From Nitrospira sp. (lineage in GTDB: Bacteria; Nitrospirota; Nitrospiria; Nitrospirales; Nitrospiraceae), in assembly GCA_030653545.1 (NCBI GenBank), contig JAURZE010000007.1, positions 62,001-126,000 of the forward strand: a DNA stretch of 64,000 nt, in the 5' to 3' direction. The number at the start of each line of letters is the position of its first letter. The stretch's first letter is position 1. Shown here piece by piece: positions 1-64,000 of this stretch. Position numbers and translations under genes: made by a program. The notes below the pieces were generated by a model. It did no database searches, had not been told where the DNA came from, and saw only the letters and a list, made by a program, of their open reading frames with translations.

Positions 1-249
1 ATTGATCATGTCCAGGTCGTGCTGCGTGATCACCCGGTTCAGATGCATATAGATGAAGTTGAGTCCCGGCGTGGTTCCCCAGTGCCCCAGCAACCGCGGC
101 TTGATATGGGCTCGTCTCAGCGGCTTCTTCAGAAGCGGGTTATCGTAGAGATAGATCTGGCCGACGGAGAGGTAGTTCGCCGCCCGCCAATAGGCGTCCA
201 TCTTCTTGAGCAGGTCCGGTGTGAGCGGTTTCTTCTTTGTCAGCGGCAT
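1..249 (-). CDS. xfp: Phosphoketolase, N-terminal part (runs off the window)
   Basis: The minus-strand reading frame from an ATG at 249 to the window edge gives 83 residues with the phosphoketolase N-terminal signature: [15 protein letters not shown], then [17 protein letters not shown]. The family cleaves xylulose-5-phosphate or fructose-6-phosphate with phosphate to acetyl phosphate, using thiamine diphosphate, in the cytoplasm. It starts 16 bases after the stop of acetate kinase on the same strand, so the pair would turn sugar phosphates into acetyl phosphate and then acetate plus ATP. A weak AGGAG lies upstream, inside the end of acetate kinase. Only the start is visible, so the substrate range cannot be judged. 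Confidence 0.93.
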
Positions 250-265
250 CGTCTTCTCAACGCTC

Positions 266-1471
266 CTATTTTGTCTTAGCCAGTACAGAACGCACGGATT
301 GCGCAATTTCACGCTCTTCGTCCGTATGGATGACGCGAACGGTCACCCGGCCACCCTCTGTCGAAATCACGGCGTCATTCATCTCGTTGAGCCGATCATC
401 AATCGTGATGCCGAGAAACCCCAAGCCCTCGCAGACCCTGGCGCGGATGACCGGCGAGTGCTCGCCGATTCCGGCACTGAACACCAGGGTATCCACCCCG
501 CCTAACGCGGCGGCCAACGCGCCGATGGCTTTCTTCGCTTGATAACAAAACAGCGCGACCGCTTCGGCCGCCCGCGGGTCTTGCTCCTCCAGGGCGAGCA
601 AATCGCGTATATCAGCACTGCTCTCCGACAGGCCGAGCAGGCCGGACTCTGAATTGACCATCTTGTGGAACTGCTCCACGGTCAGGCCTTCCGTTCGCGT
701 GAGATAGGAAATCAATCCCGGATCGAGATCGCCCGAGCGCCGGCTCATGGGCAGACCCGATGCCGGCGTGAACCCCATGGTCGTTTCAATACTCTTCCCG
801 CCCGTCACCGCCGCCAGGCTGGCCCCGTTTCCCAAATGCGCGAGAATGACCCGCCCCTCAGCCTCCCCCTGCTTGCCGATTCCGGCCAACTCCTTCATCA
901 GAAATGCATAGGACAAGCCGTGAAATCCGTACCGTTGGATGCCCATCTTGTCATATTTTCTGGGGATCGCCAGCAGGCGAGCCACGCGCGGCATGTCGCG
1001 ATGAAAGGCCGTGTCGAAACAGGCGATGTGAGGCACCCCTGGATAACGCCGGCTGAACACTTCCACAAGGCCGATCTCTGCCGGCATGTGTTCCGGATCA
1101 TAGGGGCTGATTCGCTGCAATTCAGCCATCACTGCCGGAGTTACCGGTTCAGGCCGGCTGTATTTCATACCGCCATGGACAATGCGATGCCCCACGGCCA
1201 CCAGAGCGGCGGGACCGACTCGTTGTTCAATCAAATCCAGCAGCGGCCCGACACAGGCCGCATGATCGTCTCCCTGAATCGCGACTTGCTCTGTCCGGCG
1301 GCTCATGACATCCGTCATCGACAACCGGGTGCCGAGCAACCCGATGCGTTCGACCTGGCCTTCCATGAGACGACGCAGCTGCGGCTTGGCCTCAAACAGC
1401 GCAAACTTGATACTGGACGAACCGGCATTGATCGCCAGGATGCCGGGACCTGGATGAGGCAATGCCGACAT
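266..1471 (-). CDS. ackA: Acetate kinase
   Basis: The protein has 401 residues, normal for AckA, which interconverts acetyl phosphate plus ADP with acetate plus ATP. Visible family motifs in order are [15 protein letters not shown] at the N-terminus, [56 protein letters not shown], and [10 protein letters not shown] with the ATP-binding end. The frame is open 13 codons further upstream, but the ATG at 1471 is preceded by AGGAGAGCCTA, a good ribosome site, and the family conserves sequence only from there. Its start overlaps the stop of the HAD gene by one base (TAATG), which implies translational coupling. Phosphoketolase follows downstream. Confidence 0.96.
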
Positions 1472-2157
1472 TAGGCTCTCCTCTGAAGTGAGGCAGGCAA
1501 AGCCGAACAATCATGATCCAGCAAGTCTCCGATGCGCTCGACCGTCGCGTCCGGCGACGGATACCGGCCAGGCAGCTGCTGATCCAACGCATAGTGCCCC
1601 TGACGAGGAAGCACCGTCGTCACACGTGATCCCCAGATTTTTTTCACCGCGGCAAGAATGCGCAGCTTGTCGTCGATCAGCACATACTGCTGAGCCGGAT
1701 ACCGGTTCGCCACATCCTGTAACTCCTGTTCCTTGTGCACATAGATCAACACATTCCCACCGACGGCCTCAAACAACCCCGACCGCTCGACCTTTCTCGG
1801 CTGAAACACCACATCACCATCGGAAAGGATGACGACCTTGCCCCACCGCTTGGCATGTTCCACGACGGCGAGCGCCTTCGGGTACAACCGATCGGCAAAC
1901 GGGTAATGAATCAGAAAGCGTGAGACCGTTAACAGATGGGGGTCGTGGGGATACTCGATGCGGTATTGTTGCAGAGCACCCAGATAGTCTGCATAGCCCA
2001 GCTTGGCCCGCAACTGTTCGAAGATGATCCAATAACGTTGCTGCCGCTCGTGCCCGACTTCCTGATCGAGGTAATCCGCGAGATCTTTCGTGACCCGATC
2101 GTTGTCCAGCAGCGTGTTATCGACATCAAACAGAAACACCAGGCCTGATGACGACAT
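1471..2157 (-). CDS. HAD-superfamily hydrolase
   Basis: This 228-residue cytoplasmic protein has the HAD fold motifs: FDVDNTLLDND near the N-terminus (nucleophile and acid aspartates), VILSDGD as motif II, and LIDDK as motif III/IV. Such proteins are mostly Mg-dependent phosphatases of small metabolites. It is the first gene of the three-gene minus-strand set HAD - ackA - phosphoketolase and is coupled to ackA by a one-base overlap. The context suggests a phosphatase clearing a sugar-phosphate by-product of the phosphoketolase route, but that is a guess; the substrate cannot be read from the sequence. Confidence 0.85.
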   Translation of the reverse strand: MSSSGLVFLFDVDNTLLDNDRVTKDLADYLDQEVGHERQQRYWIIFEQLRAKLGYADYLGALQQYRIEYPHDPHLLTVSRFLIHYPFADRLYPKALAVVEHAKRWGKVVILSDGDVVFQPRKVERSGLFEAVGGNVLIYVHKEQELQDVANRYPAQQYVLIDDKLRILAAVKKIWGSRVTTVLPRQGHYALDQQLPGRYPSPDATVERIGDLLDHDCSALPASLQRRA

Positions 2158-2467
2158 AAGAAACTCCCTCTCAGGCGAACCAACCCGCTATCGTGAATCT
2201 ATCGTCCTTCCAAACTATCAGCCATGACAAAACTCCGCTTGGTGGAAGAGTGCAAGCAGAAGACCTGCATGGCTGACAAGAGCAAGTATGCGTCTCGGCA
2301 GTCAATTTCAGCAGTTGCCGGAGCCCGTTGCAGATCGAACGCGCTCAACAGAGGAGCCTCTCCCCAGCACTCTCTGACGAGATGTGGCGAAACGCACCAG
2401 TATCCAAATAATGAACCTTCCGCTCGAACGGCGCAACGGAGGCCGCTTCCTTTTCAGGATTCGGCTT
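2158..2467. other. Intergenic region without recognised gene
   Basis: This 310-base gap lies between the start of the HAD gene and the stop of the RND permease gene, both on the minus strand. It must hold the promoter of the HAD - ackA - phosphoketolase set. I see no convincing hexamer pair, hairpin terminator or RNA gene. Short open frames here do not resemble proteins. Confidence 0.4.
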
Positions 2468-5400
2468 TCAGGGAGCACTCACGGGAGCAGCAGAGCGCCG
2501 CTGCACATGGTAGTACAGCAACGGAATGACGATGAGCGTGAGCAATGTCGACGCCCCCACGCCGAACAGTAACGACACGGCTAATCCTTGGAAGATGGGG
2601 TCGAGGATAATCACGAACGCGCCGACCATCAGCGCGGCGGCCGTCAGCAAAATAGGTCTGGTGCGAATCGCACCGGCCGTGATGACGGCTTCCAGCAACG
2701 GCACACCCGCCCGTTCCTGTAACTGGATAAAGTCCACCAGTAAAATAGAGTTCCGCACGATGATACCGGACAACGCAATAAAGCCGATCATGGACGTCGC
2801 CGTGAAATATGAGCCGGTCAGCCAGTGCCCCGGAAGAATCCCGATGAGCGTGAGCGGGATCGGCGCCATGATGATGACCGGCGTCAGAAACGATTGGAAC
2901 TGCCCGACGATCAACAGATAGATCAGGAGCATCGCGACCGCAAAGGCGATCCCCATGTCGCGAAACGTTTCATAGGTGATCTGCCATTCCCCGTCCCACT
3001 TCATGCTCAATTGGTCTTCCGACCAGGGTTGTGACGCATAGTACTGCTCCAGTTGATACCCTTCTGCCGGCCGATAGGCTTCCAGCTTCTTTCCGACACC
3101 GAGCACGCCATAGACCGGGCTTTCGGCCTTTTCTGCGCCTGGCCCGCCCACGTCGGCGACGACATAGACCACCGGCTTCTGATTCTTATGATAGATCGCC
3201 TTCTCTTGGATCGTCTGCTCCACGGTCAGGAGCTCGGAGAGTTGCACCATCCCGCCGGTATGCGTGCGCAAGCCGATCTCCCCGATATGCTCAAGGCCGG
3301 TCCGCTCAGCCAGCGGCAAACGCAGCACGATTTGCACCGGACTCTTTTCCTGGGGGATGTGGACCAATCCGATCTTCGTGCCCTCCAGCGCCATCCGCAG
3401 CGTGTGCACGATTTCCTCGGACGGAATACCGGCCAGTGCCGCTTTCGCCCGATCGACGGTAAACAGGTACTTCACCTGATCGGCTTCAATATAGTCGTCC
3501 ACGTCGACCACTCCGGTCGTGGATTCCATCAACGCCCGGATCTCCCGCGCGACAGCGAGTTGCCGGCCGTAATCAGGTCCGTATATTTCAGCCACCAGCA
3601 CCGATTGCACGGGAGGCCCCGGCGGCACCTCCACCACTTTCACGTTCGCATTGAACTGCCGGGCAATGTCCTGCAAGGCAGGGCGAATCCGCTGGGCCAC
3701 CTCATGGCTCTGCGCCTTCCGCGCATCCTTGGCCACGAGATTGATCTGCATATCGGCCTCATGCGGCTGTTCCCGCAGATAATAGTGGCGGACCAGTCCA
3801 TTAAAGTTGAACGGCGACGCCGTGCCCACATACGCCTGATAGTCGCGGACCTCCGGAACCGTACGCACATACTGCGACAGCGCTTTGGTCACGCGCGCCG
3901 TTTCTTCCAACGTGGTGCCTTCCGGCATGTCGATCACCAATTGGATCTCACTCTTGTTGTCGAACGGCAGCATTTTCACCACGACATGGCGGGTCGAAAA
4001 CAGCATCACGGCCCCGCCCAACATGAGCGCGACGAGACCCAGAAAGGCGGCTGCGAGGAGCGGATGAGCCAGCAGCGGTGACAGCGCTCGACGATAACAG
4101 CGGGCGATCACACCCTGCTCGTCCGCTTCATGATCGATTCCTTTCACGACGGCGCCCGGCCGATAGCAGGTCTGGCAGAACCAGGGAATGACGATGAACG
4201 CGACGAGCAGCGAAAAGAACATGGCAATGGAGGCATTCACCGGAATCGGCCGCATGTAGGGCCCCATCAATCCGGACACGAACGCCATCGGAAGCAACGC
4301 GGCAATCACGGTGAACGTAGCCAGGATCGTGGGATTGCCGACTTCGTCGACCGCATAGATCGACGCTTCCTGGTGAGGCTTCAGGCGCAGCGTCAAATGA
4401 CGATAGGTGTTCTCGACCACCACGATCGCGTCGTCCACCAGAATCCCGATGGAGAAGATCAACGCAAAGAGCGTGACTCGATTGATCGTGTAGCCGATGA
4501 GCATCGACGTAAACAGCGTCAAGGCCAGCGTCAAGGGAATCGCCAGCGACACGACGAGAGCCGGGCGAAGCCCCAGCGTCAGTCCGAGAAACGCCACCAC
4601 CGCGGCCACCGCAATGAAGAGATGCCAGAGCAATTCGTTGGCCTTTTCGCGAGCGGTGTCCCCGTAGTCGCGCGTCACCGTCACGCGCACGTCCGCCGGG
4701 ATCGTTCTCCCCTTCATGTCCTCCACCTTACGAATGACGCTCTCGGCCACGCTTACGGCATTCATCCCGCCCTGCTTGGCGATCGCCACGGTCACGGCGG
4801 GCTCCTCGTCCTGATCACGCGCCCCGAACCAGACGTACTGCTTCGCCTCGTTCGGACCATCGGTGACGTCTGCCACCTGCCGGAGATACACCGGGCGCTG
4901 CTCATTCACGCCGACCACTAACGCGTCCAAGTCCTCACGGGATCGAATGAACCGCCCCGTTTCCACCAGAAAGCTCTGATTGCGGCTGTCGAACCGGCCC
5001 GTCGGCAAGGCCCGATTCTCGCCGCGAATCACGCCGGCCACCTGCAACGGGGTCAGACCATAGGCCTTCAATCGCGTGGGATCGATCTGCACGCGCAATT
5101 CGCGCAACCGTCCCCCGACGATGAAGCCGCCGGAGGTCCCGGGAACCTTCTTCGTCTCCTCCAACACCTGTTCAGCCAACTGATGCAGGTCAAACTCACC
5201 GTACCGCTGACTCGACAGCGTCACGGTCACAATCGGCACGTCGTTGACGTCTTTGGGTTTGACAAGAAACGGCTCGGCTCCCGGCGGCAGAAGATCCTGG
5301 TTCGACATCAGCTTGTCGTAGAGATCGACCAGACTCTGCTCCATCGGCTGGCCGACATAGAAGCGCACGATGATCAACGCGCCGCCGGGCCGCGAGATCG

Positions 5401-5668
5401 AATAGACATACTCCACGCCTTTGATCTCAGAGAGTTTGCGCTCGAAGGGCTTGGTCAGTTGTTCTTCGACGATCTTGGCGGAGGCGCCGGGAAAGGGCAA
5501 CCACACGTCGGCCATTGGGACGACGATCTGCGGTTCTTCTTCGCGAGGGGTGACGATGATGGCAAACAGGCCCAGCAACAATGCCGCCAGCATAATCAGC
5601 GGCGTCAACTTGCTCCCGATAAACAGCGCGGCAATTCGACCGCTGAGCCCTGGGCGATACTGATCCAT
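2468..5668 (-). CDS. RND efflux transporter permease subunit
   Basis: This 1,066-residue protein is the length of an AcrB/MexB/CusA-type inner-membrane pump. An N-terminal membrane helix (LIMLAALLLGLFAIIV) is followed by the first periplasmic loop with FPGASAKIVEEQLTKPFE. A second membrane block includes the paired aspartates of the proton relay (FSIGILVDDAIVVVENTY), and there is a repeated second half with its own membrane block ending near the C-terminus. It lies nine bases after the adaptor gene and would be co-transcribed with it. No outer-membrane TolC-type partner is in the window. It looks closer to the broad HAE group than to metal-specific HME pumps, because no methionine metal relay is obvious, but the substrate is unknown. 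Confidence 0.94.
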   Translation of the reverse strand: MDQYRPGLSGRIAALFIGSKLTPLIMLAALLLGLFAIIVTPREEEPQIVVPMADVWLPFPGASAKIVEEQLTKPFERKLSEIKGVEYVYSISRPGGALIIVRFYVGQPMEQSLVDLYDKLMSNQDLLPPGAEPFLVKPKDVNDVPIVTVTLSSQRYGEFDLHQLAEQVLEETKKVPGTSGGFIVGGRLRELRVQIDPTRLKAYGLTPLQVAGVIRGENRALPTGRFDSRNQSFLVETGRFIRSREDLDALVVGVNEQRPVYLRQVADVTDGPNEAKQYVWFGARDQDEEPAVTVAIAKQGGMNAVSVAESVIRKVEDMKGRTIPADVRVTVTRDYGDTAREKANELLWHLFIAVAAVVAFLGLTLGLRPALVVSLAIPLTLALTLFTSMLIGYTINRVTLFALIFSIGILVDDAIVVVENTYRHLTLRLKPHQEASIYAVDEVGNPTILATFTVIAALLPMAFVSGLMGPYMRPIPVNASIAMFFSLLVAFIVIPWFCQTCYRPGAVVKGIDHEADEQGVIARCYRRALSPLLAHPLLAAAFLGLVALMLGGAVMLFSTRHVVVKMLPFDNKSEIQLVIDMPEGTTLEETARVTKALSQYVRTVPEVRDYQAYVGTASPFNFNGLVRHYYLREQPHEADMQINLVAKDARKAQSHEVAQRIRPALQDIARQFNANVKVVEVPPGPPVQSVLVAEIYGPDYGRQLAVAREIRALMESTTGVVDVDDYIEADQVKYLFTVDRAKAALAGIPSEEIVHTLRMALEGTKIGLVHIPQEKSPVQIVLRLPLAERTGLEHIGEIGLRTHTGGMVQLSELLTVEQTIQEKAIYHKNQKPVVYVVADVGGPGAEKAESPVYGVLGVGKKLEAYRPAEGYQLEQYYASQPWSEDQLSMKWDGEWQITYETFRDMGIAFAVAMLLIYLLIVGQFQSFLTPVIIMAPIPLTLIGILPGHWLTGSYFTATSMIGFIALSGIIVRNSILLVDFIQLQERAGVPLLEAVITAGAIRTRPILLTAAALMVGAFVIILDPIFQGLAVSLLFGVGASTLLTLIVIPLLYYHVQRRSAAPVSAP

Positions 5669-5677
5669 AGCGCGCGG

Positions 5678-6733
5678 TTAGGGCGTCGCCGGGGCGGCAA
5701 CGGCGTCGAGGATCTGCACGGGCGCACCGTCGATGCCCCGGCTGCCATCCGTCAACACCCGTTCGCCCAGGTTCACGCCGGAAAGAATTTCCAGTTGCTG
5801 ATCAAACCGTCGTCCGGCCTTAATCCACCGGAGCCTGGCGATCCGGTCGGCCCCGACGACATAGACACTCGTCAGTTCCCCGCGTTCGACCACAGAAGAC
5901 GCCGGAATCAGGATTGTGCGACTGGTCCCTTTGTCCAACTGAAAGCGGCCGAACATCCCGGTTTTCAACCCCGGGGTCTTGGGAAGGTCGACTTTCACCA
6001 TGAAGGTGTGGGTTTGGGGATCGCCGGCCGGCAGGATCTGACTCACCACTCCGTTCAGAACCTGAGTCTCCAGCGCATCGATGAGTACAGCAATCTTGTC
6101 TCCCCGAGTAATCGATTTGAGATCACCTTCCGCCACCGTCGCCTCCAGTCGGAGTTGGAGCGGATCTTCCATCTTCAGCAAGGGTTGACCGGGCGAGGCC
6201 AGCTCCCCTGCCTCCACTTTCTTTTCGGTGATGACCCCGTCGAAGGGTGCCTTCACGACGGTATAACTCAGCTGCGCGAGCACTGACTTGCGATTCGCCT
6301 CCGCAACCTTGAACGATCGGGTGGCATTCTCCATTTCCTGCTTCGACACCGCGTCCTGACCATAGAGCATCTTCATGCGATCCAACTGGGCCTTGGCATT
6401 CTCAACTTCCGCCGAGGCGCGCGCCAGATCGGCTTGTACGTCGCGGCTGTCGAGCTGAATGAGCATCTGCCCCTTTGAAACACGCGTGCCTTCTCTCACC
6501 AGCAAGGTATCGATCGTGCCTTGGATGCGGCTGGACAGCGTGGCCTGAAAGATCGGCATGATTTGACCGGTCACCTCGACACGGACAGGAACCTGAGCGG
6601 GCTTGATCTCAACGACGGCGACCTGAATGGCTGCCGGCGATGCGGCAGCAACCACCGCGGTGGCCGGTTCCTCTTTGGAGCTACATCCTGCCGCCAGGAG
6701 GACAGTCGCAAGAATCCATCGTATGCCCGTCAT
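5678..6733 (-). CDS. RND efflux periplasmic adaptor (membrane fusion lipoprotein)
   Basis: About 351 residues. The N-terminus MTGIRWILATVLLAAGC is a lipoprotein signal with lipobox LAAGC, followed by a low-complexity linker, a barrel-sandwich (lipoyl-like) half ending PIFQATLSSRIQGTID, a helical hairpin (roughly residues 95-170) and the second lipoyl half beginning VKAPFDGVITEKKVEAGE. Beta-barrel and membrane-proximal domains follow. The ATG at 6733 has AAGGA nine bases upstream; another ATG two codons earlier (6739) is possible, and the open frame continues upstream without support. It bridges the adjacent RND permease and an outer-membrane channel. Confidence 0.92.
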   Translation of the reverse strand: MTGIRWILATVLLAAGCSSKEEPATAVVAAASPAAIQVAVVEIKPAQVPVRVEVTGQIMPIFQATLSSRIQGTIDTLLVREGTRVSKGQMLIQLDSRDVQADLARASAEVENAKAQLDRMKMLYGQDAVSKQEMENATRSFKVAEANRKSVLAQLSYTVVKAPFDGVITEKKVEAGELASPGQPLLKMEDPLQLRLEATVAEGDLKSITRGDKIAVLIDALETQVLNGVVSQILPAGDPQTHTFMVKVDLPKTPGLKTGMFGRFQLDKGTSRTILIPASSVVERGELTSVYVVGADRIARLRWIKAGRRFDQQLEILSGVNLGERVLTDGSRGIDGAPVQILDAVAAPATP

Positions 6734-6853
6734 AACCATTGGTCCTTGTGCCGCGGTCCCGCGCAAATACAACCACGTGTGTCGTTCATCTTTAGGTGAC
6801 GGCAGAACACGATCCAACCTTAACCGAAGCCCTGCTTGTTCGCACCAGCCTGG

Positions 6854-7042
6854 CTACTCTTGCACGCCCAGCTTCCTCAGAAGGGCCATCATCGGGCACC
6901 AGCCCGTAAATGCCGACTGGATCAAGTTCGCCGCAACAAAGGCGGCAAAGTAATTCCAGTACGGATGAACCGTCGCCCCCAGGACAATGGCCAGCAAGAC
7001 AAACACCCCGGCAATCAATCGCAGCAGCTCGTTGAGTTTCAT
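6854..7042 (-). CDS. Small membrane protein, DUF2892 (YgaP-like) family
   Basis: This 62-residue protein has two membrane helices: LIAGVFVLLAIVLGATVH, and YFAAFVAANLIQSAFTGWCP with the family's typical G-W-C-P. The ATG at 7042 is preceded by AAAGGAGGGACCT, an excellent ribosome site. DUF2892 proteins are often found next to rhodanese or sulfur-handling proteins. Here the neighbours are a cytochrome bc module upstream and the efflux adaptor downstream. The molecular role is unknown. Confidence 0.85.
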   Translation of the reverse strand: MKLNELLRLIAGVFVLLAIVLGATVHPYWNYFAAFVAANLIQSAFTGWCPMMALLRKLGVQE

Positions 7043-7105
7043 AGGTCCCTCCTTTCCTCTTGCCTGTGTGAGTCCGCCCACAGGCAAAGGATTCGCCCGA
7101 CCCGA

Positions 7106-8431
7106 TCACGGCGTTTTCTTGAGGCTGAGCATATAGCTCGTCAGCTCATTCAGTTGGGGATCGCTGAGCGGAAACTTCGGCATGAACGACCCGGGCGATA
7201 CCGATTGGGGATCCTTGAAATGCTTCAGATGCCATTCACGTTCCGGCCTCTTATCGCCGACGAAGGACAAGTCCGGCCCGATCGCGCCCCCTTCACCGTG
7301 AATGCGATGGCAGCCGACGCACCCGAATTGATAAAACAGGGCGCGCCCTTTCGCAATGGCCGGATCGACTCGCGGGACGGCGTAGAGATTCTTGAGGGAA
7401 AGGCCCAACAGGGAAAACACCACGACGAGAAACACCGCCCCCGCTGCCAGCGCCGCCGGCCGCTTGATCGGATTCCGCACCGGGTTCCTGTCGATGAAGG
7501 GCCAGAACAGCATGCCGAGGACGACGAGCATCGGCAGCACCCAAGTCGCCAGCGGCTCCAGCGGCCCATGGACGTACTTCAGCAACTCGTAATAGAAGAG
7601 GAAATACCACTCCGGCACCGGCACAAAACTCGTGTCGGACGGATTCGCTTTGTCGGTCAGCGGGAACGGCACCAGCAGGGCCAGACTCGATATGACCGTG
7701 AACACCCCCAGCATCACGACGGCATCCATATAGACCTGCCGCGGATAGAACGTCTCGCTACCCAGTGACGCCCGCTCATCGGTCCAGGGACCGGCCGGCC
7801 CCACACGCCGCAGAATGAAGAGATGGGCGGCGATCAAGCCGATCAGGAGCGCCGGCAGAAAGAGCACGTGGACGGCAAAGAACCGGGACAGCGTGAGCGC
7901 CCCCAGCACTTCCCCGCCTCGCATGACCCGCATCAAGAACTCTCCGACCACCGGTACGGTGCCCACCATATTGAGGCCGATCTGCGTCGCCCAGTAGGCC
8001 GTCTGATCCCATGGGAGCAGATAGCCGGTGAAGGCGAAGGCCATCACAATGAGAAAGAGCACCACGCCCACCATCCACATCACTTCGCGCGGCGGTTTGT
8101 ACGCCCCGTACAGAAACGCCTGGAGCATATGGAGCCCGATCGCCACGACCATGGCGGAGGCCCCCCAGTGGTGGAGGCCGCGCACGAACGCGCCGAACGT
8201 GACTTGTTCTTCAATGAACTGAATACTGTCGTAGGCATGATCGGGCGTCGGCGCATAGTAGACAGCGAGGAACATGCCGGTGACCGCTTGCAGCAGGAAG
8301 AGAAACAGCGTGGCCGAGCCGAAGACATAAATCCAGCTGGCGCCGCCCGGGATGGGCTCGTCTAGAAGAGTCCGTTCAACCGGCTTCAGATTGAGCCGGC
8401 TATCGAGCCAGGTATAGATTCGAGAAGCCAT
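7106..8431 (-). CDS. Cytochrome b fused to a C-terminal cytochrome c domain (bc-complex core)
   Basis: This 441-residue protein joins three blocks: cytochrome b N-terminal helices, the subunit-IV-like C-terminal helices, and a soluble haem c domain. Haem b ligands are the histidine pairs in helix B (HHWGASAMVVAIGLH) and helix D (VHVLFLPALLIGLIAAHLF). PEWYFLFYYELL is the quinol-oxidation site motif. The end carries CVGCH for haem c and a FMPKFP stretch able to supply the methionine ligand. Together with the Rieske protein upstream it would oxidise quinol and pass electrons onward inside the same polypeptide. ATG 8431 was chosen because the family sequence starts MASRIYTW. Confidence 0.93.
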   Translation of the reverse strand: MASRIYTWLDSRLNLKPVERTLLDEPIPGGASWIYVFGSATLFLFLLQAVTGMFLAVYYAPTPDHAYDSIQFIEEQVTFGAFVRGLHHWGASAMVVAIGLHMLQAFLYGAYKPPREVMWMVGVVLFLIVMAFAFTGYLLPWDQTAYWATQIGLNMVGTVPVVGEFLMRVMRGGEVLGALTLSRFFAVHVLFLPALLIGLIAAHLFILRRVGPAGPWTDERASLGSETFYPRQVYMDAVVMLGVFTVISSLALLVPFPLTDKANPSDTSFVPVPEWYFLFYYELLKYVHGPLEPLATWVLPMLVVLGMLFWPFIDRNPVRNPIKRPAALAAGAVFLVVVFSLLGLSLKNLYAVPRVDPAIAKGRALFYQFGCVGCHRIHGEGGAIGPDLSFVGDKRPEREWHLKHFKDPQSVSPGSFMPKFPLSDPQLNELTSYMLSLKKTP

Positions 8432-8540
8432 GTCACCTTCCTGTTTCTTCGTTCGCGAGCGGAGCGCGACAAGCCAGACTCGCGAGAAAAGCATCCGCTA
8501 CGTTTCACCCAATTCGCTCGAGCCCGCCGTTCCGGCGCAA

Positions 8541-9086
8541 TTAGAGTTCCACGACGTCCCGGGTTCCGGGCTTGAATTCCTTGAAGACCACAAGGAGACG
8601 GCCGTTCTCGACCTTGGAGGGCAAGAGATCCAGCGGACGCGGCGCAGGCCCTGCCACCACCTTGCCTTCGATGTCGAACACGCTGCCGTGGCAGGGACAC
8701 TTGAACTGCTTCTCCTCGCCATCCCAACGATAGCCGCAGCCGAGATGGGTGCACATCGGAGAGAATACTCTGACCTGTCCGTCCGGTTGCTTGACAGCCC
8801 AGACCGCCTTCTGTGATTGGCTCTTCAAATACCCGTCCTGAATCGTCGTGACATGATCGAGTTGTTTGGGATCGCCGAGCGACACGTCTTCCAGACTGCC
8901 GACATCCACCCAGGGGCGCGCCCTCCGCTTCAAGGCCGGAGAAATGACATAGCCGGCCAGCGGAATCGCCAGCCCGAGCCCGATCAGACCGGCCGCCACC
9001 TTTGTGACCCAGCCGAAAAATGTCCGCCGCGTCCCGACAGGTGTATGGGCCCCTCCCGCTTCACCGCCCCCCTGGTGCTCGCTCAC
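8541..9086 (-). CDS. Rieske iron-sulfur protein of the bc complex
   Basis: This 181-residue protein has the [2Fe-2S] motifs CTHLGCGYRW and CPCHGSVFDI, which supply two Cys and two His. The N-terminus has TRRTFFGW followed by a hydrophobic anchor helix, as expected for Tat-exported Rieske proteins that stay membrane-anchored. The gene sits about 110 bases upstream of the cytochrome b/c fusion on the same strand. Its start overlaps the end of the TauE-like gene by four bases (ATGA), so the three genes are probably one transcript. Confidence 0.94.
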   Translation of the reverse strand: MSEHQGGGEAGGAHTPVGTRRTFFGWVTKVAAGLIGLGLAIPLAGYVISPALKRRARPWVDVGSLEDVSLGDPKQLDHVTTIQDGYLKSQSQKAVWAVKQPDGQVRVFSPMCTHLGCGYRWDGEEKQFKCPCHGSVFDIEGKVVAGPAPRPLDLLPSKVENGRLLVVFKEFKPGTRDVVEL

Positions 9087-9886
9087 AATAGTCCTCCCTT
9101 GATCTTCCAGAGATTATGGCCGATGAGGATCACCGCGACCGCCCAGGCGACGACAGCAAACGCTCTGGTTAAGCACTTGGGGGAGAGGGCGCGACTCACC
9201 TGTCTCCCTGCCAACATTCCGATAATGGCTCCGACGATCAAGACCGAGAGGACGCGCAGATCCAGCGGAGCGAGACGGACATGCGCAGCGACGCCAGCCA
9301 CCGCGATGAGCGTGATGATCAACAGCGACGTCCCCACTGCCACACGCATCGGAAATCCGAGCAGCAGGGTCAGCGCCGGTACTATCACAAACCCTCCCCC
9401 GACCCCGAAGAATCCGGTCAGCAGCCCGACCACCAGTCCAATTCCGCTCACTTTCACCCAACAGGTCCGCGGAAACAGATCCGCACAGATGCTACGCTCC
9501 TCAGGATCGTCCCGCAATGTCGTACGCCACCACATCTGCCCGGCTGCCACAATCATCAACACGCCGAAGAGCAGGAGCGTGATTTCCTCCCGCACCAGCC
9601 GGTGCCCTGCGGCTCCCACCCACCCGCCGAGCATCCCGGCCCCGCTCAACAGGAGCGCCGCCTTCACCTTGACAAGACCCGACTGAAAGGATTCGATAGC
9701 CCCGATGCCAGCAGCGGCGGCAACGAGCGCGAGCGAAAGGCTCACGGCTTCCTGCACGCTCGTCCCGAGCACATAGACCAGGAGAGGAATCGCGATCAGC
9801 GATCCACCGCTCCCCGTCACGCCCAGCGAGAGCCCCACCAGGCTTCCCACCACCACAGCAAGGACCGTTGGCTCTCCGCCCGTCAT
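9083..9886 (-). CDS. TauE/SafE-family membrane permease
   Basis: This 267-residue protein is almost wholly hydrophobic, with about eight membrane helices in two similar halves. Each half opens with a glycine-rich helix: GLSLGVTGSGGSLIAIPLL near the N-terminus and LTGFFGVGGGFVIVPAL in the middle, the pattern of the sulfite exporter TauE/SafE family. Members move sulfonates, sulfite or other small anions. It is coupled to the Rieske gene by a four-base overlap, and a broken sulfide:quinone-reductase-like gene lies just upstream. A sulfur-anion role is therefore attractive but inferred. Confidence 0.88.
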   Translation of the reverse strand: MTGGEPTVLAVVVGSLVGLSLGVTGSGGSLIAIPLLVYVLGTSVQEAVSLSLALVAAAAGIGAIESFQSGLVKVKAALLLSGAGMLGGWVGAAGHRLVREEITLLLFGVLMIVAAGQMWWRTTLRDDPEERSICADLFPRTCWVKVSGIGLVVGLLTGFFGVGGGFVIVPALTLLLGFPMRVAVGTSLLIITLIAVAGVAAHVRLAPLDLRVLSVLIVGAIIGMLAGRQVSRALSPKCLTRAFAVVAWAVAVILIGHNLWKIKGGLL

Positions 9887-9998
9887 GCGTGGCTTCTTCT
9901 TACGCTCATGACAGGTCCGTCATTCGACACGGTTTGTCATTCTTGTAGATCACGCTCCCTGCCGGCACCCCCTGAGCCAGGGAGCAGAGCAATCGTAT

Positions 9999-11108
9999 TC
10001 ATACCGGCCTATCCAGCTTTTCTATACCCAGCGCCTTCAGAATCACTTTCTCATAGCACGGCTCGCTGATCCCGCGCTTCATCTTATGGAGAAAATACTT
10101 CTCCAACCCGATCTTGGCCAGATGAACCCACTTGCCCTTCCTCGCCCAGGTCACATTTCTCGGCGCCATCTGCGGCAAGGCCACGAACGCGACGCCCGTG
10201 TCCCCCATGTCGGCCAAACAGATCGCGTTCCATGTCGCCGTATCGCGCTTGGGATCGTTCTCCATATCGGCCTTGATATTATGAACCGCCGCGGAGACCA
10301 TCGATTCGATCATGTAGCCGGTCTTGGGAGCGCCGGTCGGGATGGGGGTCACTTCGACCGGTGGTATGGCCACACAGACGCCGACCGAATAAATATTCTT
10401 GTACTTGGGGTTGGCCTGATAGGCATCGATGTTCACGAAGCCCTTGGGGTTGCACAAGCCCGGCGTGCCAGCTACCGCATCCACTCCGGCAAACGGCGGA
10501 ATGAACATCGAATAGCGGAACGGAACCTCCTGCCCGCCTTCCAACAGCACTTTGCCCGGCTGAATCTCTTTGATCGCACTATTCGGAATCGGCTTGATGG
10601 AATGTTCGGCGAACTCGTCCTCCATGAGGCGGCGCGAAGCTCCCACCCCGGCCAATCCCATATGCCCGACATAGGGCTCCGGCGTCACGAAATAGATCGG
10701 CACTTTCTTCCGCAGTTTCCTTTCCCGCAAGTCAGTGTCCAAAATGAACGCCATCTCATAGGCCGGTCCGAAGCAGGACGCGCCCTGAGCCGCCCCGACG
10801 ACGATAGGACCGGGATTCTTAAGGAAGGCCTGGTACGAGCCCCAGGCCTGCTCGGCATGGTCCACATTGCAAATGGATTGGGTGTAGCCGCTGGGCCCCA
10901 GTCCTGGGACCGCGCCGAAATTCAGCTTGGGACCCGTCGCGATGATCAGGTAATCGTACGGCACCTCGCCTTTTGACGTGATCACCCGATTCTACTCCGG
11001 TTCGATCCGGTCCGCCATGGCATGGAGATACTCGATGCCCTTTTTCTCCAACCCCGGCCCCAACGCAAAGCTGATATCCTTTCTCGTTCGCCACCCGACA
11101 GCCACCCA
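9999..11108 (-). pseudogene. Decayed sulfide:quinone reductase-like FAD oxidoreductase
   Basis: From a GTG at 10985 the frame encodes 328 residues typical of the Sqr-like flavoprotein family: YDYLIIATGPKL, GASCFGPAYEMAF, YSVGVCVAIPP with a family cysteine, and a C-terminal membrane-binding tail. Upstream, the same frame continues the family sequence (WVAVGWRTRKDISF, then KKGIEYLHAMADRIEPE) but is cut by a TAG at 10992-10994. Homology stops at about 11108, where a repeat begins. The first roughly 55 residues, including the GxGxxG FAD motif, are missing. A product from the GTG would lack the FAD fold, so I call it a pseudogene. A sequencing error could explain the stop but not the missing N-terminus. 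Confidence 0.8.
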
Positions 11109-11120
11109 CCTTTTCTCAGA

Positions 11121-11299
11121 AGCCGTCAGCTATCAGCAATCAGCTTTCAGCCATTCAAACGAGTCGTCATCCCTGATGGTGTGAGCCTTCACGCGCAAAA
11201 TGGATTCGGAATCATCCAGGTTTAATCGTCTCTATCATTGCTATCTCAGATATCACTCTCATGCTGATAGCTGAAAGCTGTCGGCTGACAGCTATTGGC
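11121..11299. repeat. Inverted pair of degenerate AGCTGATAGC-type word repeats
   Basis: Two tracts built from near-copies of 7-8 base words face each other: 11121-11152 (forms of AGCTATCAG and CAGCTTTCAG) and 11263-11299 (forms of GCTGATAGCTGAAAGC). They are about 110 bases apart. The left tract begins within about 12 bases of the point where homology to the Sqr-like protein ends; the right tract covers the last codons of the cytochrome c'-like gene. A related pair occurs at 19278-19341. Confidence 0.75.
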
Positions 11300-11759
11300 T
11301 CAGACCGAATCGATACAAATCGTGGCATGTCGTGCAGCGCGCCGTCATACTCGACAAACGCTGCAGAATCTGTTGCGGCGTTTCCTTCTGCGCGATCGCA
11401 TCGGCCAGGGCATCCATATCACGATGGATCGACATTCCCATCTGTTTGAACGGCAGCGGAAGCTTCACCATGATCGCCGGATCCACATCTGCCGCCATAC
11501 CCATGCCGGCGGCGCGCGCCGCCTGTTCTACGGCTTTCATGTCACCGTCCGGAGTGCTCAATCCTGTCACCACGCCGTGCACCGCCTTCAGCAGCTGCCG
11601 CATTTCCCCAAGGATCAGATCCCGCTCGCCTGAAGCCAGTCGTATTTCCATGCGACCGTCAGCTCCTTGGGTCGTCAAACCGTTCACGAAAAACCAACCG
11701 GCTCCGACGAGCGTGACGACCCAGAGCACAACCGCAACGATGCAGAAGCGTGTTTTCAT
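11292..11759 (-). CDS. Cytochrome c'-like (class II) periplasmic haem protein
   Basis: This 155-residue protein has an N-terminal signal/anchor helix (FCIVAVVLWVVTLVGAGWFF), a helical body, and a single CTTCH haem-binding motif close to the C-terminus (residues about 145-149), as in class II cytochromes c' and cytochrome c-556. ATG 11759 is preceded by AAGGAACTAAG; the frame is open five codons further. Such proteins bind NO or shuttle electrons in the periplasm. The uncleaved-looking helix may anchor it. The stop lies within a repeat tract that could have reshaped the C-terminus. Confidence 0.8.
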   Translation of the reverse strand: MKTRFCIVAVVLWVVTLVGAGWFFVNGLTTQGADGRMEIRLASGERDLILGEMRQLLKAVHGVVTGLSTPDGDMKAVEQAARAAGMGMAADVDPAIMVKLPLPFKQMGMSIHRDMDALADAIAQKETPQQILQRLSSMTARCTTCHDLYRFGLSQ

Positions 11760-11770
11760 CTTAGTTCCTT

Positions 11771-12211
11771 TCAAGGATTTTTCGCGGGATACCCCGCCAC
11801 GCCGGCGCCATAGTCATAGACCAGACTCCCGCCGTAATAACTGGCCACCAAGAGCACAACAACTCCCACAATGCCAAGTCCCACGGAGACTGCGCGCCGC
11901 TCCCTGACGAACCCGAGCCCCGTGATAACTCGCCATCCCAGCAGCCCGAGGAAAATCCAGAACGTCGCAAAACCCAACCCCTCATGCAGCTCAAGCACCG
12001 ACTCTGGAACGCCGCTGTGCTCAACGGCTTCTTCAGCCATATGACCGGAGATTACGGCCGCGAGCGCGCCTGCAAGTCCCAACACCAGTGTATAGAGACT
12101 GACCGTCCGGCACTCATCCCCTCGCCAACGAAGCCCGAGAAGGTCGAAGAACACCGCAGCCGATAAGAGCGCGATCGGAAAGTGCACCAACATGGGATGG
12201 ATGGGATGCAT
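11771..12211 (-). CDS. DUF2231-family membrane protein
   Basis: This 146-residue protein starts MHPIHPMLVHFPIALL, the hallmark of DUF2231, and has four membrane helices. Histidines in HPIHPMLVHFP and ELHEG lie at membrane edges and could bind haem or metal. AGAGGAGGTCAC precedes the ATG. It ends 11 bases before the cytochrome c'-like gene, so both are probably co-transcribed, and a role in membrane electron transfer is plausible. The family's function is not established. Confidence 0.85.
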   Translation of the reverse strand: MHPIHPMLVHFPIALLSAAVFFDLLGLRWRGDECRTVSLYTLVLGLAGALAAVISGHMAEEAVEHSGVPESVLELHEGLGFATFWIFLGLLGWRVITGLGFVRERRAVSVGLGIVGVVVLLVASYYGGSLVYDYGAGVAGYPAKNP

Positions 12212-12430
12212 AAGTGACCTCCTCTTGCCTGCCCATCAGAGTGCAAGCACAGGGCCGTACCTCCCCCGCAACAATCGGAGCTATTCATGCTGCAAATTCA
12301 TGTAAATGCCCTTCATTGCGCGCGGCGACCCGGTAAGACGGGGAGTCTTTCCACAGTGACATGGATCGCACTGTCGCGGAATGGGCCAGTCACTGAAATG
12401 GAAAGGATGCGGGTGGCGGGAGGGGGGGAA

Positions 12431-12475
12431 GAGAAAACAGCACAGGCCTCCAGACATGCATCCGGCGGCCTGTGC
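12431..12475 (-). terminator. Probable rho-independent terminator of the beta-propeller gene
   Basis: On the minus strand a 9-bp perfect stem (12467-12475 with 12440-12448; GCACAGGCC paired with GGCCTGTGC) with an 18-base loop is followed by TGTTTTCTC. It begins 11 bases after the stop of the propeller gene. The T-run is short, so strength is uncertain. Confidence 0.6.
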
Positions 12476-12485
12476 ATCGCACTCG

Positions 12486-13748
12486 TTATTTTCTAACCGC
12501 GATTCCGTGAGTATCGGCGGTTTCTTTATCGTCTTTCTTATTCGAAATGGTCGCCTGCCCTTTGTAATGCCCGACTTTGCCACCGGCATCCACATGGATC
12601 ACACCGACACCGGGGATGGTCCCCTTGGCGTTGTGCGCGACCTTATCGTTGCCGGTTAATGGATTGGGGCCACGAAGACCGACGAAGACGTACTGTCCAT
12701 CCGGCGCGACATCCATCAAATCGGGAGCCGGATCCTGGTTCGCGTCACTCACCAGGCCGATTGAACCTACCGAGAAGTTACTGAGCGTGTCGATGATCTC
12801 GACGTTATTGCCGGCCCGATCCGCACTCCAGACATAGCGGCCGACGCCGATCATGCCGTGCGAATCGGCAAACTTGTCGTCCCGCTGCGAAACCAGTTTC
12901 GCGGACACTTTGGCGGGCAAGCCTGAGATGTCCAGCGCATACACATCGTAGGAGAGGGGCGCCACCGGCCACCCGCCGCCGGAATTGATATACATCGTGT
13001 CACCGACTTGCACTCCGCCGCAGCCGGCCGGATGAATCTGGTTGTTGTCCAGCATCGCCACTGCCTTCATCGGAGTCGCCGTCACATCGAACACCAGCAA
13101 CCCGCCGCCGCGCAGCGTCACGAACGCATAGTGGCTCGACGATTCGGTGATGGGACAGATCGGCGACGTATCGGGACGCTCGCCCCCTTCGAACGCAACC
13201 AGGTTCACGACATCTTTCTCCGGGTCGAAGCTGAACTTATGCGCGGCATAGTCCGTCCAGATCCGGATGAATTTCTTTTCCGCAATATTCGCGGCAATCG
13301 CCATCTTCTGATCCGGCGTCGGCCAGGCGGCATGGACATTCTTTCCCATGGAGAGACAGGCGTCCGGCTTCTTTGTCGCCGCATCCATGAACAGGACGTG
13401 GCCGCTCAGGAAAGAGATGATCGCGTGATCCTGATTCTTGTTGAAGAACAGCATATGCGGACGGCGCACCGCCTTCTTGGTCGCCTCCTCGCAGAACTTG
13501 CCGATATCGCCGGCAAAGTCGATCGTCATCGTCGGCTTTGCCGAGGCAGGATTCGCCGCCAGCTGCGCACCGTCGTAGATATGGAGATAGCCGCCGCTCT
13601 CCTTGCCGGTATCAGATTGATCGGTCAACCAGACTTCATAGGCAGAAACGGGCGCCGCGCTGCCCAATGCCGCCGCCAAGGCCACACATCCACCGATCAT
13701 TGTAGCGAACATCGCTGTTCGCCCTGTCACACCTGTCTGTCTCATCAT
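12486..13748 (-). CDS. Secreted beta-propeller protein (YVTN-like)
   Basis: This 420-residue protein has a signal peptide ending at about residue 36 (GSAAPVSAYEVW). The body has repeated strand units of a beta-propeller, for example GYLHIYDGAQL, GHVLFMDAATKK, GGLLVFDVTATPMK and GQYVFVGLRGPNP. Start ATG 13748 has AAGGAGG six bases upstream. Periplasmic propellers of this kind commonly bind haem or copper or act as scaffolds near electron-transfer enzymes. Several His residues and scattered Cys are present, but no CxxCH. It is isolated by a terminator on its downstream side. Function not assigned. Confidence 0.82.
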   Translation of the reverse strand: MMRQTGVTGRTAMFATMIGGCVALAAALGSAAPVSAYEVWLTDQSDTGKESGGYLHIYDGAQLAANPASAKPTMTIDFAGDIGKFCEEATKKAVRRPHMLFFNKNQDHAIISFLSGHVLFMDAATKKPDACLSMGKNVHAAWPTPDQKMAIAANIAEKKFIRIWTDYAAHKFSFDPEKDVVNLVAFEGGERPDTSPICPITESSSHYAFVTLRGGGLLVFDVTATPMKAVAMLDNNQIHPAGCGGVQVGDTMYINSGGGWPVAPLSYDVYALDISGLPAKVSAKLVSQRDDKFADSHGMIGVGRYVWSADRAGNNVEIIDTLSNFSVGSIGLVSDANQDPAPDLMDVAPDGQYVFVGLRGPNPLTGNDKVAHNAKGTIPGVGVIHVDAGGKVGHYKGQATISNKKDDKETADTHGIAVRK

Positions 13749-13876
13749 TGCTGGCCTCCTTCTGCATCACGTGACGCGAACGAGACAAATTACCCGCTCG
13801 CCCCTGGCACCCTGGTGCGTAGCTTAGAAGGAATGCTGTAGGAGCGCAACCGACCGACTCAGGCAACCGGCAGCCG

Positions 13877-14356
13877 CTACGACCGGGCCAGCATGACGGC
13901 GGCAAATAAGACGGCCAGGGAGAGCACGAGGGCCACGCGAGGGAGCCAGGAAGCCGCAGCCAGAACGGTCCGGTCCGAGGCAGATCTTTTGTCAGATGGA
14001 AGGGCAAGAATCGCCCGGACGCGAGGGCCGAGCACGAGATCGTGAGCCAGGGTCATCAGCAGCAGCACTGCAACCAGCGAGAGCTTGACCCCCAAGGGGG
14101 ATGGCCATCGGGCAGGCTCGAAGAGCGGCCATCCGTGGGACAAGACCAGCATGGGACCGGTCAATAACAGAATAGCGACCGCTCCCCATACGACCAAACG
14201 AAACCTCTTTGCCGACGTCCTGAATAACATGCCGGCTTCGGGTTTCGAGGCCAGCGCGCGATAGGACGGGGCCAGCACCAGAGAAAGAAAGATCGTTCCG
14301 CCGACCCAACCGACCGCTGCGATGAGATGTATCCAGACGAGAGCAAATTGCGACAT
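13877..14356 (-). CDS. CopD-like integral membrane protein
   Basis: This 159-residue protein has four membrane helices. It begins FALVWIHLIAAVGWVGGTIFLSLV-like, matching CopD/PcoD and related membrane proteins in which a helix histidine (WIHLIAAVGW) is conserved. Other histidines lie in VLSHGW and LAHDLVLGP. Members take part in copper uptake or haem-linked electron transfer. The location between a secreted propeller and an outer-membrane barrel, and the multicopper oxidase further along, fit a copper link, but this is inference. Confidence 0.72.
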   Translation of the reverse strand: MSQFALVWIHLIAAVGWVGGTIFLSLVLAPSYRALASKPEAGMLFRTSAKRFRLVVWGAVAILLLTGPMLVLSHGWPLFEPARWPSPLGVKLSLVAVLLLMTLAHDLVLGPRVRAILALPSDKRSASDRTVLAAASWLPRVALVLSLAVLFAAVMLARS

Positions 14357-14435
14357 GATCGAGCGACTCTACGACTTCTGCAAGACAAGCATCAAGGGGG
14401 CTGCCTGCGTGACGCTCGATGGAACCGTGTTAAGG

Positions 14436-14460
14436 GCGCGCTGAGCGAGGCTCAGCGCGC
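14436..14460 (-). terminator. Strong hairpin downstream of the outer-membrane protein gene
   Basis: A perfect 11-bp stem, GCGCGCTGAGC paired with GCTCAGCGCGC, encloses a three-base loop. It lies 65 bases past the stop of the 14525-15238 gene and 80 bases before the start of the CopD-like gene. On the minus strand CCTTAACAC follows, so there is no clear T-run. It may terminate, slow or stabilise the transcript. Confidence 0.5.
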
Positions 14461-14524
14461 TGGATTCCTCATCGCCGTCAGACTGCGGCAGATGCACAAC
14501 GAAATTCACCCCCCCCCCGTTTCG

Positions 14525-15238
14525 TTAAAACGAAATCCCCACATATGGACCGACCTGGAAGTAATCGTTCACCGTATTGGTCATGCGGGCTGTCAGGTGA
14601 TAGCGGGCATCGACACCAAGCTTGAGCGCCTTCCACACCTGCACCTCAAACCCCGCACCGAACTGCACACCCATATCGAGATATTGGGTCTTGTTCGAGG
14701 GTGGACTGATCACATGAAAATCCAGTCCTATCGGAATAATCCAGGGCCGAAACATGCTGCCTTCCATAAACTTAATCTTCGGCGCCACGTTAATGGTCAT
14801 CATGGTGAGTTGGACTTCCTGCGGATCGACAGTGGGACAGGTGCCGCCGAGCGTACAGGTCGCGATGCTTCCTGCGGCGTTGTTCACCCTATGAGAATTA
14901 ATCCGGTTGAACTGCAACCCGATCTCCCCCAGGACCGAGGTCTTATCCAATGCCCCCCACACATCCTTGGAGAGCATCAAGTCAAGACCCGCGCCCGCAT
15001 ACCACCCTGCATTGCCTCCGTTGACTGAACCGGCCCCCAGCACCCCGTTCGTATCTGTAAAAATCTGCGTCCCGCGATCCCGGTTCAAGTTCATGAACCC
15101 GCCCTTGAAGAACACCTGATTGCCGGTTCCAAACTCCTCAGCCGAAGCCGGCGACACACCAGAGACAACGAGCCCCCCGGCGATCGCAACTCCGACACAC
15201 CACACTCCAATGCTCCGCACAATTCTCTGAACCTGCAT
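14525..15238 (-). CDS. Outer-membrane beta-barrel protein
   Basis: This 237-residue protein has an export signal (IGVWCVGVAIAGGLVVSG, cleavage after VSPASA) and alternating hydrophobic strands such as FFKGGFMNLNRDRGTQI and GVQFGAGFEVQVWKALKLG. It ends VGPYVGISF with a terminal phenylalanine, the usual recognition signal for barrel assembly. ATG 15238 has AAGGAGGGGAACATC upstream; the frame is open nine codons further. The family is probably the small OmpW/OmpA-like barrels. The stop codon lies within a 7-bp inverted repeat beside a run of ten C residues. Confidence 0.8.
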   Translation of the reverse strand: MQVQRIVRSIGVWCVGVAIAGGLVVSGVSPASAEEFGTGNQVFFKGGFMNLNRDRGTQIFTDTNGVLGAGSVNGGNAGWYAGAGLDLMLSKDVWGALDKTSVLGEIGLQFNRINSHRVNNAAGSIATCTLGGTCPTVDPQEVQLTMMTINVAPKIKFMEGSMFRPWIIPIGLDFHVISPPSNKTQYLDMGVQFGAGFEVQVWKALKLGVDARYHLTARMTNTVNDYFQVGPYVGISF

Positions 15239-15483
15239 GATGTTCCCCTCCTTGATTTGGCGCACAAGAGCTTGCCCGGCTCTCCATCTGGCTTACTGTC
15301 TTGCACTTGCCGGCCCGAGGCATGAGCAGCGTAAGCATGTGGTTCACACTTCTGAACATCGTGACGTTCCTCTTCTTAGCCCTGATACGATCGTCGAACG
15401 CATCGGCTAGACTCGTAGCGGCCTCACGCGGGCGAGTCGCACTCATCACCAGCGCCTCACCCTGTCCCTACTTACGCTCGACG

Positions 15484-16032
15484 TCACACTTGCAACATGC
15501 ACCGACTGATTCGCTGTTTCTGCTCGGCAGTCAGCCGCATCTCGGCCAAGACAAACAGCACCCGTTCCTCGCAGGAGATATGTCCGCGATAACGACGGAT
15601 CAGTGCGCGAAGTGCTGCGTTCAGCGTTCCCGGGCCACCTAGATTCCCCGCCACCGCTGAATCTCGACCATCGGCCCATTTTCCCCTGAGCCTTCTCATC
15701 ACCGCCGCCGCGTCGGCTTTCAGCATCCGGTGATCGTCTAAGAAGCTCTGGAACTGTTCTTGCCTTTCCTGCTTCCGGCCAAGGATTCGCTGGAGGTCTG
15801 CGACTAACACCTCTTCCCGTTTGAAATGAACTTCCACGGGGCCGGTAAAGAATTGGAGCAGTTCCCGCAGCGTGCCCCGGTCCGTTCCCTTCGCCACACC
15901 GCTCCCGACGGAGCGAGGACTCATCGCCGTTTCGATCATGGCCAGTTGATCCAGAATCATTTCGTGCTCTCGCTTGAGAAGGGCAACCGGATCGACTGTG
16001 CGACTCGCTTGTCTGCATCTTTGAGGCACCAT
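15484..16032 (-). CDS. Hemerythrin HHE-domain protein
   Basis: From the ATG at 16032 about 182 residues form a four-helix bundle with the non-haem di-iron ligands of the hemerythrin fold: REHEMILDQL, EVHFKREE, LDDHRMLK and GHISCEER. These proteins bind O2, sense oxygen or NO, or repair iron centres. The frame is open up to 16125, but that extension (a basic, cysteine-containing stretch) has no family support; conserved sequence starts at DPVALLKREH. It sits near the Fnr-type regulator, which suits an oxygen or NO response. Confidence 0.83.
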   Translation of the reverse strand: MVPQRCRQASRTVDPVALLKREHEMILDQLAMIETAMSPRSVGSGVAKGTDRGTLRELLQFFTGPVEVHFKREEVLVADLQRILGRKQERQEQFQSFLDDHRMLKADAAAVMRRLRGKWADGRDSAVAGNLGGPGTLNAALRALIRRYRGHISCEERVLFVLAEMRLTAEQKQRISRCMLQV

Positions 16033-16362
16033 CGTTCCAGGGTCCCCTGTACAGAGGCTCGAACGTACGAGCAACGTAGCCGCCTTCTGTCGCGCACACC
16101 GTACCGGACGTGAAGCCCGCCTCACACTGGGATTGGCCGGCCGGGCCTATGATTTATCTCAAGGTTTCGGATAGGCCATTGGGCCTATGCCTGCAATGGT
16201 GTGGCGAGGGGCACGCGGCGAGCGAAGCGAGACTTGTGCGAAAAGCGGGACGGGGGAGAGGCTAAGGGGTTCGGAATTTCGAACTCTGAACGTTGAACTT
16301 GGTGTCGCGCCTGTCGCGCTTCACGAAGGACGTTTCACGGATACCGTTTGACGGGTTACGGT
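16033..16362. repeat. Intergenic region with word-repeat tract
   Basis: This 330-base gap lies between the hemerythrin gene and the Fnr-type gene. Between about 16275 and 16353 it holds tandem near-copies of two short words: forms of GAACTCTGAAC / GTTGAAC, then forms of CGTTTCACGG / CGTTTGACGG. This resembles the other word-repeat tracts at 11121, 19278, 36232 and 47756. The rest shows no gene that I recognise; the hemerythrin promoter should be here. Confidence 0.5.
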
Positions 16363-17103
16363 TCAGCGTCTGGAAATTCTGGCGAGGCGGTCTGGATTCA
16401 GCAAAGTAATGGTTCTTCCATCGATAGCGAGCAACCCCTCATCCCGGAACACGCTGAGCAGGCGGATGGCGGTTTCGACCGTGATCCCGGCCATCTCCGC
16501 CACTTCTTCCCGTTTGAGCGTGAGTCCGACCCGGACACCATCGTCGTCTTTTTTGCCGAATCGATCACCGAGTTCCAGCAGCAGGCCGGCCAGCCGCTCG
16601 CGTGCCGTCTTGAACGTGAACTGATCGAGATGATCCATATTGACCCCGACCTCCGTACTGAGGAGTTGGATCAGCTTGATCGCCAGTTGAGGATTTCCGT
16701 GGATGACTGCGAGGTAGCGTTCCTTGTCGATGACACAGACTTGAGAGGGCTCCAATGTCTCGCACGTCACTTCATGAAGGGCTCTCTCCCCAAATACGTG
16801 CTTCTCGATCAGCTCACCAGGGCCCAAGATCCGGACGATCTGCCGCTGACCTCTCGCCGAAGAACGAGTCAACTTGACCTTGCCCGCGCACAACACATAG
16901 AGGCCCAGACACACATGGCCTTCGTAGAAGACGGTCTGGTGAGGTGCGTAATCGAGGGTGCGTTTGATTTTCTGAAATTCGGCGAGGTCGCTTCCTTCGA
17001 TATCGCACAGCACGACCTTCGCGCGAAGCGTGCAGGTGTCGCAATGCTCGATGGGACAGGGCTTCCGCTTCACGGCTTGCCGATCATTATGGCAGGACAA
17101 CAT
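16363..17103 (-). CDS. Crp/Fnr-family regulator with N-terminal cysteine cluster
   Basis: This 246-residue protein has a cyclic-nucleotide-type beta-barrel (about residues 40-150: GLYVLCAGKVKLTRSS, ILGPGELIEKHVFGERALHE) and a C-terminal winged helix. The recognition region is LKREEVAEMAGITVETAIRLL, close to the Fnr consensus. The N-terminus has cysteines at 4, 16, 21 and 24 (CPIEHCDTC) and another about ten residues later, the right kind of cluster for an oxygen-labile [4Fe-4S] as in Fnr. It is therefore likely an O2- or NO-responsive activator. No clear ribosome site precedes the ATG at 17103. Targets are unknown. Confidence 0.85.
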   Translation of the reverse strand: MLSCHNDRQAVKRKPCPIEHCDTCTLRAKVVLCDIEGSDLAEFQKIKRTLDYAPHQTVFYEGHVCLGLYVLCAGKVKLTRSSARGQRQIVRILGPGELIEKHVFGERALHEVTCETLEPSQVCVIDKERYLAVIHGNPQLAIKLIQLLSTEVGVNMDHLDQFTFKTARERLAGLLLELGDRFGKKDDDGVRVGLTLKREEVAEMAGITVETAIRLLSVFRDEGLLAIDGRTITLLNPDRLARISRR

Positions 17104-17342
17104 GGCAGCACAACGTTATTGCCCAGGTCGTTGAGCAGTATGTGGTGAAGATACCGGCGAGGGAGCGGCATCCCATCCTTCATGAAAGCGATGGATGGGA
17201 AGCCGACCATCATCATATCCTCAGGCAATGTAAAGACATACTTCGGCAGGCGGCGGCCAGTTCACCGTCATGCCTAGACGGCAGTGCCGCCGGCCCGAGA
17301 CATCAGCCTGATGAAGAAATCCCTCACGGCGCTTCTCCTGCC

Positions 17343-18305
17343 CTACTCGGCGACCATCGACACTTTCGTCCCCGCAGACTCCTGGGCGTCACGGGCACAA
17401 CGGAACCCCATCCAATTGATCTTGGTGTTGGGATCCGTCCCGTTACGCATGGCAACGCGCATCGTCGTCGTGCTGTCCATCCACCCGCCGCCACGGAACG
17501 CTTTCTGCGTGCCCGTCTCCGGACCTTTCGGATTGCGGTCCGGCGCGGACGCGTAATAGTCCTTGTCGTACCAGTCGGACACCCATTCGGACACGTTCCC
17601 GATCGTTTGATAGAGCCCATACGGGCTGACGGCTTTGTCGTACCGATCAACAGAAATAATCGGGGGATAGAGCAGCAACCGCTCCGGACGATCGCGCACA
17701 GGACCGGACAGCCCGGTTCGTCCAAAGTTTGCCCTCGTCGGTCCCGCGAGCTCCGGTCCCCAGGGAAAGAGCCGCCCATCGGTGCCACGCGCTGCTTTCT
17801 CCCATTCCGCTTCCGTCGGCAACCGCCGCCCCGCCCACTTGCAGTAGGCATCCGCGTCATACCAGGACACATGCATGATGGGGTGGTGCGCCATGGTCTC
17901 CTGGAAGTTCCCGCCGTCATACCGCCAGTCCAATTGCGGCTTCCGATCGGTCGCCAGGATAAACTTCAGATATTCCAACGCCGTCACTTCGTACTTACCG
18001 ATTTCGAACGCGTCCAGATAAACCCGGTGCTGCGGCATTTCCCCGCGATAGGCAAGCCGATCCGTCTTTTTATCGCTGCCCATGATAAATTCACCGGCCG
18101 GCACCAGCACCAGTTCATCCTTGCTCTTCATGCTCGCTACCCGCTGGGCAGCGAGTTTCTTGCCGGCCTCGGTCCACTCCACAACGATGTCCTGGGTATC
18201 CAAGCCCCACGCCACCTTCGCCATGACCAACAGCGCGGCGGTAATCAACACCGCGTTGATCACCCACTCCCATTTTCTAAACGTCTCCACTTCCTTCCGT
18301 TCCAT
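17343..18305 (-). CDS. SUMF1/FGE-domain protein, membrane-anchored (first of two)
   Basis: This 320-residue protein has one N-terminal helix (VINAVLITAALLVMAKVAWG), then the SUMF1 fold: VLVPAGEFIMGSD, HRVYLDAFEIGKYEVTALEY, PIMHVSWYDADAYCKWAG, RLPTEAEWEKAARG, and a C-terminal FRGGGWMDSTTTMRVAMRNG. True formylglycine-generating enzymes carry a copper-binding Cys pair after the GGS motif; here that region has none, so sulfatase activation is unlikely. Start ATG 18305 has AGAGGAGGCCGAGG upstream. It follows the second SUMF1 gene by 19 bases on the same strand, so they are probably paired in function. Confidence 0.87.
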   Translation of the reverse strand: MERKEVETFRKWEWVINAVLITAALLVMAKVAWGLDTQDIVVEWTEAGKKLAAQRVASMKSKDELVLVPAGEFIMGSDKKTDRLAYRGEMPQHRVYLDAFEIGKYEVTALEYLKFILATDRKPQLDWRYDGGNFQETMAHHPIMHVSWYDADAYCKWAGRRLPTEAEWEKAARGTDGRLFPWGPELAGPTRANFGRTGLSGPVRDRPERLLLYPPIISVDRYDKAVSPYGLYQTIGNVSEWVSDWYDKDYYASAPDRNPKGPETGTQKAFRGGGWMDSTTTMRVAMRNGTDPNTKINWMGFRCARDAQESAGTKVSMVAE

Positions 18306-18324
18306 CCTCGGCCTCCTCTGAATA

Positions 18325-19266
18325 TTAATGCGGATGATGCGGCGCCGGCTGCGAAGGGACGACAACCTCCGTCGTCAACACCGTCCCGGCACTCAGCTGC
18401 TGAGATGATCTGGCACAACGAAACCCCGTGAGATAACTCTTTCTTGTCGGCTCTCCGCCGTTGCGTCCGGCGGACCGGGCTACTTCCGGATCTTCATTCC
18501 ACGACCCGCCGCGGAACACCTTGAGTTCTCCGACATCAGGACCTTTCGGGTTCTCATTAATCCCTTTACGGTAATAATCCGGATCGAACCAATCCGACAC
18601 CCACTCGCTGACGTTGCCGGCCAGCTGGTAGACCCCGTAGGGACTCACCCCTTTGTCATAGCGATTGATGTTCGCCAACGGCGGATACTTAGCGCCCCGT
18701 TTCGACCCGGGATGCGCGATGTTACTCTTGATCCAGCCGGCCGGTTCATCCCCCCAAGGAAACATCCGGCCATCGGAGCCCCGGGCCGCCTTCTCCCACT
18801 CCGCTTCGGTGGGCAGGCGCTTGCCCGCCCAGCGGCAATAGGCATCGGCCTCCTGCCAACTGACATTGATCACCGGATGGGTGGCCATCTTGTCGGGGAA
18901 CGGCTTGGCTCGCCAGAACTGCGGCCAGCTCGCGCCGGTGGACAGCACGAATCTGAGGTACTCCACGTTCGAGACCTCGTAGCGGTCGATCTCAAACGCA
19001 TCGAGCGTGACCCGGTGCAGCGGCTGCTCTTGCGGCCCTGCCGCCGGATCCTTTCGGGGATCGCTGCCCATGATGAACTCGCCGGCCGGCACTGTGACCA
19101 TGCCGCCCGGCACGTCCATTGTGGCCATGGACTCGACCTCGTCCAGCGGCGTCCAGAGCGGAGGCTGTGCCGAGGATTCATGATTGGCGAGCGACGGCCC
19201 CGAAAACTGAAGAAGCATCAATAATGCCGCTGCCACCGTTATGCTCAGCTTCACCGTTCTTCCCAT
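18325..19266 (-). CDS. SUMF1/FGE-domain protein, secreted (second of two)
   Basis: This 313-residue protein has a cleavable-looking signal (AAALLMLLQFSGPSLANHE) and a full SUMF1 domain: VTVPAGEFIMGSD, HRVTLDAFEIDRYEVSNVEY, PVINVSWQEADAYCRWAG, LPTEAEWEKAARGSDGRMF, VSEWVSDWFDPDYYRKG, and FRGGSWNEDPEVARSAGRNG. As in its neighbour, the Cys pair of catalytic FGE enzymes is absent. The two are clearly paralogues from a tandem duplication. Position next to cupredoxin-type proteins and the multicopper oxidase suggests a structural or maturation role in the periplasm. Confidence 0.88.
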   Translation of the reverse strand: MGRTVKLSITVAAALLMLLQFSGPSLANHESSAQPPLWTPLDEVESMATMDVPGGMVTVPAGEFIMGSDPRKDPAAGPQEQPLHRVTLDAFEIDRYEVSNVEYLRFVLSTGASWPQFWRAKPFPDKMATHPVINVSWQEADAYCRWAGKRLPTEAEWEKAARGSDGRMFPWGDEPAGWIKSNIAHPGSKRGAKYPPLANINRYDKGVSPYGVYQLAGNVSEWVSDWFDPDYYRKGINENPKGPDVGELKVFRGGSWNEDPEVARSAGRNGGEPTRKSYLTGFRCARSSQQLSAGTVLTTEVVVPSQPAPHHPH

Positions 19267-19277
19267 AGCTACCCGGC

Positions 19278-19341
19278 TTTTAGCTATCAGCCGTCAGCTT
19301 CGGAAATGAGAAGTTGAAAGCTGATAGCTAATCGCTGACTG
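19278..19341. repeat. Inverted word-repeat element related to 11121-11299
   Basis: The left arm at about 19280-19301 (TAGCTATCAGCCGTCAGCTT) and the right arm at 19313-19341 (AAAGCTGATAGCTAATCGC) are built from the same words as the repeat beside the broken Sqr-like gene, in inverted orientation. AGCTATCAG and CTGATAGCT pair perfectly. Here the arms are only about 12 bases apart, so the element could form a hairpin between the 19357 and 19266 genes. Confidence 0.75.
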
Positions 19342-19356
19342 CGTCAGTTCGCCGCT

Positions 19357-20286
19357 TTAGTGATCCTGCTTATGCACCAGCGGATCGATTTCCTTCTTCG
19401 CTTCTTCGGTCACGTTGTAGCGGGTATAGGCATGGTCCAGCACCTCGTTGGCGTAGAGACGCCCGGTCGGAGCCGGCACCCCGATATTGGCCTCCACGGT
19501 CGCCTTCGGACCGATGGTGACAGTTTGCTCCGTCGCCGTGCGGACATAGGGATGCCACACCACCAGCTTGTAGGTGCCCGGCGGCACATCCGTGATCGTG
19601 AACCGCCCCTGCTCGTCTGTCTTGGCAAAGTACGGGTTCGTAACCGCCACACCCCAGCTTTCCATATAGGCGTGGAACCCACATTGCATCACAAAGATCC
19701 GGCGGTTCTTGCTGAGCTTCACCAGTTCTTTCATCGGCGGACCGGCCATGTGCTTGTGATACATCCCGGCTTCCGTGCGATCCTTAAAGTTGCGCGGATG
19801 CTGCGGATTCATCGGCAGCGGCACGTTAAAGAGGACGCGCGCGCCTAAATTCGACGTTTCATAGGCTTGAATGTCGTGCATAACCGGGTCCATGTTGACG
19901 ACGGTCACCGACTGGTCGTCCCGCACAACGGTCGTGAACGGTAGGAACAGGCAATCGCGTGCCTCGATTTGCGGTACGGTCTTTTCAGCGAACGCTTTCC
20001 CCTTCTCGACCCCTTCTAGATACACCACGACCTCGCGAAACTCGCCGGCCGGGCCGACCTGAAACGGTTGCAGAATCCGCCAGCCCTGTCCGTCCGAAAT
20101 GCGCCCGCAATAGAAGGGATCAGGCAGCGTGGTCAAGTTGTACCCCTTAGGCTTGGGAACGGCTCCCTCAAGCGTCACCGCCCCCTTGATGGTGCCCCCA
20201 TCAGAAACCGTGATTTCTTCGTAGGCCAAGGCGGGACTTCCCAGTGCCAGCGACAGTATCGCTGCTATGAATTGTGTCTTGATCAT
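19357..20286 (-). CDS. Secreted cupredoxin/carboxypeptidase-regulatory-like protein
   Basis: This 309-residue protein has a signal peptide (FIAAILSLALGSPALAYEE). It holds a first beta-sandwich (DGGTIKGAVTLEGAVPKPKG), a middle region with VVNMDPVMHDIQAYET and VMQCGFHAYMESWGVAV, which gives His, Cys and Met in a cupredoxin-like spacing, and a C-terminal carboxypeptidase-regulatory-like fold (DEQGRFTITDVPPGTYKLVVWH). The Cys-x2-His with upstream His resembles a type 1 copper site, so it may be an electron carrier for the neighbouring multicopper oxidase. Direct copper binding is inference. It lies downstream of the oxidase's terminator, so its transcript may be separate. Confidence 0.75.
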   Translation of the reverse strand: MIKTQFIAAILSLALGSPALAYEEITVSDGGTIKGAVTLEGAVPKPKGYNLTTLPDPFYCGRISDGQGWRILQPFQVGPAGEFREVVVYLEGVEKGKAFAEKTVPQIEARDCLFLPFTTVVRDDQSVTVVNMDPVMHDIQAYETSNLGARVLFNVPLPMNPQHPRNFKDRTEAGMYHKHMAGPPMKELVKLSKNRRIFVMQCGFHAYMESWGVAVTNPYFAKTDEQGRFTITDVPPGTYKLVVWHPYVRTATEQTVTIGPKATVEANIGVPAPTGRLYANEVLDHAYTRYNVTEEAKKEIDPLVHKQDH

Positions 20287-20399
20287 TATTGTTCTCCGGC
20301 CTCCTTCGTCAGTCCAAGGTTGAGGTTAAAGTTGAGCGCCCATCCATTATACAGAATACGGGGATCACAACCCTAACCTCAGCCACGCCCTGACCCTCG

Positions 20400-20443
20400 A
20401 AAACACAAGTGGGGGAGCCGCATACTTCTGGCAGCTCCCCCAC
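20400..20443 (-). terminator. Rho-independent terminator of the multicopper oxidase gene
   Basis: A 10-bp perfect stem pairs 20434-20443 with 20409-20418 (GTGGGGGAGC with GCTCCCCCAC) around a 15-base loop. On the minus strand it is followed by TTGTGTTTTC. It starts 27 bases after the stop codon of the oxidase. Confidence 0.8.
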
Positions 20444-20469
20444 GAGGTGTTACACCATGTCCGCTCCGC

Positions 20470-23400
20470 TTACTTCATTGCGGTCGGAATGGCTTTCACT
20501 GCGGGCTCCACTTCCGCCTGCTTGGCGCCCATACCGGCTGCGCCGAGCGGTTGGATCCGTGAATCGCCGGCTGGCAACACACGGAGGTAGCCCCACTGTC
20601 CGGACTGCGTGTAGGGCAGCCGAGCGTTGGACCAGACGAAGTCGCCCACCTGACGATACGGACCACCCGCACCGCCACGGAGGAACACGTCCAGTACTTC
20701 CGATCCGGCGTACTCCACGACGCTGATCATGTCGGCACCCGGCATGTACGGCTCGATCGGCCACTCATGGCCTTCGACGCCGAACATCCCATTCTGCTCG
20801 CTGTTCGCACCGATGACATGGATGCGAATCGCGTCACCCGCATGCGCCTCGATCAGAGGCGTGATGGGATCCTCGGGCTTATCCACCGCACAGGGCTGGA
20901 AAATCTTCCCGAGCGAGCAGCCTTGCTCTTCGCGGAACTTGTACGGTTCGGCGCGGTAGTTCACCGACGTCAAACCGGCGACGTTCTGCACATAGGGCAT
21001 GAACGCGGTTCCGATGATGTTGTCTTCGTCCTGGAAGAACAGGGCGACATCGCGATAGTTCCGCTTGCCGGCATTTTCGGACAAGCTGGTATCCACGATG
21101 ACGTCCGCACGCCAGGTATTCTTCTGCGACACATCGGCACCGGTCACCGGGTCGCGATACTGCGAGCCCTTCGGACCGACGACAATGGCACCGTACAATC
21201 CGTTACGCGGATTGACCACGATGTTCCCACCATCCCACACCAGCGACGTCGTTTCCTTGTTCGCCGGATGCGCGTAGTAGGTGTAGCCGCGGCTTTCGCC
21301 AGGACCGATGGTCTGATCGCCGCCATTGTTGCCGACGTTCAGGCCCTGGCTGTCTTTCGGATCGAAGGCCAATCCAGGCGCAAAGAACGACGCCCGGCTC
21401 GCCTTCATCTTGTTCTTCAGATTCACCTTGATGCAATCACCAAGGTTGACGCGCAGCGTCAGCGGATTCGGGGTGACCCCGCTGGCTACCGTCGTGGCTT
21501 CCGCTTCGAGCGCGAAGATCTTGCCTTCCGGCATGGTCATTTCGATCTTCCGCTCAAAGTCCACTTCGATCGCATCCGGCGCCTTCGGGTTGAGCTTCAT
21601 CGGGCGATCCAACGCCACCACGCTGAAGTTCTTCACCGGAGCATCAGCCGGACAGACCGAGCTGGGGGTTGCTGGAATCCCGAGGGGATTGGTCCCCCTG
21701 GGCAACGGCTTCAGATCCGCCGTTTCCTTATCGAGCACGCGCACGATACCCCATCCGCCTTCGGCGAAGTGTGACGTTCTGCCGTTGAAGTGGATGTAGT
21801 CACCGGGCATACCCTGGAATCCACCCGCCTTGGTCACGAGGTCATACCGCTCGGCGATCCCGACGTGAATCGAGTTCTTCCGGTTGGCATCCGCCGCATA
21901 CCGTTCCGTGAGGAAGGTATGGCCGGCGATCGTCCAGACGTGCGATTCGTTCATCAGCTGGTGCAACAGACGGAACACCATGGTGTCGCCCGTGTACGCC
22001 CGCAGGAGCGGTGTACCCGGATCCCCATGGATCGCGCTGCTGAACAACTTTGACGTATCCGGATTGTTCGAGAGGCGCTGCGCAAACGGAGCCGCGCGGA
22101 AGTTGAAACCGCTGCCGGTCGTATGCGTTCCGCCGTTGATGTACTTGTTCGGTGCGTTCATGATCTTATCGGGCATCTGGAACGACACCGTCTTGCCTGC
22201 TTCCAACGCCACTTCGATCGGCTGTCCCGGAGGATTGCCGGCTTCGATGACGTTGACCGTGTGCGGCACCGTGTCGTGGATGGAGACCATCAACTCACGG
22301 AAGCTGCCGCTCACACCGGCACCGATCGGCTCGTTGCTGTGAATGTCCGCAATCGGACCGCTCCACACCAGCTTGCCGTTCTTCGGATCGTGATAGGTGG
22401 ACCCGAACGGCTCCACGATCGTCACGCCGAACCCGCCATGCGGCCAGGTCGTCGCGCCGAACGCGTGGTCATGCCAAAACACGGTCCCCATATCCACGTC
22501 CACCCACCACCGATACCGCACGAACTCCGGCGACACGAGGTCGTTCGCCGGGTGGCTGTTCTTCAACGGCTTGAAGAAGGTCACCTGATCGCCCTTGATG
22601 TCCTTGATCCGGGCGACTTCGGAGCAGCTCTTATCCCGCGGCAGTGACGCCGTGGCATCGTTGCCCTTCTCCAAACAATCCATGCCCACCATGACTTCGG
22701 TGTTCACATGGAACGGCGTGGCACCAGGCGCCAGTTGAATCTTGATCGAGCTGGCTCCGGCTTTGGCACCGCCGACGATCTTGGCGACCATCGGAGCGGG
22801 CAATCCGTGCTTGGTCTTCTTCCCCCACATCGTGAAGGGACGCACGGACATTTCATACTCCATACCGGAGATGACGCCGTCCGAGTTCCCTGTGTCGAAC
22901 TGGAAGAAATGGGGATGGATGTTGATCTTGGACGACTGGAAATTCGTGTAGTCGTCGTCGTCCCACTCGCTGGTGAGGACCAAGTCCACGCAGTCATACA
23001 CGTTGGCGCGAATGACCGCCGGAAGCTTGAGATCGTCGTTGGCTCTGGTCAACCGCTCTTCTTCGTGGAGCAGATAGATCAGCCCATCCTTGTCCACCAT
23101 GGCCGGCTCTTTCCCCTGCTTCTTGGCAAGGGTGATCGGCATGCGGACGAAGTGAATGTTATAGAACTTCCGGTTCGCATTGACCGGGCAGAGACTCCAC
23201 CGTCCCTGCTCGCCGGGCTGGGCCGGCTCGGAGGTCCGCTCACCGTTGGCATCCTGGTGGATCGGCTCCAACCAGGGGGCGCCACTGTGGTTCGCTGAGA
23301 ACGGCACGCGCTTGCCGAAGTGCGGCTTGAACAGCGGCCAGGCCATCTTGCCCGTCGTCGGGTCAAAGAGAATAGCCGGTCTGGTGCTGTCATCCCACTT

Positions 23401-25410
23401 GGCGGCCCACTGATACTTGGGGTTCTGAGCCGTGCTCTCGCGCTCGCCCCGGGCAATGTTGCCGTCCCACTTCCAGTCCCACACCGTCGAGTCATAGGCC
23501 ATAATCTGGCCCTTCTCGTCGTTGGTGTGGCCCGGTTGACCCTGAGCCGGGACAAACATCTCGACCCAATCCTTGACGTTCACGATCACCGGATCGGATT
23601 TCCAGTTCGTCTTCTGGCTCTTGTCCACGATCTTGAAGGTCTTGCCGAACCAGTCGAGGGTTGAGCCGATCAACTTGTCCGACGAGACACCCTGCCGCAT
23701 GCGGCCCTGACGATCGGGCAACTCACGCATATCCGGCATCGTGTCGGTATGCGCCGCGCCGACTTGGAGGGTATTGTAGAACCGGCCGTACCCCCACATG
23801 CCCGCAACATAGTGATGCGCCACGTGGCAGTGATAGAGGAACTCGCCGGCCAGATGCTGACAGCCACCGCCGCCGCACTCCGGTTCCAGGTCGAGCGCTT
23901 CGGACGGACCGACCACTTCCACGTCCACCCGATCGGACTTGGTCCGAATGACCGGATACTTCACCGGACCATCCTGACCCTTATACCAATGCTCTTCCTG
24001 ATCGGAACGCGGGCTGCGCTGCCAACGGATGGTTCCGCTATGGGGATGGTGGGAGTGGAACACTTCCGATCCACCGTGCACCAACCGCCACTTGACCGGG
24101 TCACCGAGGTAACCGCGGGCCACCGTGGTGGGCGGATCGCCGAATGTATAGGCGCTATACGCCATCGACTCGTCCTCGAACCCGAAATATTCATGCTGCA
24201 AGTGCATCTGATCGATGCCGAACGGCTCGCTGCGATAGTTGATCGCGCGGCCACCCGGACGATACGCGTCCGTCAACGGATCGCGCTGCGGCAAGAAGTC
24301 ACCCTTCTTGTTCAACGGACGGAAGGCTTCGTCGCCGATTTCGTGATAGAAGAGCACGAATTCGCGGAAGTCCGGTCCGGAGCCGTTGTCGATCATGACT
24401 TCCCATCCACCCTTGGTCTCGGGCGCGGCGCCCGTGCCGAGCGGATCGAGATACTTGGAGCCCTTCGGCTCGACGATGAAGGCGCCGAACAGGCCCAACA
24501 CCGTCAACTCCCGGTCGTGGCTCCATGAATGGAACTGCCGCACACCTTCCTGCATGCTCGGATGGATATACCATTCGAAGTCCTGGGTCTTGCCTGGCGA
24601 GACGACCGTGTCGGGGTTCGTCGTCGTCGCGGGCTTCCCGGTGGCGCTCACGATCATGCTGGAGGCCTGGATGACCAAGCTGCCATCCTCGCCCTCCAAC
24701 TGGTTGCGCAGCGTCATCTTCACGCAGTCGCCCTGGTTGGCACGGAGCACCAAGGGCTGAATCGCATCGCCCTGGTTTCCGGTCGTCACGGCGCCCGGAT
24801 CAAATCCGTCTTTTTCACGGGCGGCCTTGTTCTTGGTCTCCTCGGCACGGACTTTGTCGATTTCATCCGTATGGACATACATGTAGCCGGGATAGAAATC
24901 GAGCCACCGGTTCAAGCTGATCTCGATGTTGATCATCGAGACATCGAACTTCTTGACCGGAGCATTGGCCGGGCACTTCCCGCCGGACGTCATGACAGGC
25001 TCACCCTTGGACCCGTCCGACATGAGCAGGAAGCTGCTGCCGTCCTGCCCCATGTACTGGTGCATCATCGACATCTCGTTGAACGCACCGGAGGTCGGGG
25101 TCGCCTGCGCATCTTTCTTCGCCTGCTCCCCCAGCTTCTCCATCAAACGATGGTGCTGCATCTCCATCTTCTCTGCATTGCCGGCACGACCTTCCATGGC
25201 GTTTTCCACCACGGTCTGGCCCTTGAGCTGTTGCGTCCAACCCGGCATCGCGACCGGAGTCGCGTGACCGTCATGCGACGGCTCACCAGGTCCTGCCGCA
25301 AACAGCCCTGGTGCAACCACCAGACTGCCCGTCAGCAACACGCTGTGCAGCATCAACGACAGGCGGCTACGCCGCCGCTGACGCTGAGATTGAAGTTGAA
25401 AAACCCTCAT
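20470..25410 (-). CDS. Very large periplasmic multicopper oxidase, six cupredoxin domains in three repeats
   Basis: About 1,646 residues, far above the 500-600 of laccases and above typical MnxG-type oxidases of about 1,200. It has a signal peptide (LHSVLLTGSLVVAPGLFAAG). Three repeat units each start with a CPxNAPxK-type motif, at roughly residues 144 (CPANAPVKKF), 739 (CPVNANRKF) and 1252 (CPADAPVKNF), and each holds two cupredoxin domains. Copper motifs lie in unit 1 (HSWSHDRE near 291, HSHHPHSG near 452, HCHVAHHYVAGMWGYG near 527) and unit 2 (HPHFFQFD near 829, WHDHAFG near 978). Unit 3 has lost them. The ATG at 25410 has GGGGGAGG upstream; a start at 25464 is possible. It probably oxidises a metal or small molecule with O2; the substrate is unknown. 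A long structured leader and sigma-54 signals lie upstream. Confidence 0.88.
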   Translation of the reverse strand: MRVFQLQSQRQRRRSRLSLMLHSVLLTGSLVVAPGLFAAGPGEPSHDGHATPVAMPGWTQQLKGQTVVENAMEGRAGNAEKMEMQHHRLMEKLGEQAKKDAQATPTSGAFNEMSMMHQYMGQDGSSFLLMSDGSKGEPVMTSGGKCPANAPVKKFDVSMINIEISLNRWLDFYPGYMYVHTDEIDKVRAEETKNKAAREKDGFDPGAVTTGNQGDAIQPLVLRANQGDCVKMTLRNQLEGEDGSLVIQASSMIVSATGKPATTTNPDTVVSPGKTQDFEWYIHPSMQEGVRQFHSWSHDRELTVLGLFGAFIVEPKGSKYLDPLGTGAAPETKGGWEVMIDNGSGPDFREFVLFYHEIGDEAFRPLNKKGDFLPQRDPLTDAYRPGGRAINYRSEPFGIDQMHLQHEYFGFEDESMAYSAYTFGDPPTTVARGYLGDPVKWRLVHGGSEVFHSHHPHSGTIRWQRSPRSDQEEHWYKGQDGPVKYPVIRTKSDRVDVEVVGPSEALDLEPECGGGGCQHLAGEFLYHCHVAHHYVAGMWGYGRFYNTLQVGAAHTDTMPDMRELPDRQGRMRQGVSSDKLIGSTLDWFGKTFKIVDKSQKTNWKSDPVIVNVKDWVEMFVPAQGQPGHTNDEKGQIMAYDSTVWDWKWDGNIARGERESTAQNPKYQWAAKWDDSTRPAILFDPTTGKMAWPLFKPHFGKRVPFSANHSGAPWLEPIHQDANGERTSEPAQPGEQGRWSLCPVNANRKFYNIHFVRMPITLAKKQGKEPAMVDKDGLIYLLHEEERLTRANDDLKLPAVIRANVYDCVDLVLTSEWDDDDYTNFQSSKINIHPHFFQFDTGNSDGVISGMEYEMSVRPFTMWGKKTKHGLPAPMVAKIVGGAKAGASSIKIQLAPGATPFHVNTEVMVGMDCLEKGNDATASLPRDKSCSEVARIKDIKGDQVTFFKPLKNSHPANDLVSPEFVRYRWWVDVDMGTVFWHDHAFGATTWPHGGFGVTIVEPFGSTYHDPKNGKLVWSGPIADIHSNEPIGAGVSGSFRELMVSIHDTVPHTVNVIEAGNPPGQPIEVALEAGKTVSFQMPDKIMNAPNKYINGGTHTTGSGFNFRAAPFAQRLSNNPDTSKLFSSAIHGDPGTPLLRAYTGDTMVFRLLHQLMNESHVWTIAGHTFLTERYAADANRKNSIHVGIAERYDLVTKAGGFQGMPGDYIHFNGRTSHFAEGGWGIVRVLDKETADLKPLPRGTNPLGIPATPSSVCPADAPVKNFSVVALDRPMKLNPKAPDAIEVDFERKIEMTMPEGKIFALEAEATTVASGVTPNPLTLRVNLGDCIKVNLKNKMKASRASFFAPGLAFDPKDSQGLNVGNNGGDQTIGPGESRGYTYYAHPANKETTSLVWDGGNIVVNPRNGLYGAIVVGPKGSQYRDPVTGADVSQKNTWRADVIVDTSLSENAGKRNYRDVALFFQDEDNIIGTAFMPYVQNVAGLTSVNYRAEPYKFREEQGCSLGKIFQPCAVDKPEDPITPLIEAHAGDAIRIHVIGANSEQNGMFGVEGHEWPIEPYMPGADMISVVEYAGSEVLDVFLRGGAGGPYRQVGDFVWSNARLPYTQSGQWGYLRVLPAGDSRIQPLGAAGMGAKQAEVEPAVKAIPTAMK

Positions 25411-25529
25411 ACACGGCCTCCCCCTGTTATGACCGCCTCTTTCGTGGGCGGACTGTTGAAACACACCGATGAAACAACCGACTATGAATACCCTTCAACT
25501 GCCCTCCGAGTACCTTCTTTGCTAAAAGT

Positions 25530-25648
25530 ACCGGCCTCCGACTCTCTCCGGCCTCTCCACTGGAGGGAATTAGAGCTGGTGAAGGATCCTTCTTGCGAAG
25601 GAAGGGCTATTCGGAGGCCGGTCCAAAATGACCCAGACCTTCACCAGC
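25530..25648 (-). ncRNA. Structured 5' leader with nested and crossing stems
   Basis: In the minus-strand transcript between the sigma-54 promoter and the oxidase start, stem A pairs 25648-25638 with 25585-25575 (GCTGGTGAAGG with CCTTCACCAGC, 11 bp perfect). Inside it, 25602-25587 forms a 6-bp hairpin closed by a GCAA tetraloop of the GNRA type, and a small GGUC/GACC hairpin is also possible. A second perfect 11-bp pairing joins 25622-25612, in the loop of A, to 25540-25530, outside A. The order A'-B'-A-B is that of a pseudoknot or of two competing stems. I recognise no known riboswitch class. It is called from complementarity alone. Confidence 0.5.
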
Positions 25649-25662
25649 GAGACGTTTTACCC

Positions 25663-25677
25663 GCAAGCGTTGTGCCT
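25663..25677 (-). promoter_or_regulatory. Sigma-54 (-24/-12) promoter of the multicopper oxidase
   Basis: On the minus strand AGGCAC, five bases, then TTGC matches the -24/-12 consensus TGGCAC-N5-TTGC with one change. The predicted start would be near 25651, directly before the structured leader and about 240 bases before the oxidase ATG. A sigma-54 activator gene is the next gene upstream. Confidence 0.7.
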
Positions 25678-25840
25678 AAGTGACGACCGTTCCAGCATAT
25701 TTTCGATTCTCCAGTCCTGGAGCGGGTCCAGTGCCGCTCACTCTTTCCTCACCACCTGTCACTCGAAAGGCATGATTCCACAGCCGTAGACAGTCAAACA
25801 GGCCATGAACTTTCAAGGCCTGCGTTTTCAGATAGTTGCG

Positions 25841-25860
25841 CTGTCTATACAACTAGACAG
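25841..25860. promoter_or_regulatory. Probable activator (enhancer) site: CTGTCTA-N6-TAGACAG
   Basis: A perfect 7-bp inverted repeat with a six-base centre lies about 170 bases upstream of the -24 element, a usual distance for sigma-54 activators. A second TAGACAG half-site is at 25787-25793, with a degenerate CTGTC at 25756-25760. The gap 25678-25900 contains no gene. Confidence 0.55.
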
Positions 25861-25900
25861 TGCCGCACGATCGGTTGGGGCAAATGAGGGCACAGGAGGG

Positions 25901-27295
25901 TTACTGGAGGCCGTATTCTCTGAGCTTATTGTAGAGGCCCGCCCTGCTGATCTTGAGCATCTTGGCTGCCCTGAGTCGATTCCCGCCGGTCTTCCTCAAG
26001 GCCTCGACGATGCGCGTCCGTTCCGTGAGGCTGACTGCATCCCGGACCACCGTTCGCAGTCCTTCTTCGGACACCTTCGATCCCAACGCCACAATATCGC
26101 CGCACGTCAGATCCGGACCTGTCGTTGTGACGACCGCCCGCTCAATGTAGTGCTGCAACTCACGAACATTCCCCGGCCAGGCCGACTCACTGAGCGCATG
26201 CATCACATCGGAGGAGACTGTCCTCGGCGACTGACGATGGCGCTTACAAGAGGCAACCACAAAATGGTCGACTAACAAAGGAACATCTTCTCGCCGCTCT
26301 CGAAGCGGAGGGAGAAACAACGGCAAGACCGCTAGACGATAATAGAGATCCTGCCGGAACGCCTTGGCCTTCACTAACTCGCACAGATCCTTATTGGTGG
26401 CCGACACCACCCGCACATCGACTTTGATCGGCTGGTTGCCCCCCACCCGTTTCACTTCCCCTTCCTGCAGCACCCGCAACAACTTAGCCTGGAAGGTCGG
26501 CGTCGTATCGGCGATTTCATCCAGAAAAATCGTCCCGCCGTCGGCCTCTTCGAATAGCCCCCGCTTATTGGCCGTGGCCCCGGTAAACGATCCCTTCATA
26601 TGGCCGAATAGCTCACTCTCCAACAACGTCTCCGGAAGCGATCCACAATCCACCACTACGAACGGTTTATCCCGGCGATCGCTCAGGCGATGAATGGTCT
26701 TGGCGACCAATTCCTTGCCCGTGCCGCTCTCTCCCTGGATCAAGACCGTCGCCTGGCTCTCTGCCACCAACGCAATCATGTCGAAGAGTTGCTGCATCGC
26801 CGCGCTGCGGCCGATGAGATCGCCCAAATGCTCCCGCACCATCGGAGCCGGAAGATCGTCGGGCACCTGAAGTGCCGGTCGATGAGAGGCCTGAGAAGGG
26901 GGCGTGAACAAGACCAGCATAGAGGCGACCTGCCCGCCACTGGCAACCAGAGGAAACGCCTGGTGCATCCCGCAGGCCGCTCCGTTCCCTCCGGCCGTGC
27001 AGGAGACCGACTGAATCCCCGGCGACTCAAACACCTTGGTCGCCGGACATGTCCCGCAGGGATCACTACGGTGCGCAAACGCCTCGTAACACTTCGCATG
27101 ATACGCCTCAGCCTTGTCGGCTCCGTAGTCCGTCCAGGCCGCCGAGTTGGCGTACACCACATTGAAGTCGCGATCCATCACCGCCACGCGATCGGACATC
27201 CCGCCCGCAAGCTGCCGGATCGCTTCAATCCGCGCCGCGATGATTGGATCGTCGAAAGGGGACTGCACAGCTCCATCCGCCTGAGATCCGGCCAT
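25901..27295 (-). CDS. Sigma-54-dependent activator with cysteine-rich PAS sensor
   Basis: This 464-residue protein has an N-terminal PAS domain (about 25-130) with cysteines in [20 protein letters not shown] and ACGMHQ. The AAA+ domain (about 155-385) has GESGTGKE as Walker A, the sigma-54 contact loop KGSFTGA, and TIFLDEIAD as Walker B. A Fis-type helix-turn-helix closes it ([22 protein letters not shown]). There is no receiver domain, so it should sense its signal directly. The clustered cysteines could bind metal, an Fe-S centre or sense redox. It ends about 240 bases upstream of the oxidase promoter and is the natural candidate activator of that gene. Confidence 0.9.
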
Positions 27296-27353
27296 CTCAT
27301 CTACTCCATTCCATTTATGAGCGTAACCGCTGACCCTTCGTACCTACTTCGCC

Positions 27354-27821
27354 TTAAATCACAGACTGCCGCTCGTCGCCAAGCAACTGCCTCACACAGC
27401 ACTTCAATTCTGCCAGGTGAATCGGCTTACTGAGGTAGGCCGTCGCGCCAGCCCGAAGCACATCCATCCTCACTCCGTCGTCCCCGAACGCCGTCATGAC
27501 AACAATCGGACAATGCGGAACGACCGCCCGCAGACGATTCACATAGTCAACACCGCCCCCGGTCAACCAAATCTCGGTCAGAATCAAATCCGGCACTGCC
27601 CGGAGGACCAAATGAAAGGCCTCTTCCCCGTCTCCGGCTTCCCGAAGAACATATCCTTCACTCCACAACCCGTCGAGCAGGAGACTGCGCATCTCTCCAT
27701 CGTCATCCACCACAAGTACCGATGGCTTGCCTTCGATCACAACCACACCTTCCTGAACAGTCCCCCTCCACGGCACATCCGTGTGCCCGACGAAGTCGCA
27801 AGGACAATGCCATTGCGCCAT
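27354..27821 (-). CDS. Single-domain receiver protein with Glu in place of the phospho-Asp
   Basis: About 156 residues from ATG 27821 (preceded by GAGGGG). A GTG start at 27740, after AGGAAGG, would give just the receiver. The fold is complete: VLVVDDDGEMR acidic pocket, IVVMTAF threonine, AYLSKPIH lysine. The phosphorylation position reads LILTEIW: the codon at 27573-27575 is GAG (Glu), where receivers have Asp. Glu often mimics the phosphorylated form, so this may be permanently active or not phosphorylated. There is no output domain. It sits between the PAS activator and the histidine kinase. Confidence 0.82.
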   Translation of the reverse strand: MAQWHCPCDFVGHTDVPWRGTVQEGVVVIEGKPSVLVVDDDGEMRSLLLDGLWSEGYVLREAGDGEEAFHLVLRAVPDLILTEIWLTGGGVDYVNRLRAVVPHCPIVVMTAFGDDGVRMDVLRAGATAYLSKPIHLAELKCCVRQLLGDERQSVI

Positions 27822-27971
27822 CTCGCCGCCCCTCACAGATCTGGCTATTTTACAGGCGATTTGCAACGAAGAACCGGTCCCGCGACCGTAGGCTGAAGAG
27901 AAACACCCCAACATCTGAGAATCCGACTGGCGCAAGATGCCCCAGCCGAGACACGACGCGATCGGCGACCG

Positions 27972-30257
27972 CTACCCGCTCTTGGGCAACAAAATCGTAA
28001 ATGTCGTTCCCTTACCCTCCAGACTTTCAGCTGCGATCAAACCGTGATGCTCTTCGATAATGCCTTTCACCACTGTGAGCCCCAACCCCGTTCCTTTGCC
28101 AAACTCTTTGGTGGTGAAGAACGGGTCAAACACCCTGGCGATCACCTCCGGAGGAATCCCGTGGCCCGTATCAGCCACCGTGAGCTTGACCATGGTGTCA
28201 GCCTGAGCCATCCCGATGCGGAGCTGCCCGCCTTCCGGCATGGCGTGGACGGCGTTCATGATGAGATTGATGAGCACCTGATTCATTTGGTCGGCATCAG
28301 CCTGCACTTGGGGGCACGCCTCATCCAGTTGCATCTCGACCTGCACCCGGCTTTTCGCCAGCCGTTCCTGGAACATCTCGACGCTGTTCTCGATGACATC
28401 CCGCAGGACCAGCGGACCGCGCGCCGGCGGTTTCCGCCGGGCGAACGCCAGGAGCTGATTCATGACACGCGTAATCCGTTCCACCTGCGCCACGATCGTC
28501 TGCAAGCCCTTCTTCACCGTCTCATCCGTCACGCGATCCATCAGATATTCTGCGCGGCCCAGAATGACGTTCATGGGCGTCCCGATTTCATGCGCCATCC
28601 CTGACGCGACGGTCCCAAGCTCCGCGATTCTCTCCGTCTTTCGCAAACGGTCCTGCAACCGTTTCCGCTCGCTGATGTCGCGCAGCATCACCAAGATGGC
28701 CGGACCTTCTTCATCGGAGAATCCCGCCGAGCTGACCTCGACATCCATGGCTATGCCATCTTGCCTGATGATCCGCTCCTCAACCATCGGTGTCACCTGG
28801 CTGCCGCCAAGCAGTTCACCGGCCCGCTCGCACATGGCCTCATGGCAATCCTGATGAAAGAGATCGGAGGAAGACCTTCCGACAATCTCCTCGGCCTTCA
28901 CGGCGCCGAACAGCTTGAGCGCCTGATCGTTGGCAAAAATGACCCGATCGGCCCGGATCACGAGAATGCCGTACGGTGACACCGCGACCAGACGCCGATA
29001 TCGCTCTTCGCTCTGCCGGATCAGATGTTCCACGCGCTTGCGAGCGGTCACGTCCTGCGTGGTCCCGACCACACGAGTCACTCGAAGGCCTGCGCCAGCT
29101 CCTTCAAAAAATGCCTGCGCCCGCACCACCATCCATCTCACTTCCCCGTCGGGATATTGCATCCGACACTCTGACGTAAACCGCGCGTCAGCCGCGTCAG
29201 GCCGATGCGTCGCCGTCATCAGCTCCTGCAGGGCGTGAAGATCGTCGGGATGCACGCAGGCCATCATGGCTCCGAGCGAAACGCCGGGCCCGCAGCGATA
29301 GATCGCCTGGGCACGGGCATCCAGCTGGACCAGATCTGTCTCCACATCATGCTCCCAGGCCCCGAGCTGCCCGGCCTCAAGGGCGAGTCTGGATCGCTCC
29401 TCGATCCCCCGCAGGTGCTCTTCGGCCCGCAGCCGCTCCGTAATGTCTCGAAGAATGACGGTGTAAAACGTTTTGCCCTCCACCACGATATGGGAAATCG
29501 CGGCTTCGACCGGAAACTCTTCGCCGTTCGCGCGAAGCCCCATCACCTTCCCGAGCTGCCCCATCTTCCGGCTGGTCACGCGGGATCGTCCGAACTCCTC
29601 CACATGATGCCGATGGGCTTCTCGAAACCGCGCCGGCAGAAATCTGTCTACCGGCTGACCTATCGCCTCGCGGGCAGGGCATTGAAACATCTGTTCGGCG
29701 GCCGCGTTGAACAACAGGATCTGCATCCGGTCATCGCTGGTGATAATGGCATCCATGGCGGACTGGAGAATACCGTCTAACCGGAGATTGCTGAGCAATA
29801 ATTCGCGGGCGACTTGCGACTCCCGGTGAATCGCGCCGGTGGCACTGGCTTCAGCCAGTTCACGCGCCGCCACCGCCGCTTCCCGCCCGGCCTCTGCCTG
29901 GGCCTGCGCGGCCCGGGCACCGACGAGCTGGCTGCGCGCCTGCTTCTGCCGGACGATCATCCAGGTGACGCCCCACATGACCATCAGGCCGAGCACACGA
30001 TTCATCAGCGCCACGGCCGGATGAATGTCGCGCGGCGAAAAATACCCGCCTAAGGCGGTCAACAAGGTGACCACCGCGGCAAAATTGTAGGAATCACGAT
30101 CGCGAGGAGATTGCAGGGTCACCACAAGGGGGATGAAATACAACAGCCAGTCAGCCCATCCCAATGGAGTCAGGAGATCGAGTATGAAAATAGATAGGGT
30201 GAGCAGGACAACAGCCCCTGCTCCCAGGCGGGTAGATTTTTCCAGCGGCGGATTCAC
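27972..30257 (-). CDS. Membrane histidine kinase with three PAS domains
   Basis: This 761-residue protein begins with several membrane helices (about residues 12-105), then a coiled coil rich in Ala/Glu/Gln (105-160), and three PAS/PAC units (about 165-280, 285-410 and 415-535). The HisKA domain has SGMAHEIGTPMNVILG as the phospho-histidine box, and the HATPase domain has NLIMNAVHAMPEGG and ADTGHGIPPE plus GTGLGLTVVKG. It follows the 30294 response regulator by about 36 bases on the same strand, which makes that protein its likely partner. The signal is unknown; the shape resembles AtoS-type kinases. Confidence 0.9.
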   Translation of the reverse strand: MNPPLEKSTRLGAGAVVLLTLSIFILDLLTPLGWADWLLYFIPLVVTLQSPRDRDSYNFAAVVTLLTALGGYFSPRDIHPAVALMNRVLGLMVMWGVTWMIVRQKQARSQLVGARAAQAQAEAGREAAVAARELAEASATGAIHRESQVARELLLSNLRLDGILQSAMDAIITSDDRMQILLFNAAAEQMFQCPAREAIGQPVDRFLPARFREAHRHHVEEFGRSRVTSRKMGQLGKVMGLRANGEEFPVEAAISHIVVEGKTFYTVILRDITERLRAEEHLRGIEERSRLALEAGQLGAWEHDVETDLVQLDARAQAIYRCGPGVSLGAMMACVHPDDLHALQELMTATHRPDAADARFTSECRMQYPDGEVRWMVVRAQAFFEGAGAGLRVTRVVGTTQDVTARKRVEHLIRQSEERYRRLVAVSPYGILVIRADRVIFANDQALKLFGAVKAEEIVGRSSSDLFHQDCHEAMCERAGELLGGSQVTPMVEERIIRQDGIAMDVEVSSAGFSDEEGPAILVMLRDISERKRLQDRLRKTERIAELGTVASGMAHEIGTPMNVILGRAEYLMDRVTDETVKKGLQTIVAQVERITRVMNQLLAFARRKPPARGPLVLRDVIENSVEMFQERLAKSRVQVEMQLDEACPQVQADADQMNQVLINLIMNAVHAMPEGGQLRIGMAQADTMVKLTVADTGHGIPPEVIARVFDPFFTTKEFGKGTGLGLTVVKGIIEEHHGLIAAESLEGKGTTFTILLPKSG

Positions 30258-30293
30258 GAGGGTCTTGGACCGGCGTGCATGGTGGACGATAGT

Positions 30294-31670
30294 CTACTCG
30301 TGAGTCTTCGCTTCTTCAATCTCGCCGAGCTTGCGGTAGAGGGTCTTCCGGTCGATGCCCAAGGCCTGCGCGGCCTGATACTTGTTCCCGCCGGTCTTGT
30401 CGAGAATCTTCTTGATGTACTCTTGCTCGATCTCATGCAGCGGCAGCATTTTTTCCGCCGCTTCGTCGAGCACTCGCCGGTCTCCGCGAGCCCCCTGCAC
30501 CGCCGGCGGCAGATCGTCCGGCGCAATCTTCTCGCCGCGATTGAGCGTCACCGCGCGCTCCACGACATTCTCCAACTCTCGGACATTGCCCGGCCAGCTG
30601 TAGTCCATCAACATCGCCAAGGCTGACTCGCTGACGCCTCTGACCTCCTTGTTCCGGGCCGCGGCGCATTTTTTCAAGAACGCTTCCACCAGGATCGGAA
30701 TATCCTCCCGGCGATCCCGCAACGGAGGCAATACCACTTCGATCACATTGAGGCGATAGAACAGATCGTCACGAAACCGTTTCGCCTTCACCTCTTCCGC
30801 GAGATGCAGGTTGGTGGCGGCAATGATGCGCACATCGACGGCGATCGGCTTATTGGCGCCGACCCGGCGAATTTCCTTTTCCTGGATGGCGCGCAGCAGC
30901 TTCGCCTGGAGCATGATCGGCAGCTCGCTGATCTCGTCGAGAAAGAGCGTCCCCTTTTGCGCCTCCTCAAACAACCCGCGTTTGTCCGACTTCGCATCGG
31001 TAAACGCCCCGCGCATATGACCGAAGAGTTCGCTCTCCAACAGCTGCTCGGGAATCGCAGCGCAATTCACCGGGATGAACGGGGCGTCTTTCCGGTCACT
31101 GTTGTAATGAATGGCTTTCGCCACCAGCTCTTTCCCCGTTCCACTTTCTCCGGTGATGAGCACATTGGTCGGACTATCGGCGACGCGACGGATCAAATCG
31201 AACACCGCCTGAATCGCCTTGCTCTTCCCAAGAATGTGATGAAAACTGTACTCCTTGTGCACTTCTTTCCTGAGCCGGCTCACTTCTCTCCGGAGCGCGG
31301 ATTCGCGTACCGCGCGCTCGACGACTCGAATAATTTCCTCGGTCTTGACCGGCTTGGTGAGATAATCGCTCGCGCCTCGCTTCATCGCCTCCACGGCCGT
31401 TTCGACAGACCCGAACGCGGTCATGAGGATCACGCCGATGTCGGGGTACAGCCGCTTGATCTCTACCAACAGTTCTGTCCCCAGCATCCCCTTCATTCTC
31501 AAATCGGTGAGCACGACGGCGAAATCTTCTTCGGCCAAGAGCTTCAGCGCCTCCTGCCCGCTTCCCGCCGTCGAAATCTGATGGCCGCGATCCTTGAGCA
31601 CGTCAAAAACCAGCTCGCGCATCTCAGCGTCGTCGTCGACAACCAGCACCGCGCCCCATTCTTCCGTCAT
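30294..31670 (-). CDS. Sigma-54-dependent response regulator (AtoC/ZraR type)
   Basis: About 458 residues. The receiver domain (VLVVDDDAEMRELV, phospho-Asp in VVLTDLRMKG, YLTKPVK) is followed by an AAA+ domain with GESGTGKE, the contact loop RGAFTDA (standard GAFTGA with the last Gly changed to Asp), and TLFLDEISEL. The C-terminal Fis helix-turn-helix is GGNKYQAAQALGIDRKTLYRKL. ATG 31670 has AAGGAG upstream; the frame is open five codons further. It probably forms a two-component pair with the next gene, the PAS histidine kinase, and its targets would carry -24/-12 promoters. Confidence 0.92.
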   Translation of the reverse strand: MTEEWGAVLVVDDDAEMRELVFDVLKDRGHQISTAGSGQEALKLLAEEDFAVVLTDLRMKGMLGTELLVEIKRLYPDIGVILMTAFGSVETAVEAMKRGASDYLTKPVKTEEIIRVVERAVRESALRREVSRLRKEVHKEYSFHHILGKSKAIQAVFDLIRRVADSPTNVLITGESGTGKELVAKAIHYNSDRKDAPFIPVNCAAIPEQLLESELFGHMRGAFTDAKSDKRGLFEEAQKGTLFLDEISELPIMLQAKLLRAIQEKEIRRVGANKPIAVDVRIIAATNLHLAEEVKAKRFRDDLFYRLNVIEVVLPPLRDRREDIPILVEAFLKKCAAARNKEVRGVSESALAMLMDYSWPGNVRELENVVERAVTLNRGEKIAPDDLPPAVQGARGDRRVLDEAAEKMLPLHEIEQEYIKKILDKTGGNKYQAAQALGIDRKTLYRKLGEIEEAKTHE

Positions 31671-31951
31671 ACTCGACTCCTTCATCTCGTCATCGCTGGG
31701 GCAGCCTAATCCGCCTTCGCTGGCTCTTCAAGCCCAAAGTGCCCCTAAAGGCTACAGTGCAACCTCTCCCTATTGAGGGGAAACGCCACAATGCCGTCTT
31801 ATTTAAGGGACTATTGCAGACTCAGCTAGGTCTTAAGCAAAGCCGGGGCCAATCGGAGCGCATGCAGGAAGGGGAGAGAACCGTACGCCATCGCGACCGT
31901 CAGACCTTGGAGGAATATATGCGGGCTCTATTTAAATTGGGAAAAGTAATT

Positions 31952-32027
31952 TGGTGGAGGGCAGGGGAGTTGAACCCCCGACCCCTACGTTGCGAACGTA
32001 GTGCTCTCCCAACTGAGCTAGCCCCCC
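31952..32027 (-). tRNA. tRNA-Ala (anticodon CGC)
   Basis: This 76-base cloverleaf includes an encoded CCA. The acceptor stem contains the G3-U70 pair that marks alanine tRNAs. The D stem is GCUC/GAGC, the anticodon stem CUACG/CGUAG with loop UUCGCAA (anticodon CGC), and the T loop UUCAACU. It reads GCG codons, frequent in this GC-rich DNA. It stands alone, with no other tRNA within the window. Confidence 0.97.
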
Positions 32028-32217
32028 ACCTGGCGGAACTGAAGACGCGAACCGCGGATCCCACAGGGTTAGTTGCGCATGAGCGCGCAAACTCGATGCT
32101 GCGGTAGAAGAACGGGGAGGAAGTGTGGCTCGCAATCCTCTCGCAGCCGGATTATACACAACCGGTTCGTGAGTCTCTAGAGGAAGTTCACTTGTGGAAG
32201 GTCGTTCCAGAAAAAAT

Positions 32218-32892
32218 CTACGACGGACCGATGACGGCCTCCCCGACCGGCCTCCCCTGCTCGATGAATACCCGGCGCCCCTCTACATGCAGACGGCCTT
32301 CGGCAAAGAGCTGAACGGCTCTGGGATAGAGCTTGTGCTCCTGCACCAGAATCCGACCAGCCAACGTCTCGGGCGAGTCGTCATCCAGAATCGGCACGGC
32401 TGCCTGCAAGATAATCGGCCCTTCATCGACTCCCTCGGTGACAAAGTGCACGGTGCAGCCGGCCAACTTGCATCCCCATTCAATGGCTTTCCTCTGCACA
32501 TCCAATCCGGGGAACGACGGCAACAGCGACGGATGGATATTCATCATGCGATTGGCATAGGCGTTCACCAACACGGCCGTGACAATTTTCATGTAGCCGG
32601 CCAGCAATACCAGTTCCACATCATGCTGCTGCAGAATGGCCAGGAGCGCCCGATCGTAGGCTTCACGGCTGTCGGGCTGCCCGGCAAACGGCTTCGGATC
32701 AACAAAGAGATCCTTCAGCCCGTGCGTTCTGGCCCGTTCAAGCGCCACGGCGTCTTTTTTATTGCTGATGACGGCGACGATGGTCGCCTGAACCGCATTG
32801 GCTTCGATACTATCGATAATGGCTTGGAGGTTGGATCCGCGCCCCGATGCGAGCACGGCCACTCGAAGAGGAGCGGTTCTCCTACCCGACAT
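32218..32892 (-). CDS. purN: Phosphoribosylglycinamide formyltransferase
   Basis: This 224-residue PurN transfers the formyl group of 10-formyl-tetrahydrofolate to GAR in purine synthesis. Visible motifs are [14 protein letters not shown] at the N-terminus, the folate-site [23 protein letters not shown] with the catalytic Asn and His, and [18 protein letters not shown] with the catalytic Asp. The start overlaps the end of purM by 11 bases, so the pair is translationally coupled. Confidence 0.97.
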
Positions 32893-33919
32893 ACGTTACC
32901 TGTTGATCCGTCTCAGTGCCGGCGATGATTTCACCGATCACATAGCCTTGATCGCCTAACGTCTTCGCCCCCGCAATGACGGCATCGGCCGACCCGGCGG
33001 GAACCACGAGGATCAACCCGATCCCCATGTTAAACACGCGATACATCTCGTCACGCTCGACGGAACCCAGCCGGCTGATCAGCGAGCAGATCGGCGGCAC
33101 GTCCCAGCGATCCCGATGGATACGCGCCCGCACGCCGGACGGGAACACGCGCGGCAGATTTTCGGTGATTCCGCCGCCTGTAATATGTGCGATGCCCTTA
33201 ATGGGATGCTCCTGAATGAGTGCCAGAATCTGCTTGGCATAGATTCTGGTGGGAACCAGCAAAGCCTCGCCGACGGTCGTCGCGAGTTCCGGCACGCGGC
33301 TGGTCACAGTGAGCTTGGCCTGTTCAAGCAGTACCCGCCGCGCGAGCGAGTAGCCATTGCTATGCAGTCCGGATGACGCCAGCCCGATGATGACGTCACC
33401 CGGCACGATGGACCGGCCGTCAATAATCTTCGGGCGGTCCACAACGCCCACGGCGAAGCCGGCGAGGTCGTACTCTCCGTTTCCATACATCGACGGCATC
33501 TCGGCCGTTTCGCCACCGATGAGCGCACAGCCGGCCTGGCGACAGCCCTCGGCAATGCCCTTCACCACTTCCTGGGCTTTGGGAACCGATAACTTTCCCG
33601 TGGCGAAATAGTCGAGGAAGAAGAGGGGTTCAGCGCCGCTGACGGCAATATCGTTCACGCACATCGCCACGAGATCGATGCCGATGGTGTCATGCCGATC
33701 CATGAGGAAGGCCACTCGGAGCTTGGTCCCGACCCCATCAGTCCCGGACACCAACACCGGGTCCTCATACTTCTTGGCCTGGAGACGAAACAGCCCTCCG
33801 AATCCGCCAAGATCCGTCAGAACTTCCGGGCGAAAGGTCGAGCGGACGAGCGGCTTAATGCGATCGACAAATTCGTCACCCGCATCGATATCCACACCTG
33901 AATCGCGATAAGTCGTCAT
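32882..33919 (-). CDS. purM: Phosphoribosylformylglycinamidine cyclo-ligase (AIR synthetase)
   Basis: This 345-residue PurM forms the imidazole ring of AIR from FGAM with ATP, in the cytoplasm. Family motifs in order: [96 protein letters not shown] and [12 protein letters not shown]. It leads the purM-purN pair, and the divergent neighbour is the DUF4197 gene. Confidence 0.97.
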
Positions 33920-34068
33920 AAGAGGGACGCATCTTATACGGAGCGTCTTGTGAGGGTCAACGCAGGAATTCCGGCCCCCGACCTTTCCTCCGATGCGCCG
34001 AGACAGAGGCTCAACATTTCACTATACTGAAGCGCGCCATTCCCCCGGGCACACGAAGGAGACTCACA

Positions 34069-34782
34069 GTGCGACAACTGATTCCGTGGCTGGGCCTGTT
34101 CTTCCTGTCGTTCACAGCCTGCGCCGAACTTTCTCAATCACTTCAGCTGTTCGGACTCCCGGCGCCGGCAGGCCTCACGCAAGACCAGATCGCCGCCGGA
34201 CTCAAAGAAGCGCTCCGCATCGGGACAGAACACGCGACTGCCCTGACGGGGAAACCGGATGGATATTACCGCAATCCGTCGATCAGGATTCCTATGCCGG
34301 AACAGCTGCACTCATTTGAAAAAGGCCTGCGCGTATTCGGCTTCGGCCCGCAAGTCGATGAGTTCGTGTTGAGCATGAACCGGGCGGCAGAACGAGCCGC
34401 TCCCCAGGCCGCAGAAATATTCGCCGGGGCGATTGCGCAGATGACGTTTGCCGACGCTCAACAGATTCTGTCGGGCACGGACACCGCCGCCACCGAATAC
34501 TTCAAAGCCAAAACCTCCGTGCAACTGACCACCGCCTTTCGTCCCCATGTCGAGCAAGCCATGAACCAGGTCGGCGTCACACGTCAGTACAAAGAGTTGG
34601 TCCAACATTTCAGAACGATCCCCTTCCCCAAGACCGAGCTTGTGGACCTGGATCAGTATGTAGTTGGGAAAGGACTGGAGGGGCTATTTCTGATGCTGGG
34701 CCAGGAAGAGCAGGCCATCAGGACGAATCCGGCCGCCCGCGTCACCGGCCTCCTCAAGCAAGTGTTCGGAAAATCGCCTTAG
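34069..34782 (+). CDS. DUF4197-family secreted/lipoprotein-like protein
   Basis: This 237-residue protein starts at a GTG preceded by AAGGAGACTCACA. The signal reads [15 protein letters not shown], with a possible lipobox cysteine at residue 18. The body matches the DUF4197 pattern: [60 protein letters not shown], and a C-terminal [15 protein letters not shown] with [18 protein letters not shown]. The family is periplasmic and of unknown role. A TATACT box lies about 45 bases upstream. Confidence 0.85.
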
Positions 34783-34826
34783 GATTGCCCCGACGCCTCT
34801 CAACACGTTCCCGAAGTCCGTGACTG

Positions 34827-36221
34827 CTAGACCTCCGGTCGCATCTCCACTTCCAACAACTTGATTTTTCGATGGAGATGGCTGCGTTCGATCTTGAGAT
34901 CTTCGGCGGTCCGCGAAATGTTCCAATGGTGCTCGCGCAGCTTCCGACCGATATAGTCCTTTTCAAACGCATTCCGGGCATCGCGCAAAGAATCGTAGGA
35001 TTTCGATAGCAGCGAACTGCTCGCCTGGGCACTTGCCGCCGCGCTCTGGCTGCTTCCCCGCCCCTGCAGAGACATCGCCGCCTGCGGCGCATCGATCACG
35101 CCCCCCGGCACCATGATCATCAACCGCTCAATGAGATTGCGCAATTCGCGGATATTGCCGGGCCATTCATACTGCTGAAACACCGCCATCGCTTCGGGCG
35201 TCACTTCTTTGATGCGCAGCCCCTGCTCCTCGGCATGGATCTTCATGAAATGGCGGACCAGCGCAGGAATATCCTCGCGGCGCTCCCGCAACGGCGGCAC
35301 GATGATCGGCACCACGTTCAGCCGGTAATACAGGTCTTCGCGAAACGTTCCCTTGGCGATTTCTTTTTCCAGATCTTTGTTCGACGCGGCTAACACCCGC
35401 ACATCCACCTTCATCAACTTACCGCCGCCGACCCTCGTGAACTGCTGTTCTTGAAGTGCCCGCAACACCTTCGCCTGCGTGTTTAAACTCATGTCGGCAA
35501 TCTCGTCCAGAAACAGCGTCCCGCCGTCGGCCTGCTCGAATTGCCCCCGTTTCATCGAGGTCGCCCCGGTAAACGATCCTTTTTCATGGCCGAATAATTC
35601 GCTTTCAATCAACGTCTCGGGAATGGCGGCACAATTCACCGCCACGAACGGATGTTCGGCCCGGGCGGAGTGAGTATGAATCGCGCGCGCCACCAGCTCT
35701 TTTCCCGTCCCGTTCTCGCCGCCGATCAAGACCCGGCTGTTGGTGGGGCCCGCCGTTTCAATCAGCTGGCGCAACTGCTGCATGACGGGAGACTGGCCGA
35801 CGAGCTCGAACTTTCGCTGCACCTTCGTCTTGAGCGTCCGGTTCTCCTGCTCCAGCCGGTATTGATCGAGCGCATGCTTCACACGGAGCGTGACGTTCTC
35901 CAAAGACAGGGGCTTTTCGATGTAGTCGTAAGCCCCCAGCTTGATCGCCCTGACCGCGGTCTCGATGGACCCATGCCCCGACATCATCATGACCTGGGCC
36001 GTCGGCACGAACTCTTTCACCCGCTTCAGAGTCTCTAACCCATCCAACTCCGGCATCCAGATATCCAGAATCATGAGGTCCGGCGGATCCGTCGTGTAGA
36101 TTTTCAAGGCCTCGATGCCACTGCTGGCCACGGAGACGTCATATCCCTCGTCCTCAAGGATGCTTCGCAATGAGGTCAAAATAGCGGCTTCGTCGTCGAC
36201 GATTAAAATCGATGCTGACAT
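34827..36221 (-). CDS. NtrX-like sigma-54 response regulator
   Basis: About 464 residues: receiver (ILIVDDEAAI, phospho-Asp in LMILDIWMPELDG, YIEKPLS), AAA+ domain with GGENGTGKE as a variant Walker A, contact loop [17 protein letters not shown], and a C-terminal Fis-type helix-turn-helix (WNISRTAEDLKIERSHLHRKI). ATG 36221 has GGGGGAC upstream. It follows an NtrY-like kinase on the same strand. The NtrY/NtrX pair typically responds to nitrogen or redox conditions. A word-repeat element lies between the two genes. Confidence 0.92.
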   Translation of the reverse strand: MSASILIVDDEAAILTSLRSILEDEGYDVSVASSGIEALKIYTTDPPDLMILDIWMPELDGLETLKRVKEFVPTAQVMMMSGHGSIETAVRAIKLGAYDYIEKPLSLENVTLRVKHALDQYRLEQENRTLKTKVQRKFELVGQSPVMQQLRQLIETAGPTNSRVLIGGENGTGKELVARAIHTHSARAEHPFVAVNCAAIPETLIESELFGHEKGSFTGATSMKRGQFEQADGGTLFLDEIADMSLNTQAKVLRALQEQQFTRVGGGKLMKVDVRVLAASNKDLEKEIAKGTFREDLYYRLNVVPIIVPPLRERREDIPALVRHFMKIHAEEQGLRIKEVTPEAMAVFQQYEWPGNIRELRNLIERLMIMVPGGVIDAPQAAMSLQGRGSSQSAAASAQASSSLLSKSYDSLRDARNAFEKDYIGRKLREHHWNISRTAEDLKIERSHLHRKIKLLEVEMRPEV

Positions 36222-36231
36222 GAGTCCCCCG

Positions 36232-36312
36232 TGATGTGTGATCGGTGATGTGTGATCGGTGATGCGGAGAGCAACGTCTCGCTCATCACATATCACGCAT
36301 CACTCGTCACTG
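36232..36312. repeat. Word-repeat element between ntrY-like and ntrX-like genes
   Basis: Tandem near-copies of GTGATGTGTGATCG run from about 36232, then a short hairpin (GAGA, six bases, TCTC), then reverse-complement words (CATCACATATCACGCATCAC) up to about 36312. The layout is the same as in the 19278 element, with a different word. Confidence 0.7.
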
Positions 36313-36318
36313 CTTCAA

Positions 36319-38658
36319 TTACACCGGCAAATCGAAGATAAACACTGCACCCTTCGGCTGATTATTCGAGGCCTGAATCTGGCCGTCATGATCAGTAATG
36401 ATGCGGCGCACGATCGCCAGCCCCAGCCCCGTCCCGGTTTTCTTCCGCGTAAAGTATGGCACAAACAGCTTCTCTTGATCCTCGGGCGTAATCCCGACGC
36501 CTTCGTCGGCCACGCTCACGATCGCCCGCTTGCGCTTGGTGTCGTACTTCGTACTGACCCAGACCCGCCCCGTGTGATTCATCGCCTGGATGGCATTGTC
36601 GAATAAGTTCACGCAGACCCGCTTCAGCTGTTCACGATCGAAGTTGAGCACGGGAAGATCGTCATCCAACTCGACACAGAATTCGATGTCCTTATGCGCC
36701 GCGCGATAGAGCGTCAGCACCTCATGGATCACCTCGTTGAGCGACTGTCTGGCCATCTGCGGCGCAGGCAGGCGGGCGAACTTCGAGAACTCGTCCACCA
36801 TATGCTTCAGGCTGCCCACCTCCGTCACGATGACATTGGTCGCTTCGTCGAAAATCTTGTCGAAGTCCGGGGACTTCTCGAAAAACTTCTTGCGCAAGCG
36901 CTGGGCCGACAGCTGGATCGGCGTGAGCGGGTTCTTGATCTCATGGGCCACTCGACGGGCCACTTCTTGCCAGGCGGCGACTTTCTGCGCCTTGATCAAC
37001 TCCGTCAGGTCGTCGAAGATCAGCACGTACCCTAAGTCTTTATTCGCCTCATCCCGCATGCGCGATCCGCTCAGTCGAATCTTCACCGGCTTCCCTTGCA
37101 CATCCACTTGTCCTTCCAGCGACCAGTCGTCCCGATCATCGGCTTGCATCCGATCGTAGACCGCCTGAAAGACATCCAGGCCAAACTCTTTAAAGACCTC
37201 GTTCGCCTGACGATCACGAATCCGGTCGGCAGACAGCCCGAGAATACGCTCTCCGGAAGGATTGAAGGTCGTGACTATTCCGTTCCGGTCGATCGACAGC
37301 AATCCGGCGGCGATCGTCTCCACGACGGTTTCAATGTACGCCCGGCGGCGATCCAGCTCGACGTTCGTTTGCCGCAGCGAACGGTTGGCATCTTCCAGTT
37401 TGAACTTGCTGCCTTGCAAGTCCCCGGTCATGCGATTGAACGACTCGATCAAGGTGCCGATTTCGTCGGTCGCCTTGGCATCGATCTTCACCGACAAATC
37501 CCCTTGCGCCACCGCCTCGGTCGCTTCGGCCAGCCGCTGAATCGGCACCGTAATGCTGCGGGCGACATAAAATCCGAACCAGGTGGCGCTGAAGAGAATC
37601 ATCACGGTCACGACCGCCACAAAGAGGTAGGCGCCGGCCTTGATCGGATTCTTCATGGCCTTGATCTGCTTATACTCTTCGTATTGCCGCCCGATTCCTT
37701 CCATCTTGGTCAACAGCGATTCCGGCACATAGGCCTCGACGACCACGACTCCGGCCAGCTCACCTCGATTGTTCCCGGCGGCCACCGGCACCCCGGCCCG
37801 CACCAGCCGGCCGGTCTGGGCCTCTTGCACGGAGGTGAACTCTTGCTTCCCGTTAATGACCTGCAACACCAGTTGGCTGACCGGAAGGTCCAACACCCCG
37901 GCCGGAATTTCCGCATCAAGCGCTTTGGTGAGCGTCTCCATTTTCGACGAAAATACTTCGATCCCCGCCACCCCGTATTCCATCCGCTTGCGGGCCATGG
38001 CCGCGATCAGCAAATCGCGCTGCTCGGACGTCAACATATCCTCGCGAAACAGTTCCTGCCCGATCGCGCGTGCGCTGTTGACGGCCAGCGCAATATGTCC
38101 GGCATGTTGCATGCGCGCCACTTCATACGAATCCTTCATCACCCGATCGATCTGATCGCTGAACCAGACATCGACCGCCTTATTGACCAGCCCGCTCGCC
38201 ACAATCGCCAGCAGGATTGTCGGGATCAGCGAGAATCCGATAAAGGCCGCGATGAGCTTGGTGCGAAACCCCGACCCGACCAGCCGGTGACGCCGTTCGA
38301 AATAGGCCTTGATCAGGTTGCGCGAGAGCAGCAACGTCAGGACAACGAAACCGATCAAATCGAGATTCAAGAGCAGCAGGACAAAGGCGTAACTCGTCGT
38401 CGGCAGAAACGAATCGGCTTCCCCCCCGCCGGGTACCGCCATCTGCGAATAGTAGAAGGTCAACGCCAGACTGGGGATGAGGAGGATCAGAACGATCCAG
38501 ACCGGACGGAGATGAGGAGCCTTACGCTCGGGCTCTGTGAGACGTGAGGATTTGGCGGAGACCGCGGAACCGGACGCCCCTGCGCCGGGCAGAGGACGTT
38601 CCGCCCTGCCAGATCCCGCAGAGGAGAATGCGCGCGATGGCTGTTCCGAATCCGGCAT
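36319..38658 (-). CDS. NtrY-like membrane histidine kinase
   Basis: This 779-residue protein has a disordered N-terminus, four membrane helices (around 50-70, 85-110, 135-160 and 340-365) with a periplasmic part between, and a HAMP domain (ARSITVPIQRLAEATEAVAQ). A PAS domain follows, then HisKA with RRVAHEIKNPLTPIQLSAQ and the HATPase with NLFDNAIQAM and GTGLGLAIVRRI. Length and order match NtrY. It is about 100 bases upstream of the ntrX-like gene. Confidence 0.9.
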   Translation of the reverse strand: MPDSEQPSRAFSSAGSGRAERPLPGAGASGSAVSAKSSRLTEPERKAPHLRPVWIVLILLIPSLALTFYYSQMAVPGGGEADSFLPTTSYAFVLLLLNLDLIGFVVLTLLLSRNLIKAYFERRHRLVGSGFRTKLIAAFIGFSLIPTILLAIVASGLVNKAVDVWFSDQIDRVMKDSYEVARMQHAGHIALAVNSARAIGQELFREDMLTSEQRDLLIAAMARKRMEYGVAGIEVFSSKMETLTKALDAEIPAGVLDLPVSQLVLQVINGKQEFTSVQEAQTGRLVRAGVPVAAGNNRGELAGVVVVEAYVPESLLTKMEGIGRQYEEYKQIKAMKNPIKAGAYLFVAVVTVMILFSATWFGFYVARSITVPIQRLAEATEAVAQGDLSVKIDAKATDEIGTLIESFNRMTGDLQGSKFKLEDANRSLRQTNVELDRRRAYIETVVETIAAGLLSIDRNGIVTTFNPSGERILGLSADRIRDRQANEVFKEFGLDVFQAVYDRMQADDRDDWSLEGQVDVQGKPVKIRLSGSRMRDEANKDLGYVLIFDDLTELIKAQKVAAWQEVARRVAHEIKNPLTPIQLSAQRLRKKFFEKSPDFDKIFDEATNVIVTEVGSLKHMVDEFSKFARLPAPQMARQSLNEVIHEVLTLYRAAHKDIEFCVELDDDLPVLNFDREQLKRVCVNLFDNAIQAMNHTGRVWVSTKYDTKRKRAIVSVADEGVGITPEDQEKLFVPYFTRKKTGTGLGLAIVRRIITDHDGQIQASNNQPKGAVFIFDLPV

Positions 38659-38785
38659 GGGGTCGCCGACGCTCCTCGCCTGGTTGCACGAACACTGAGC
38701 CCACTATAACGGAATTGGCGGACCGTCTCAAAAGTTCCGCCATGAGCGGATCCGCAGACAACAGGTGAGCGCTGCCCCGTCGGGT

Positions 38786-39175
38786 CTATTTACCGGACGA
38801 GAGGGACACGTACTTCATGCGAAGCGCATAGAGCATGTCCCGTAAGACCGTCTGCTCTTCAGAAGTGAGATTCCCTTTGGTCTTCTCTTCAAGCACGGAG
38901 AGCAAATCGATAATTTCTTTGGCTTGCGGGAGATTGACGGGAACGGCCTGTTGCTGAGGGTCGAGTTTCTCCCCCATCAGCATCAGCGACGAGGAGCCCA
39001 GGGAAATGACGAAGGAGGAGAAGGTGACGGGAAACGCAGGCGCGTGATGCGCCGCATCCGATTCCGAGGACGACGCCGGGTTGGGGGATTCGCTTGGACC
39101 AGAGGCTTTCGCGGCGGTCTCACTACCCCCACCCCGCCGATCCCGAACGACGAATCCTTCTTCTTGCTCCGCCAT
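38786..39175 (-). CDS. DUF1844-family protein
   Basis: This 129-residue protein has a variable Ser/Pro-rich N-terminus (to about residue 45), then the conserved block VTFSSFVISLGSSSLMLMGE, NLPQAKEIIDLLSVLEEKTKGNLT, and a C-terminal LRDMLYALRMKYVSLS. The family is widespread and has no assigned function. Its start faces that of mazG, so a divergent promoter region is shared. Confidence 0.88.
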   Translation of the reverse strand: MAEQEEGFVVRDRRGGGSETAAKASGPSESPNPASSSESDAAHHAPAFPVTFSSFVISLGSSSLMLMGEKLDPQQQAVPVNLPQAKEIIDLLSVLEEKTKGNLTSEEQTVLRDMLYALRMKYVSLSSGK

Positions 39176-39254
39176 GGCTCCCTCACCGACGACGCTGACT
39201 TCGTGCGCGGTACCCTACCATAGGCCCCCGGAGCTCGCAAGCCACGGACAACCG

Positions 39255-39282
39255 TTGAAGCCGGCATTCCTATCGGTATAGA
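39255..39282 (+). promoter_or_regulatory. Sigma-70-type promoter of mazG
   Basis: TTGAAG, a 16-base spacer, then TATAGA, ending 23 bases before the mazG ATG. The match to the -35 and -10 consensus is good. Confidence 0.6.
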
Positions 39283-39305
39283 GTGGGCGCTCAATAGAGG
39301 AACGT

Positions 39306-40187
39306 ATGTCCGATCGCTTTTCTAAATTGATCGATCTTATGGCCACCCTCCGGGCTCCCAACGGATGTCCGTGGGACCGGAAACAAACGCACGAATCGCT
39401 GAAGCCCTACCTGCTTGAAGAAGCCTATGAAGTCCTGGAGACCATCGACCACCGGGACACCGCCAAACTCAAGGAAGAACTCGGCGATGTGCTGCTCCAA
39501 GTCATCTTCCACAGTCAGATTGCCTCCGAGGCCGGCACCTTCACCATCGACGACGTCGTCGACCACTTAGCCGCGAAACTCGTCCGCCGGCACCCGCATG
39601 TCTTCGGCGATCCGGATGCGGCGACGAAGGCGACCAATGGCGAACAAGTCCTGAGCCAGTGGGAAGAGATCAAGCGGGCCGAACGGCAGGCCGCCGGCGG
39701 AGCCCAGTCGGCGTTAGAGGGAGTGCCCAAAGCGCTCCCGGCTTTGCTCCGGGCCTATCAAGTCCAAGCCAGAGCGTCGCGGGTCGGATTCGACTGGTCG
39801 CACGACGCCACCGGGCTCGCGGATGTGTTCAAGAAGATTGCGGAAGAAATCGGCGAACTGCAAGCAGCCCTGGCAGCAGAAGCCGCGCCAGGCTCTCCCC
39901 CATCGAGCCGCGACGAAGTTGCGGGGGAACTCGGCGACCTGCTCTTTTCACTCGTCAACCTCGCCCGCTTTCTGAAGGTCAATCCCGAAGATGCCCTGCG
40001 GCTCTCGACCAACCGCTTTGTCGACCGGTTTGTCCTGGTGGAATCCCAGGCTGCCGAACAACAACGTCCGCTGTCCGGCATGACGGTAAGTGAATTGGAC
40101 GGGCTCTGGGAAAACGCCAAGCGTCGGCTTCGTGAAGCCGCCGGGCATCCAGGCTCCACGATACCGGCAAAGGATATCCCCTCATGA
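39306..40187 (+). CDS. mazG: Nucleoside triphosphate pyrophosphohydrolase MazG
   Basis: This 293-residue protein has two MazG domains. The first has GCPWDRKQTHESLKPYLLEE, then EEAYEVLE and KEELGDVLLQVIFHSQIA, giving the metal-binding EExxE...ExxD pattern. The second has EEIGELQAAL and EVAGELGDLLFSLVNLAR. It hydrolyses NTPs to NMP and PPi and cleans modified nucleotides. ATG 39306 follows AGAGG. It overlaps the next gene by four bases. Confidence 0.93.
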   Translation: MSDRFSKLIDLMATLRAPNGCPWDRKQTHESLKPYLLEEAYEVLETIDHRDTAKLKEELGDVLLQVIFHSQIASEAGTFTIDDVVDHLAAKLVRRHPHVFGDPDAATKATNGEQVLSQWEEIKRAERQAAGGAQSALEGVPKALPALLRAYQVQARASRVGFDWSHDATGLADVFKKIAEEIGELQAALAAEAAPGSPPSSRDEVAGELGDLLFSLVNLARFLKVNPEDALRLSTNRFVDRFVLVESQAAEQQRPLSGMTVSELDGLWENAKRRLREAAGHPGSTIPAKDIPS

Positions 40188-40801
40188 GCGACGAGCAGAA
40201 TCCCTATCAAGAAGGCAAGCGTGCCGGGGCTCACCCCTTAGTGGTGGTCTTCGCCATCTTGCTGGGCCTCTGGCTGTTTGTCGCGTTGATCGTACCCAGC
40301 TCGCGCAACAAACAAGCCACCGGTACGGAGGGCCCTGCAGGACCGGCAGTAGAAGATCCGGAAGCAGCGCCGGTCATGTACAAAGTCCACAGCAGCATCA
40401 CAGACATGAACGTGGTCGCGATTGTCGTCCCGCCGGAAGCCACGGATAGCCAAGTAGCCGGCCTCTTAAAACAGCTGAAGAGCGAACGGCTGGCCGGCAC
40501 TCTGGGAGACCATATCCCGGCCACGACGCCGGGACATACGCTCGGCGATCATGCCGTCGCCGACATTTATGTGTTTTCGGATAAGCAATATGCGGGAGCA
40601 GAAGCGCTCAAAACCCTGGCGCTCGGCGCTCATGCCCCCGGGACACTCCTGCCGCGGGCGATTCCCTTTGAAGTGACGATGGAAGAGGTGCGTGGGCACT
40701 ACCGGATCGACCTAAACGATACCGGCGCGCCGGACAAGGGATCGCTCGGCTATACCGACGAATCCGGCGTTCATTCCAAGCGCTATCGATCGATTTTCTA
40801 A
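40184..40801 (+). CDS. Membrane-anchored protein of unknown function coupled to MazG
   Basis: This 205-residue protein has one N-terminal membrane helix (VVVFAILLGLWLFVALIVP), with the rest outside, holding VVAIVVPPEATDSQVAGLL, FSDKQYAGAEALKTLALG and a C-terminal YRIDLNDTGAPDKG. It overlaps the end of mazG by four bases (ATGA), so translation is coupled. I recognise no family. It is expected to face the periplasm. Confidence 0.7.
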   Translation: MSDEQNPYQEGKRAGAHPLVVVFAILLGLWLFVALIVPSSRNKQATGTEGPAGPAVEDPEAAPVMYKVHSSITDMNVVAIVVPPEATDSQVAGLLKQLKSERLAGTLGDHIPATTPGHTLGDHAVADIYVFSDKQYAGAEALKTLALGAHAPGTLLPRAIPFEVTMEEVRGHYRIDLNDTGAPDKGSLGYTDESGVHSKRYRSIF

Positions 40802-40826
40802 TGAAATCCGGTGGATTTGGCTGCTT

Positions 40827-40866
40827 CTTGACAGGGTCTGTCCACAGGCCCAGCACGCTTGTCAAG
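40827..40866 (+). terminator. Two-tier hairpin after the mazG operon
   Basis: CTTGACA (40827-40833) pairs with TGTCAAG (40860-40866), and inside it GGGTCTG pairs with CAGGCCC across a four-base loop. It lies 26 bases after the stop of the 40184 gene. There is no T-run, so it could be a terminator relying on another factor, or a binding site. Confidence 0.45.
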
Positions 40867-41081
40867 AGCCATTCAGGCTGTGATCGTCTCTACAAGGGCT
40901 AGTAGGGGGCAACGCAGACACCCCAATGCCTAAATCTCGGGCAGGGAGCTCATCGGCAGATCTCGCAAGCAGATGCTCGCTTCCGGATAGAGCTGTCCAC
41001 AGACGTATCCCCAGATACTGTGTGTGAATGTATCCTGAGCGGAGGAGTATGAGCACTCGCTTTTAAAGGAGGGACGATCCG

Positions 41082-41489
41082 CTACAAGCCAACCCGTTTC
41101 CTGACCTCTTCCCGCAAGGTCACCTTCTCCTGCTCGAACATGACGTCAAGCTTTTGAAACAGATGGACCAAGGGGCCCACAAAGGGGGCGAGCATCACAT
41201 CGCGCCGCTCAAGCAGCATCCCCTCCGCCTCGGCAATTTGCACTTTCCAATCCGCGATCGTCCGCGACAGGACCTTGCCGATCACCATCTGCTGCCCGGG
41301 AGAACCCGCCACTGGCCCCAGCAACCGCTCGCGCAACACATCCAGCTCATCGGGAATCGAGACTTTGACGCGAATCCCGACCGGCGTCGCCCAGGCCTGT
41401 CGTTGAACGGAATAGTCATACGAAAAGATCGGTTCCCGCGGCTCACGGAACGGCCCGCTCACATCGAAGATCGTCAGCTTGTTTTCCAT
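41082..41489 (-). CDS. Hypothetical cytoplasmic protein
   Basis: This 135-residue protein has no signal or membrane helix. The N-terminal half is beta-rich (KLTIFDVSGPFREPREPIFS). The C-terminal half is helical and charged, ending VMFEQEKVTLREEVRKRVGL, likely a coiled coil. It lies 59 bases past the hemG stop on the same strand and may belong to the haem operon. No family recognised. Confidence 0.65.
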   Translation of the reverse strand: MENKLTIFDVSGPFREPREPIFSYDYSVQRQAWATPVGIRVKVSIPDELDVLRERLLGPVAGSPGQQMVIGKVLSRTIADWKVQIAEAEGMLLERRDVMLAPFVGPLVHLFQKLDVMFEQEKVTLREEVRKRVGL

Positions 41490-41547
41490 ACACCTCGTCC
41501 CATTGAAACCATATGAACCATGTGCAACCCGTATGACGCTTTGACGC

Positions 41548-43017
41548 TCAGCTCCGGCCGAACGAAGCAGCGTGACGGGGCTTGAAGAGATACCCTAGCA
41601 CTTTCTCTGCTGCGACTGCTCCATCGCGGATACAATCGGGGATACCCACACCGCGATACCCTGCGCCAGTAAGCACTAAGCCTCCATACCGGCTTAAGGC
41701 TGCGTCAAGCTGAGTCAGACGATCAAGATGCCCAAGCGTGTACTGCGGCATCGCCTTCCACCAGCGATTCACTTCGACATAGGTTGGCACGGCCGTGATT
41801 CCACACAGTGCCGCTAAATCCGCTCGAATCTTGGCAACCATTTGATCGTCACTCAACTGAAGAATGGCTTCCCGCCCCACCCCGCCGACGTAGCAACGGG
41901 CCAGAACTTGGTCCGCCGGCGCCCGATGAGGCCACTTCAGCGATGTCCAGGTCGCCGCAATCAGATCTCTCGCCTCCGCGCGCGGCACGATGAATCCAAA
42001 CCCTTCCACCGCACCCGCAACCGCCTGAGCGGGAAACGCCATGGCAACCGTTGCCGTCGACGCATAGGGAATCATCTCCAAGAGCCCGCCGGCAATCGGC
42101 GTCAAGGGACGAAGCAGCTCGGCGGACACATACGCGGGCGTCGCCAACACCAGCGCCTCCGCCGAAAGCGCCGACCCATTATTGAGAATGAGGTCGTACA
42201 TCCAGCGGCCCGGTTCATGAGATCGCACGCGCAACGCCTCGACCTGACAGCCCGTGCGCAACTCCACTCCCTGCTGTGCGAGACGCGCCGTTAAGGCCGT
42301 CACCAGATCGCCCAGCCCGTTCCGCAAGCTGACGAACATGGTGCGTTTAGGTCCGCCTGCAGGAGCTGGCGGCTGCTTCTTCTTGGCGGCCATCATGCCG
42401 CGAATGATGCTGCCGTATTCCTGCTCCAGCTCGACGAATCGAGGGAAGGTGGCTTTCACACTCATCTGATCCGCATCGCCGGCATAGATCCCGGCCATGA
42501 GCGGCTCTAACACTCGCTCGAACGCTTGCGACCCGAATCGCCGCCGGAAAAAAGATGCGAGCGATTCATCCCCTTGTGCGGGACCGCGCGGGACCACCAC
42601 GTCCAGCCCCATGCGCGCCAGTCCGGTCCAACTCAGGAGGCCGCTCCGGAGAAACGGCCCCAACTGCTTCGGCACAAAGGTGATGAGCCCCTCGGGCAAT
42701 TCATGCAATCGCCCACGCGAGAGAACAAACGCACGCTTGGCGGTCTCGTTGGTATTGATCAGTTGATCGGTCAGGCCCAGCTTCCGGCATAACTCCAGCC
42801 CGGCCTGCTTTTGCGAGAGGAAGGAGTCCGGCCCGGCTTCGGTCGTCAAGTCGCCGATTCGATGCGTCACGATCTTGCCGCCCCAGGATGGCCCGGCCTC
42901 CAACACAATGCAGCGGATATGCTGTCCGGCGGCAGCCGCTTGCTCCTGAAGAGAGAACGCCGTGGCTAGCCCCGAGATGCCGCCGCCGACGATGACGACT
43001 GTGCGAGGAGTGCTCAC
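41548..43017 (-). CDS. hemG: Protoporphyrinogen oxidase
   Basis: This 489-residue flavin amine-oxidase-type enzyme has VVIVGGGISGLATAFSLQ at the N-terminus, the FAD motif, and GGKIVTHRIGDLTTEAGPDSFL, typical of oxygen-dependent PPO (HemY type, here given the broad name hemG). The C-terminal FAD end is LVLTGAGYRGVGIPDCIRDG. It converts protoporphyrinogen IX to protoporphyrin IX, the substrate of the adjacent ferrochelatase. The two genes are three bases apart. Confidence 0.93.
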   Translation of the reverse strand: MSTPRTVVIVGGGISGLATAFSLQEQAAAAGQHIRCIVLEAGPSWGGKIVTHRIGDLTTEAGPDSFLSQKQAGLELCRKLGLTDQLINTNETAKRAFVLSRGRLHELPEGLITFVPKQLGPFLRSGLLSWTGLARMGLDVVVPRGPAQGDESLASFFRRRFGSQAFERVLEPLMAGIYAGDADQMSVKATFPRFVELEQEYGSIIRGMMAAKKKQPPAPAGGPKRTMFVSLRNGLGDLVTALTARLAQQGVELRTGCQVEALRVRSHEPGRWMYDLILNNGSALSAEALVLATPAYVSAELLRPLTPIAGGLLEMIPYASTATVAMAFPAQAVAGAVEGFGFIVPRAEARDLIAATWTSLKWPHRAPADQVLARCYVGGVGREAILQLSDDQMVAKIRADLAALCGITAVPTYVEVNRWWKAMPQYTLGHLDRLTQLDAALSRYGGLVLTGAGYRGVGIPDCIRDGAVAAEKVLGYLFKPRHAASFGRS

Positions 43018-43020
43018 GAA

Positions 43021-43965
43021 TTACTGCGCCTGAGACGATTGGTGGGCATCGATCACCGACACTAAGGTTTCAATCAGTGCCGGATCGGCGTTGAGCATGG
43101 GCATCCGTTCGAGTTGCATGCCCCTCTTCGCCGCCAACTGCTTCAATTCAATGTCGATATCGAACAACGTTTCTACATGATCGCAAATGAAGCCGATCGG
43201 CGCTACGAGCACCTGCCGATGTCCTTCGCAATGTAATGCCTCCAGCGCAGACTCCACGGTCGGACCCAGCCACGGCTCACTGGATCGGCCCTGACTCTGG
43301 TAGGCAAACCGCGTCGACTGGGATCCGAGGCAAGCCGTGATGGCATCGACCGTGCCTTTGACCTCATCGGGATAGGGATCTTTCATGGCCACGATCCGCT
43401 CCGGCAGACTGTGGGCCGTAAATAGAATCGGAACCTGGTTCCGGATGTCCGCGGAAAATTTCAGCAGCCCCTGCCGGATATTTTCAACAATCGCCGCGAT
43501 CAGTTGCGGATGCCGGTTCCAGCTTCCCACATAGCTGACGGCGCAGGTGCTCTGCAGTGCGGAACGTGCCTCTTCCACCTTTTTCCGGTAGGCCCCGGTG
43601 CTCAACGAGGACTGCTGGGGCGCCATGCAAAGACCGATCACCTGGCCCGGCGCGTCGCCGAGCAGCTCGGCATAGGTTTCCTTGATGAAGGGATGCCAAT
43701 GCCGCAAACCCACATACACCCGATACCGTGCGCCTCCAGACGCATTCAATCGGTGTTCAAGTTTCTTTGCGACCTCTTGCGTAATGCCGACTGCCGGCGA
43801 CTTCCCACCGGTGGCGCGATAGCGTTCGCGGATTTCTTCGACGAGTTCGGGAGGGGTCGGACGCCCGCCACGGACATCCAGCAAGAAGGGCTCAACGTTG
43901 TCGAGGGAGTCGGGTCCTCCCATCGCCATCAGGAGAATCGCCGTCGGGTGTTGCGGAGTCGCCAT
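43021..43965 (-). CDS. hemH: Ferrochelatase
   Basis: This 314-residue enzyme inserts Fe2+ into protoporphyrin IX. Visible are ILLMAMGGPDSLDNVEPFL at the N-terminus, VYVGLRHWHPFIKETYAELL with the metal-site His region, ILFTAHSLPERIVAMKDPYP with the catalytic His, FAYQSQGRSSEPWLGPTVES, and PIGFICDHVETLFDIDIE with the conserved His and Glu. ATG 43965 has GAGGAG upstream; a start five codons earlier is less likely. It lies between hemE and hemG. Confidence 0.95.
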   Translation of the reverse strand: MATPQHPTAILLMAMGGPDSLDNVEPFLLDVRGGRPTPPELVEEIRERYRATGGKSPAVGITQEVAKKLEHRLNASGGARYRVYVGLRHWHPFIKETYAELLGDAPGQVIGLCMAPQQSSLSTGAYRKKVEEARSALQSTCAVSYVGSWNRHPQLIAAIVENIRQGLLKFSADIRNQVPILFTAHSLPERIVAMKDPYPDEVKGTVDAITACLGSQSTRFAYQSQGRSSEPWLGPTVESALEALHCEGHRQVLVAPIGFICDHVETLFDIDIELKQLAAKRGMQLERMPMLNADPALIETLVSVIDAHQSSQAQ

Positions 43966-44043
43966 CTCACTCCTCGTCATTCATCACACGTCAACTGGCA
44001 GAGTCCCCACGCTTGACGCAGGACGATTCACCATTATCGGATC

Positions 44044-45069
44044 TTAGCGTTGGCTGAGTTTGTGGATCATGTCGATCGTCGCCGCCACATGATCGACCGG
44101 TGTGGTCGGAAGAATGCCATGACCGAGATTGAAAATGTGGCCAGGCCGATTACCCGCACGCCGTAAGATATCTTCGACGCGGCGTTCAATTTCATGGAGC
44201 GGCGCAAACAGGACCAGCGGATCCAGATTCCCTTGCACGGCCCGATCATGTCCGACCATCGCCCAGGCTTCATCCAGATGGATGCGCCAATCGATGCCGA
44301 TCACATCGCCGCCGGCCTCGCGCATCTGCCGGAGAATCGCGGTCGTGCCGGTGCCGAAGTGGATGAGGGGAACACCCTCGTGCTTGAGCCCATCGAAAAT
44401 CAATTGGACATGAGGCTTCACATACTCGGCGTAATCCCCCGCCGAGAGACAGCCGACCCAGCTGTCGAAGAGCTGCACCGCCTGCGCCCCGGCTTGGATC
44501 TGCCGTCGCAGATACCCGGTGATGACCCGCGCGAACTTATCCATGAGCTTATGCCAGCTCGCGGGATCGCTGTACATCATCTGCTTGGTATGGAGATAGT
44601 TTCGCGATCCGCCGCCTTCGATCGCATAACTCGCGAGCGTAAACGGCGCACCGGCAAATCCAATGAGCGGCACGCGCCCGTTCAACGCCCGACGCGCTTG
44701 CCGGATGGCTTCAGCCACATACTCGAGCTCACTGCCATCCACCACTTTTAAGCGTTCCACCGCAGCACGGTCACGGACCGGATTGTGAATCACCGGGCCT
44801 TCCCCCTCGGCAAACTCCAGATTCAGCCCCATCGGCTCCAGCGGCAGGAGAATGTCCGCGAAAATGATGGCGGCATCGAGTGGAAAGCGGTCGATCGGCT
44901 GCATCGTGACTTGTGCGGCCAATTCGGGCGTCTTGCACAAATCGAGCATGGAATGTTTGGCCCGCAGTGCGCGGTATTCAGACATATACCGACCAGCCTG
45001 GCGCATAAACCAGACCGGCGTACAATCGACCGGCTCACGCCGGCACGCTTTGAGGAAACGATCGTTCAT
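44044..45069 (-). CDS. hemE: Uroporphyrinogen decarboxylase
   Basis: This 341-residue HemE has the family's PVWFMRQAGRYMSEYR near the N-terminus, FPLDAAIIFADILLPLEPMG with the catalytic Asp, IGFAGAPFTLASYAIEGG, QLFDSWVGCLSAGDY and NLGHGILPTTPVDHV. It decarboxylates uroporphyrinogen III to coproporphyrinogen III. It leads a minus-strand hem run (hemE, hemH, hemG); the step from coproporphyrinogen to protoporphyrinogen is not in the window. Confidence 0.96.
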   Translation of the reverse strand: MNDRFLKACRREPVDCTPVWFMRQAGRYMSEYRALRAKHSMLDLCKTPELAAQVTMQPIDRFPLDAAIIFADILLPLEPMGLNLEFAEGEGPVIHNPVRDRAAVERLKVVDGSELEYVAEAIRQARRALNGRVPLIGFAGAPFTLASYAIEGGGSRNYLHTKQMMYSDPASWHKLMDKFARVITGYLRRQIQAGAQAVQLFDSWVGCLSAGDYAEYVKPHVQLIFDGLKHEGVPLIHFGTGTTAILRQMREAGGDVIGIDWRIHLDEAWAMVGHDRAVQGNLDPLVLFAPLHEIERRVEDILRRAGNRPGHIFNLGHGILPTTPVDHVAATIDMIHKLSQR

Positions 45070-45395
45070 GAGTCGCGCATTTTAGAGACGCAGGGGCAAG
45101 AGTGTCAAATACAACCAAGACCGACGGATCACCTGCACAAAACAATAGACACGAATCTTTTATCACGCAGAATACGAATTGAAGAGAAGGGCCGACTGTT
45201 TCATTTTTTACCAGTCCATGTATAATGATCCTCTGATACCAAGCTGGCCCCTGTTAGCGCGAACGAGACATCCGGCATCGGCGGCCTGCCTTTTCAGATT
45301 TCCCCAAGTGCCCCGATCGTGGTGAGCATAATCGGGATCCTCCTACATGGCATCCCGTTGGCCATGCCGAAGTATCCCTGACCTGGAGGTAGCGA
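45070..45395. promoter_or_regulatory. Divergent promoter region between hemE and the desaturase
   Basis: This 326-base gap separates divergent genes. A TATAAT at 45221-45226, read on the plus strand, is a good -10 for the desaturase transcript; the matching -35 is weak. No hairpin, operator or small gene is evident in the rest. Confidence 0.45.
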
Positions 45396-46370
45396 ATGTC
45401 AGACGTGAGCACCTTACAACCGACCCGAGGCCAGGATCTGTGGCTGACCGTCCTCCGCTGGTTCGACTCCTGGGCGGGGCTGGAATACATGAAAACAGAC
45501 GGCGTGCCGAAGATGGACTGGGTCCGCTGTTTCCCGTTGATCGCCGTCCACCTGATGTGCCTCGGGATTATCTGGGTCGGATGGAGCTGGACGGCTGTGG
45601 CGATCGCCGTGGCCTTTTACTTCCTCCGCATGTTCGCCATCACCGGCTGGTACCACCGTTATTTTTCACACCGGACGTTCAAAACCTCGCGCGCCGTGCA
45701 GTTTGCCTTTGCCCTGCTGGGAGGTTCTTGCGCCCAACGCGGCCCGCTCTGGTGGGCCGGCCATCATCGACATCACCATATCGCATCCGATACACCCGAT
45801 GACGTCCATTCTCCGCGTCACGGAGGATTTCTCTGGTCGCATATGGGGTGGTTCACGTCGCAAACGCACTTTGCGCCGCGCCTGAAAAACATTCAGGACT
45901 TCGCGAAATTCCCGGAACTTCGTTTCCTCGACCGATTTGACATCCTCATGCCGACCGTTGCGGGGTTCGGCATGTTCGGACTCGGGAAATTGCTCGAAGC
46001 CTATGCTCCGGGTCTCGGCACCAACGGTCCGCAAATGCTGATCTGGGGATTCTTCGTTTCAACCGTCGCCCTCATCCATGGCACCTGCACGATTAATTCA
46101 CTCTCCCACGTCTACGGCTCACAACGATACGTGACCGGCGACGACAGCCGGAACAATTTCATTCTCGCGCTCATTACGATGGGCGAAGGCTGGCACAATA
46201 ACCACCACTACTATCCCGCCTCAACGAGGCAGGGATTCTACTGGTGGGAAGTCGACATGACCTACTACTGCCTGAAGATGATGGAGAAAGTCGGGCTGGT
46301 GTGGGACATTCGCGATGTGCCGGACTACGTGCGGGAAGGGAAGAGCAAACAGGACACGCTCAACGCCTGA
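45396..46370 (+). CDS. Acyl-CoA / fatty acid desaturase
   Basis: This 324-residue membrane di-iron enzyme has the three histidine boxes HRYFSH (HX4H), GHHRHHH (HXXHH) and HNNHHYYP (HXXHH), at about residues 87, 124 and 267, and hydrophobic segments between. This matches delta-9 desaturases, which introduce a double bond into acyl chains with O2 and electrons. GGAGGTAGCGA precedes the ATG. It would adjust membrane fluidity. Confidence 0.93.
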   Translation: MSDVSTLQPTRGQDLWLTVLRWFDSWAGLEYMKTDGVPKMDWVRCFPLIAVHLMCLGIIWVGWSWTAVAIAVAFYFLRMFAITGWYHRYFSHRTFKTSRAVQFAFALLGGSCAQRGPLWWAGHHRHHHIASDTPDDVHSPRHGGFLWSHMGWFTSQTHFAPRLKNIQDFAKFPELRFLDRFDILMPTVAGFGMFGLGKLLEAYAPGLGTNGPQMLIWGFFVSTVALIHGTCTINSLSHVYGSQRYVTGDDSRNNFILALITMGEGWHNNHHYYPASTRQGFYWWEVDMTYYCLKMMEKVGLVWDIRDVPDYVREGKSKQDTLNA

Positions 46371-46392
46371 TTTGAGGGTGCGCCTTCTCCGC

Positions 46393-46860
46393 TTAGACCC
46401 AGTCGGATTCCTCCGGTGCGGACTTCGTTGTCACATGGCCGGCGAGCGAAGCTCGTATGCGCTGGCTCTGCGTATCAAGGGCTAACGCGGCATCCCCTTT
46501 TACCATCCACGCATCTTCCGGCTCCAGCTCGAAGCGGTAGTGATTCTTCCGCAGCGAAAACCACTCGATGTAGGGATGCGGCACCAGATTGGGATGCGGA
46601 TCGAAGGACATGAGATTCACGTCGCCGATCTGCGGGTTTTCCATGTCCCCGATGACCTGCCCGGCCACATCATCGTCCTCAAAGTGCCGGTTACGAAACT
46701 GAATCAGCTGCCCGGCAATCTCACCTTTAAAATTTCCACGTAAATAGACTTCGACCGGCCCGATCACGGCAAAGGTAATGCAGCCGACGACCGTCCCCTC
46801 GACCCGATTATCCAAAAATCCTTCCTGTACCCACCGGCCATTCCCGAATTTTTGCGCCAT
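46393..46860 (-). CDS. Hypothetical protein
   Basis: This 155-residue protein, MAQKFGNGRWVQEGFLDNR onward, is beta-rich and has no signal peptide. The central NRHFEDDDVAGQVIGDME and C-terminal YRFELEPEDAWMVKGDAA are notable acidic stretches. It is preceded by GAAAGGGTC and lies convergent with the desaturase gene, 22 bases away. I recognise no family. Confidence 0.7.
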   Translation of the reverse strand: MAQKFGNGRWVQEGFLDNRVEGTVVGCITFAVIGPVEVYLRGNFKGEIAGQLIQFRNRHFEDDDVAGQVIGDMENPQIGDVNLMSFDPHPNLVPHPYIEWFSLRKNHYRFELEPEDAWMVKGDAALALDTQSQRIRASLAGHVTTKSAPEESDWV

Positions 46861-46875
46861 GCTATGACCCTTTCA

Positions 46876-47745
46876 TTACGCTGCCGGTGAGGTTCGAAGC
46901 GGGCGATCGGCTTCAGCTACGGTTGCCCCCAGCGAACCAATAATTACCGCGATCAAAATCAATCCGCTCCCGAGCCACCCCAGCCAGTCGAGCGACTCCC
47001 CCAGAAAATACCACGCCAGCCAGGCCGCGTAGGCCGGCTCAAGGGAAAAAATAAGCGCCACCTGTTGCGCAGGGAGCAACTGCTGCGCCCACATCTGTAC
47101 GGCAAAGGCCAGCGTCGCCAAAACTCCGGTGACCCCAAGGCCGATCATCAACACCGTCGTGGGCTCAAACGCGCTTAACGTCGGATGCTCCCAGGCCATG
47201 GCCACCAACATGAGTCCGGACATGGCGACCAACTGCCAGACAAACAACGACGTCGCATCCAACTCTCGCGTGTACCGCTCCAGACACGCCATGTGGGCGG
47301 CAAATGCCAGGGCGCACCCGAGCGTGAGCAGGTCTCCGAGATTGACGATCGTAGTCGGCTTAACCAAACACCACAACCCGACGGTCGCGATCCCAGCCGC
47401 AACCCACGATCGCGGGCCGAAACGCCGCAAGATGAGCGGAACGAACACGACATAGAGCGTCGTGATAAAGGCAGAATTAGACGCCGTGGTGTATCCGAGC
47501 CCCACGGTTTGCAGCACATAGCCAAGAAAGAGCCATCCGGTCGCGATCGCGCTGGCTCGGAGGACCGCCCTGTCCATCGAGACCGGGCGAGCCATCAGAA
47601 CCAGGCATAGCCCCACGAGTGCCGCACCGAGGAGAAATCTCAAGAAAAGGAACGACAAGGGGGGAATTTGGTCAAGCGCCGCTTTCGTCGCAGGAAAGGT
47701 CGCTCCCCAAATGAGAGTGGTCAGAAGTAACGCAAATCGGGGCAT
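46876..47745 (-). CDS. EamA-family (DMT) transporter
   Basis: About 289 residues with ten membrane helices in two EamA halves. It begins FALLLTTLIWGATFPATKAAL, as in many RhaT/EamA exporters; the second half has LATLAFAVQMWAQQLLPAQQVALIF and FSLEPAYAAWLAWYFLGESL. The frame is open to 47820, but the family starts at ATG 47745. Substrate unknown; members move amino acids, nucleosides or drugs. Confidence 0.9.
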   Translation of the reverse strand: MPRFALLLTTLIWGATFPATKAALDQIPPLSFLFLRFLLGAALVGLCLVLMARPVSMDRAVLRASAIATGWLFLGYVLQTVGLGYTTASNSAFITTLYVVFVPLILRRFGPRSWVAAGIATVGLWCLVKPTTIVNLGDLLTLGCALAFAAHMACLERYTRELDATSLFVWQLVAMSGLMLVAMAWEHPTLSAFEPTTVLMIGLGVTGVLATLAFAVQMWAQQLLPAQQVALIFSLEPAYAAWLAWYFLGESLDWLGWLGSGLILIAVIIGSLGATVAEADRPLRTSPAA

Positions 47746-47755
47746 GGGATTGAAA

Positions 47756-47838
47756 GAGCACTGAGACTTGGGTGATGAGTGCTGGGCTTGAATCTCAGAG
47801 AATGACTCAGGACCGAGCACTCAGAACTCGGCACTGCC
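47756..47838. repeat. Word-repeat element upstream of the EamA gene
   Basis: Degenerate copies of GCACTGAG / GAGTGCTGGG run in one direction (47757-47795), and after a short middle part the inverse words GAGCACTCAGAACTCGGCAC run to 47838. It has the same inverted layout as the repeats at 19278 and 36232 but a different word. It abuts the end of the 47841 gene. Confidence 0.65.
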
Positions 47839-47840
47839 TC

Positions 47841-48053
47841 TTACGGTCGACACAACGCACAGCGCCGCTGCACGTTCGTCCCGGCCTGCTCCATGGCCCG
47901 AAGGGCTCGATCTTTATCGGGGTAATCGAACCACCCTCCCTCCCAAAAGTCACTGGAGAAGACATTCGCGGGAACTTCCGAGCAACGTTCTTTATGAAGT
48001 GTCACGCGATCAATGGAGCGGGCGATATGGACCCAATAAATCATGACGGCCAA
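47841..48053 (-). CDS. Small hypothetical protein with C-terminal Cys pair
   Basis: 70 residues, or 67 from a second ATG at 48044. The core reads SEVPANVFSSDFWEGGWFDYPDKDRALRAME-like, a small mixed fold, and the protein ends QRRCALCRP with a CxxC. No ribosome site is clear. The protein looks real because its composition and helix pattern are protein-like, but no family is recognised. Confidence 0.5.
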   Translation of the reverse strand: MAVMIYWVHIARSIDRVTLHKERCSEVPANVFSSDFWEGGWFDYPDKDRALRAMEQAGTNVQRRCALCRP

Positions 48054-48124
48054 TCTACACTGGAAAGGGAGTGCCGGACGGAATCACCGAGGCGTTGCTT
48101 CGATGACCCCGCCCGACAATCGAA

Positions 48125-48301
48125 TTACGGAACGAGAATCCACTCGTCTTTTTCGATCACGACCTTGACGCCGGTCTCCAACTTCTTCACATCGTCTTTG
48201 TCGAAGAGCCGCATATACCGTTCAATGCGATCCTCGTCATCAATGCGCTCTTCCTGCATCATCCCGTTGTTCCCTTTGTACTTTCTAATCAACACCGACA
48301 T
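48125..48301 (-). CDS. Small acidic hypothetical protein
   Basis: This 58-residue protein has a ribosome site CAGGAGGCTGTCG directly before ATG 48301. It holds a charged helical stretch (ERIDDEDRIERYMRLFDKDD) and a C-terminal LETGVKVVIEKDEWILVP. No family recognised. It lies 72 bases upstream of the 47841 gene and may be co-transcribed. Confidence 0.65.
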   Translation of the reverse strand: MSVLIRKYKGNNGMMQEERIDDEDRIERYMRLFDKDDVKKLETGVKVVIEKDEWILVP

Positions 48302-48465
48302 CGACAGCCTCCTGTGATTCACTCTGGCAGTTCAACTACTTGGTTGTGTACAATAAGATAAAGTTCGTCGGCCGGTCAAGGGCACCGGTGTGGTATTTGC
48401 CGGGATTCCTCCGTGTGTGAAATTCATCGACGGTGCGGATCTGCCAAGAGAAAGGGAACTCGATC

Positions 48466-48780
48466 ATGCCTGTGTATGAGTATCGGTGTGGGCAATGCTC
48501 AAAAGCATTCGAGGCCACGCAGTCCGTCCATGCGCGACCGGAAGATACCGAATGTCCGTTCTGCCAGGCCCAGGACGCCACGCGGCTCCTCTCCTCCTTT
48601 GCCTCAACCGTCAAAGGCGATCACAAACCGGGCTTCGCAGAAATGAAGGCCGGCTCGATGCTCAACGAGCGCATGGACCGATTCGCCAAACTCCCCCCCT
48701 TGAACGCCAAGCGCAACGTTCCCCAGCCCAATGCCGCGTCGACCTCCGATTCCGGATCGGGCCCAGGGGCAGACTCCTAG
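48466..48780 (+). CDS. FmdB-family zinc-ribbon protein
   Basis: This 104-residue protein starts MPVYEYRCGQCSKAFE and has a second pair in ECPFCQAQDATRLLSSFAS, so the four cysteines form the FmdB/CxxC zinc ribbon. The tail is Ser/Pro-rich and disordered. AAAGGGAACTCGATC precedes the ATG. These proteins are common regulators or assembly factors of unknown target. Confidence 0.88.
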   Translation: MPVYEYRCGQCSKAFEATQSVHARPEDTECPFCQAQDATRLLSSFASTVKGDHKPGFAEMKAGSMLNERMDRFAKLPPLNAKRNVPQPNAASTSDSGSGPGADS

Positions 48781-48842
48781 CACATGACCACCAGGTGGCA
48801 CTCATATCGACTCAGTCACGTCTCGACCACAAGGGAGCTGGC

Positions 48843-49664
48843 ATGATCGTCAGACTGCTGTGTGCCTGCTGGGTAAGCGTCGTAGCTCTCGTGGGCTTCT
48901 CTTCCCTTGCCCATGCAGAAGTGGCGGGAAGCCTGGTGATCGCGGGCAACGGGCCGGAGAACACCACCATTGAAGCACTGGCGCACGCCTTTGAGAAAGC
49001 GAACCCCCGGGCCTACGTCGATCTCCTGTGGGAAGACAACTCCAAGCCAGTCGACATGGTGAAGTCCGGACAGGCCCATATCGCGATCACAGGATCGGAG
49101 GATCCAACCCTGGCCGGCAAACAGATTGGATGGGACGGGATCGGCATCCTCGTCCACCTCTCCAATTTCACCAAGGAAATCACCAAGCAGCAGGTCGCTG
49201 AGCTCTTTTCGGGGAAATTCACGACCTGGGCAGACGTCGGCGGGCCGGACACGCGAATCCTCCTGATCGACCGCCCGCGCAATCAGAATATCCGCGAGGC
49301 ATTTGAGTCACAACTAGGCATTGCAGGAAAGATCCCGGAGACAGCCAAAATCATCGGCCATGATGATAAAGCTGTGAAGACGGTGGTCGGCACACTCCCG
49401 CCGCTCTCCGCCGTCACCTATATTTCACTGAGTACCGGCCTCTCAGTCGTCTCTACGGGAGTTGCCGTGCGCCTGCTCCCGGTCGATAAGATCGAGCCGG
49501 AAGCGCCGACCGTCAAAGACGGCCGCTACCCGCTGCGCCGGCCGATCATGCTGCTCTCCAAGAAAGAGGCGAATCCTCTCGTCGAAGCATTCGCGCAGTT
49601 TGCACTGTCCGCTGCCGGGCAAGCCATCATTGCCGAAACCTATGTGCCGATGCCGAGTCACTAG
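48843..49664 (+). CDS. Periplasmic phosphate-binding-protein-like (PBP) protein
   Basis: This 273-residue protein has a signal peptide (CWVSVVALVGFSSLAHAE) and a PstS-like two-lobed fold: GSLVIAGNGPENTTIEALAHAF, HIAITGSEDPTLAGKQIGW, IGILVHLSNFTKEITKQQVAEL, FSGKFTTWADVGGPDTRI and a C-terminal YPLRRPIMLLSKKEAN. Similar single proteins without a transporter act in phosphate or oxyanion binding. CAAGGGAGCTGGC precedes the ATG. No pst transporter genes are nearby. Confidence 0.85.
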   Translation: MIVRLLCACWVSVVALVGFSSLAHAEVAGSLVIAGNGPENTTIEALAHAFEKANPRAYVDLLWEDNSKPVDMVKSGQAHIAITGSEDPTLAGKQIGWDGIGILVHLSNFTKEITKQQVAELFSGKFTTWADVGGPDTRILLIDRPRNQNIREAFESQLGIAGKIPETAKIIGHDDKAVKTVVGTLPPLSAVTYISLSTGLSVVSTGVAVRLLPVDKIEPEAPTVKDGRYPLRRPIMLLSKKEANPLVEAFAQFALSAAGQAIIAETYVPMPSH

Positions 49665-49764
49665 CAGGCTGCGGAAAACCCGGTTGATACCACAGATGCG
49701 CCAAGATTTTTCAGTGTGGGGCCAAGTCCAGAACCACCGCAGGATGCTTAAAAAGGAGGTCCAT

Positions 49765-50229
49765 ATGCAGTCCCGTTCTTTATTCGTTCTCTTCATGCTC
49801 TTTGGACCGCTCGTTATCCTTCCGCTCTCGTCCCCCCAAGCCGCAGCGGAAGACAATAACGGAGCCTTTGTCGATGGCGCGGGATTTACGCTGTACGGCA
49901 CGGAATCCATTAAGGGGTCGGGCTCCGATAAAGTAGAGCAAGATCCGATCTGCGATCGGAGCAAGCGCCCGAAAATCTTCAAGGTCCAGCCGGACGAAGC
50001 GAAACCCGGCCAGAAAGTCACGATCACGGGCGAGAATTTCGGCAGCAAAGAATGTTTCCGCGGCGTGGCCTTCAGCGCAGCCGGGCCGACCAAGATCGAC
50101 TACACCTTCGTCAACGACACGACTATCGAAGCCACGGTACCCGATGTGAAAGCGGGTATGTCGTTCATCGACGTCGTCGCCGGCGGCGGCAACGCCCGGT
50201 CCAAAGGATTCTTAGTCCAGGCCAAGTAA
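49765..50229 (+). CDS. Secreted IPT/TIG-domain protein
   Basis: This 154-residue protein has a signal peptide (VLFMLFGPLVILPLSSPQAAAE) and one Ig-like IPT/TIG domain: PKIFKVQPDEAKPGQKVTIT, GENFGSKECFRGVAF, IEATVPDVKAGMSFIDVV. The preceding AAAAGGAGGTCCAT is an excellent ribosome site. TIG domains mostly mediate surface binding. It follows the PBP gene by 100 bases. Confidence 0.85.
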   Translation: MQSRSLFVLFMLFGPLVILPLSSPQAAAEDNNGAFVDGAGFTLYGTESIKGSGSDKVEQDPICDRSKRPKIFKVQPDEAKPGQKVTITGENFGSKECFRGVAFSAAGPTKIDYTFVNDTTIEATVPDVKAGMSFIDVVAGGGNARSKGFLVQAK

Positions 50230-50248
50230 CCCGTTCAGGACGATTTCC

Positions 50249-50281
50249 ATTCGGGGAGAGAGAGAAAACCTCTCCCCGAAT
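50249..50281 (+). terminator. Hairpin terminator after the IPT/TIG gene
   Basis: A perfect 12-bp stem, ATTCGGGGAGAG with CTCTCCCCGAAT, has a nine-base loop. It starts 20 bases after the stop codon. No long T-run follows, so it may stop transcription only partly. Confidence 0.6.
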
Positions 50282-50412
50282 AGCCCTGATTCCATCTCCT
50301 CTACCCGCCCCCAATCCCTCGACAGGACTTTTGACTCTATGCTAGGTTACGCGCTCCCTTGCGCCGGATTTGGCCGTGTGCGGGGTCTGCTGTGAGTCAG
50401 GTCGATGCTCGT

Positions 50413-51831
50413 ATGTTTAAGAAAATTCTAGTCGCGAATCGCGGCGAAATCGCCATGCGTATCATCCGCGCCTGCCGCGAGCTGAATATTGCTACGGCCG
50501 CCATCTATTCAGAAGCCGATTCGACCGGCATCTACGTCAAAAAAGCCGATGAAGCCTACCTGGTCGGTCCCGGCCCCGTGAAGGGCTTCCTCGACAAGCA
50601 ACAGATCGTCGATCTGGCTCTCAGGATCGGAGCGGATGCCATCCATCCCGGATACGGCTTTCTTTCTGAAAACGCGGAGTTTGCCGAGCTGTGCCAGGCG
50701 TCGGGAATCACCTTCATCGGTCCCTCCCCCTCCGCCATCAACGCGATGGGCAGCAAGATCAAAGCCCGCGACCTCGCAAAAGAAATCGGCGTTCCGGTCG
50801 TCCCTGGTACCGAAGGCGGCGTCACGGATATCAAAGAGGCCCTGGCCTTCGCCAAAGAAGCCGGCTATCCGGTCATGATCAAAGCCAGCGCCGGCGGCGG
50901 CGGACGCGGACTCCGCGTCGTCCGGACAGATGCCGAGCTGCGTGAAAATATGGAAGTGGCCTCCCGCGAGGCATTGGCCGCTTTCGGCGACGGCGCTGTC
51001 TTCATCGAAAAATACGTCGAGCGCCCCCATCACATCGAATTCCAGATCCTCGCGGACAAACACGGCAATACCATTCATCTGGGCGAACGGGACTGCTCCA
51101 TCCAACGCCGCCATCAGAAGCTGATTGAAATCGCGCCGTCGCTGATCCTGACCCCGCGCCTGCGAGCCGAGATGGGCGCCTCCGCCATCCAGATCGCGAA
51201 AGCCGTTTCCTACGACAACGCCGGCACCGTCGAGTTCCTGCTCGATCAAGACGGCCGGTACTACTTCATGGAGATGAACCCGCGCATTCAGGTCGAGCAT
51301 ACGGTGACCGAACAGATCACCGCCATCGACATCGTGCGCAATCAGATCTCGATCGCCGCCGGGAAGCCGTTGGAGATTCAGCAGTCCGACGTCACGTTGC
51401 AGGGTTTCTCCATTCAGTGCCGCATCAACGCCGAAGACCCGCGCAATAACTTCCGGCCCTGCACCGGCACCATTACCGCCTATCTGTCGCCCGGCGGCAT
51501 CGGCGTCCGCATCGACGGCGCCGTGTATAAGGACTACACCGTTTCGCCCTACTACGACGCGCTGCTGGCGAAGTTGACCGTCCGCGGACGGACGTGGGAA
51601 GAAACCGTGAGCCGTATGCGCCGGTCCCTGGAAGAATATGTGCTGCGAGGCGTCAAGACCACCATCCCCTTTATGAAGGCGATTATGCAGGATCAGGACT
51701 TCCGGGCCGGACGGTTCGATACCTCCTATCTTGATACGCATCCGGACCTCTTCAACTACGACGACGTGGAACAGCCGGAAGACCTGGTTCTGGCCATCGC
51801 TGCGGCTATCGCCGCCTACGAAGGCCTCTAG
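50413..51831 (+). CDS. Pyruvate carboxylase biotin-carboxylase subunit (PycA / AccC type)
   Basis: This 472-residue protein begins MFKKILVANRGEIAMRI and has the ATP-grasp motifs KASAGGGGRGLRVV, EKYVERPHHIEFQILAD, HLGERDCSIQRRHQKLIE, and FMEMNPRIQVEHTVTEQI. It carboxylates biotin with bicarbonate and ATP. The next gene encodes the transferase subunit with biotin, so a two-subunit pyruvate carboxylase supplying oxaloacetate to the carbon cycle is likely, rather than acetyl-CoA carboxylase. An extension upstream of the ATG is open but unsupported. Confidence 0.92.
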   Translation: MFKKILVANRGEIAMRIIRACRELNIATAAIYSEADSTGIYVKKADEAYLVGPGPVKGFLDKQQIVDLALRIGADAIHPGYGFLSENAEFAELCQASGITFIGPSPSAINAMGSKIKARDLAKEIGVPVVPGTEGGVTDIKEALAFAKEAGYPVMIKASAGGGGRGLRVVRTDAELRENMEVASREALAAFGDGAVFIEKYVERPHHIEFQILADKHGNTIHLGERDCSIQRRHQKLIEIAPSLILTPRLRAEMGASAIQIAKAVSYDNAGTVEFLLDQDGRYYFMEMNPRIQVEHTVTEQITAIDIVRNQISIAAGKPLEIQQSDVTLQGFSIQCRINAEDPRNNFRPCTGTITAYLSPGGIGVRIDGAVYKDYTVSPYYDALLAKLTVRGRTWEETVSRMRRSLEEYVLRGVKTTIPFMKAIMQDQDFRAGRFDTSYLDTHPDLFNYDDVEQPEDLVLAIAAAIAAYEGL

Positions 51832-51894
51832 CCGGGTTGGCCGAAACCACCTGACAACACACGCACCACACCTATTTAAGGGCACGCAACGACG

Positions 51895-53853
51895 ATGGCG
51901 GCACGAAAACCAGCAAAGTCAAAGAAAGCAGTGATCAATAAACCCGCTCGCGGACCGGTCGTGCGCACCTCGCGGACGAAGACAGCCAAACCGGCCGAGG
52001 TTCAACTTCAGCCCTCCCCCGGACACAAGGTCCTGATCACCGATGTCGCCCTGCGCGACGGGCATCAATCCCTCCTCGCCACGCGCATGCGCACCGAAGA
52101 CATGCTGCCGATCGCGCAAAAGCTGGACGCCGTCGGCTATTGGTCGCTCGAAGTGTGGGGCGGCGCCACGTTCGATACCTGTTTGCGCTTCTTGAAAGAA
52201 GATCCCTGGGAACGGCTTCGCGCGCTCCGTGCCGCTATGCCCAATACCCGATTGCAGATGTTACTGCGGGGGCAGAACCTCGTCGGCTACCGGCATTATG
52301 CCGACGACGTCCTGGAGCGGTTCATCGAGCGATCCGCAGCTAACGGCATCGACGTCTTCCGCATCTTCGACGCCCTGAACGACGTCCGCAACATGGACCG
52401 CGCCATTCGGGAGGTCAAAGCCTGCGGCAAGCACGTCGAAGCGGCCATTTCATACACCGTCAGCCCGGTCCACACCGTCGACCGGTTCGTGAGCATGGCC
52501 AAACAGCTGGAAGATCTCGGCACCGATACGCTGTGCGTCAAAGACATGGCCGGCCTGCTGGAGCCGATGGAGGCCTATCACCTCATCAAGCGCCTGAAGA
52601 GCGCCGTGAAGGTCCCGATTCATTTGCACTCCCACTACACCTCCGGCATGTCCTCCATGTCCGCCCTCATGGCGATCCTCGGCGGGCTCGATATGCTCGA
52701 CACCGCCATGTCTCCGCTCGCCGGCGGAACGTCGCACCCGGCGACTGAAACGCTCGTCGCAGCATTGAAGAACACGCCCTACGACACCGGGCTGGACCTG
52801 GCCACCTTCCTGCCGATCACCGAACATTTCCGGACCGTGCGCCGCAAGTATCGCCAGTTCGAAAGCGATTTCACCGGGGTCGATGCCGAAATCCTGACGT
52901 CGCAGATTCCCGGCGGCATGCTGTCGAACCTGGCGGCACAATTGACGGAACAGGATGCGCTGGATCGCATGAAGGAAGTGCTCGATGAAGTCCCGCGCGT
53001 CAGGAAAGACATGGGCTATCCGCCGCTGGTCACGCCGACCAGCCAAATCGTCGGCACGCAAGCCACGCTGAACGTGCTGACCGGCGAGCGCTACAAAGTC
53101 ATCACGACCGAAACGAAGAATTATTTTCTCGGACTCTATGGCCGCGCTCCTGGACAGGTCGATCGTGACATCCAGACCCGGGCCATCGGCGATGAAGAGC
53201 CCATCAAGACCAGGCCCGCCGACCGGCTGGAGCCCGAATTGGAAGCCAGCAAGAAAGAGATGCCGGCCTCGGCCGAGTCGGTGGAAGATCAGCTCTCGTT
53301 CGTGCTCTTCCCCGCCATCGCGCGTGACTTCTTTGAGGCCCGGGAAAAGGGCGAGCTGGCTCCGGAACCGCTGGAGACAACACAGGCCAAAGGTCCCGCC
53401 GTGGCCGGCGAGCTGCATCTGGCTCCGGTTGAATTCAACGTGACCGTCCACGGCGAAAGTTACCATGTGAAACTCTCCGGCTCAGGCCGCAAGGTGGACG
53501 GACGGAAGCCCTACTACATCCGCGTGAATGACAAGCTGGAAGAAGTGTCGCTGGAGCCGATCCAGGAAGTGCTCGCCGGCGTCCCGGAGGCGCCAGACAC
53601 CGGCACAGGCGCGAAACCCAAGCGCCCGCGCCCGTCCAAACCAGGCGATGTCGCGCCACCGATGCCGGGCCGTGTCGTAAAAATCCTGGTCGCGAAAGAC
53701 GATCGCGTGAAAACCGGCGACCCGCTCCTGATCATCGAGGCCATGAAAATGGAGAGCCGGGTTCCCGCCCCGATCGACGGCAAAGTATCGGCCATCCTCG
53801 CGGCGGAAGGCGACAACGTCAAGACCGACGAGACCGTCATCCAGTTGGAATAA
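51895..53853 (+). CDS. Pyruvate carboxylase carboxyltransferase/biotin subunit (PycB / OadA type)
   Basis: This 652-residue protein has a basic Lys/Pro-rich leader of about 40 residues absent from most relatives, then the HMGL-like carboxyltransferase: ITDVALRDGHQSLLATRMRT, VWGGATFDTCLRFLKEDPWE, HLHSHYTSGMSS, SPLAGGTSHPATETLV. A conserved linker domain follows, then the biotinyl domain with EAMKMESRVPAPIDG, where the lysine carries biotin. With the preceding gene it forms pyruvate carboxylase; the sodium-pump oxaloacetate decarboxylase beta/gamma subunits are not adjacent, so decarboxylase is less likely. Confidence 0.93.
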   Translation: MAARKPAKSKKAVINKPARGPVVRTSRTKTAKPAEVQLQPSPGHKVLITDVALRDGHQSLLATRMRTEDMLPIAQKLDAVGYWSLEVWGGATFDTCLRFLKEDPWERLRALRAAMPNTRLQMLLRGQNLVGYRHYADDVLERFIERSAANGIDVFRIFDALNDVRNMDRAIREVKACGKHVEAAISYTVSPVHTVDRFVSMAKQLEDLGTDTLCVKDMAGLLEPMEAYHLIKRLKSAVKVPIHLHSHYTSGMSSMSALMAILGGLDMLDTAMSPLAGGTSHPATETLVAALKNTPYDTGLDLATFLPITEHFRTVRRKYRQFESDFTGVDAEILTSQIPGGMLSNLAAQLTEQDALDRMKEVLDEVPRVRKDMGYPPLVTPTSQIVGTQATLNVLTGERYKVITTETKNYFLGLYGRAPGQVDRDIQTRAIGDEEPIKTRPADRLEPELEASKKEMPASAESVEDQLSFVLFPAIARDFFEAREKGELAPEPLETTQAKGPAVAGELHLAPVEFNVTVHGESYHVKLSGSGRKVDGRKPYYIRVNDKLEEVSLEPIQEVLAGVPEAPDTGTGAKPKRPRPSKPGDVAPPMPGRVVKILVAKDDRVKTGDPLLIIEAMKMESRVPAPIDGKVSAILAAEGDNVKTDETVIQLE

Positions 53854-53886
53854 ATCGACCGGCGCCACCCACGTCCGGGGTTGTCT

Positions 53887-54819
53887 GTGCAGGCCTTCCT
53901 TCGAATCATCATCGGTGGAATTTTCTGCATGCTCGCTGCATCCTGCACCACGCCCGATACATTGCCACTCTGGTTCGACGCCGTCGAACACCTCCCCGTC
54001 AACAGCGTCACCGTTCAGGGTCAGCGCATCGCCTACCTCGACCGGGGGGCCGGCCCAGTCGTTGTCCTGATCCACGGGTTCGGCGGATCCATGTGGCAGT
54101 GGGAACATCAACAAGCTGCGCTCGAACGACACTTCCGGGTCATTACACCGGATCTTCCCGGATCAGGCCTCTCCGACAAACCGGACATCGCCTACACACC
54201 GGAGGAGATGCTGCAATTTCTGATTGGATTCCTGGATGCCCTGCGAATTCCTCAAGCCTCATTGGCGGGCAATTCCATGGGAGCAGGACTCGCCATCGGC
54301 ATGGCATTGGATCACCCGGATCGGGTGTCAAAACTTGTGCTGATCAGCGGGCTCCCGCCCCGGGTCATGGAACACTTGACCAATCCCTCGATCAAACGCG
54401 CCCTGACCACCAGTACGCCGTCCTGGCTCGTCTCGTTCGGGAACTGGCTGTTCGGCGGCCTCATGATCGACAAAATTCTCAAGGAGATCGTCTATGACCA
54501 TACGCTCCTCACCCCGGCAGTCCTCGAGCGATCGAATAGAAATCGCCAGCGGCCAGGCTTGATCAAGCCGCTGATGACCGTGGGGGACAATCTGCCGGCC
54601 TGGGAAGAGCGCTATGCCCCGCGCATCACGACGATTCCCCATCCCACCCTGATTGTCTGGGGTGAGGAGGATCGCGTGTTCCCCCTCAAAGCCGGCAGAC
54701 GGCTGCACGACCTCATCCCACAGTCGACGTTTGCCAGCATCCCCAAGGCCGGCCATATTCCTCAATGGGAGCAACCGGAACTCGTAAACGCGCAGCTCCG
54801 GTCGTTTCTCCAGCCTTGA
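53887..54819 (+). CDS. Alpha/beta hydrolase, probable lipoprotein
   Basis: About 310 residues from a GTG at 53887 (a TTG at 53881 is the alternative). The signal ends in a lipobox (GGIFCMLAASC). The hydrolase core has VVLIHGFGGSMWQWE, the nucleophile in LAGNSMGAGLA, the acid in VWGEEDRVFPL and the catalytic His in KAGHIPQWEQP. Members cleave esters, lactones or epoxides. It is exported, and lies 33 bases after pycB. Confidence 0.85.
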   Translation: MQAFLRIIIGGIFCMLAASCTTPDTLPLWFDAVEHLPVNSVTVQGQRIAYLDRGAGPVVVLIHGFGGSMWQWEHQQAALERHFRVITPDLPGSGLSDKPDIAYTPEEMLQFLIGFLDALRIPQASLAGNSMGAGLAIGMALDHPDRVSKLVLISGLPPRVMEHLTNPSIKRALTTSTPSWLVSFGNWLFGGLMIDKILKEIVYDHTLLTPAVLERSNRNRQRPGLIKPLMTVGDNLPAWEERYAPRITTIPHPTLIVWGEEDRVFPLKAGRRLHDLIPQSTFASIPKAGHIPQWEQPELVNAQLRSFLQP

Positions 54820-54880
54820 GCGCCCGACAGCGGCAGGATATACTTCCAAGAGGATTTTCTCCCTCACTACTGCGGAGTGC

Positions 54881-55549
54881 ATGATGACAACACGCGGCCT
54901 TCAGATTCTCATCGTCAGCTTGCTCCTCACCAACGGACTCACCGGCTGCGGAAGCTCCGGTCGACTCCTGGACTCAGGCTTCCCCTACAAAAATCTGCCC
55001 GTGGCCGACGGCAGTGTCGCCGCCGGAGAGGGCCATTCCGTCCTCTTCAAAGGCAGCCCTTTAATGCTGTCCGGCACCGGCGTCAAAGTCGGAGATCACC
55101 TGCGCGACGTGAAACTGACCGACCGGGACCTCGCCTTGGTCAACATCGCCCATACCGCCGGATCCGGGAAAGTCCGGATCATCAGCGTGGTCCCCTCGCT
55201 CGATACGAAGGTCTGCGAGCAGCAAACCCACCAGCTCAGCGAAAAGAATCATGGGTTGGATAAGATGGTCGAGCTCATCACCGTAAGCATCGACACCCCG
55301 TTCGCTCAGAAGCGTTTCGCGGAGGAGGCCAAGATTCGCAACGTCACGTTTCTCTCGGATTATCGCGGCGCCGACTTCGGGAAAACCCACGGCATCTTTC
55401 TGCGCGATCCGCATATCCTGGCGAGAACCGTCATGGTCGTCGACGCACAGAACGTGATCCGCTATCTGCAAATCACCCCGGAGCTCGCCCAACTCCCCGA
55501 TCTCGACGAAGCCTTCAAGTTCGCCCGCTCCCTGGTGACCACCAGCTGA
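54881..55549 (+). CDS. Tpx-type thiol peroxidase lipoprotein lacking the resolving Cys
   Basis: This 222-residue protein has a lipoprotein signal (LLLTNGLTGCGSS). The peroxiredoxin core has VLFKGSPLMLSGTGVKVGD and the peroxidatic Cys 112 in SLDTKVCEQQT. In ordinary Tpx the resolving cysteine follows about 34 residues later in a PFAQxRFC motif; here residue 147 is Ala (PFAQKRFAEEA). The DxxxF and Arg residues of the fold are retained. It would be a one-Cys peroxidase needing an external partner, or not a peroxidase. An exported Tpx is unusual. It sits directly before sthA with a one-base gap. Confidence 0.83.
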   Translation: MMTTRGLQILIVSLLLTNGLTGCGSSGRLLDSGFPYKNLPVADGSVAAGEGHSVLFKGSPLMLSGTGVKVGDHLRDVKLTDRDLALVNIAHTAGSGKVRIISVVPSLDTKVCEQQTHQLSEKNHGLDKMVELITVSIDTPFAQKRFAEEAKIRNVTFLSDYRGADFGKTHGIFLRDPHILARTVMVVDAQNVIRYLQITPELAQLPDLDEAFKFARSLVTTS

Positions 55550-55550
55550 G

Positions 55551-56954
55551 ATGGCCAACTACGACCTCCTCGTGATCGGCACTGGCCCCGCCGGGCAAAA
55601 AGCCGCCGTGCAGGCGGCCAAACTCGGCAAGAGGGTCGGCATCATCGAGCGGAAAGCCGTCGTCGGCGGCGTGTGCATCAACACCGGCACGATCCCCAGC
55701 AAATCGCTCCGCGAGGCCGTCCTCTATCTATCCGGCTTTCGGCAACGCACTCTCTACGGGTCAGAGTATCGCGTCAAAGACACGATCACGATCGAGGACC
55801 TGATCTTCCGGGCCACCCACGTCATTACCAACGAAATCCGGATCGTCCAGGATCAGATGCGGCGCAACTCTGTCGACATGATCTATGGCACCGCCAGCTT
55901 CGCGGACCCACACCGGCTGCGCGTACAACAGACCTCCGGGACCGTCGAGCATACCGCCCACTTCATCGTCATCGCCGTCGGAACCGAGCCGGCCAGGCCG
56001 CCCGAAATCCCCTTCGACGAAGAATCCATCATCGACACCGACGGACTCCTCACGCTCAAACGCATTCCGCAGTCCATCGTAATCGTCGGGGGTGGCGTGA
56101 TCGGGACGGAATACGCGTCCATCCTGGCGACCATGGGGGTGCCGGTCATTCTGATCGATAAACGCCCGCGCTTATTGGAGTTCGTCGATGCGGAAATCAT
56201 CGACACACTCCAGCGGCAGATGAAAGAGATCGGCGTGACCCTGTACCACGAGGAAGAAGTCGTCAGCATCCAGAAAGAAGCGAGCGGCCGGATTGCCGTC
56301 ACCCTGCAGAAGGCCAAACCCATTTCGGCAGGCACCTTGATGTATGCCATCGGGCGAGTCGGTGCCACCCGCGATCTCCGGCTTGAGCACATCGGCCTCG
56401 CGCCGGACAGCCGCGGCCGGCTCGCGGTCAATGAACACTTTCAAACCGCCGTCTCGCACATCTACGCGGCCGGCGACGTCATCGGCTTTCCTGCGCTCGC
56501 CTCTACGTCGATGCAGCAAGGCCGACATGCAGCCTGCCATGCATTCGGCCAGCCGGATCGCACCGACAATGCCCTATTACCTTATGGAATTTATTCGATC
56601 CCGGAAATGTCGATGGTCGGCCGCACTGAAGAAGACCTCACCAAAGACCAGGTTCCTTTCGGCACCGGGGTCGCTCACTACAAAGAAATCGCCCGCGGGC
56701 AATTGATCGGCGACGAAATGGGCATGCTGAAACTGCTATTCCATCGGCACACACGTGAGCTCTTGGGTGTTCACGCCATCGGCGAAGGTGCGACCGAGCT
56801 GATCCACATCGGGCAAGCCGTGATGGCCTATCACGGTCGCATCGAGTATTTCATCGACACGGTCTTCAACTATCCAACTCTGGCCGAATGTTATAAAGTC
56901 GCTGCGCTGGACGGCATCAACCGGCTGCCGCGCCCCTGGCCGCCAGCGCTGTGA
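55551..56954 (+). CDS. sthA: Soluble pyridine nucleotide transhydrogenase
   Basis: This 467-residue flavoprotein of the disulfide-reductase fold has VIGTGPAGQKAAVQAAKLG, the altered active-site motif CINTGTIPSKSLREAV (only one Cys, as in SthA), VIVGGGVIGTEYASILA, AAGDVIGFPALAS, and the C-terminal HAIGEGATELIHIGQAV. It transfers hydride between NAD(H) and NADP(H). The first codon comes one base after the peroxidase stop, so NADPH supply and peroxide defence are plausibly linked. Confidence 0.9.
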   Translation: MANYDLLVIGTGPAGQKAAVQAAKLGKRVGIIERKAVVGGVCINTGTIPSKSLREAVLYLSGFRQRTLYGSEYRVKDTITIEDLIFRATHVITNEIRIVQDQMRRNSVDMIYGTASFADPHRLRVQQTSGTVEHTAHFIVIAVGTEPARPPEIPFDEESIIDTDGLLTLKRIPQSIVIVGGGVIGTEYASILATMGVPVILIDKRPRLLEFVDAEIIDTLQRQMKEIGVTLYHEEEVVSIQKEASGRIAVTLQKAKPISAGTLMYAIGRVGATRDLRLEHIGLAPDSRGRLAVNEHFQTAVSHIYAAGDVIGFPALASTSMQQGRHAACHAFGQPDRTDNALLPYGIYSIPEMSMVGRTEEDLTKDQVPFGTGVAHYKEIARGQLIGDEMGMLKLLFHRHTRELLGVHAIGEGATELIHIGQAVMAYHGRIEYFIDTVFNYPTLAECYKVAALDGINRLPRPWPPAL

Positions 56955-56991
56955 CGCGTCGCGAGTAACGAGTAGGGAAGAAGGGAACTCC

Positions 56992-57660
56992 ATGTCATTT
57001 ACGAATCACCTGCGGCAGCTTGCCACATCCAGCTGGGAGGCCCAGTTCACCCATCCATTCGTCGTTGCCCTGGGTAACGGGACGCTGCCGGAGCGGAAAT
57101 TCAAATACTACATTCTGCAGGACGCCAGATTTCTCGGCGACCTCTCACGGGTGTTCGCCGCAGGGGCGGTGAAGGCTCCAGATGCGGACAGCGCACTACG
57201 GTTTGCCAAGCTGGCGGAAGAAACCATCGTGGTCGAACGTAGCCTCCACGAAAGTTATGGAACCCAGTGGAAGATGACTGCGAAGCAGATGACCTCCGTG
57301 CCGATGGCCCCCACCAACTATGCCTATACCCGCCACATGCTGAACGTGGCACAGAGCGGATCGGCCGCCGAGATTACCGTCGTCGCCCTTCCCTGCGCGT
57401 GGATCTACTGCGTCGTCGGGCAGCATCTGTTAAAGAAGGGACCGCCTAAGAAGAATCATCCCTACCGCAACTGGCTCATGCTTTACGCCTCGCCGGAATT
57501 CGCCGAAGTGCAACAATGGATGCGCAAGAAAGTGGATCAGTGGGCCAAGACCGCAGGCGTTGAAGAAAAACGCCGAATGGAAGAAGCTTTCATCATCAGC
57601 TCCCGCTACGAATGGATGTTCTGGGAGATGGCCTGGAACGAAGAAAAATGGCCGGTGTGA
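56992..57660 (+). CDS. tenA: TenA-family thiamine aminopyrimidine aminohydrolase
   Basis: This 222-residue protein has the TenA fold: SWEAQFTHPFVVALGNGTLP, FKYYILQDARFL, the catalytic Cys 135 in VALPCAWIYCVVG, and the C-terminal SRYEWMFWEMAW with the conserved Glu. It hydrolyses aminopyrimidine to recover thiamine precursors, which links to thiD further along. GAAGGGAACTCC precedes the ATG. No TPP riboswitch is seen upstream. Confidence 0.92.
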   Translation: MSFTNHLRQLATSSWEAQFTHPFVVALGNGTLPERKFKYYILQDARFLGDLSRVFAAGAVKAPDADSALRFAKLAEETIVVERSLHESYGTQWKMTAKQMTSVPMAPTNYAYTRHMLNVAQSGSAAEITVVALPCAWIYCVVGQHLLKKGPPKKNHPYRNWLMLYASPEFAEVQQWMRKKVDQWAKTAGVEEKRRMEEAFIISSRYEWMFWEMAWNEEKWPV

Positions 57661-57700
57661 GGAGAGAGATGGCTGGCAGCAGGACTGTTCCAGTGCTCGC

Positions 57701-57731
57701 GCAACGCGCGGCCTCAGAAGGCCCTCGTTGC
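57701..57731. repeat. REP-like palindrome after tenA
   Basis: GCAACG (57701-57706) pairs with CGTTGC (57726-57731), and inside it GGCCT pairs with AGGCC around CAGA. Flanking GCGC words extend it. It resembles extragenic palindromes that occur many times per genome and may act as a terminator or transcript-end protector for tenA. Confidence 0.6.
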
Positions 57732-57877
57732 ATGCGCGCAGTTTGGCCTACCCCTACTATCTGCCCAACAAATTCATCCGGCAACAGAAAGCGGAAGGTG
57801 AAAAATTAGAACGAGGGAATAGTGGTCTAAATCCTAGGACATACTAAAATGAGCACGCATCAATCATTGTGGAAATT

Positions 57878-58267
57878 ATGGCTTTAACTCTTGAGGAAAA
57901 GCGTCAGGCGTTGATACGAGCACTGAGAAAAGACGCTGACCTCCACGAGAAGGGTCTTTTCAAACAACTTGGGAGCGACTTCGACCAACTGGATGTAGAA
58001 GCCAATGGGGTATTCGAGGACGCCAGGGTACAACAAGCATTTGGCATTGCTTGGAATCTCTGGGACTCCTGGGTAGATGAAAGCAACCATTGTTTCCCAG
58101 GATTCTATGAAGGCATCGCAAAAGATCATTGGCCAGCCATAGCAAGGCAAGTAGCAGAAAACTTGGAGGATGGAAATGAGGTTATAGATCCTCTACTGCT
58201 GAGACACTTCGTTCTTTACCCCACCATCCCCTTCAAAGAGAGAATGAAACAGCTGTGGCCGAGGTGA
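57878..58267 (+). CDS. Hypothetical protein in an AT-richer patch
   Basis: About 129 residues from ATG 57878, though the frame begins three codons earlier. It is helical and charged: LTLEEKRQALIRALRKDADL, FKQLGSDFDQLDVEANGVF, FGIAWNLWDSWVDE, and a C-terminal LRHFVLYPTIPFKERMKQL. Codon and base use are poorer in GC than the surrounding genes, which suggests acquisition. No family recognised. It sits next to a toxin-antitoxin pair. Confidence 0.6.
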   Translation: MALTLEEKRQALIRALRKDADLHEKGLFKQLGSDFDQLDVEANGVFEDARVQQAFGIAWNLWDSWVDESNHCFPGFYEGIAKDHWPAIARQVAENLEDGNEVIDPLLLRHFVLYPTIPFKERMKQLWPR

Positions 58268-58397
58268 TTCAGCGACAAGTAGCTCCATGGCGACGCAAGA
58301 CATTCGGACTTACGCGCAGGCCTGACTAAGGCTTGAGAAGGTTTAAACTAGCGCATTGATTGCTTGCTAGTGTGCAAGCAGTGCTGAAGCTTCTGGA

Positions 58398-58685
58398 TTA
58401 GGGCTCCAGACGAAGAAGGCGAGCTGTGTGATGAACTGTGAGGATATGGATCTCGTCGTGAATAAGGCGATACACAATCCGGTAGGTTCCATGAATCACT
58501 TCTCGCACGGCTGGATCGTTGACCTCTGGAACGATACGCCCAGACTGTGGAAAAGCAGGCAATCGTTCAACCGAAGCAATCAGTTGTTGAGTAACGAGCA
58601 GTGCGTAGTGGGGAGAATCCTGCGCGATGAATTGTCTGATCGACTGGACATCTTCAATTGCCCGGCGAGTCCAGACCAGCGGCAT
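58398..58685 (-). CDS. ParE/RelE-type toxin
   Basis: This 95-residue protein of the ParE/RelE toxin fold has MPLVWTRRAIEDVQSIRQFI, then RLPAFPQSGRIVPE, VREVIHGTYRIVYRLIHDEI and HILTVHHTARLL, matching ParE motifs. It is encoded just downstream of its antitoxin: the antitoxin TGA overlaps the toxin ATG region at 58685. ParE toxins poison DNA gyrase. An ATG one codon earlier (58688) is possible. Confidence 0.9.
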   Translation of the reverse strand: MPLVWTRRAIEDVQSIRQFIAQDSPHYALLVTQQLIASVERLPAFPQSGRIVPEVNDPAVREVIHGTYRIVYRLIHDEIHILTVHHTARLLRLEP

Positions 58686-58867
58686 CATTTGAGAAACTGA
58701 CGAACCGCCTCGGCGTGGGGAACTGTTTCACCGGCATCCGACTGCCGGAGGCCCTCTTCGACTTTCGCCAGAAAGCAAAGCCGTTCGATGGCATCTTCAA
58801 GCGTGGCGGTGTCTGGAAGCCCCTCAACGGCTTGAAGAATCTTCTGTTTGACCGTTCCGGTTACCAT
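58685..58867 (-). CDS. Antitoxin of the ParE/RelE pair
   Basis: About 60 residues from ATG 58867, which has AGAGGTGATTACT upstream. It is helical and charged, with LEDAIERLCFLAKVEEGL and a C-terminal HAEAVRQFL. This is the size and position of antitoxins in such pairs. It should bind the toxin and repress their shared promoter, upstream of 58867. It does not match a family name that I can assign. Confidence 0.8.
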   Translation of the reverse strand: MVTGTVKQKILQAVEGLPDTATLEDAIERLCFLAKVEEGLRQSDAGETVPHAEAVRQFLK

Positions 58868-59000
58868 AGTAATCACCTCTTACAATCCGCACTCTAGGAC
58901 ACTTTCTCTGATGCGTCAACGTTCAGACGCCTGATCCCGGCGTTAGAGCGATCGCCTGTCAAACCAGTACCCACTGTACTAGTTACCCCCTATTGAGCTC

Positions 59001-59028
59001 TAGACACCTAGCCCAACCTGAGTATAAT
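59001..59028 (+). promoter_or_regulatory. Sigma-70-type promoter, near-leaderless
   Basis: TAGACA, a 16-base spacer, then TATAAT at 59023-59028. The predicted start is near 59035, about six bases before the ATG at 59041, and no Shine-Dalgarno sequence is present. Confidence 0.6.
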
Positions 59029-59040
59029 GGCCCCACTCGT

Positions 59041-60006
59041 ATGATTAGACAGTGTCTCGCCATAGCAGGACTCCTCTGCAGCACGCTGCTTGCCACTCAC
59101 GTCTTCGCAGCCGGAGGCTATGAAGAAAGCCTCAAGCTCTTGGCTGACGGAGTGATCGCCGAATCGTTGAAAGCCAAGAAGGAACGCCTGGCCATTATCG
59201 ACTTCACGGATGCCAAGGGCGCCGTCACGCAGATCGGACAGTTTTTAGCAGAGGAACTCGGCACACAGCTATTGGTAGCAGGCGAACTGAAGGTTGTGGA
59301 ACACAAGCTCGTCAGCTCCACGCTCAAAAAACGACACATCACCCAGATCGAGGCAACTTCCCCCAAAGCCCTGAAGGGGGCGGCGAAGGCCATCCGCACT
59401 GACGTCTTCGTCATGGGGTCTTACCTCGACGCTCCAGAAGGAGTCCTGGTCACCGTGAAGCTCATCAACCCGTCGAATGCCCAGGCGATCGGGGCGGCGC
59501 GGGGCATGATCCCGAAAGCCGGACCGCTGGGCGAACTGGTCAAAGAATTCAATAAGCCGCCGGTAGTCAAAGTAGAGCCACCGAAAGGGCCGACCGCCCC
59601 GGAAGGATTGGGCTTCCATCGAAACGAATTCTATGAACTGGTCGTACGGGCGCTGAGCCGGCAGGACAATCGGATCCGGATGGATCTGACGATTGAAAAC
59701 CGGTCTCCACGCGATGTAAAACTGCTCTGCCTCCTCCAAAATACCGTGTTGAGGGACGACCAGGGAGGGCAGTGGTCACAAAGTGTCGAAGGGAATCGCG
59801 AGGGGCTCTGCACCAGAGGCATCGAACTCTCGCCGCGGGAGAAAGATCGAGCGGTGCTGACCTTTGTTGCGCCGGCTGACTCCACGGCAGTGTCGCAATT
59901 CACCTTCTCCTTTCATGAAAAGTCGCCTCGCCGGGATGCCGCGTTTACAATCGAAGGCCTCGCCGTTGAGACATCGCCGACTCCGGTTACCCCAGCGACC
60001 CCTTAA
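59041..60006 (+). CDS. FlgO/CsgG-like secreted protein
   Basis: This 321-residue protein starts [20 protein letters not shown], an export signal. The central part [25 protein letters not shown] and [21 protein letters not shown] match the FlgO/CsgG-type outer-membrane assembly fold. A Pro-rich linker is followed by a beta-rich C-terminal domain ([22 protein letters not shown]). The near-leaderless promoter supports this start. The open frame extends 16 codons upstream into the promoter. Confidence 0.78.
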
Positions 60007-60021
60007 CGAATCGGAACTATC

Positions 60022-60825
60022 ATGGCTGCACGCACCTTAAAGCAAGTTCTCACGATCGCCGGGTCCGACTCAGGCGGAGGCGCCGGGATCCAGGCAGATC
60101 TCAAATCCATGTCGGCCAACGGCGTCTTCGCCATGTCGGTGATTACCGCCGTCACGGCGCAGAACACGGAAGACGTGACCGATGTGTTCGAGCTGCCGAC
60201 CTCCATCATCGCCTCGCAGCTCGACGCCGTCTTCGACGACTTCGACGTCGCAGCCGTCAAAACCGGCATGCTCTCCTCTACGGCGATCGTCGAGCTCGTG
60301 GCGAAAATGCTGGCCATCCAAAAAGTGACGAATCTGGTCGTCGACCCGGTGATGATCTCCAAATCCGGCCGTGCGCTTCTGAAGCCGGAGGCCATCGACG
60401 CCCTTAAGAAGCTGCTCTTCCCGCTCGCGCTCGTCGTGACCCCCAACATCCACGAGGCACAGCAGCTGTCCGGCATCGCCATCAGCAACCTGGCCGATGC
60501 AAGACGTGCGGCCAAGATTATTCACGGCTTCGGCTCCCAATTCGTGTTGATCAAGGGCGGCCACCTGCTCACTGAACGCGCCACCGACCTCCTCTATGAC
60601 GGCCGGTTTTTCAATATCTATAAAGGCGAGTTCATCGACACGCCCCATACACACGGCACAGGCTGCACCTTCGCCTCGGCGCTCGCCGCGCAACTGGCGC
60701 GCGGCAAAGCGATGACGGATGCGGTGCAGGCCGCAAAGACCTATCTCACGGAAACGATCCGCCATAGCCTTGCCATCGGACACGGCACCGGCCCGACCAA
60801 TCACTTCTACTTTCTCGAAACATAG
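60022..60825 (+). CDS. thiD: Hydroxymethylpyrimidine/phosphomethylpyrimidine kinase
   Basis: This 267-residue ThiD phosphorylates HMP and HMP-P in thiamine synthesis. It has [20 protein letters not shown] near the N-terminus, the ribokinase-fold [41 protein letters not shown], and the anion-hole and catalytic region [20 protein letters not shown]. It starts 15 bases after the previous stop, and its product connects with TenA. Confidence 0.95.
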
Positions 60826-60833
60826 GACCCACG

Positions 60834-62132
60834 ATGTCGCGACTTCCTGGACGGCCGCTCACGTTCCTTCTGACCGGATTCTCCTGGCTGGTGCTGGCGT
60901 CGCTCGTCGGGCTCGCCATCCTGGTCGGCCTGGTTCGCGGCACACCGCTCCCTCATTGGATACGCCATGCCCACGTGCACGCGGCCCTCGTGGGCGGCGT
61001 GGCACAAATGATTCTGGGCGCGTTACTGATCTTCATCTCGCCGCTCCTCCTGACAGGCCGGACACAACGCGAGTCGCACCCGCTCCTATTTGTCACGATC
61101 AACGGGAGCGCCGCGGGAATGGTCGCGGGATTCGGACTCCACAACTACACAGTGATCGGTGTCAGCGGGTTCTTCGTCATCGCGTCATTTCTCTGGATTG
61201 CACGCGATACCTGGCTGCAAGCCAGACAGAGCCTCAATGCCCCTCCGCTGAATCTCTGGTATTACGCGCTGGCGGGGCTGGCGCTCTTCGGCGGATTGGC
61301 CTGCGGGGAAACCATGGCCTTTGCATGGGCACAACAATCGTTCGGCTACATCCGACTCGCACACATCCACCTCAACATTCTTGGATTCATCACCCTGGCA
61401 ATCCTCGGCACCATGCATAATCTGCTGCCGACCGTCTTAAACGCGCCGCTGTCCAGTCCGCGGCTCGCCCGGGTCGTCATGTGGCTGTTCCCGCTGGGAT
61501 TAGCGGTACTGATTACGGGATTCATGAATTCCTCGGTAGCGATCGAGATGGCCGGAGGTAGCGTGCTGGTCCTCAGTGGCGCCCTCTACGCCTTCAATCT
61601 CTTCACCACCTGGTTACGGTCGAGCCATCAGGGGAGTGCCGCATCGGATCACCTCCTGGTCGCCACGTTCTTCCTGGTGCTGACGCTGGTGCTCGGCGTG
61701 CTTGTGGCCGCCAACAACCTCACGGGCACTCCCGTCATGCCCTTCGGGTCGCTGCACTTAGTGGCCTACACGCACATGGCGCTGATCGGATTTGTTCTGC
61801 AAACAATCGTGGGTGCCCTCTCCCATCTCGTTCCGGTGACACTGGCCGTGCGCCGCGTGCCGAGCCCGAAGAAACGAGGCCCCTATCTCGAGCACCTGAC
61901 AAGCGTCATCAATCGCTGGAGAACTCTGCAAGTGGCAAGCCTCAGCCTGGGCACAATGGGATTAGCTCTGCTCGCATCACTCACCTGGAATGTGCCCCTA
62001 TCATCGCCTTACATCCAAAGCGCCATGTGGGCTTCATGTGGGCTGTTGCTGACCGGCCTGACTATCTTCTCCGTCAAACTGGTCACCGTCCTCTGGACCG
62101 AACCGGAACAGACCGTGGGCTCTTCAACCTGA
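60834..62132 (+). CDS. Twelve-helix membrane protein, haem-copper-oxidase-subunit-I-like
   Basis: This 432-residue protein is nearly all membrane helices, about twelve. Histidines recur at helix positions: IRHAHVHAALVGGVAQM, RLAHIHLNILGFITL, LGTMHNLLPTVL, and YTHMALIGFVLQTIVGALSHLVPV. This resembles the helical core of cbb3/NOR-type oxidases and NnrS proteins. Whether haem is bound is not shown. It starts eight bases after thiD. Confidence 0.7.
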   Translation: MSRLPGRPLTFLLTGFSWLVLASLVGLAILVGLVRGTPLPHWIRHAHVHAALVGGVAQMILGALLIFISPLLLTGRTQRESHPLLFVTINGSAAGMVAGFGLHNYTVIGVSGFFVIASFLWIARDTWLQARQSLNAPPLNLWYYALAGLALFGGLACGETMAFAWAQQSFGYIRLAHIHLNILGFITLAILGTMHNLLPTVLNAPLSSPRLARVVMWLFPLGLAVLITGFMNSSVAIEMAGGSVLVLSGALYAFNLFTTWLRSSHQGSAASDHLLVATFFLVLTLVLGVLVAANNLTGTPVMPFGSLHLVAYTHMALIGFVLQTIVGALSHLVPVTLAVRRVPSPKKRGPYLEHLTSVINRWRTLQVASLSLGTMGLALLASLTWNVPLSSPYIQSAMWASCGLLLTGLTIFSVKLVTVLWTEPEQTVGSST

Positions 62133-62179
62133 GTACCTGGCACTACATCGAATAACCGGCTCTGCGAGAATCGTCCGCC

Positions 62180-62944
62180 ATGGAACAGGATCTTTCGTTT
62201 TCAGACCCTCACGGCCACCGCGTAGCCGCAGTCCTGACGGCTCCTGCCAGTGCGACAGAGCGAATCGCCATCCTGTGCCATGGTTTTCTCTCCGGAAAGC
62301 GCAGCACGACCAATAAAACACTGACTCGCCTCCTCAACGCACAGGGCATTGCCACCTTGGCCTTTGATTTTTTCGGACAGGGAGACAGCGAAGGACCCTT
62401 CGAGGCGCTCACCACGACGACCGCGGTGGCGCAAGCACAGGCAGCCCTGGATCTCGTCCGGCAAAAAGGTTTCAGACGGCTGGGGCTGATGGGCTCCAGC
62501 TTCGGAGGACTGGTCGCCACGTTAACAGCGGCGCAGCGTCACGATCTGGCCTGCCTGGCCTTAAAATGTCCCGTGGTCGACTTTGCCGAGGAACTGCGGC
62601 TGACGCTCGGAGATGCGGAGATGGCGGCGTGGCAATCGACCGACACCATCCCCAATATCATGGGGGGGGCTGAACGCATCCGGCTCCGCTACGCTTTTTA
62701 TGAAGACTGTCTTCGCCGCATTGCCTACGAGCCGGCAAAGACGATCACTGCGCCGACCCTGATCGTCCAAGGGGATCAGGACGAGTGCGTGCCCTTACAC
62801 CAGAGTCACCAGCTAGCCGCCGTGCTGACCTGCCCCAACCGTATGGAGCTCCTTCCAGGCGCCGACCACCAGTTCACGAAAGCTGCGGATTTTAGCCGGA
62901 TGACGACTCTCATTGCGGATTGGCTCACCACACACCTGACATGA
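62180..62944 (+). CDS. Alpha/beta hydrolase
   Basis: This 254-residue cytoplasmic hydrolase has ILCHGFLSGKRSTTN with the oxyanion region, DFFGQGDSEGPFE, the nucleophile in LMGSSFGGLVAT, the acid in QGDQDECVPLHQ and the catalytic His in GADHQFTK. The coding sequence contains a run of eight G bases near 62661. It overlaps the next gene by four bases. The substrate is unknown. Confidence 0.87.
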   Translation: MEQDLSFSDPHGHRVAAVLTAPASATERIAILCHGFLSGKRSTTNKTLTRLLNAQGIATLAFDFFGQGDSEGPFEALTTTTAVAQAQAALDLVRQKGFRRLGLMGSSFGGLVATLTAAQRHDLACLALKCPVVDFAEELRLTLGDAEMAAWQSTDTIPNIMGGAERIRLRYAFYEDCLRRIAYEPAKTITAPTLIVQGDQDECVPLHQSHQLAAVLTCPNRMELLPGADHQFTKAADFSRMTTLIADWLTTHLT

Positions 62945-63399
62945 TTCCAGAAGATGAGCGGCATGAAACAGTTCTGCGGCTCTATCCGATTTTTAAGGAA
63001 GAGGTTTATCGGCGGCGCGACCAGATGATGCGTTGGACCGCAATCGGAGCAGGATCGCTTGTCGGCATATTGAGTATCGTTCTCCTGGTACCCGCAGCAC
63101 ACTCGCTCTCACCGACCTCTCGACGACTCCTGGCCTGCGCCACACTCTTGTTGGCTCTCACCTATATGGGGATCATCTGGCAGCAGCACACCCGCCATCG
63201 GCAGGCCAAACAGCAACTCATCAAGATCGAGAAGACCCTGGGCCTCTTCGGAGAATTGCCCTCGCATCATGACAGCGCTCTCTACCCCGAAGACTGGCAG
63301 AATGAATGGACTCGCGATAGAAGTCTGCTGCAATACCTTACAATTCTCACTTTTCTGACCGGGATCGTTCTCGTCGCCATCCTCCAGCCGAACCTATAG
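62941..63399 (+). CDS. Small membrane protein of unknown function
   Basis: This 152-residue protein starts at an ATG overlapping the previous stop (ATGA), so translation is coupled. There are three hydrophobic helices (around 37-57, 65-85 and 130-150): GSLVGILSIVLLVPAAHSL, LLACATLLLALTYMGIIW, and LTILTFLTGIVLVAILQP. A charged middle stretch may contact the adjacent hydrolase. No family recognised. Confidence 0.7.
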   Translation: MIPEDERHETVLRLYPIFKEEVYRRRDQMMRWTAIGAGSLVGILSIVLLVPAAHSLSPTSRRLLACATLLLALTYMGIIWQQHTRHRQAKQQLIKIEKTLGLFGELPSHHDSALYPEDWQNEWTRDRSLLQYLTILTFLTGIVLVAILQPNL

Positions 63400-63644
63400 T
63401 CACTCCCGACACCCCAACAGCCACGTAGGTAGCTTCGTGCCACCGTACCATTTCGTCCAGACAGAGCACGCCTTAGCTTCCATGGCCTACGTATTCCTTC
63501 ACAAGTTCAAAATTATTTTCACATAACATCAACCAGTTATATTTACAATCTTCACAGAAATGGCAGACCGGCCATGGCACATCTATTGCTTAAATTAAGG
63601 ACTCTTGTCATGCGAAGACGAACACAAAACAAATACAGGTTGAT

Positions 63645-64000
63645 ATGACGCTGCCCATCCCCATACACACAAATAGACCAACTGTCGCCCTCTCCACGTG
63701 CATGTGGCTCCTGGCCATGGTATTGCCAGCCCCTGCTCTTGCTGGGGAAACGGCTACCCCGAAACAGCATAGTCTTATTCACCGTCCTGACGCTCCGGCA
63801 TTGCCGATCGTCCCTCGTCCAGAATCCGCAGTCATACCCTCCCGGCCTGTTGCAGCCATTGCGCCGGCAGTAACGACACCCTCCTCGCAGACACTCCACC
63901 ATAAATTGACAAAAAAGCCGGCCTCGGCAGTCGTCAGCCCGCCTCTCGCGTCCGAACCAAGCCCTTCATCAAGGACAAGCTCAAGACTGTCTTCAGCAGG
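63645..64000 (+). CDS. Secreted proline/alanine-rich protein, 5' part (cut by window end)
   Basis: An open frame from ATG 63645 to the window end encodes 118 residues with no stop. It has a signal peptide (WLLAMVLPAPALAGET) and a low-complexity Pro/Ala/Ser region (PALPIVPRPESAVIPSR, KKPASAVVSPPLASEPSP). Such regions are often linkers before a cell-wall or binding domain. AGG lies a few bases upstream, and the gap before it is AT-rich, as promoters are. What follows is unseen. Confidence 0.55.
   Translation, partial: MTLPIPIHTNRPTVALSTCMWLLAMVLPAPALAGETATPKQHSLIHRPDAPALPIVPRPESAVIPSRPVAAIAPAVTTPSSQTLHHKLTKKPASAVVSPPLASEPSPSSRTSSRLSSA

Follow-up and report, generated by a model that had tools for sequence, protein, structure and literature searches.

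Structured 5′ leaders in which a loop segment pairs either with a decoy or with the Shine-Dalgarno (SD) sequence are known from translational riboswitches and attenuators with anti-SD switching, and the leader described here, which precedes a multicopper oxidase (MCO) gene of Nitrospira, resembles them in this design. Unlike them, it has no Rfam family and no known ligand, and its anti-SD is the near-invariant tip of a hairpin accompanied by SD-like decoys. Qrr (sigma-54/LuxO) and CrcZ (sigma-54/CbrB) are free small RNAs that depend on sigma-54; like the Nitrospira leader, they combine a sigma-54-dependent regulatory RNA with a nearby sigma-54 activator gene, whereas the leader precedes an mRNA of 1646 codons and has no recognisable terminator. 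The Listeria SAM riboswitches SreA and SreB, for which an additional action in trans on prfA has been described (PMC3179153), are comparable in that a leader RNA is proposed to serve both its own operon and the SD region of another mRNA; the Nitrospira leader differs in having a paralog of the led gene as its trans target, in being a predicted sigma-54-dependent transcript and in that its action in trans is a prediction. Regarding the genes, the Mn-oxidase genes mnxG and mcoA of Pseudomonas putida GB-1 have predicted sigma-54 promoters and, as in Nitrospira, encode MnxG-type MCOs present as two oxidases per genome, and no leader RNA is reported for them in the part of PMC11930936 used here. 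Mn oxidation by the Nitrospira oxidases is putative, unlike that by the P. putida GB-1 enzymes.

The Leader and Its Locus

The window, i.e., the whole stretch of 64,000 nucleotides of Nitrospira sp. DNA that was analysed, carries the leader on the minus strand, and the window coordinates given below refer to that strand unless otherwise stated. A sigma-54 promoter was recognised by its sequence motif, GGCAC-AACGC-TTGC (−24/−12; 25663–25676). With C25663 counted as −12, the predicted transcription start is 25651, 3 nt before stem B (the 5′ strand of P1), which begins at +4. The gene led by this transcript, mco1 (20470–25410, ATG at 25410), encodes an MnxG-type MCO of 1646 aa (Pfam Cu-oxidase_3, E = 1.6e-11), and the closest solved protein was found to be the Mn oxidase MnxG (PDB 9bxa, E = 1.3e-82), a match that is evidence of family and not of substrate. 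The promoter is adjoined by a gene for a sigma-54 activator with AAA+ and Fis-type HTH domains (25901–27295), which is likely the activator of the mco1 promoter and is often kept upstream of the element in other genomes. Genes for a response-regulator receiver protein, a histidine kinase and a second NtrC-type regulator also lie behind the promoter. On the other side, 3′ of mco1, the stretch 8541–17148 codes for Rieske-type, FAD-dependent reductase-like and c-type-cytochrome-like proteins, as well as CopD-like, hemerythrin and Crp/Fnr proteins, which suggests a redox module of unassigned role.

The preliminary description of this locus had reported two perfect 11-bp complementary pairs crossing one another within 119 bases, directly downstream of the predicted start and about 120 bases before the oxidase ATG. 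All of these pieces were recovered, with B running from 25648, A′ ending 120 bases before 25410 and the A pair extending to 12 bp; when these 119 bases were shuffled 20,000 times, two crossing perfect 11-bp pairs never arose, and even one such pair occurred in only 29 cases. In the RNA, the order is B, A, GCAA hairpin, B′ and A′. B (GCUGGUGAAGG, 25638–25648) and B′ (25575–25585) form the 5′ and 3′ strands of stem P1, which encloses two hairpins. The first, P2 (GGGU...GGA[CCGGCC]UCC...GCCC, 25604–25634), is supported by alignment and fold and carries at its tip a near-invariant 12-mer, GGACCGGCCUCC (25613–25624, hexaloop 25621–25616), that is complementary to SD sequences; A (ACCGGCCUCCGA, 25611–25622) covers the tip of P2 together with its 3′ side. 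The second, P3 (CCUUC-GCAA-GAAGG, 25587–25602), is supported by covariation. Downstream of P1, two SD look-alikes follow, namely D1 (25548–25553), the first GGCCGG copy complementary to the P2 hexaloop, and D2 (UCGGAGGCCGGU, 25530–25541), which is A′ and resembles the SD site of the paralog mco2. A further hairpin, P4 (CCGCC-CACGAAAGA-GGCGG, 25433–25451), lies directly before the extended SD of mco1, GGAGGCCG (25414–25421).

The conserved fold is thus a three-way junction of P1, P2 and P3, by which the reading as two equal crossing stems was set aside, A being the tip of P2. P3 is a separate arm beside P2 within P1, so that the nesting of the GCAA hairpin in A, as first described, does not hold in this fold. 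The GNRA loop of P3, present in the window copy, is kept only among close relatives. As the preliminary description had suggested, some of the pairings are mutually exclusive, the A:A′ helix competing with the apex of P2 for the same bases; the complete 12-bp A:A′ helix is limited to part of the family. The core fold of the window copy has a predicted energy of −38.2 kcal/mol (z = −5.3), and equal stability was reached by none of 200 shuffles. By raw count, 47 of 68 copies have a strong hairpin of changing sequence in the last 48 nt ahead of the SD. No intrinsic terminator was found on the minus strand after D2 in the window copy, and a free small RNA would therefore need processing.

Distribution and Novelty

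When 175 genomes of the family were searched at the DNA level, matches were mostly limited to the element itself. A covariance model built from 29 sequences (R1) matched 151 of these 175 genomes and reached another family of the order, and a second model, R2, comprising the 84-nt core and built from 54 diverse sequences, matched 184 of 236 genomes of the order. Among 396 sampled genomes of the phylum, none outside the order gave a match. Carriers known by name include N. defluvii and N. moscoviensis. A search against Rfam 15 gave no match at E values up to 5, and none at the gathering cut-off for ten loci, in line with the initial impression that no known class was involved and excluding a known Rfam class. 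No description of the leader element was found in the literature searched, and Nitrospira is not mentioned in two surveys of bacterial noncoding RNA (PMC11109978, PMC8632094). The supposition of an undescribed, structured RNA in a sigma-54 leader was thereby borne out, and its existence as an RNA element is regarded as virtually certain.

Nearly every copy was found upstream of an MnxG-type MCO gene, a consistent position before one gene family, as is expected of cis-regulatory RNAs; the idea of a free-standing small-RNA gene with no relation to the oxidase was discarded on this ground. A motif of the type GGCAY-N5-TTGC was found in 76 of 94 copies; in all but one of these it lies 9–13 nt before the element, and this fixed distance from a −24/−12 motif is that expected of a sigma-54-dependent transcript. 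The remaining 18 copies, in which the motif is missing, mostly lead a more distant paralog and keep the fold; their SDs are in some cases the G-U version GGAGGCUGG and in others GGAGG only (L047 and the second copy of L045). One such copy lacking the sigma-54 motif occurs in the genome studied here (L096:8838–8918, minus strand; G000:C26), leading a third oxidase paralog with the SD GGAGGCUGG. Tandem oxidase genes with one element copy each were observed in L037 (5013 and 10790), L043, L044 and L045.

Two copies are exceptions to the linkage with MCO genes. In a sister family, the element at L110:4106–4189 (minus strand), with its sigma-54 motif present, leads a gene for an outer-membrane-protein-like product, homologous to window positions 14525–15265, and not an oxidase. 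The copy at L115:3422–3501 (plus strand) has an altered loop, GGACCGACCUCUG, and lies on an 11-kb contig with no MCO gene and with RND efflux genes on the opposite strand; it looks like a decaying remnant.

Covariation and Transcribed Strand

Compensatory changes were evaluated in an alignment made by MAFFT and not fitted to structure (A3), in which both sides had changed at 8 of the 11 P1 pairs and at all five P3 pairs. The covariation score of 0.318 compared with 0.173 in shuffles, was reached by none of 500 shuffles and was lost when the partners were slid. In the covariance-model alignment of 94 matches, which is fitted to the structure and thus biased towards it, P1 was 99.7% paired, with double changes at 11 of 11 pairs. 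Conserved secondary structure with compensatory changes, the mark of a structured cis-regulatory RNA, was therefore found. The lack of conservation or covariation by which the preliminary description would have been refuted was not observed, as the element occurs in the 184 genomes matched by R2 and stem B covaries. The fitted alignment of P1 contained about 55 G-U cells but no more than 3 unpaired ones; this fixes the transcribed strand and shows that selection acts on the minus-strand RNA.

Predicted Pairing of the P2 Tip with Shine-Dalgarno Sequences

The GGCCUCC of the P2 tip is complementary to the mco1 SD, GGAGGCCG, and GGAGGCC served as the SD in 64 of the 76 sigma-54 copies (starts were called automatically, and a few were mis-picked). 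Of 183 genes with a GGAGG-type SD in 1.19 Mb of the same genome, 17 have CC directly after the GGAGG and 6 have CCG, so that GGAGGCC is not the ordinary SD of this genome. Regarding the look-alikes, 52 of the 76 sigma-54 copies contain an exact GGCCGG in the interval from P1 to the SD, compared with a mean of 4.1 in mononucleotide shuffles. The 12-bp A:A′ helix was present in close relatives, with only GGCCGG or nothing elsewhere, and it offers no covariation test because it hardly varies. Contrary to what had first been supposed, the partner of the P2 tip that is conserved across the order is the SD and not A′.

When the 271-nt leader was folded without constraints, the P2 tip paired with the SD. 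The predicted duplexes of the P2 tip were strongest with the mco2 SD (−31.1 kcal/mol), followed by D2, the mco1 SD and a third paralog, with values of −27.3, −20.0 and −19.7 kcal/mol, respectively; the duplex of the 16S anti-SD with the SD reached −11.4 kcal/mol. Both the 12-mer and the SDs are near-constant, which leaves this pairing without covariation, and single mismatches exist (e.g., GGAGGCCAGUCC in L213). From complementarity and its conservation, pairing of the P2 tip with an SD, in cis or in trans, is considered probable.

Similar SDs recur in the mco1 locus. The second gene (start 20286) has the extended SD GGAGGCCGG (20296–20304), a type kept at gene 2 in most family-f1 orthologs. 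GGAGGCC-type SDs are located at 20304, 18316 and 13759, before genes for a carboxypeptidase-regulatory-like protein, an FGE-sulfatase-like protein and a 420-aa protein without a Pfam match. Apart from these three and mco1, the sole GGAGGCC-type start in the window belongs to a doubtful 65-codon ORF on the plus strand.

The mco2 Start Region

In the paralog class mco2, with about 64–68% identity, R2 matched nothing in the 1.5 kb upstream, and the promoter is sigma-70-like. In the 330 nt upstream of 30 mco2 loci, neither GGCCTCC nor a sigma-54 motif was found, and CCGGCC or GACCGG was only scattered, by which an anti-SD acting in cis within mco2 leaders was rejected. The mco2 start region reads AAGGAGGCCGGUCC-AUG, and the segment before the AUG, GGAGGCCGGUCC, is the exact 12-nt reverse complement of the leader 12-mer. 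Because GGA is itself the complement of UCC, what counts as independent in this 12/12 match is mostly the hexaloop, plus the SD core. Among 49 distinct sequences, the last 14 columns of the mco2 start region were 88–98% conserved, compared with 35–73% in the preceding 26, a figure raised by the use of the motif itself to retrieve some of the sequences.

The pattern GGAGGCCGGTCC-N0-2-ATG was found in 82 of the 175 family genomes, with about six matches for the reversed control pattern, and 29 of 30 fetched loci with the pattern were MCO starts; the site in the present genome is C15:66306. In a protein search made without the motif (about 30 mco2 loci), GGAGGCC was present at 24 of 32 leaderless MCO starts. 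Sister copies are related, and these counts are thus not independent observations. The complementarity to a target start region is conserved, as is expected of a trans-acting small RNA. The mco2 site was present in seven of the 22 family genomes in which no leader was detected; the most complete of these seven reach 92–94%, so that assembly gaps and real absence are indistinguishable. In L230, L234 and L235, an extra copy of GGAGGCCGG lies roughly 60–70 nt before the mco2 start and is perhaps another decoy or target site.

Proposed Mechanism and Alternative Explanations

We favour, and consider reasonably probable, a reading in which a sigma-54-dependent leader RNA controls the translation of oxidase messages by pairing with their SDs, with that of mco1 in cis and probably with that of mco2 in trans. 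This reading builds on the observed conservation, covariation, strand, promoter, gene linkage and complementarity, together with the conservation of the latter, from which we infer that the pairing takes place in cells and lowers translation. Transcription by sigma-54 would yield the leader RNA as the start of the mco1 mRNA, and its first ~75 nt would fold into the three-way junction displaying the anti-SD tip of P2, GGA[CCGGCC]UCC. When free, this tip would pair with an extended SD and block ribosomes, its target in cis being the GGAGGCCG of mco1 and its predicted target in trans the 12-nt match GGAGGCCGGUCC before mco2. The look-alikes D1 and D2 (GGCCGG) could take the same tip and release the SD, giving alternative RNA states. 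The putative trans-acting form would be either the mRNA leader or a processed small RNA, and the signal between the states may be sigma-54 activation alone or possibly Mn, Cu or another cue. An exchange of isozymes, in which switching on the activator would let the mco1 leader, or a piece cut from it, shut off mco2 translation while the look-alikes tune or cancel the block on mco1, is put forward more tentatively, as a possibility somewhat short of even.

The same junction might instead be a ligand pocket. In a true riboswitch, the junction with the P2-loop:D pseudoknot would bind a metal (e.g., Mn or Cu) or a small molecule, and the ligand would decide the availability of the P2 tip to the SD, with action in cis only. 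The compact junction, the near-invariance of the loop and its conserved pairing with downstream sequence would all suit such an RNA, for which the SD pairing would be a ready expression platform, and a single gene family downstream is typical of riboswitch candidates. However, most of the invariant bases are accounted for by SD-type pairing, which leaves little from which a pocket could be formed; the junction strands and P3 are variable, and the 12-nt match at the leaderless mco2 would go unexplained. No feature pointing to ligand binding as such was found in the element, and a riboswitch is considered unlikely.

Still less probable is a protein-binding site or an mRNA-stabilising 5′ structure, with one protein recognising the shared GGAGGCCG sites of the locus. 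P1 does lie only a few nt from the predicted 5′ end, and GGAGGCC is found at four starts of the locus and at gene 2 of most family-f1 relatives, but a protein site would not require an exact complement plus motif copies in the leader, and this complement is the most invariant part of the element. Conservation at the DNA level, with an activator or IHF binding region 3′ of the promoter and an incidental RNA fold, hardly merits consideration despite the nearby sigma-54 promoter and activator gene, since the covariation is strand-specific, P1 pairing being kept through many base pairs with G-U accepted on the transcribed strand only, and the fold persists in copies without a sigma-54 promoter.

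Significance

The element constitutes an uncatalogued RNA class spread through an order whose nitrifiers matter globally and for which descriptions of regulatory RNAs are few. Its association is with one gene family, the giant MnxG-type oxidases, which is poorly understood. The prediction is sharp, with one 12-nt segment, two named targets and simple compensatory mutations. As far as the sequences suggest, the message of one oxidase may control the making of both its own oxidase and the sister enzyme. If this is true, a leader RNA would cross-control a paralog of the gene that it leads, and MnxG-type oxidases might be subject to an RNA-based exchange of isozymes across the Nitrospirales.
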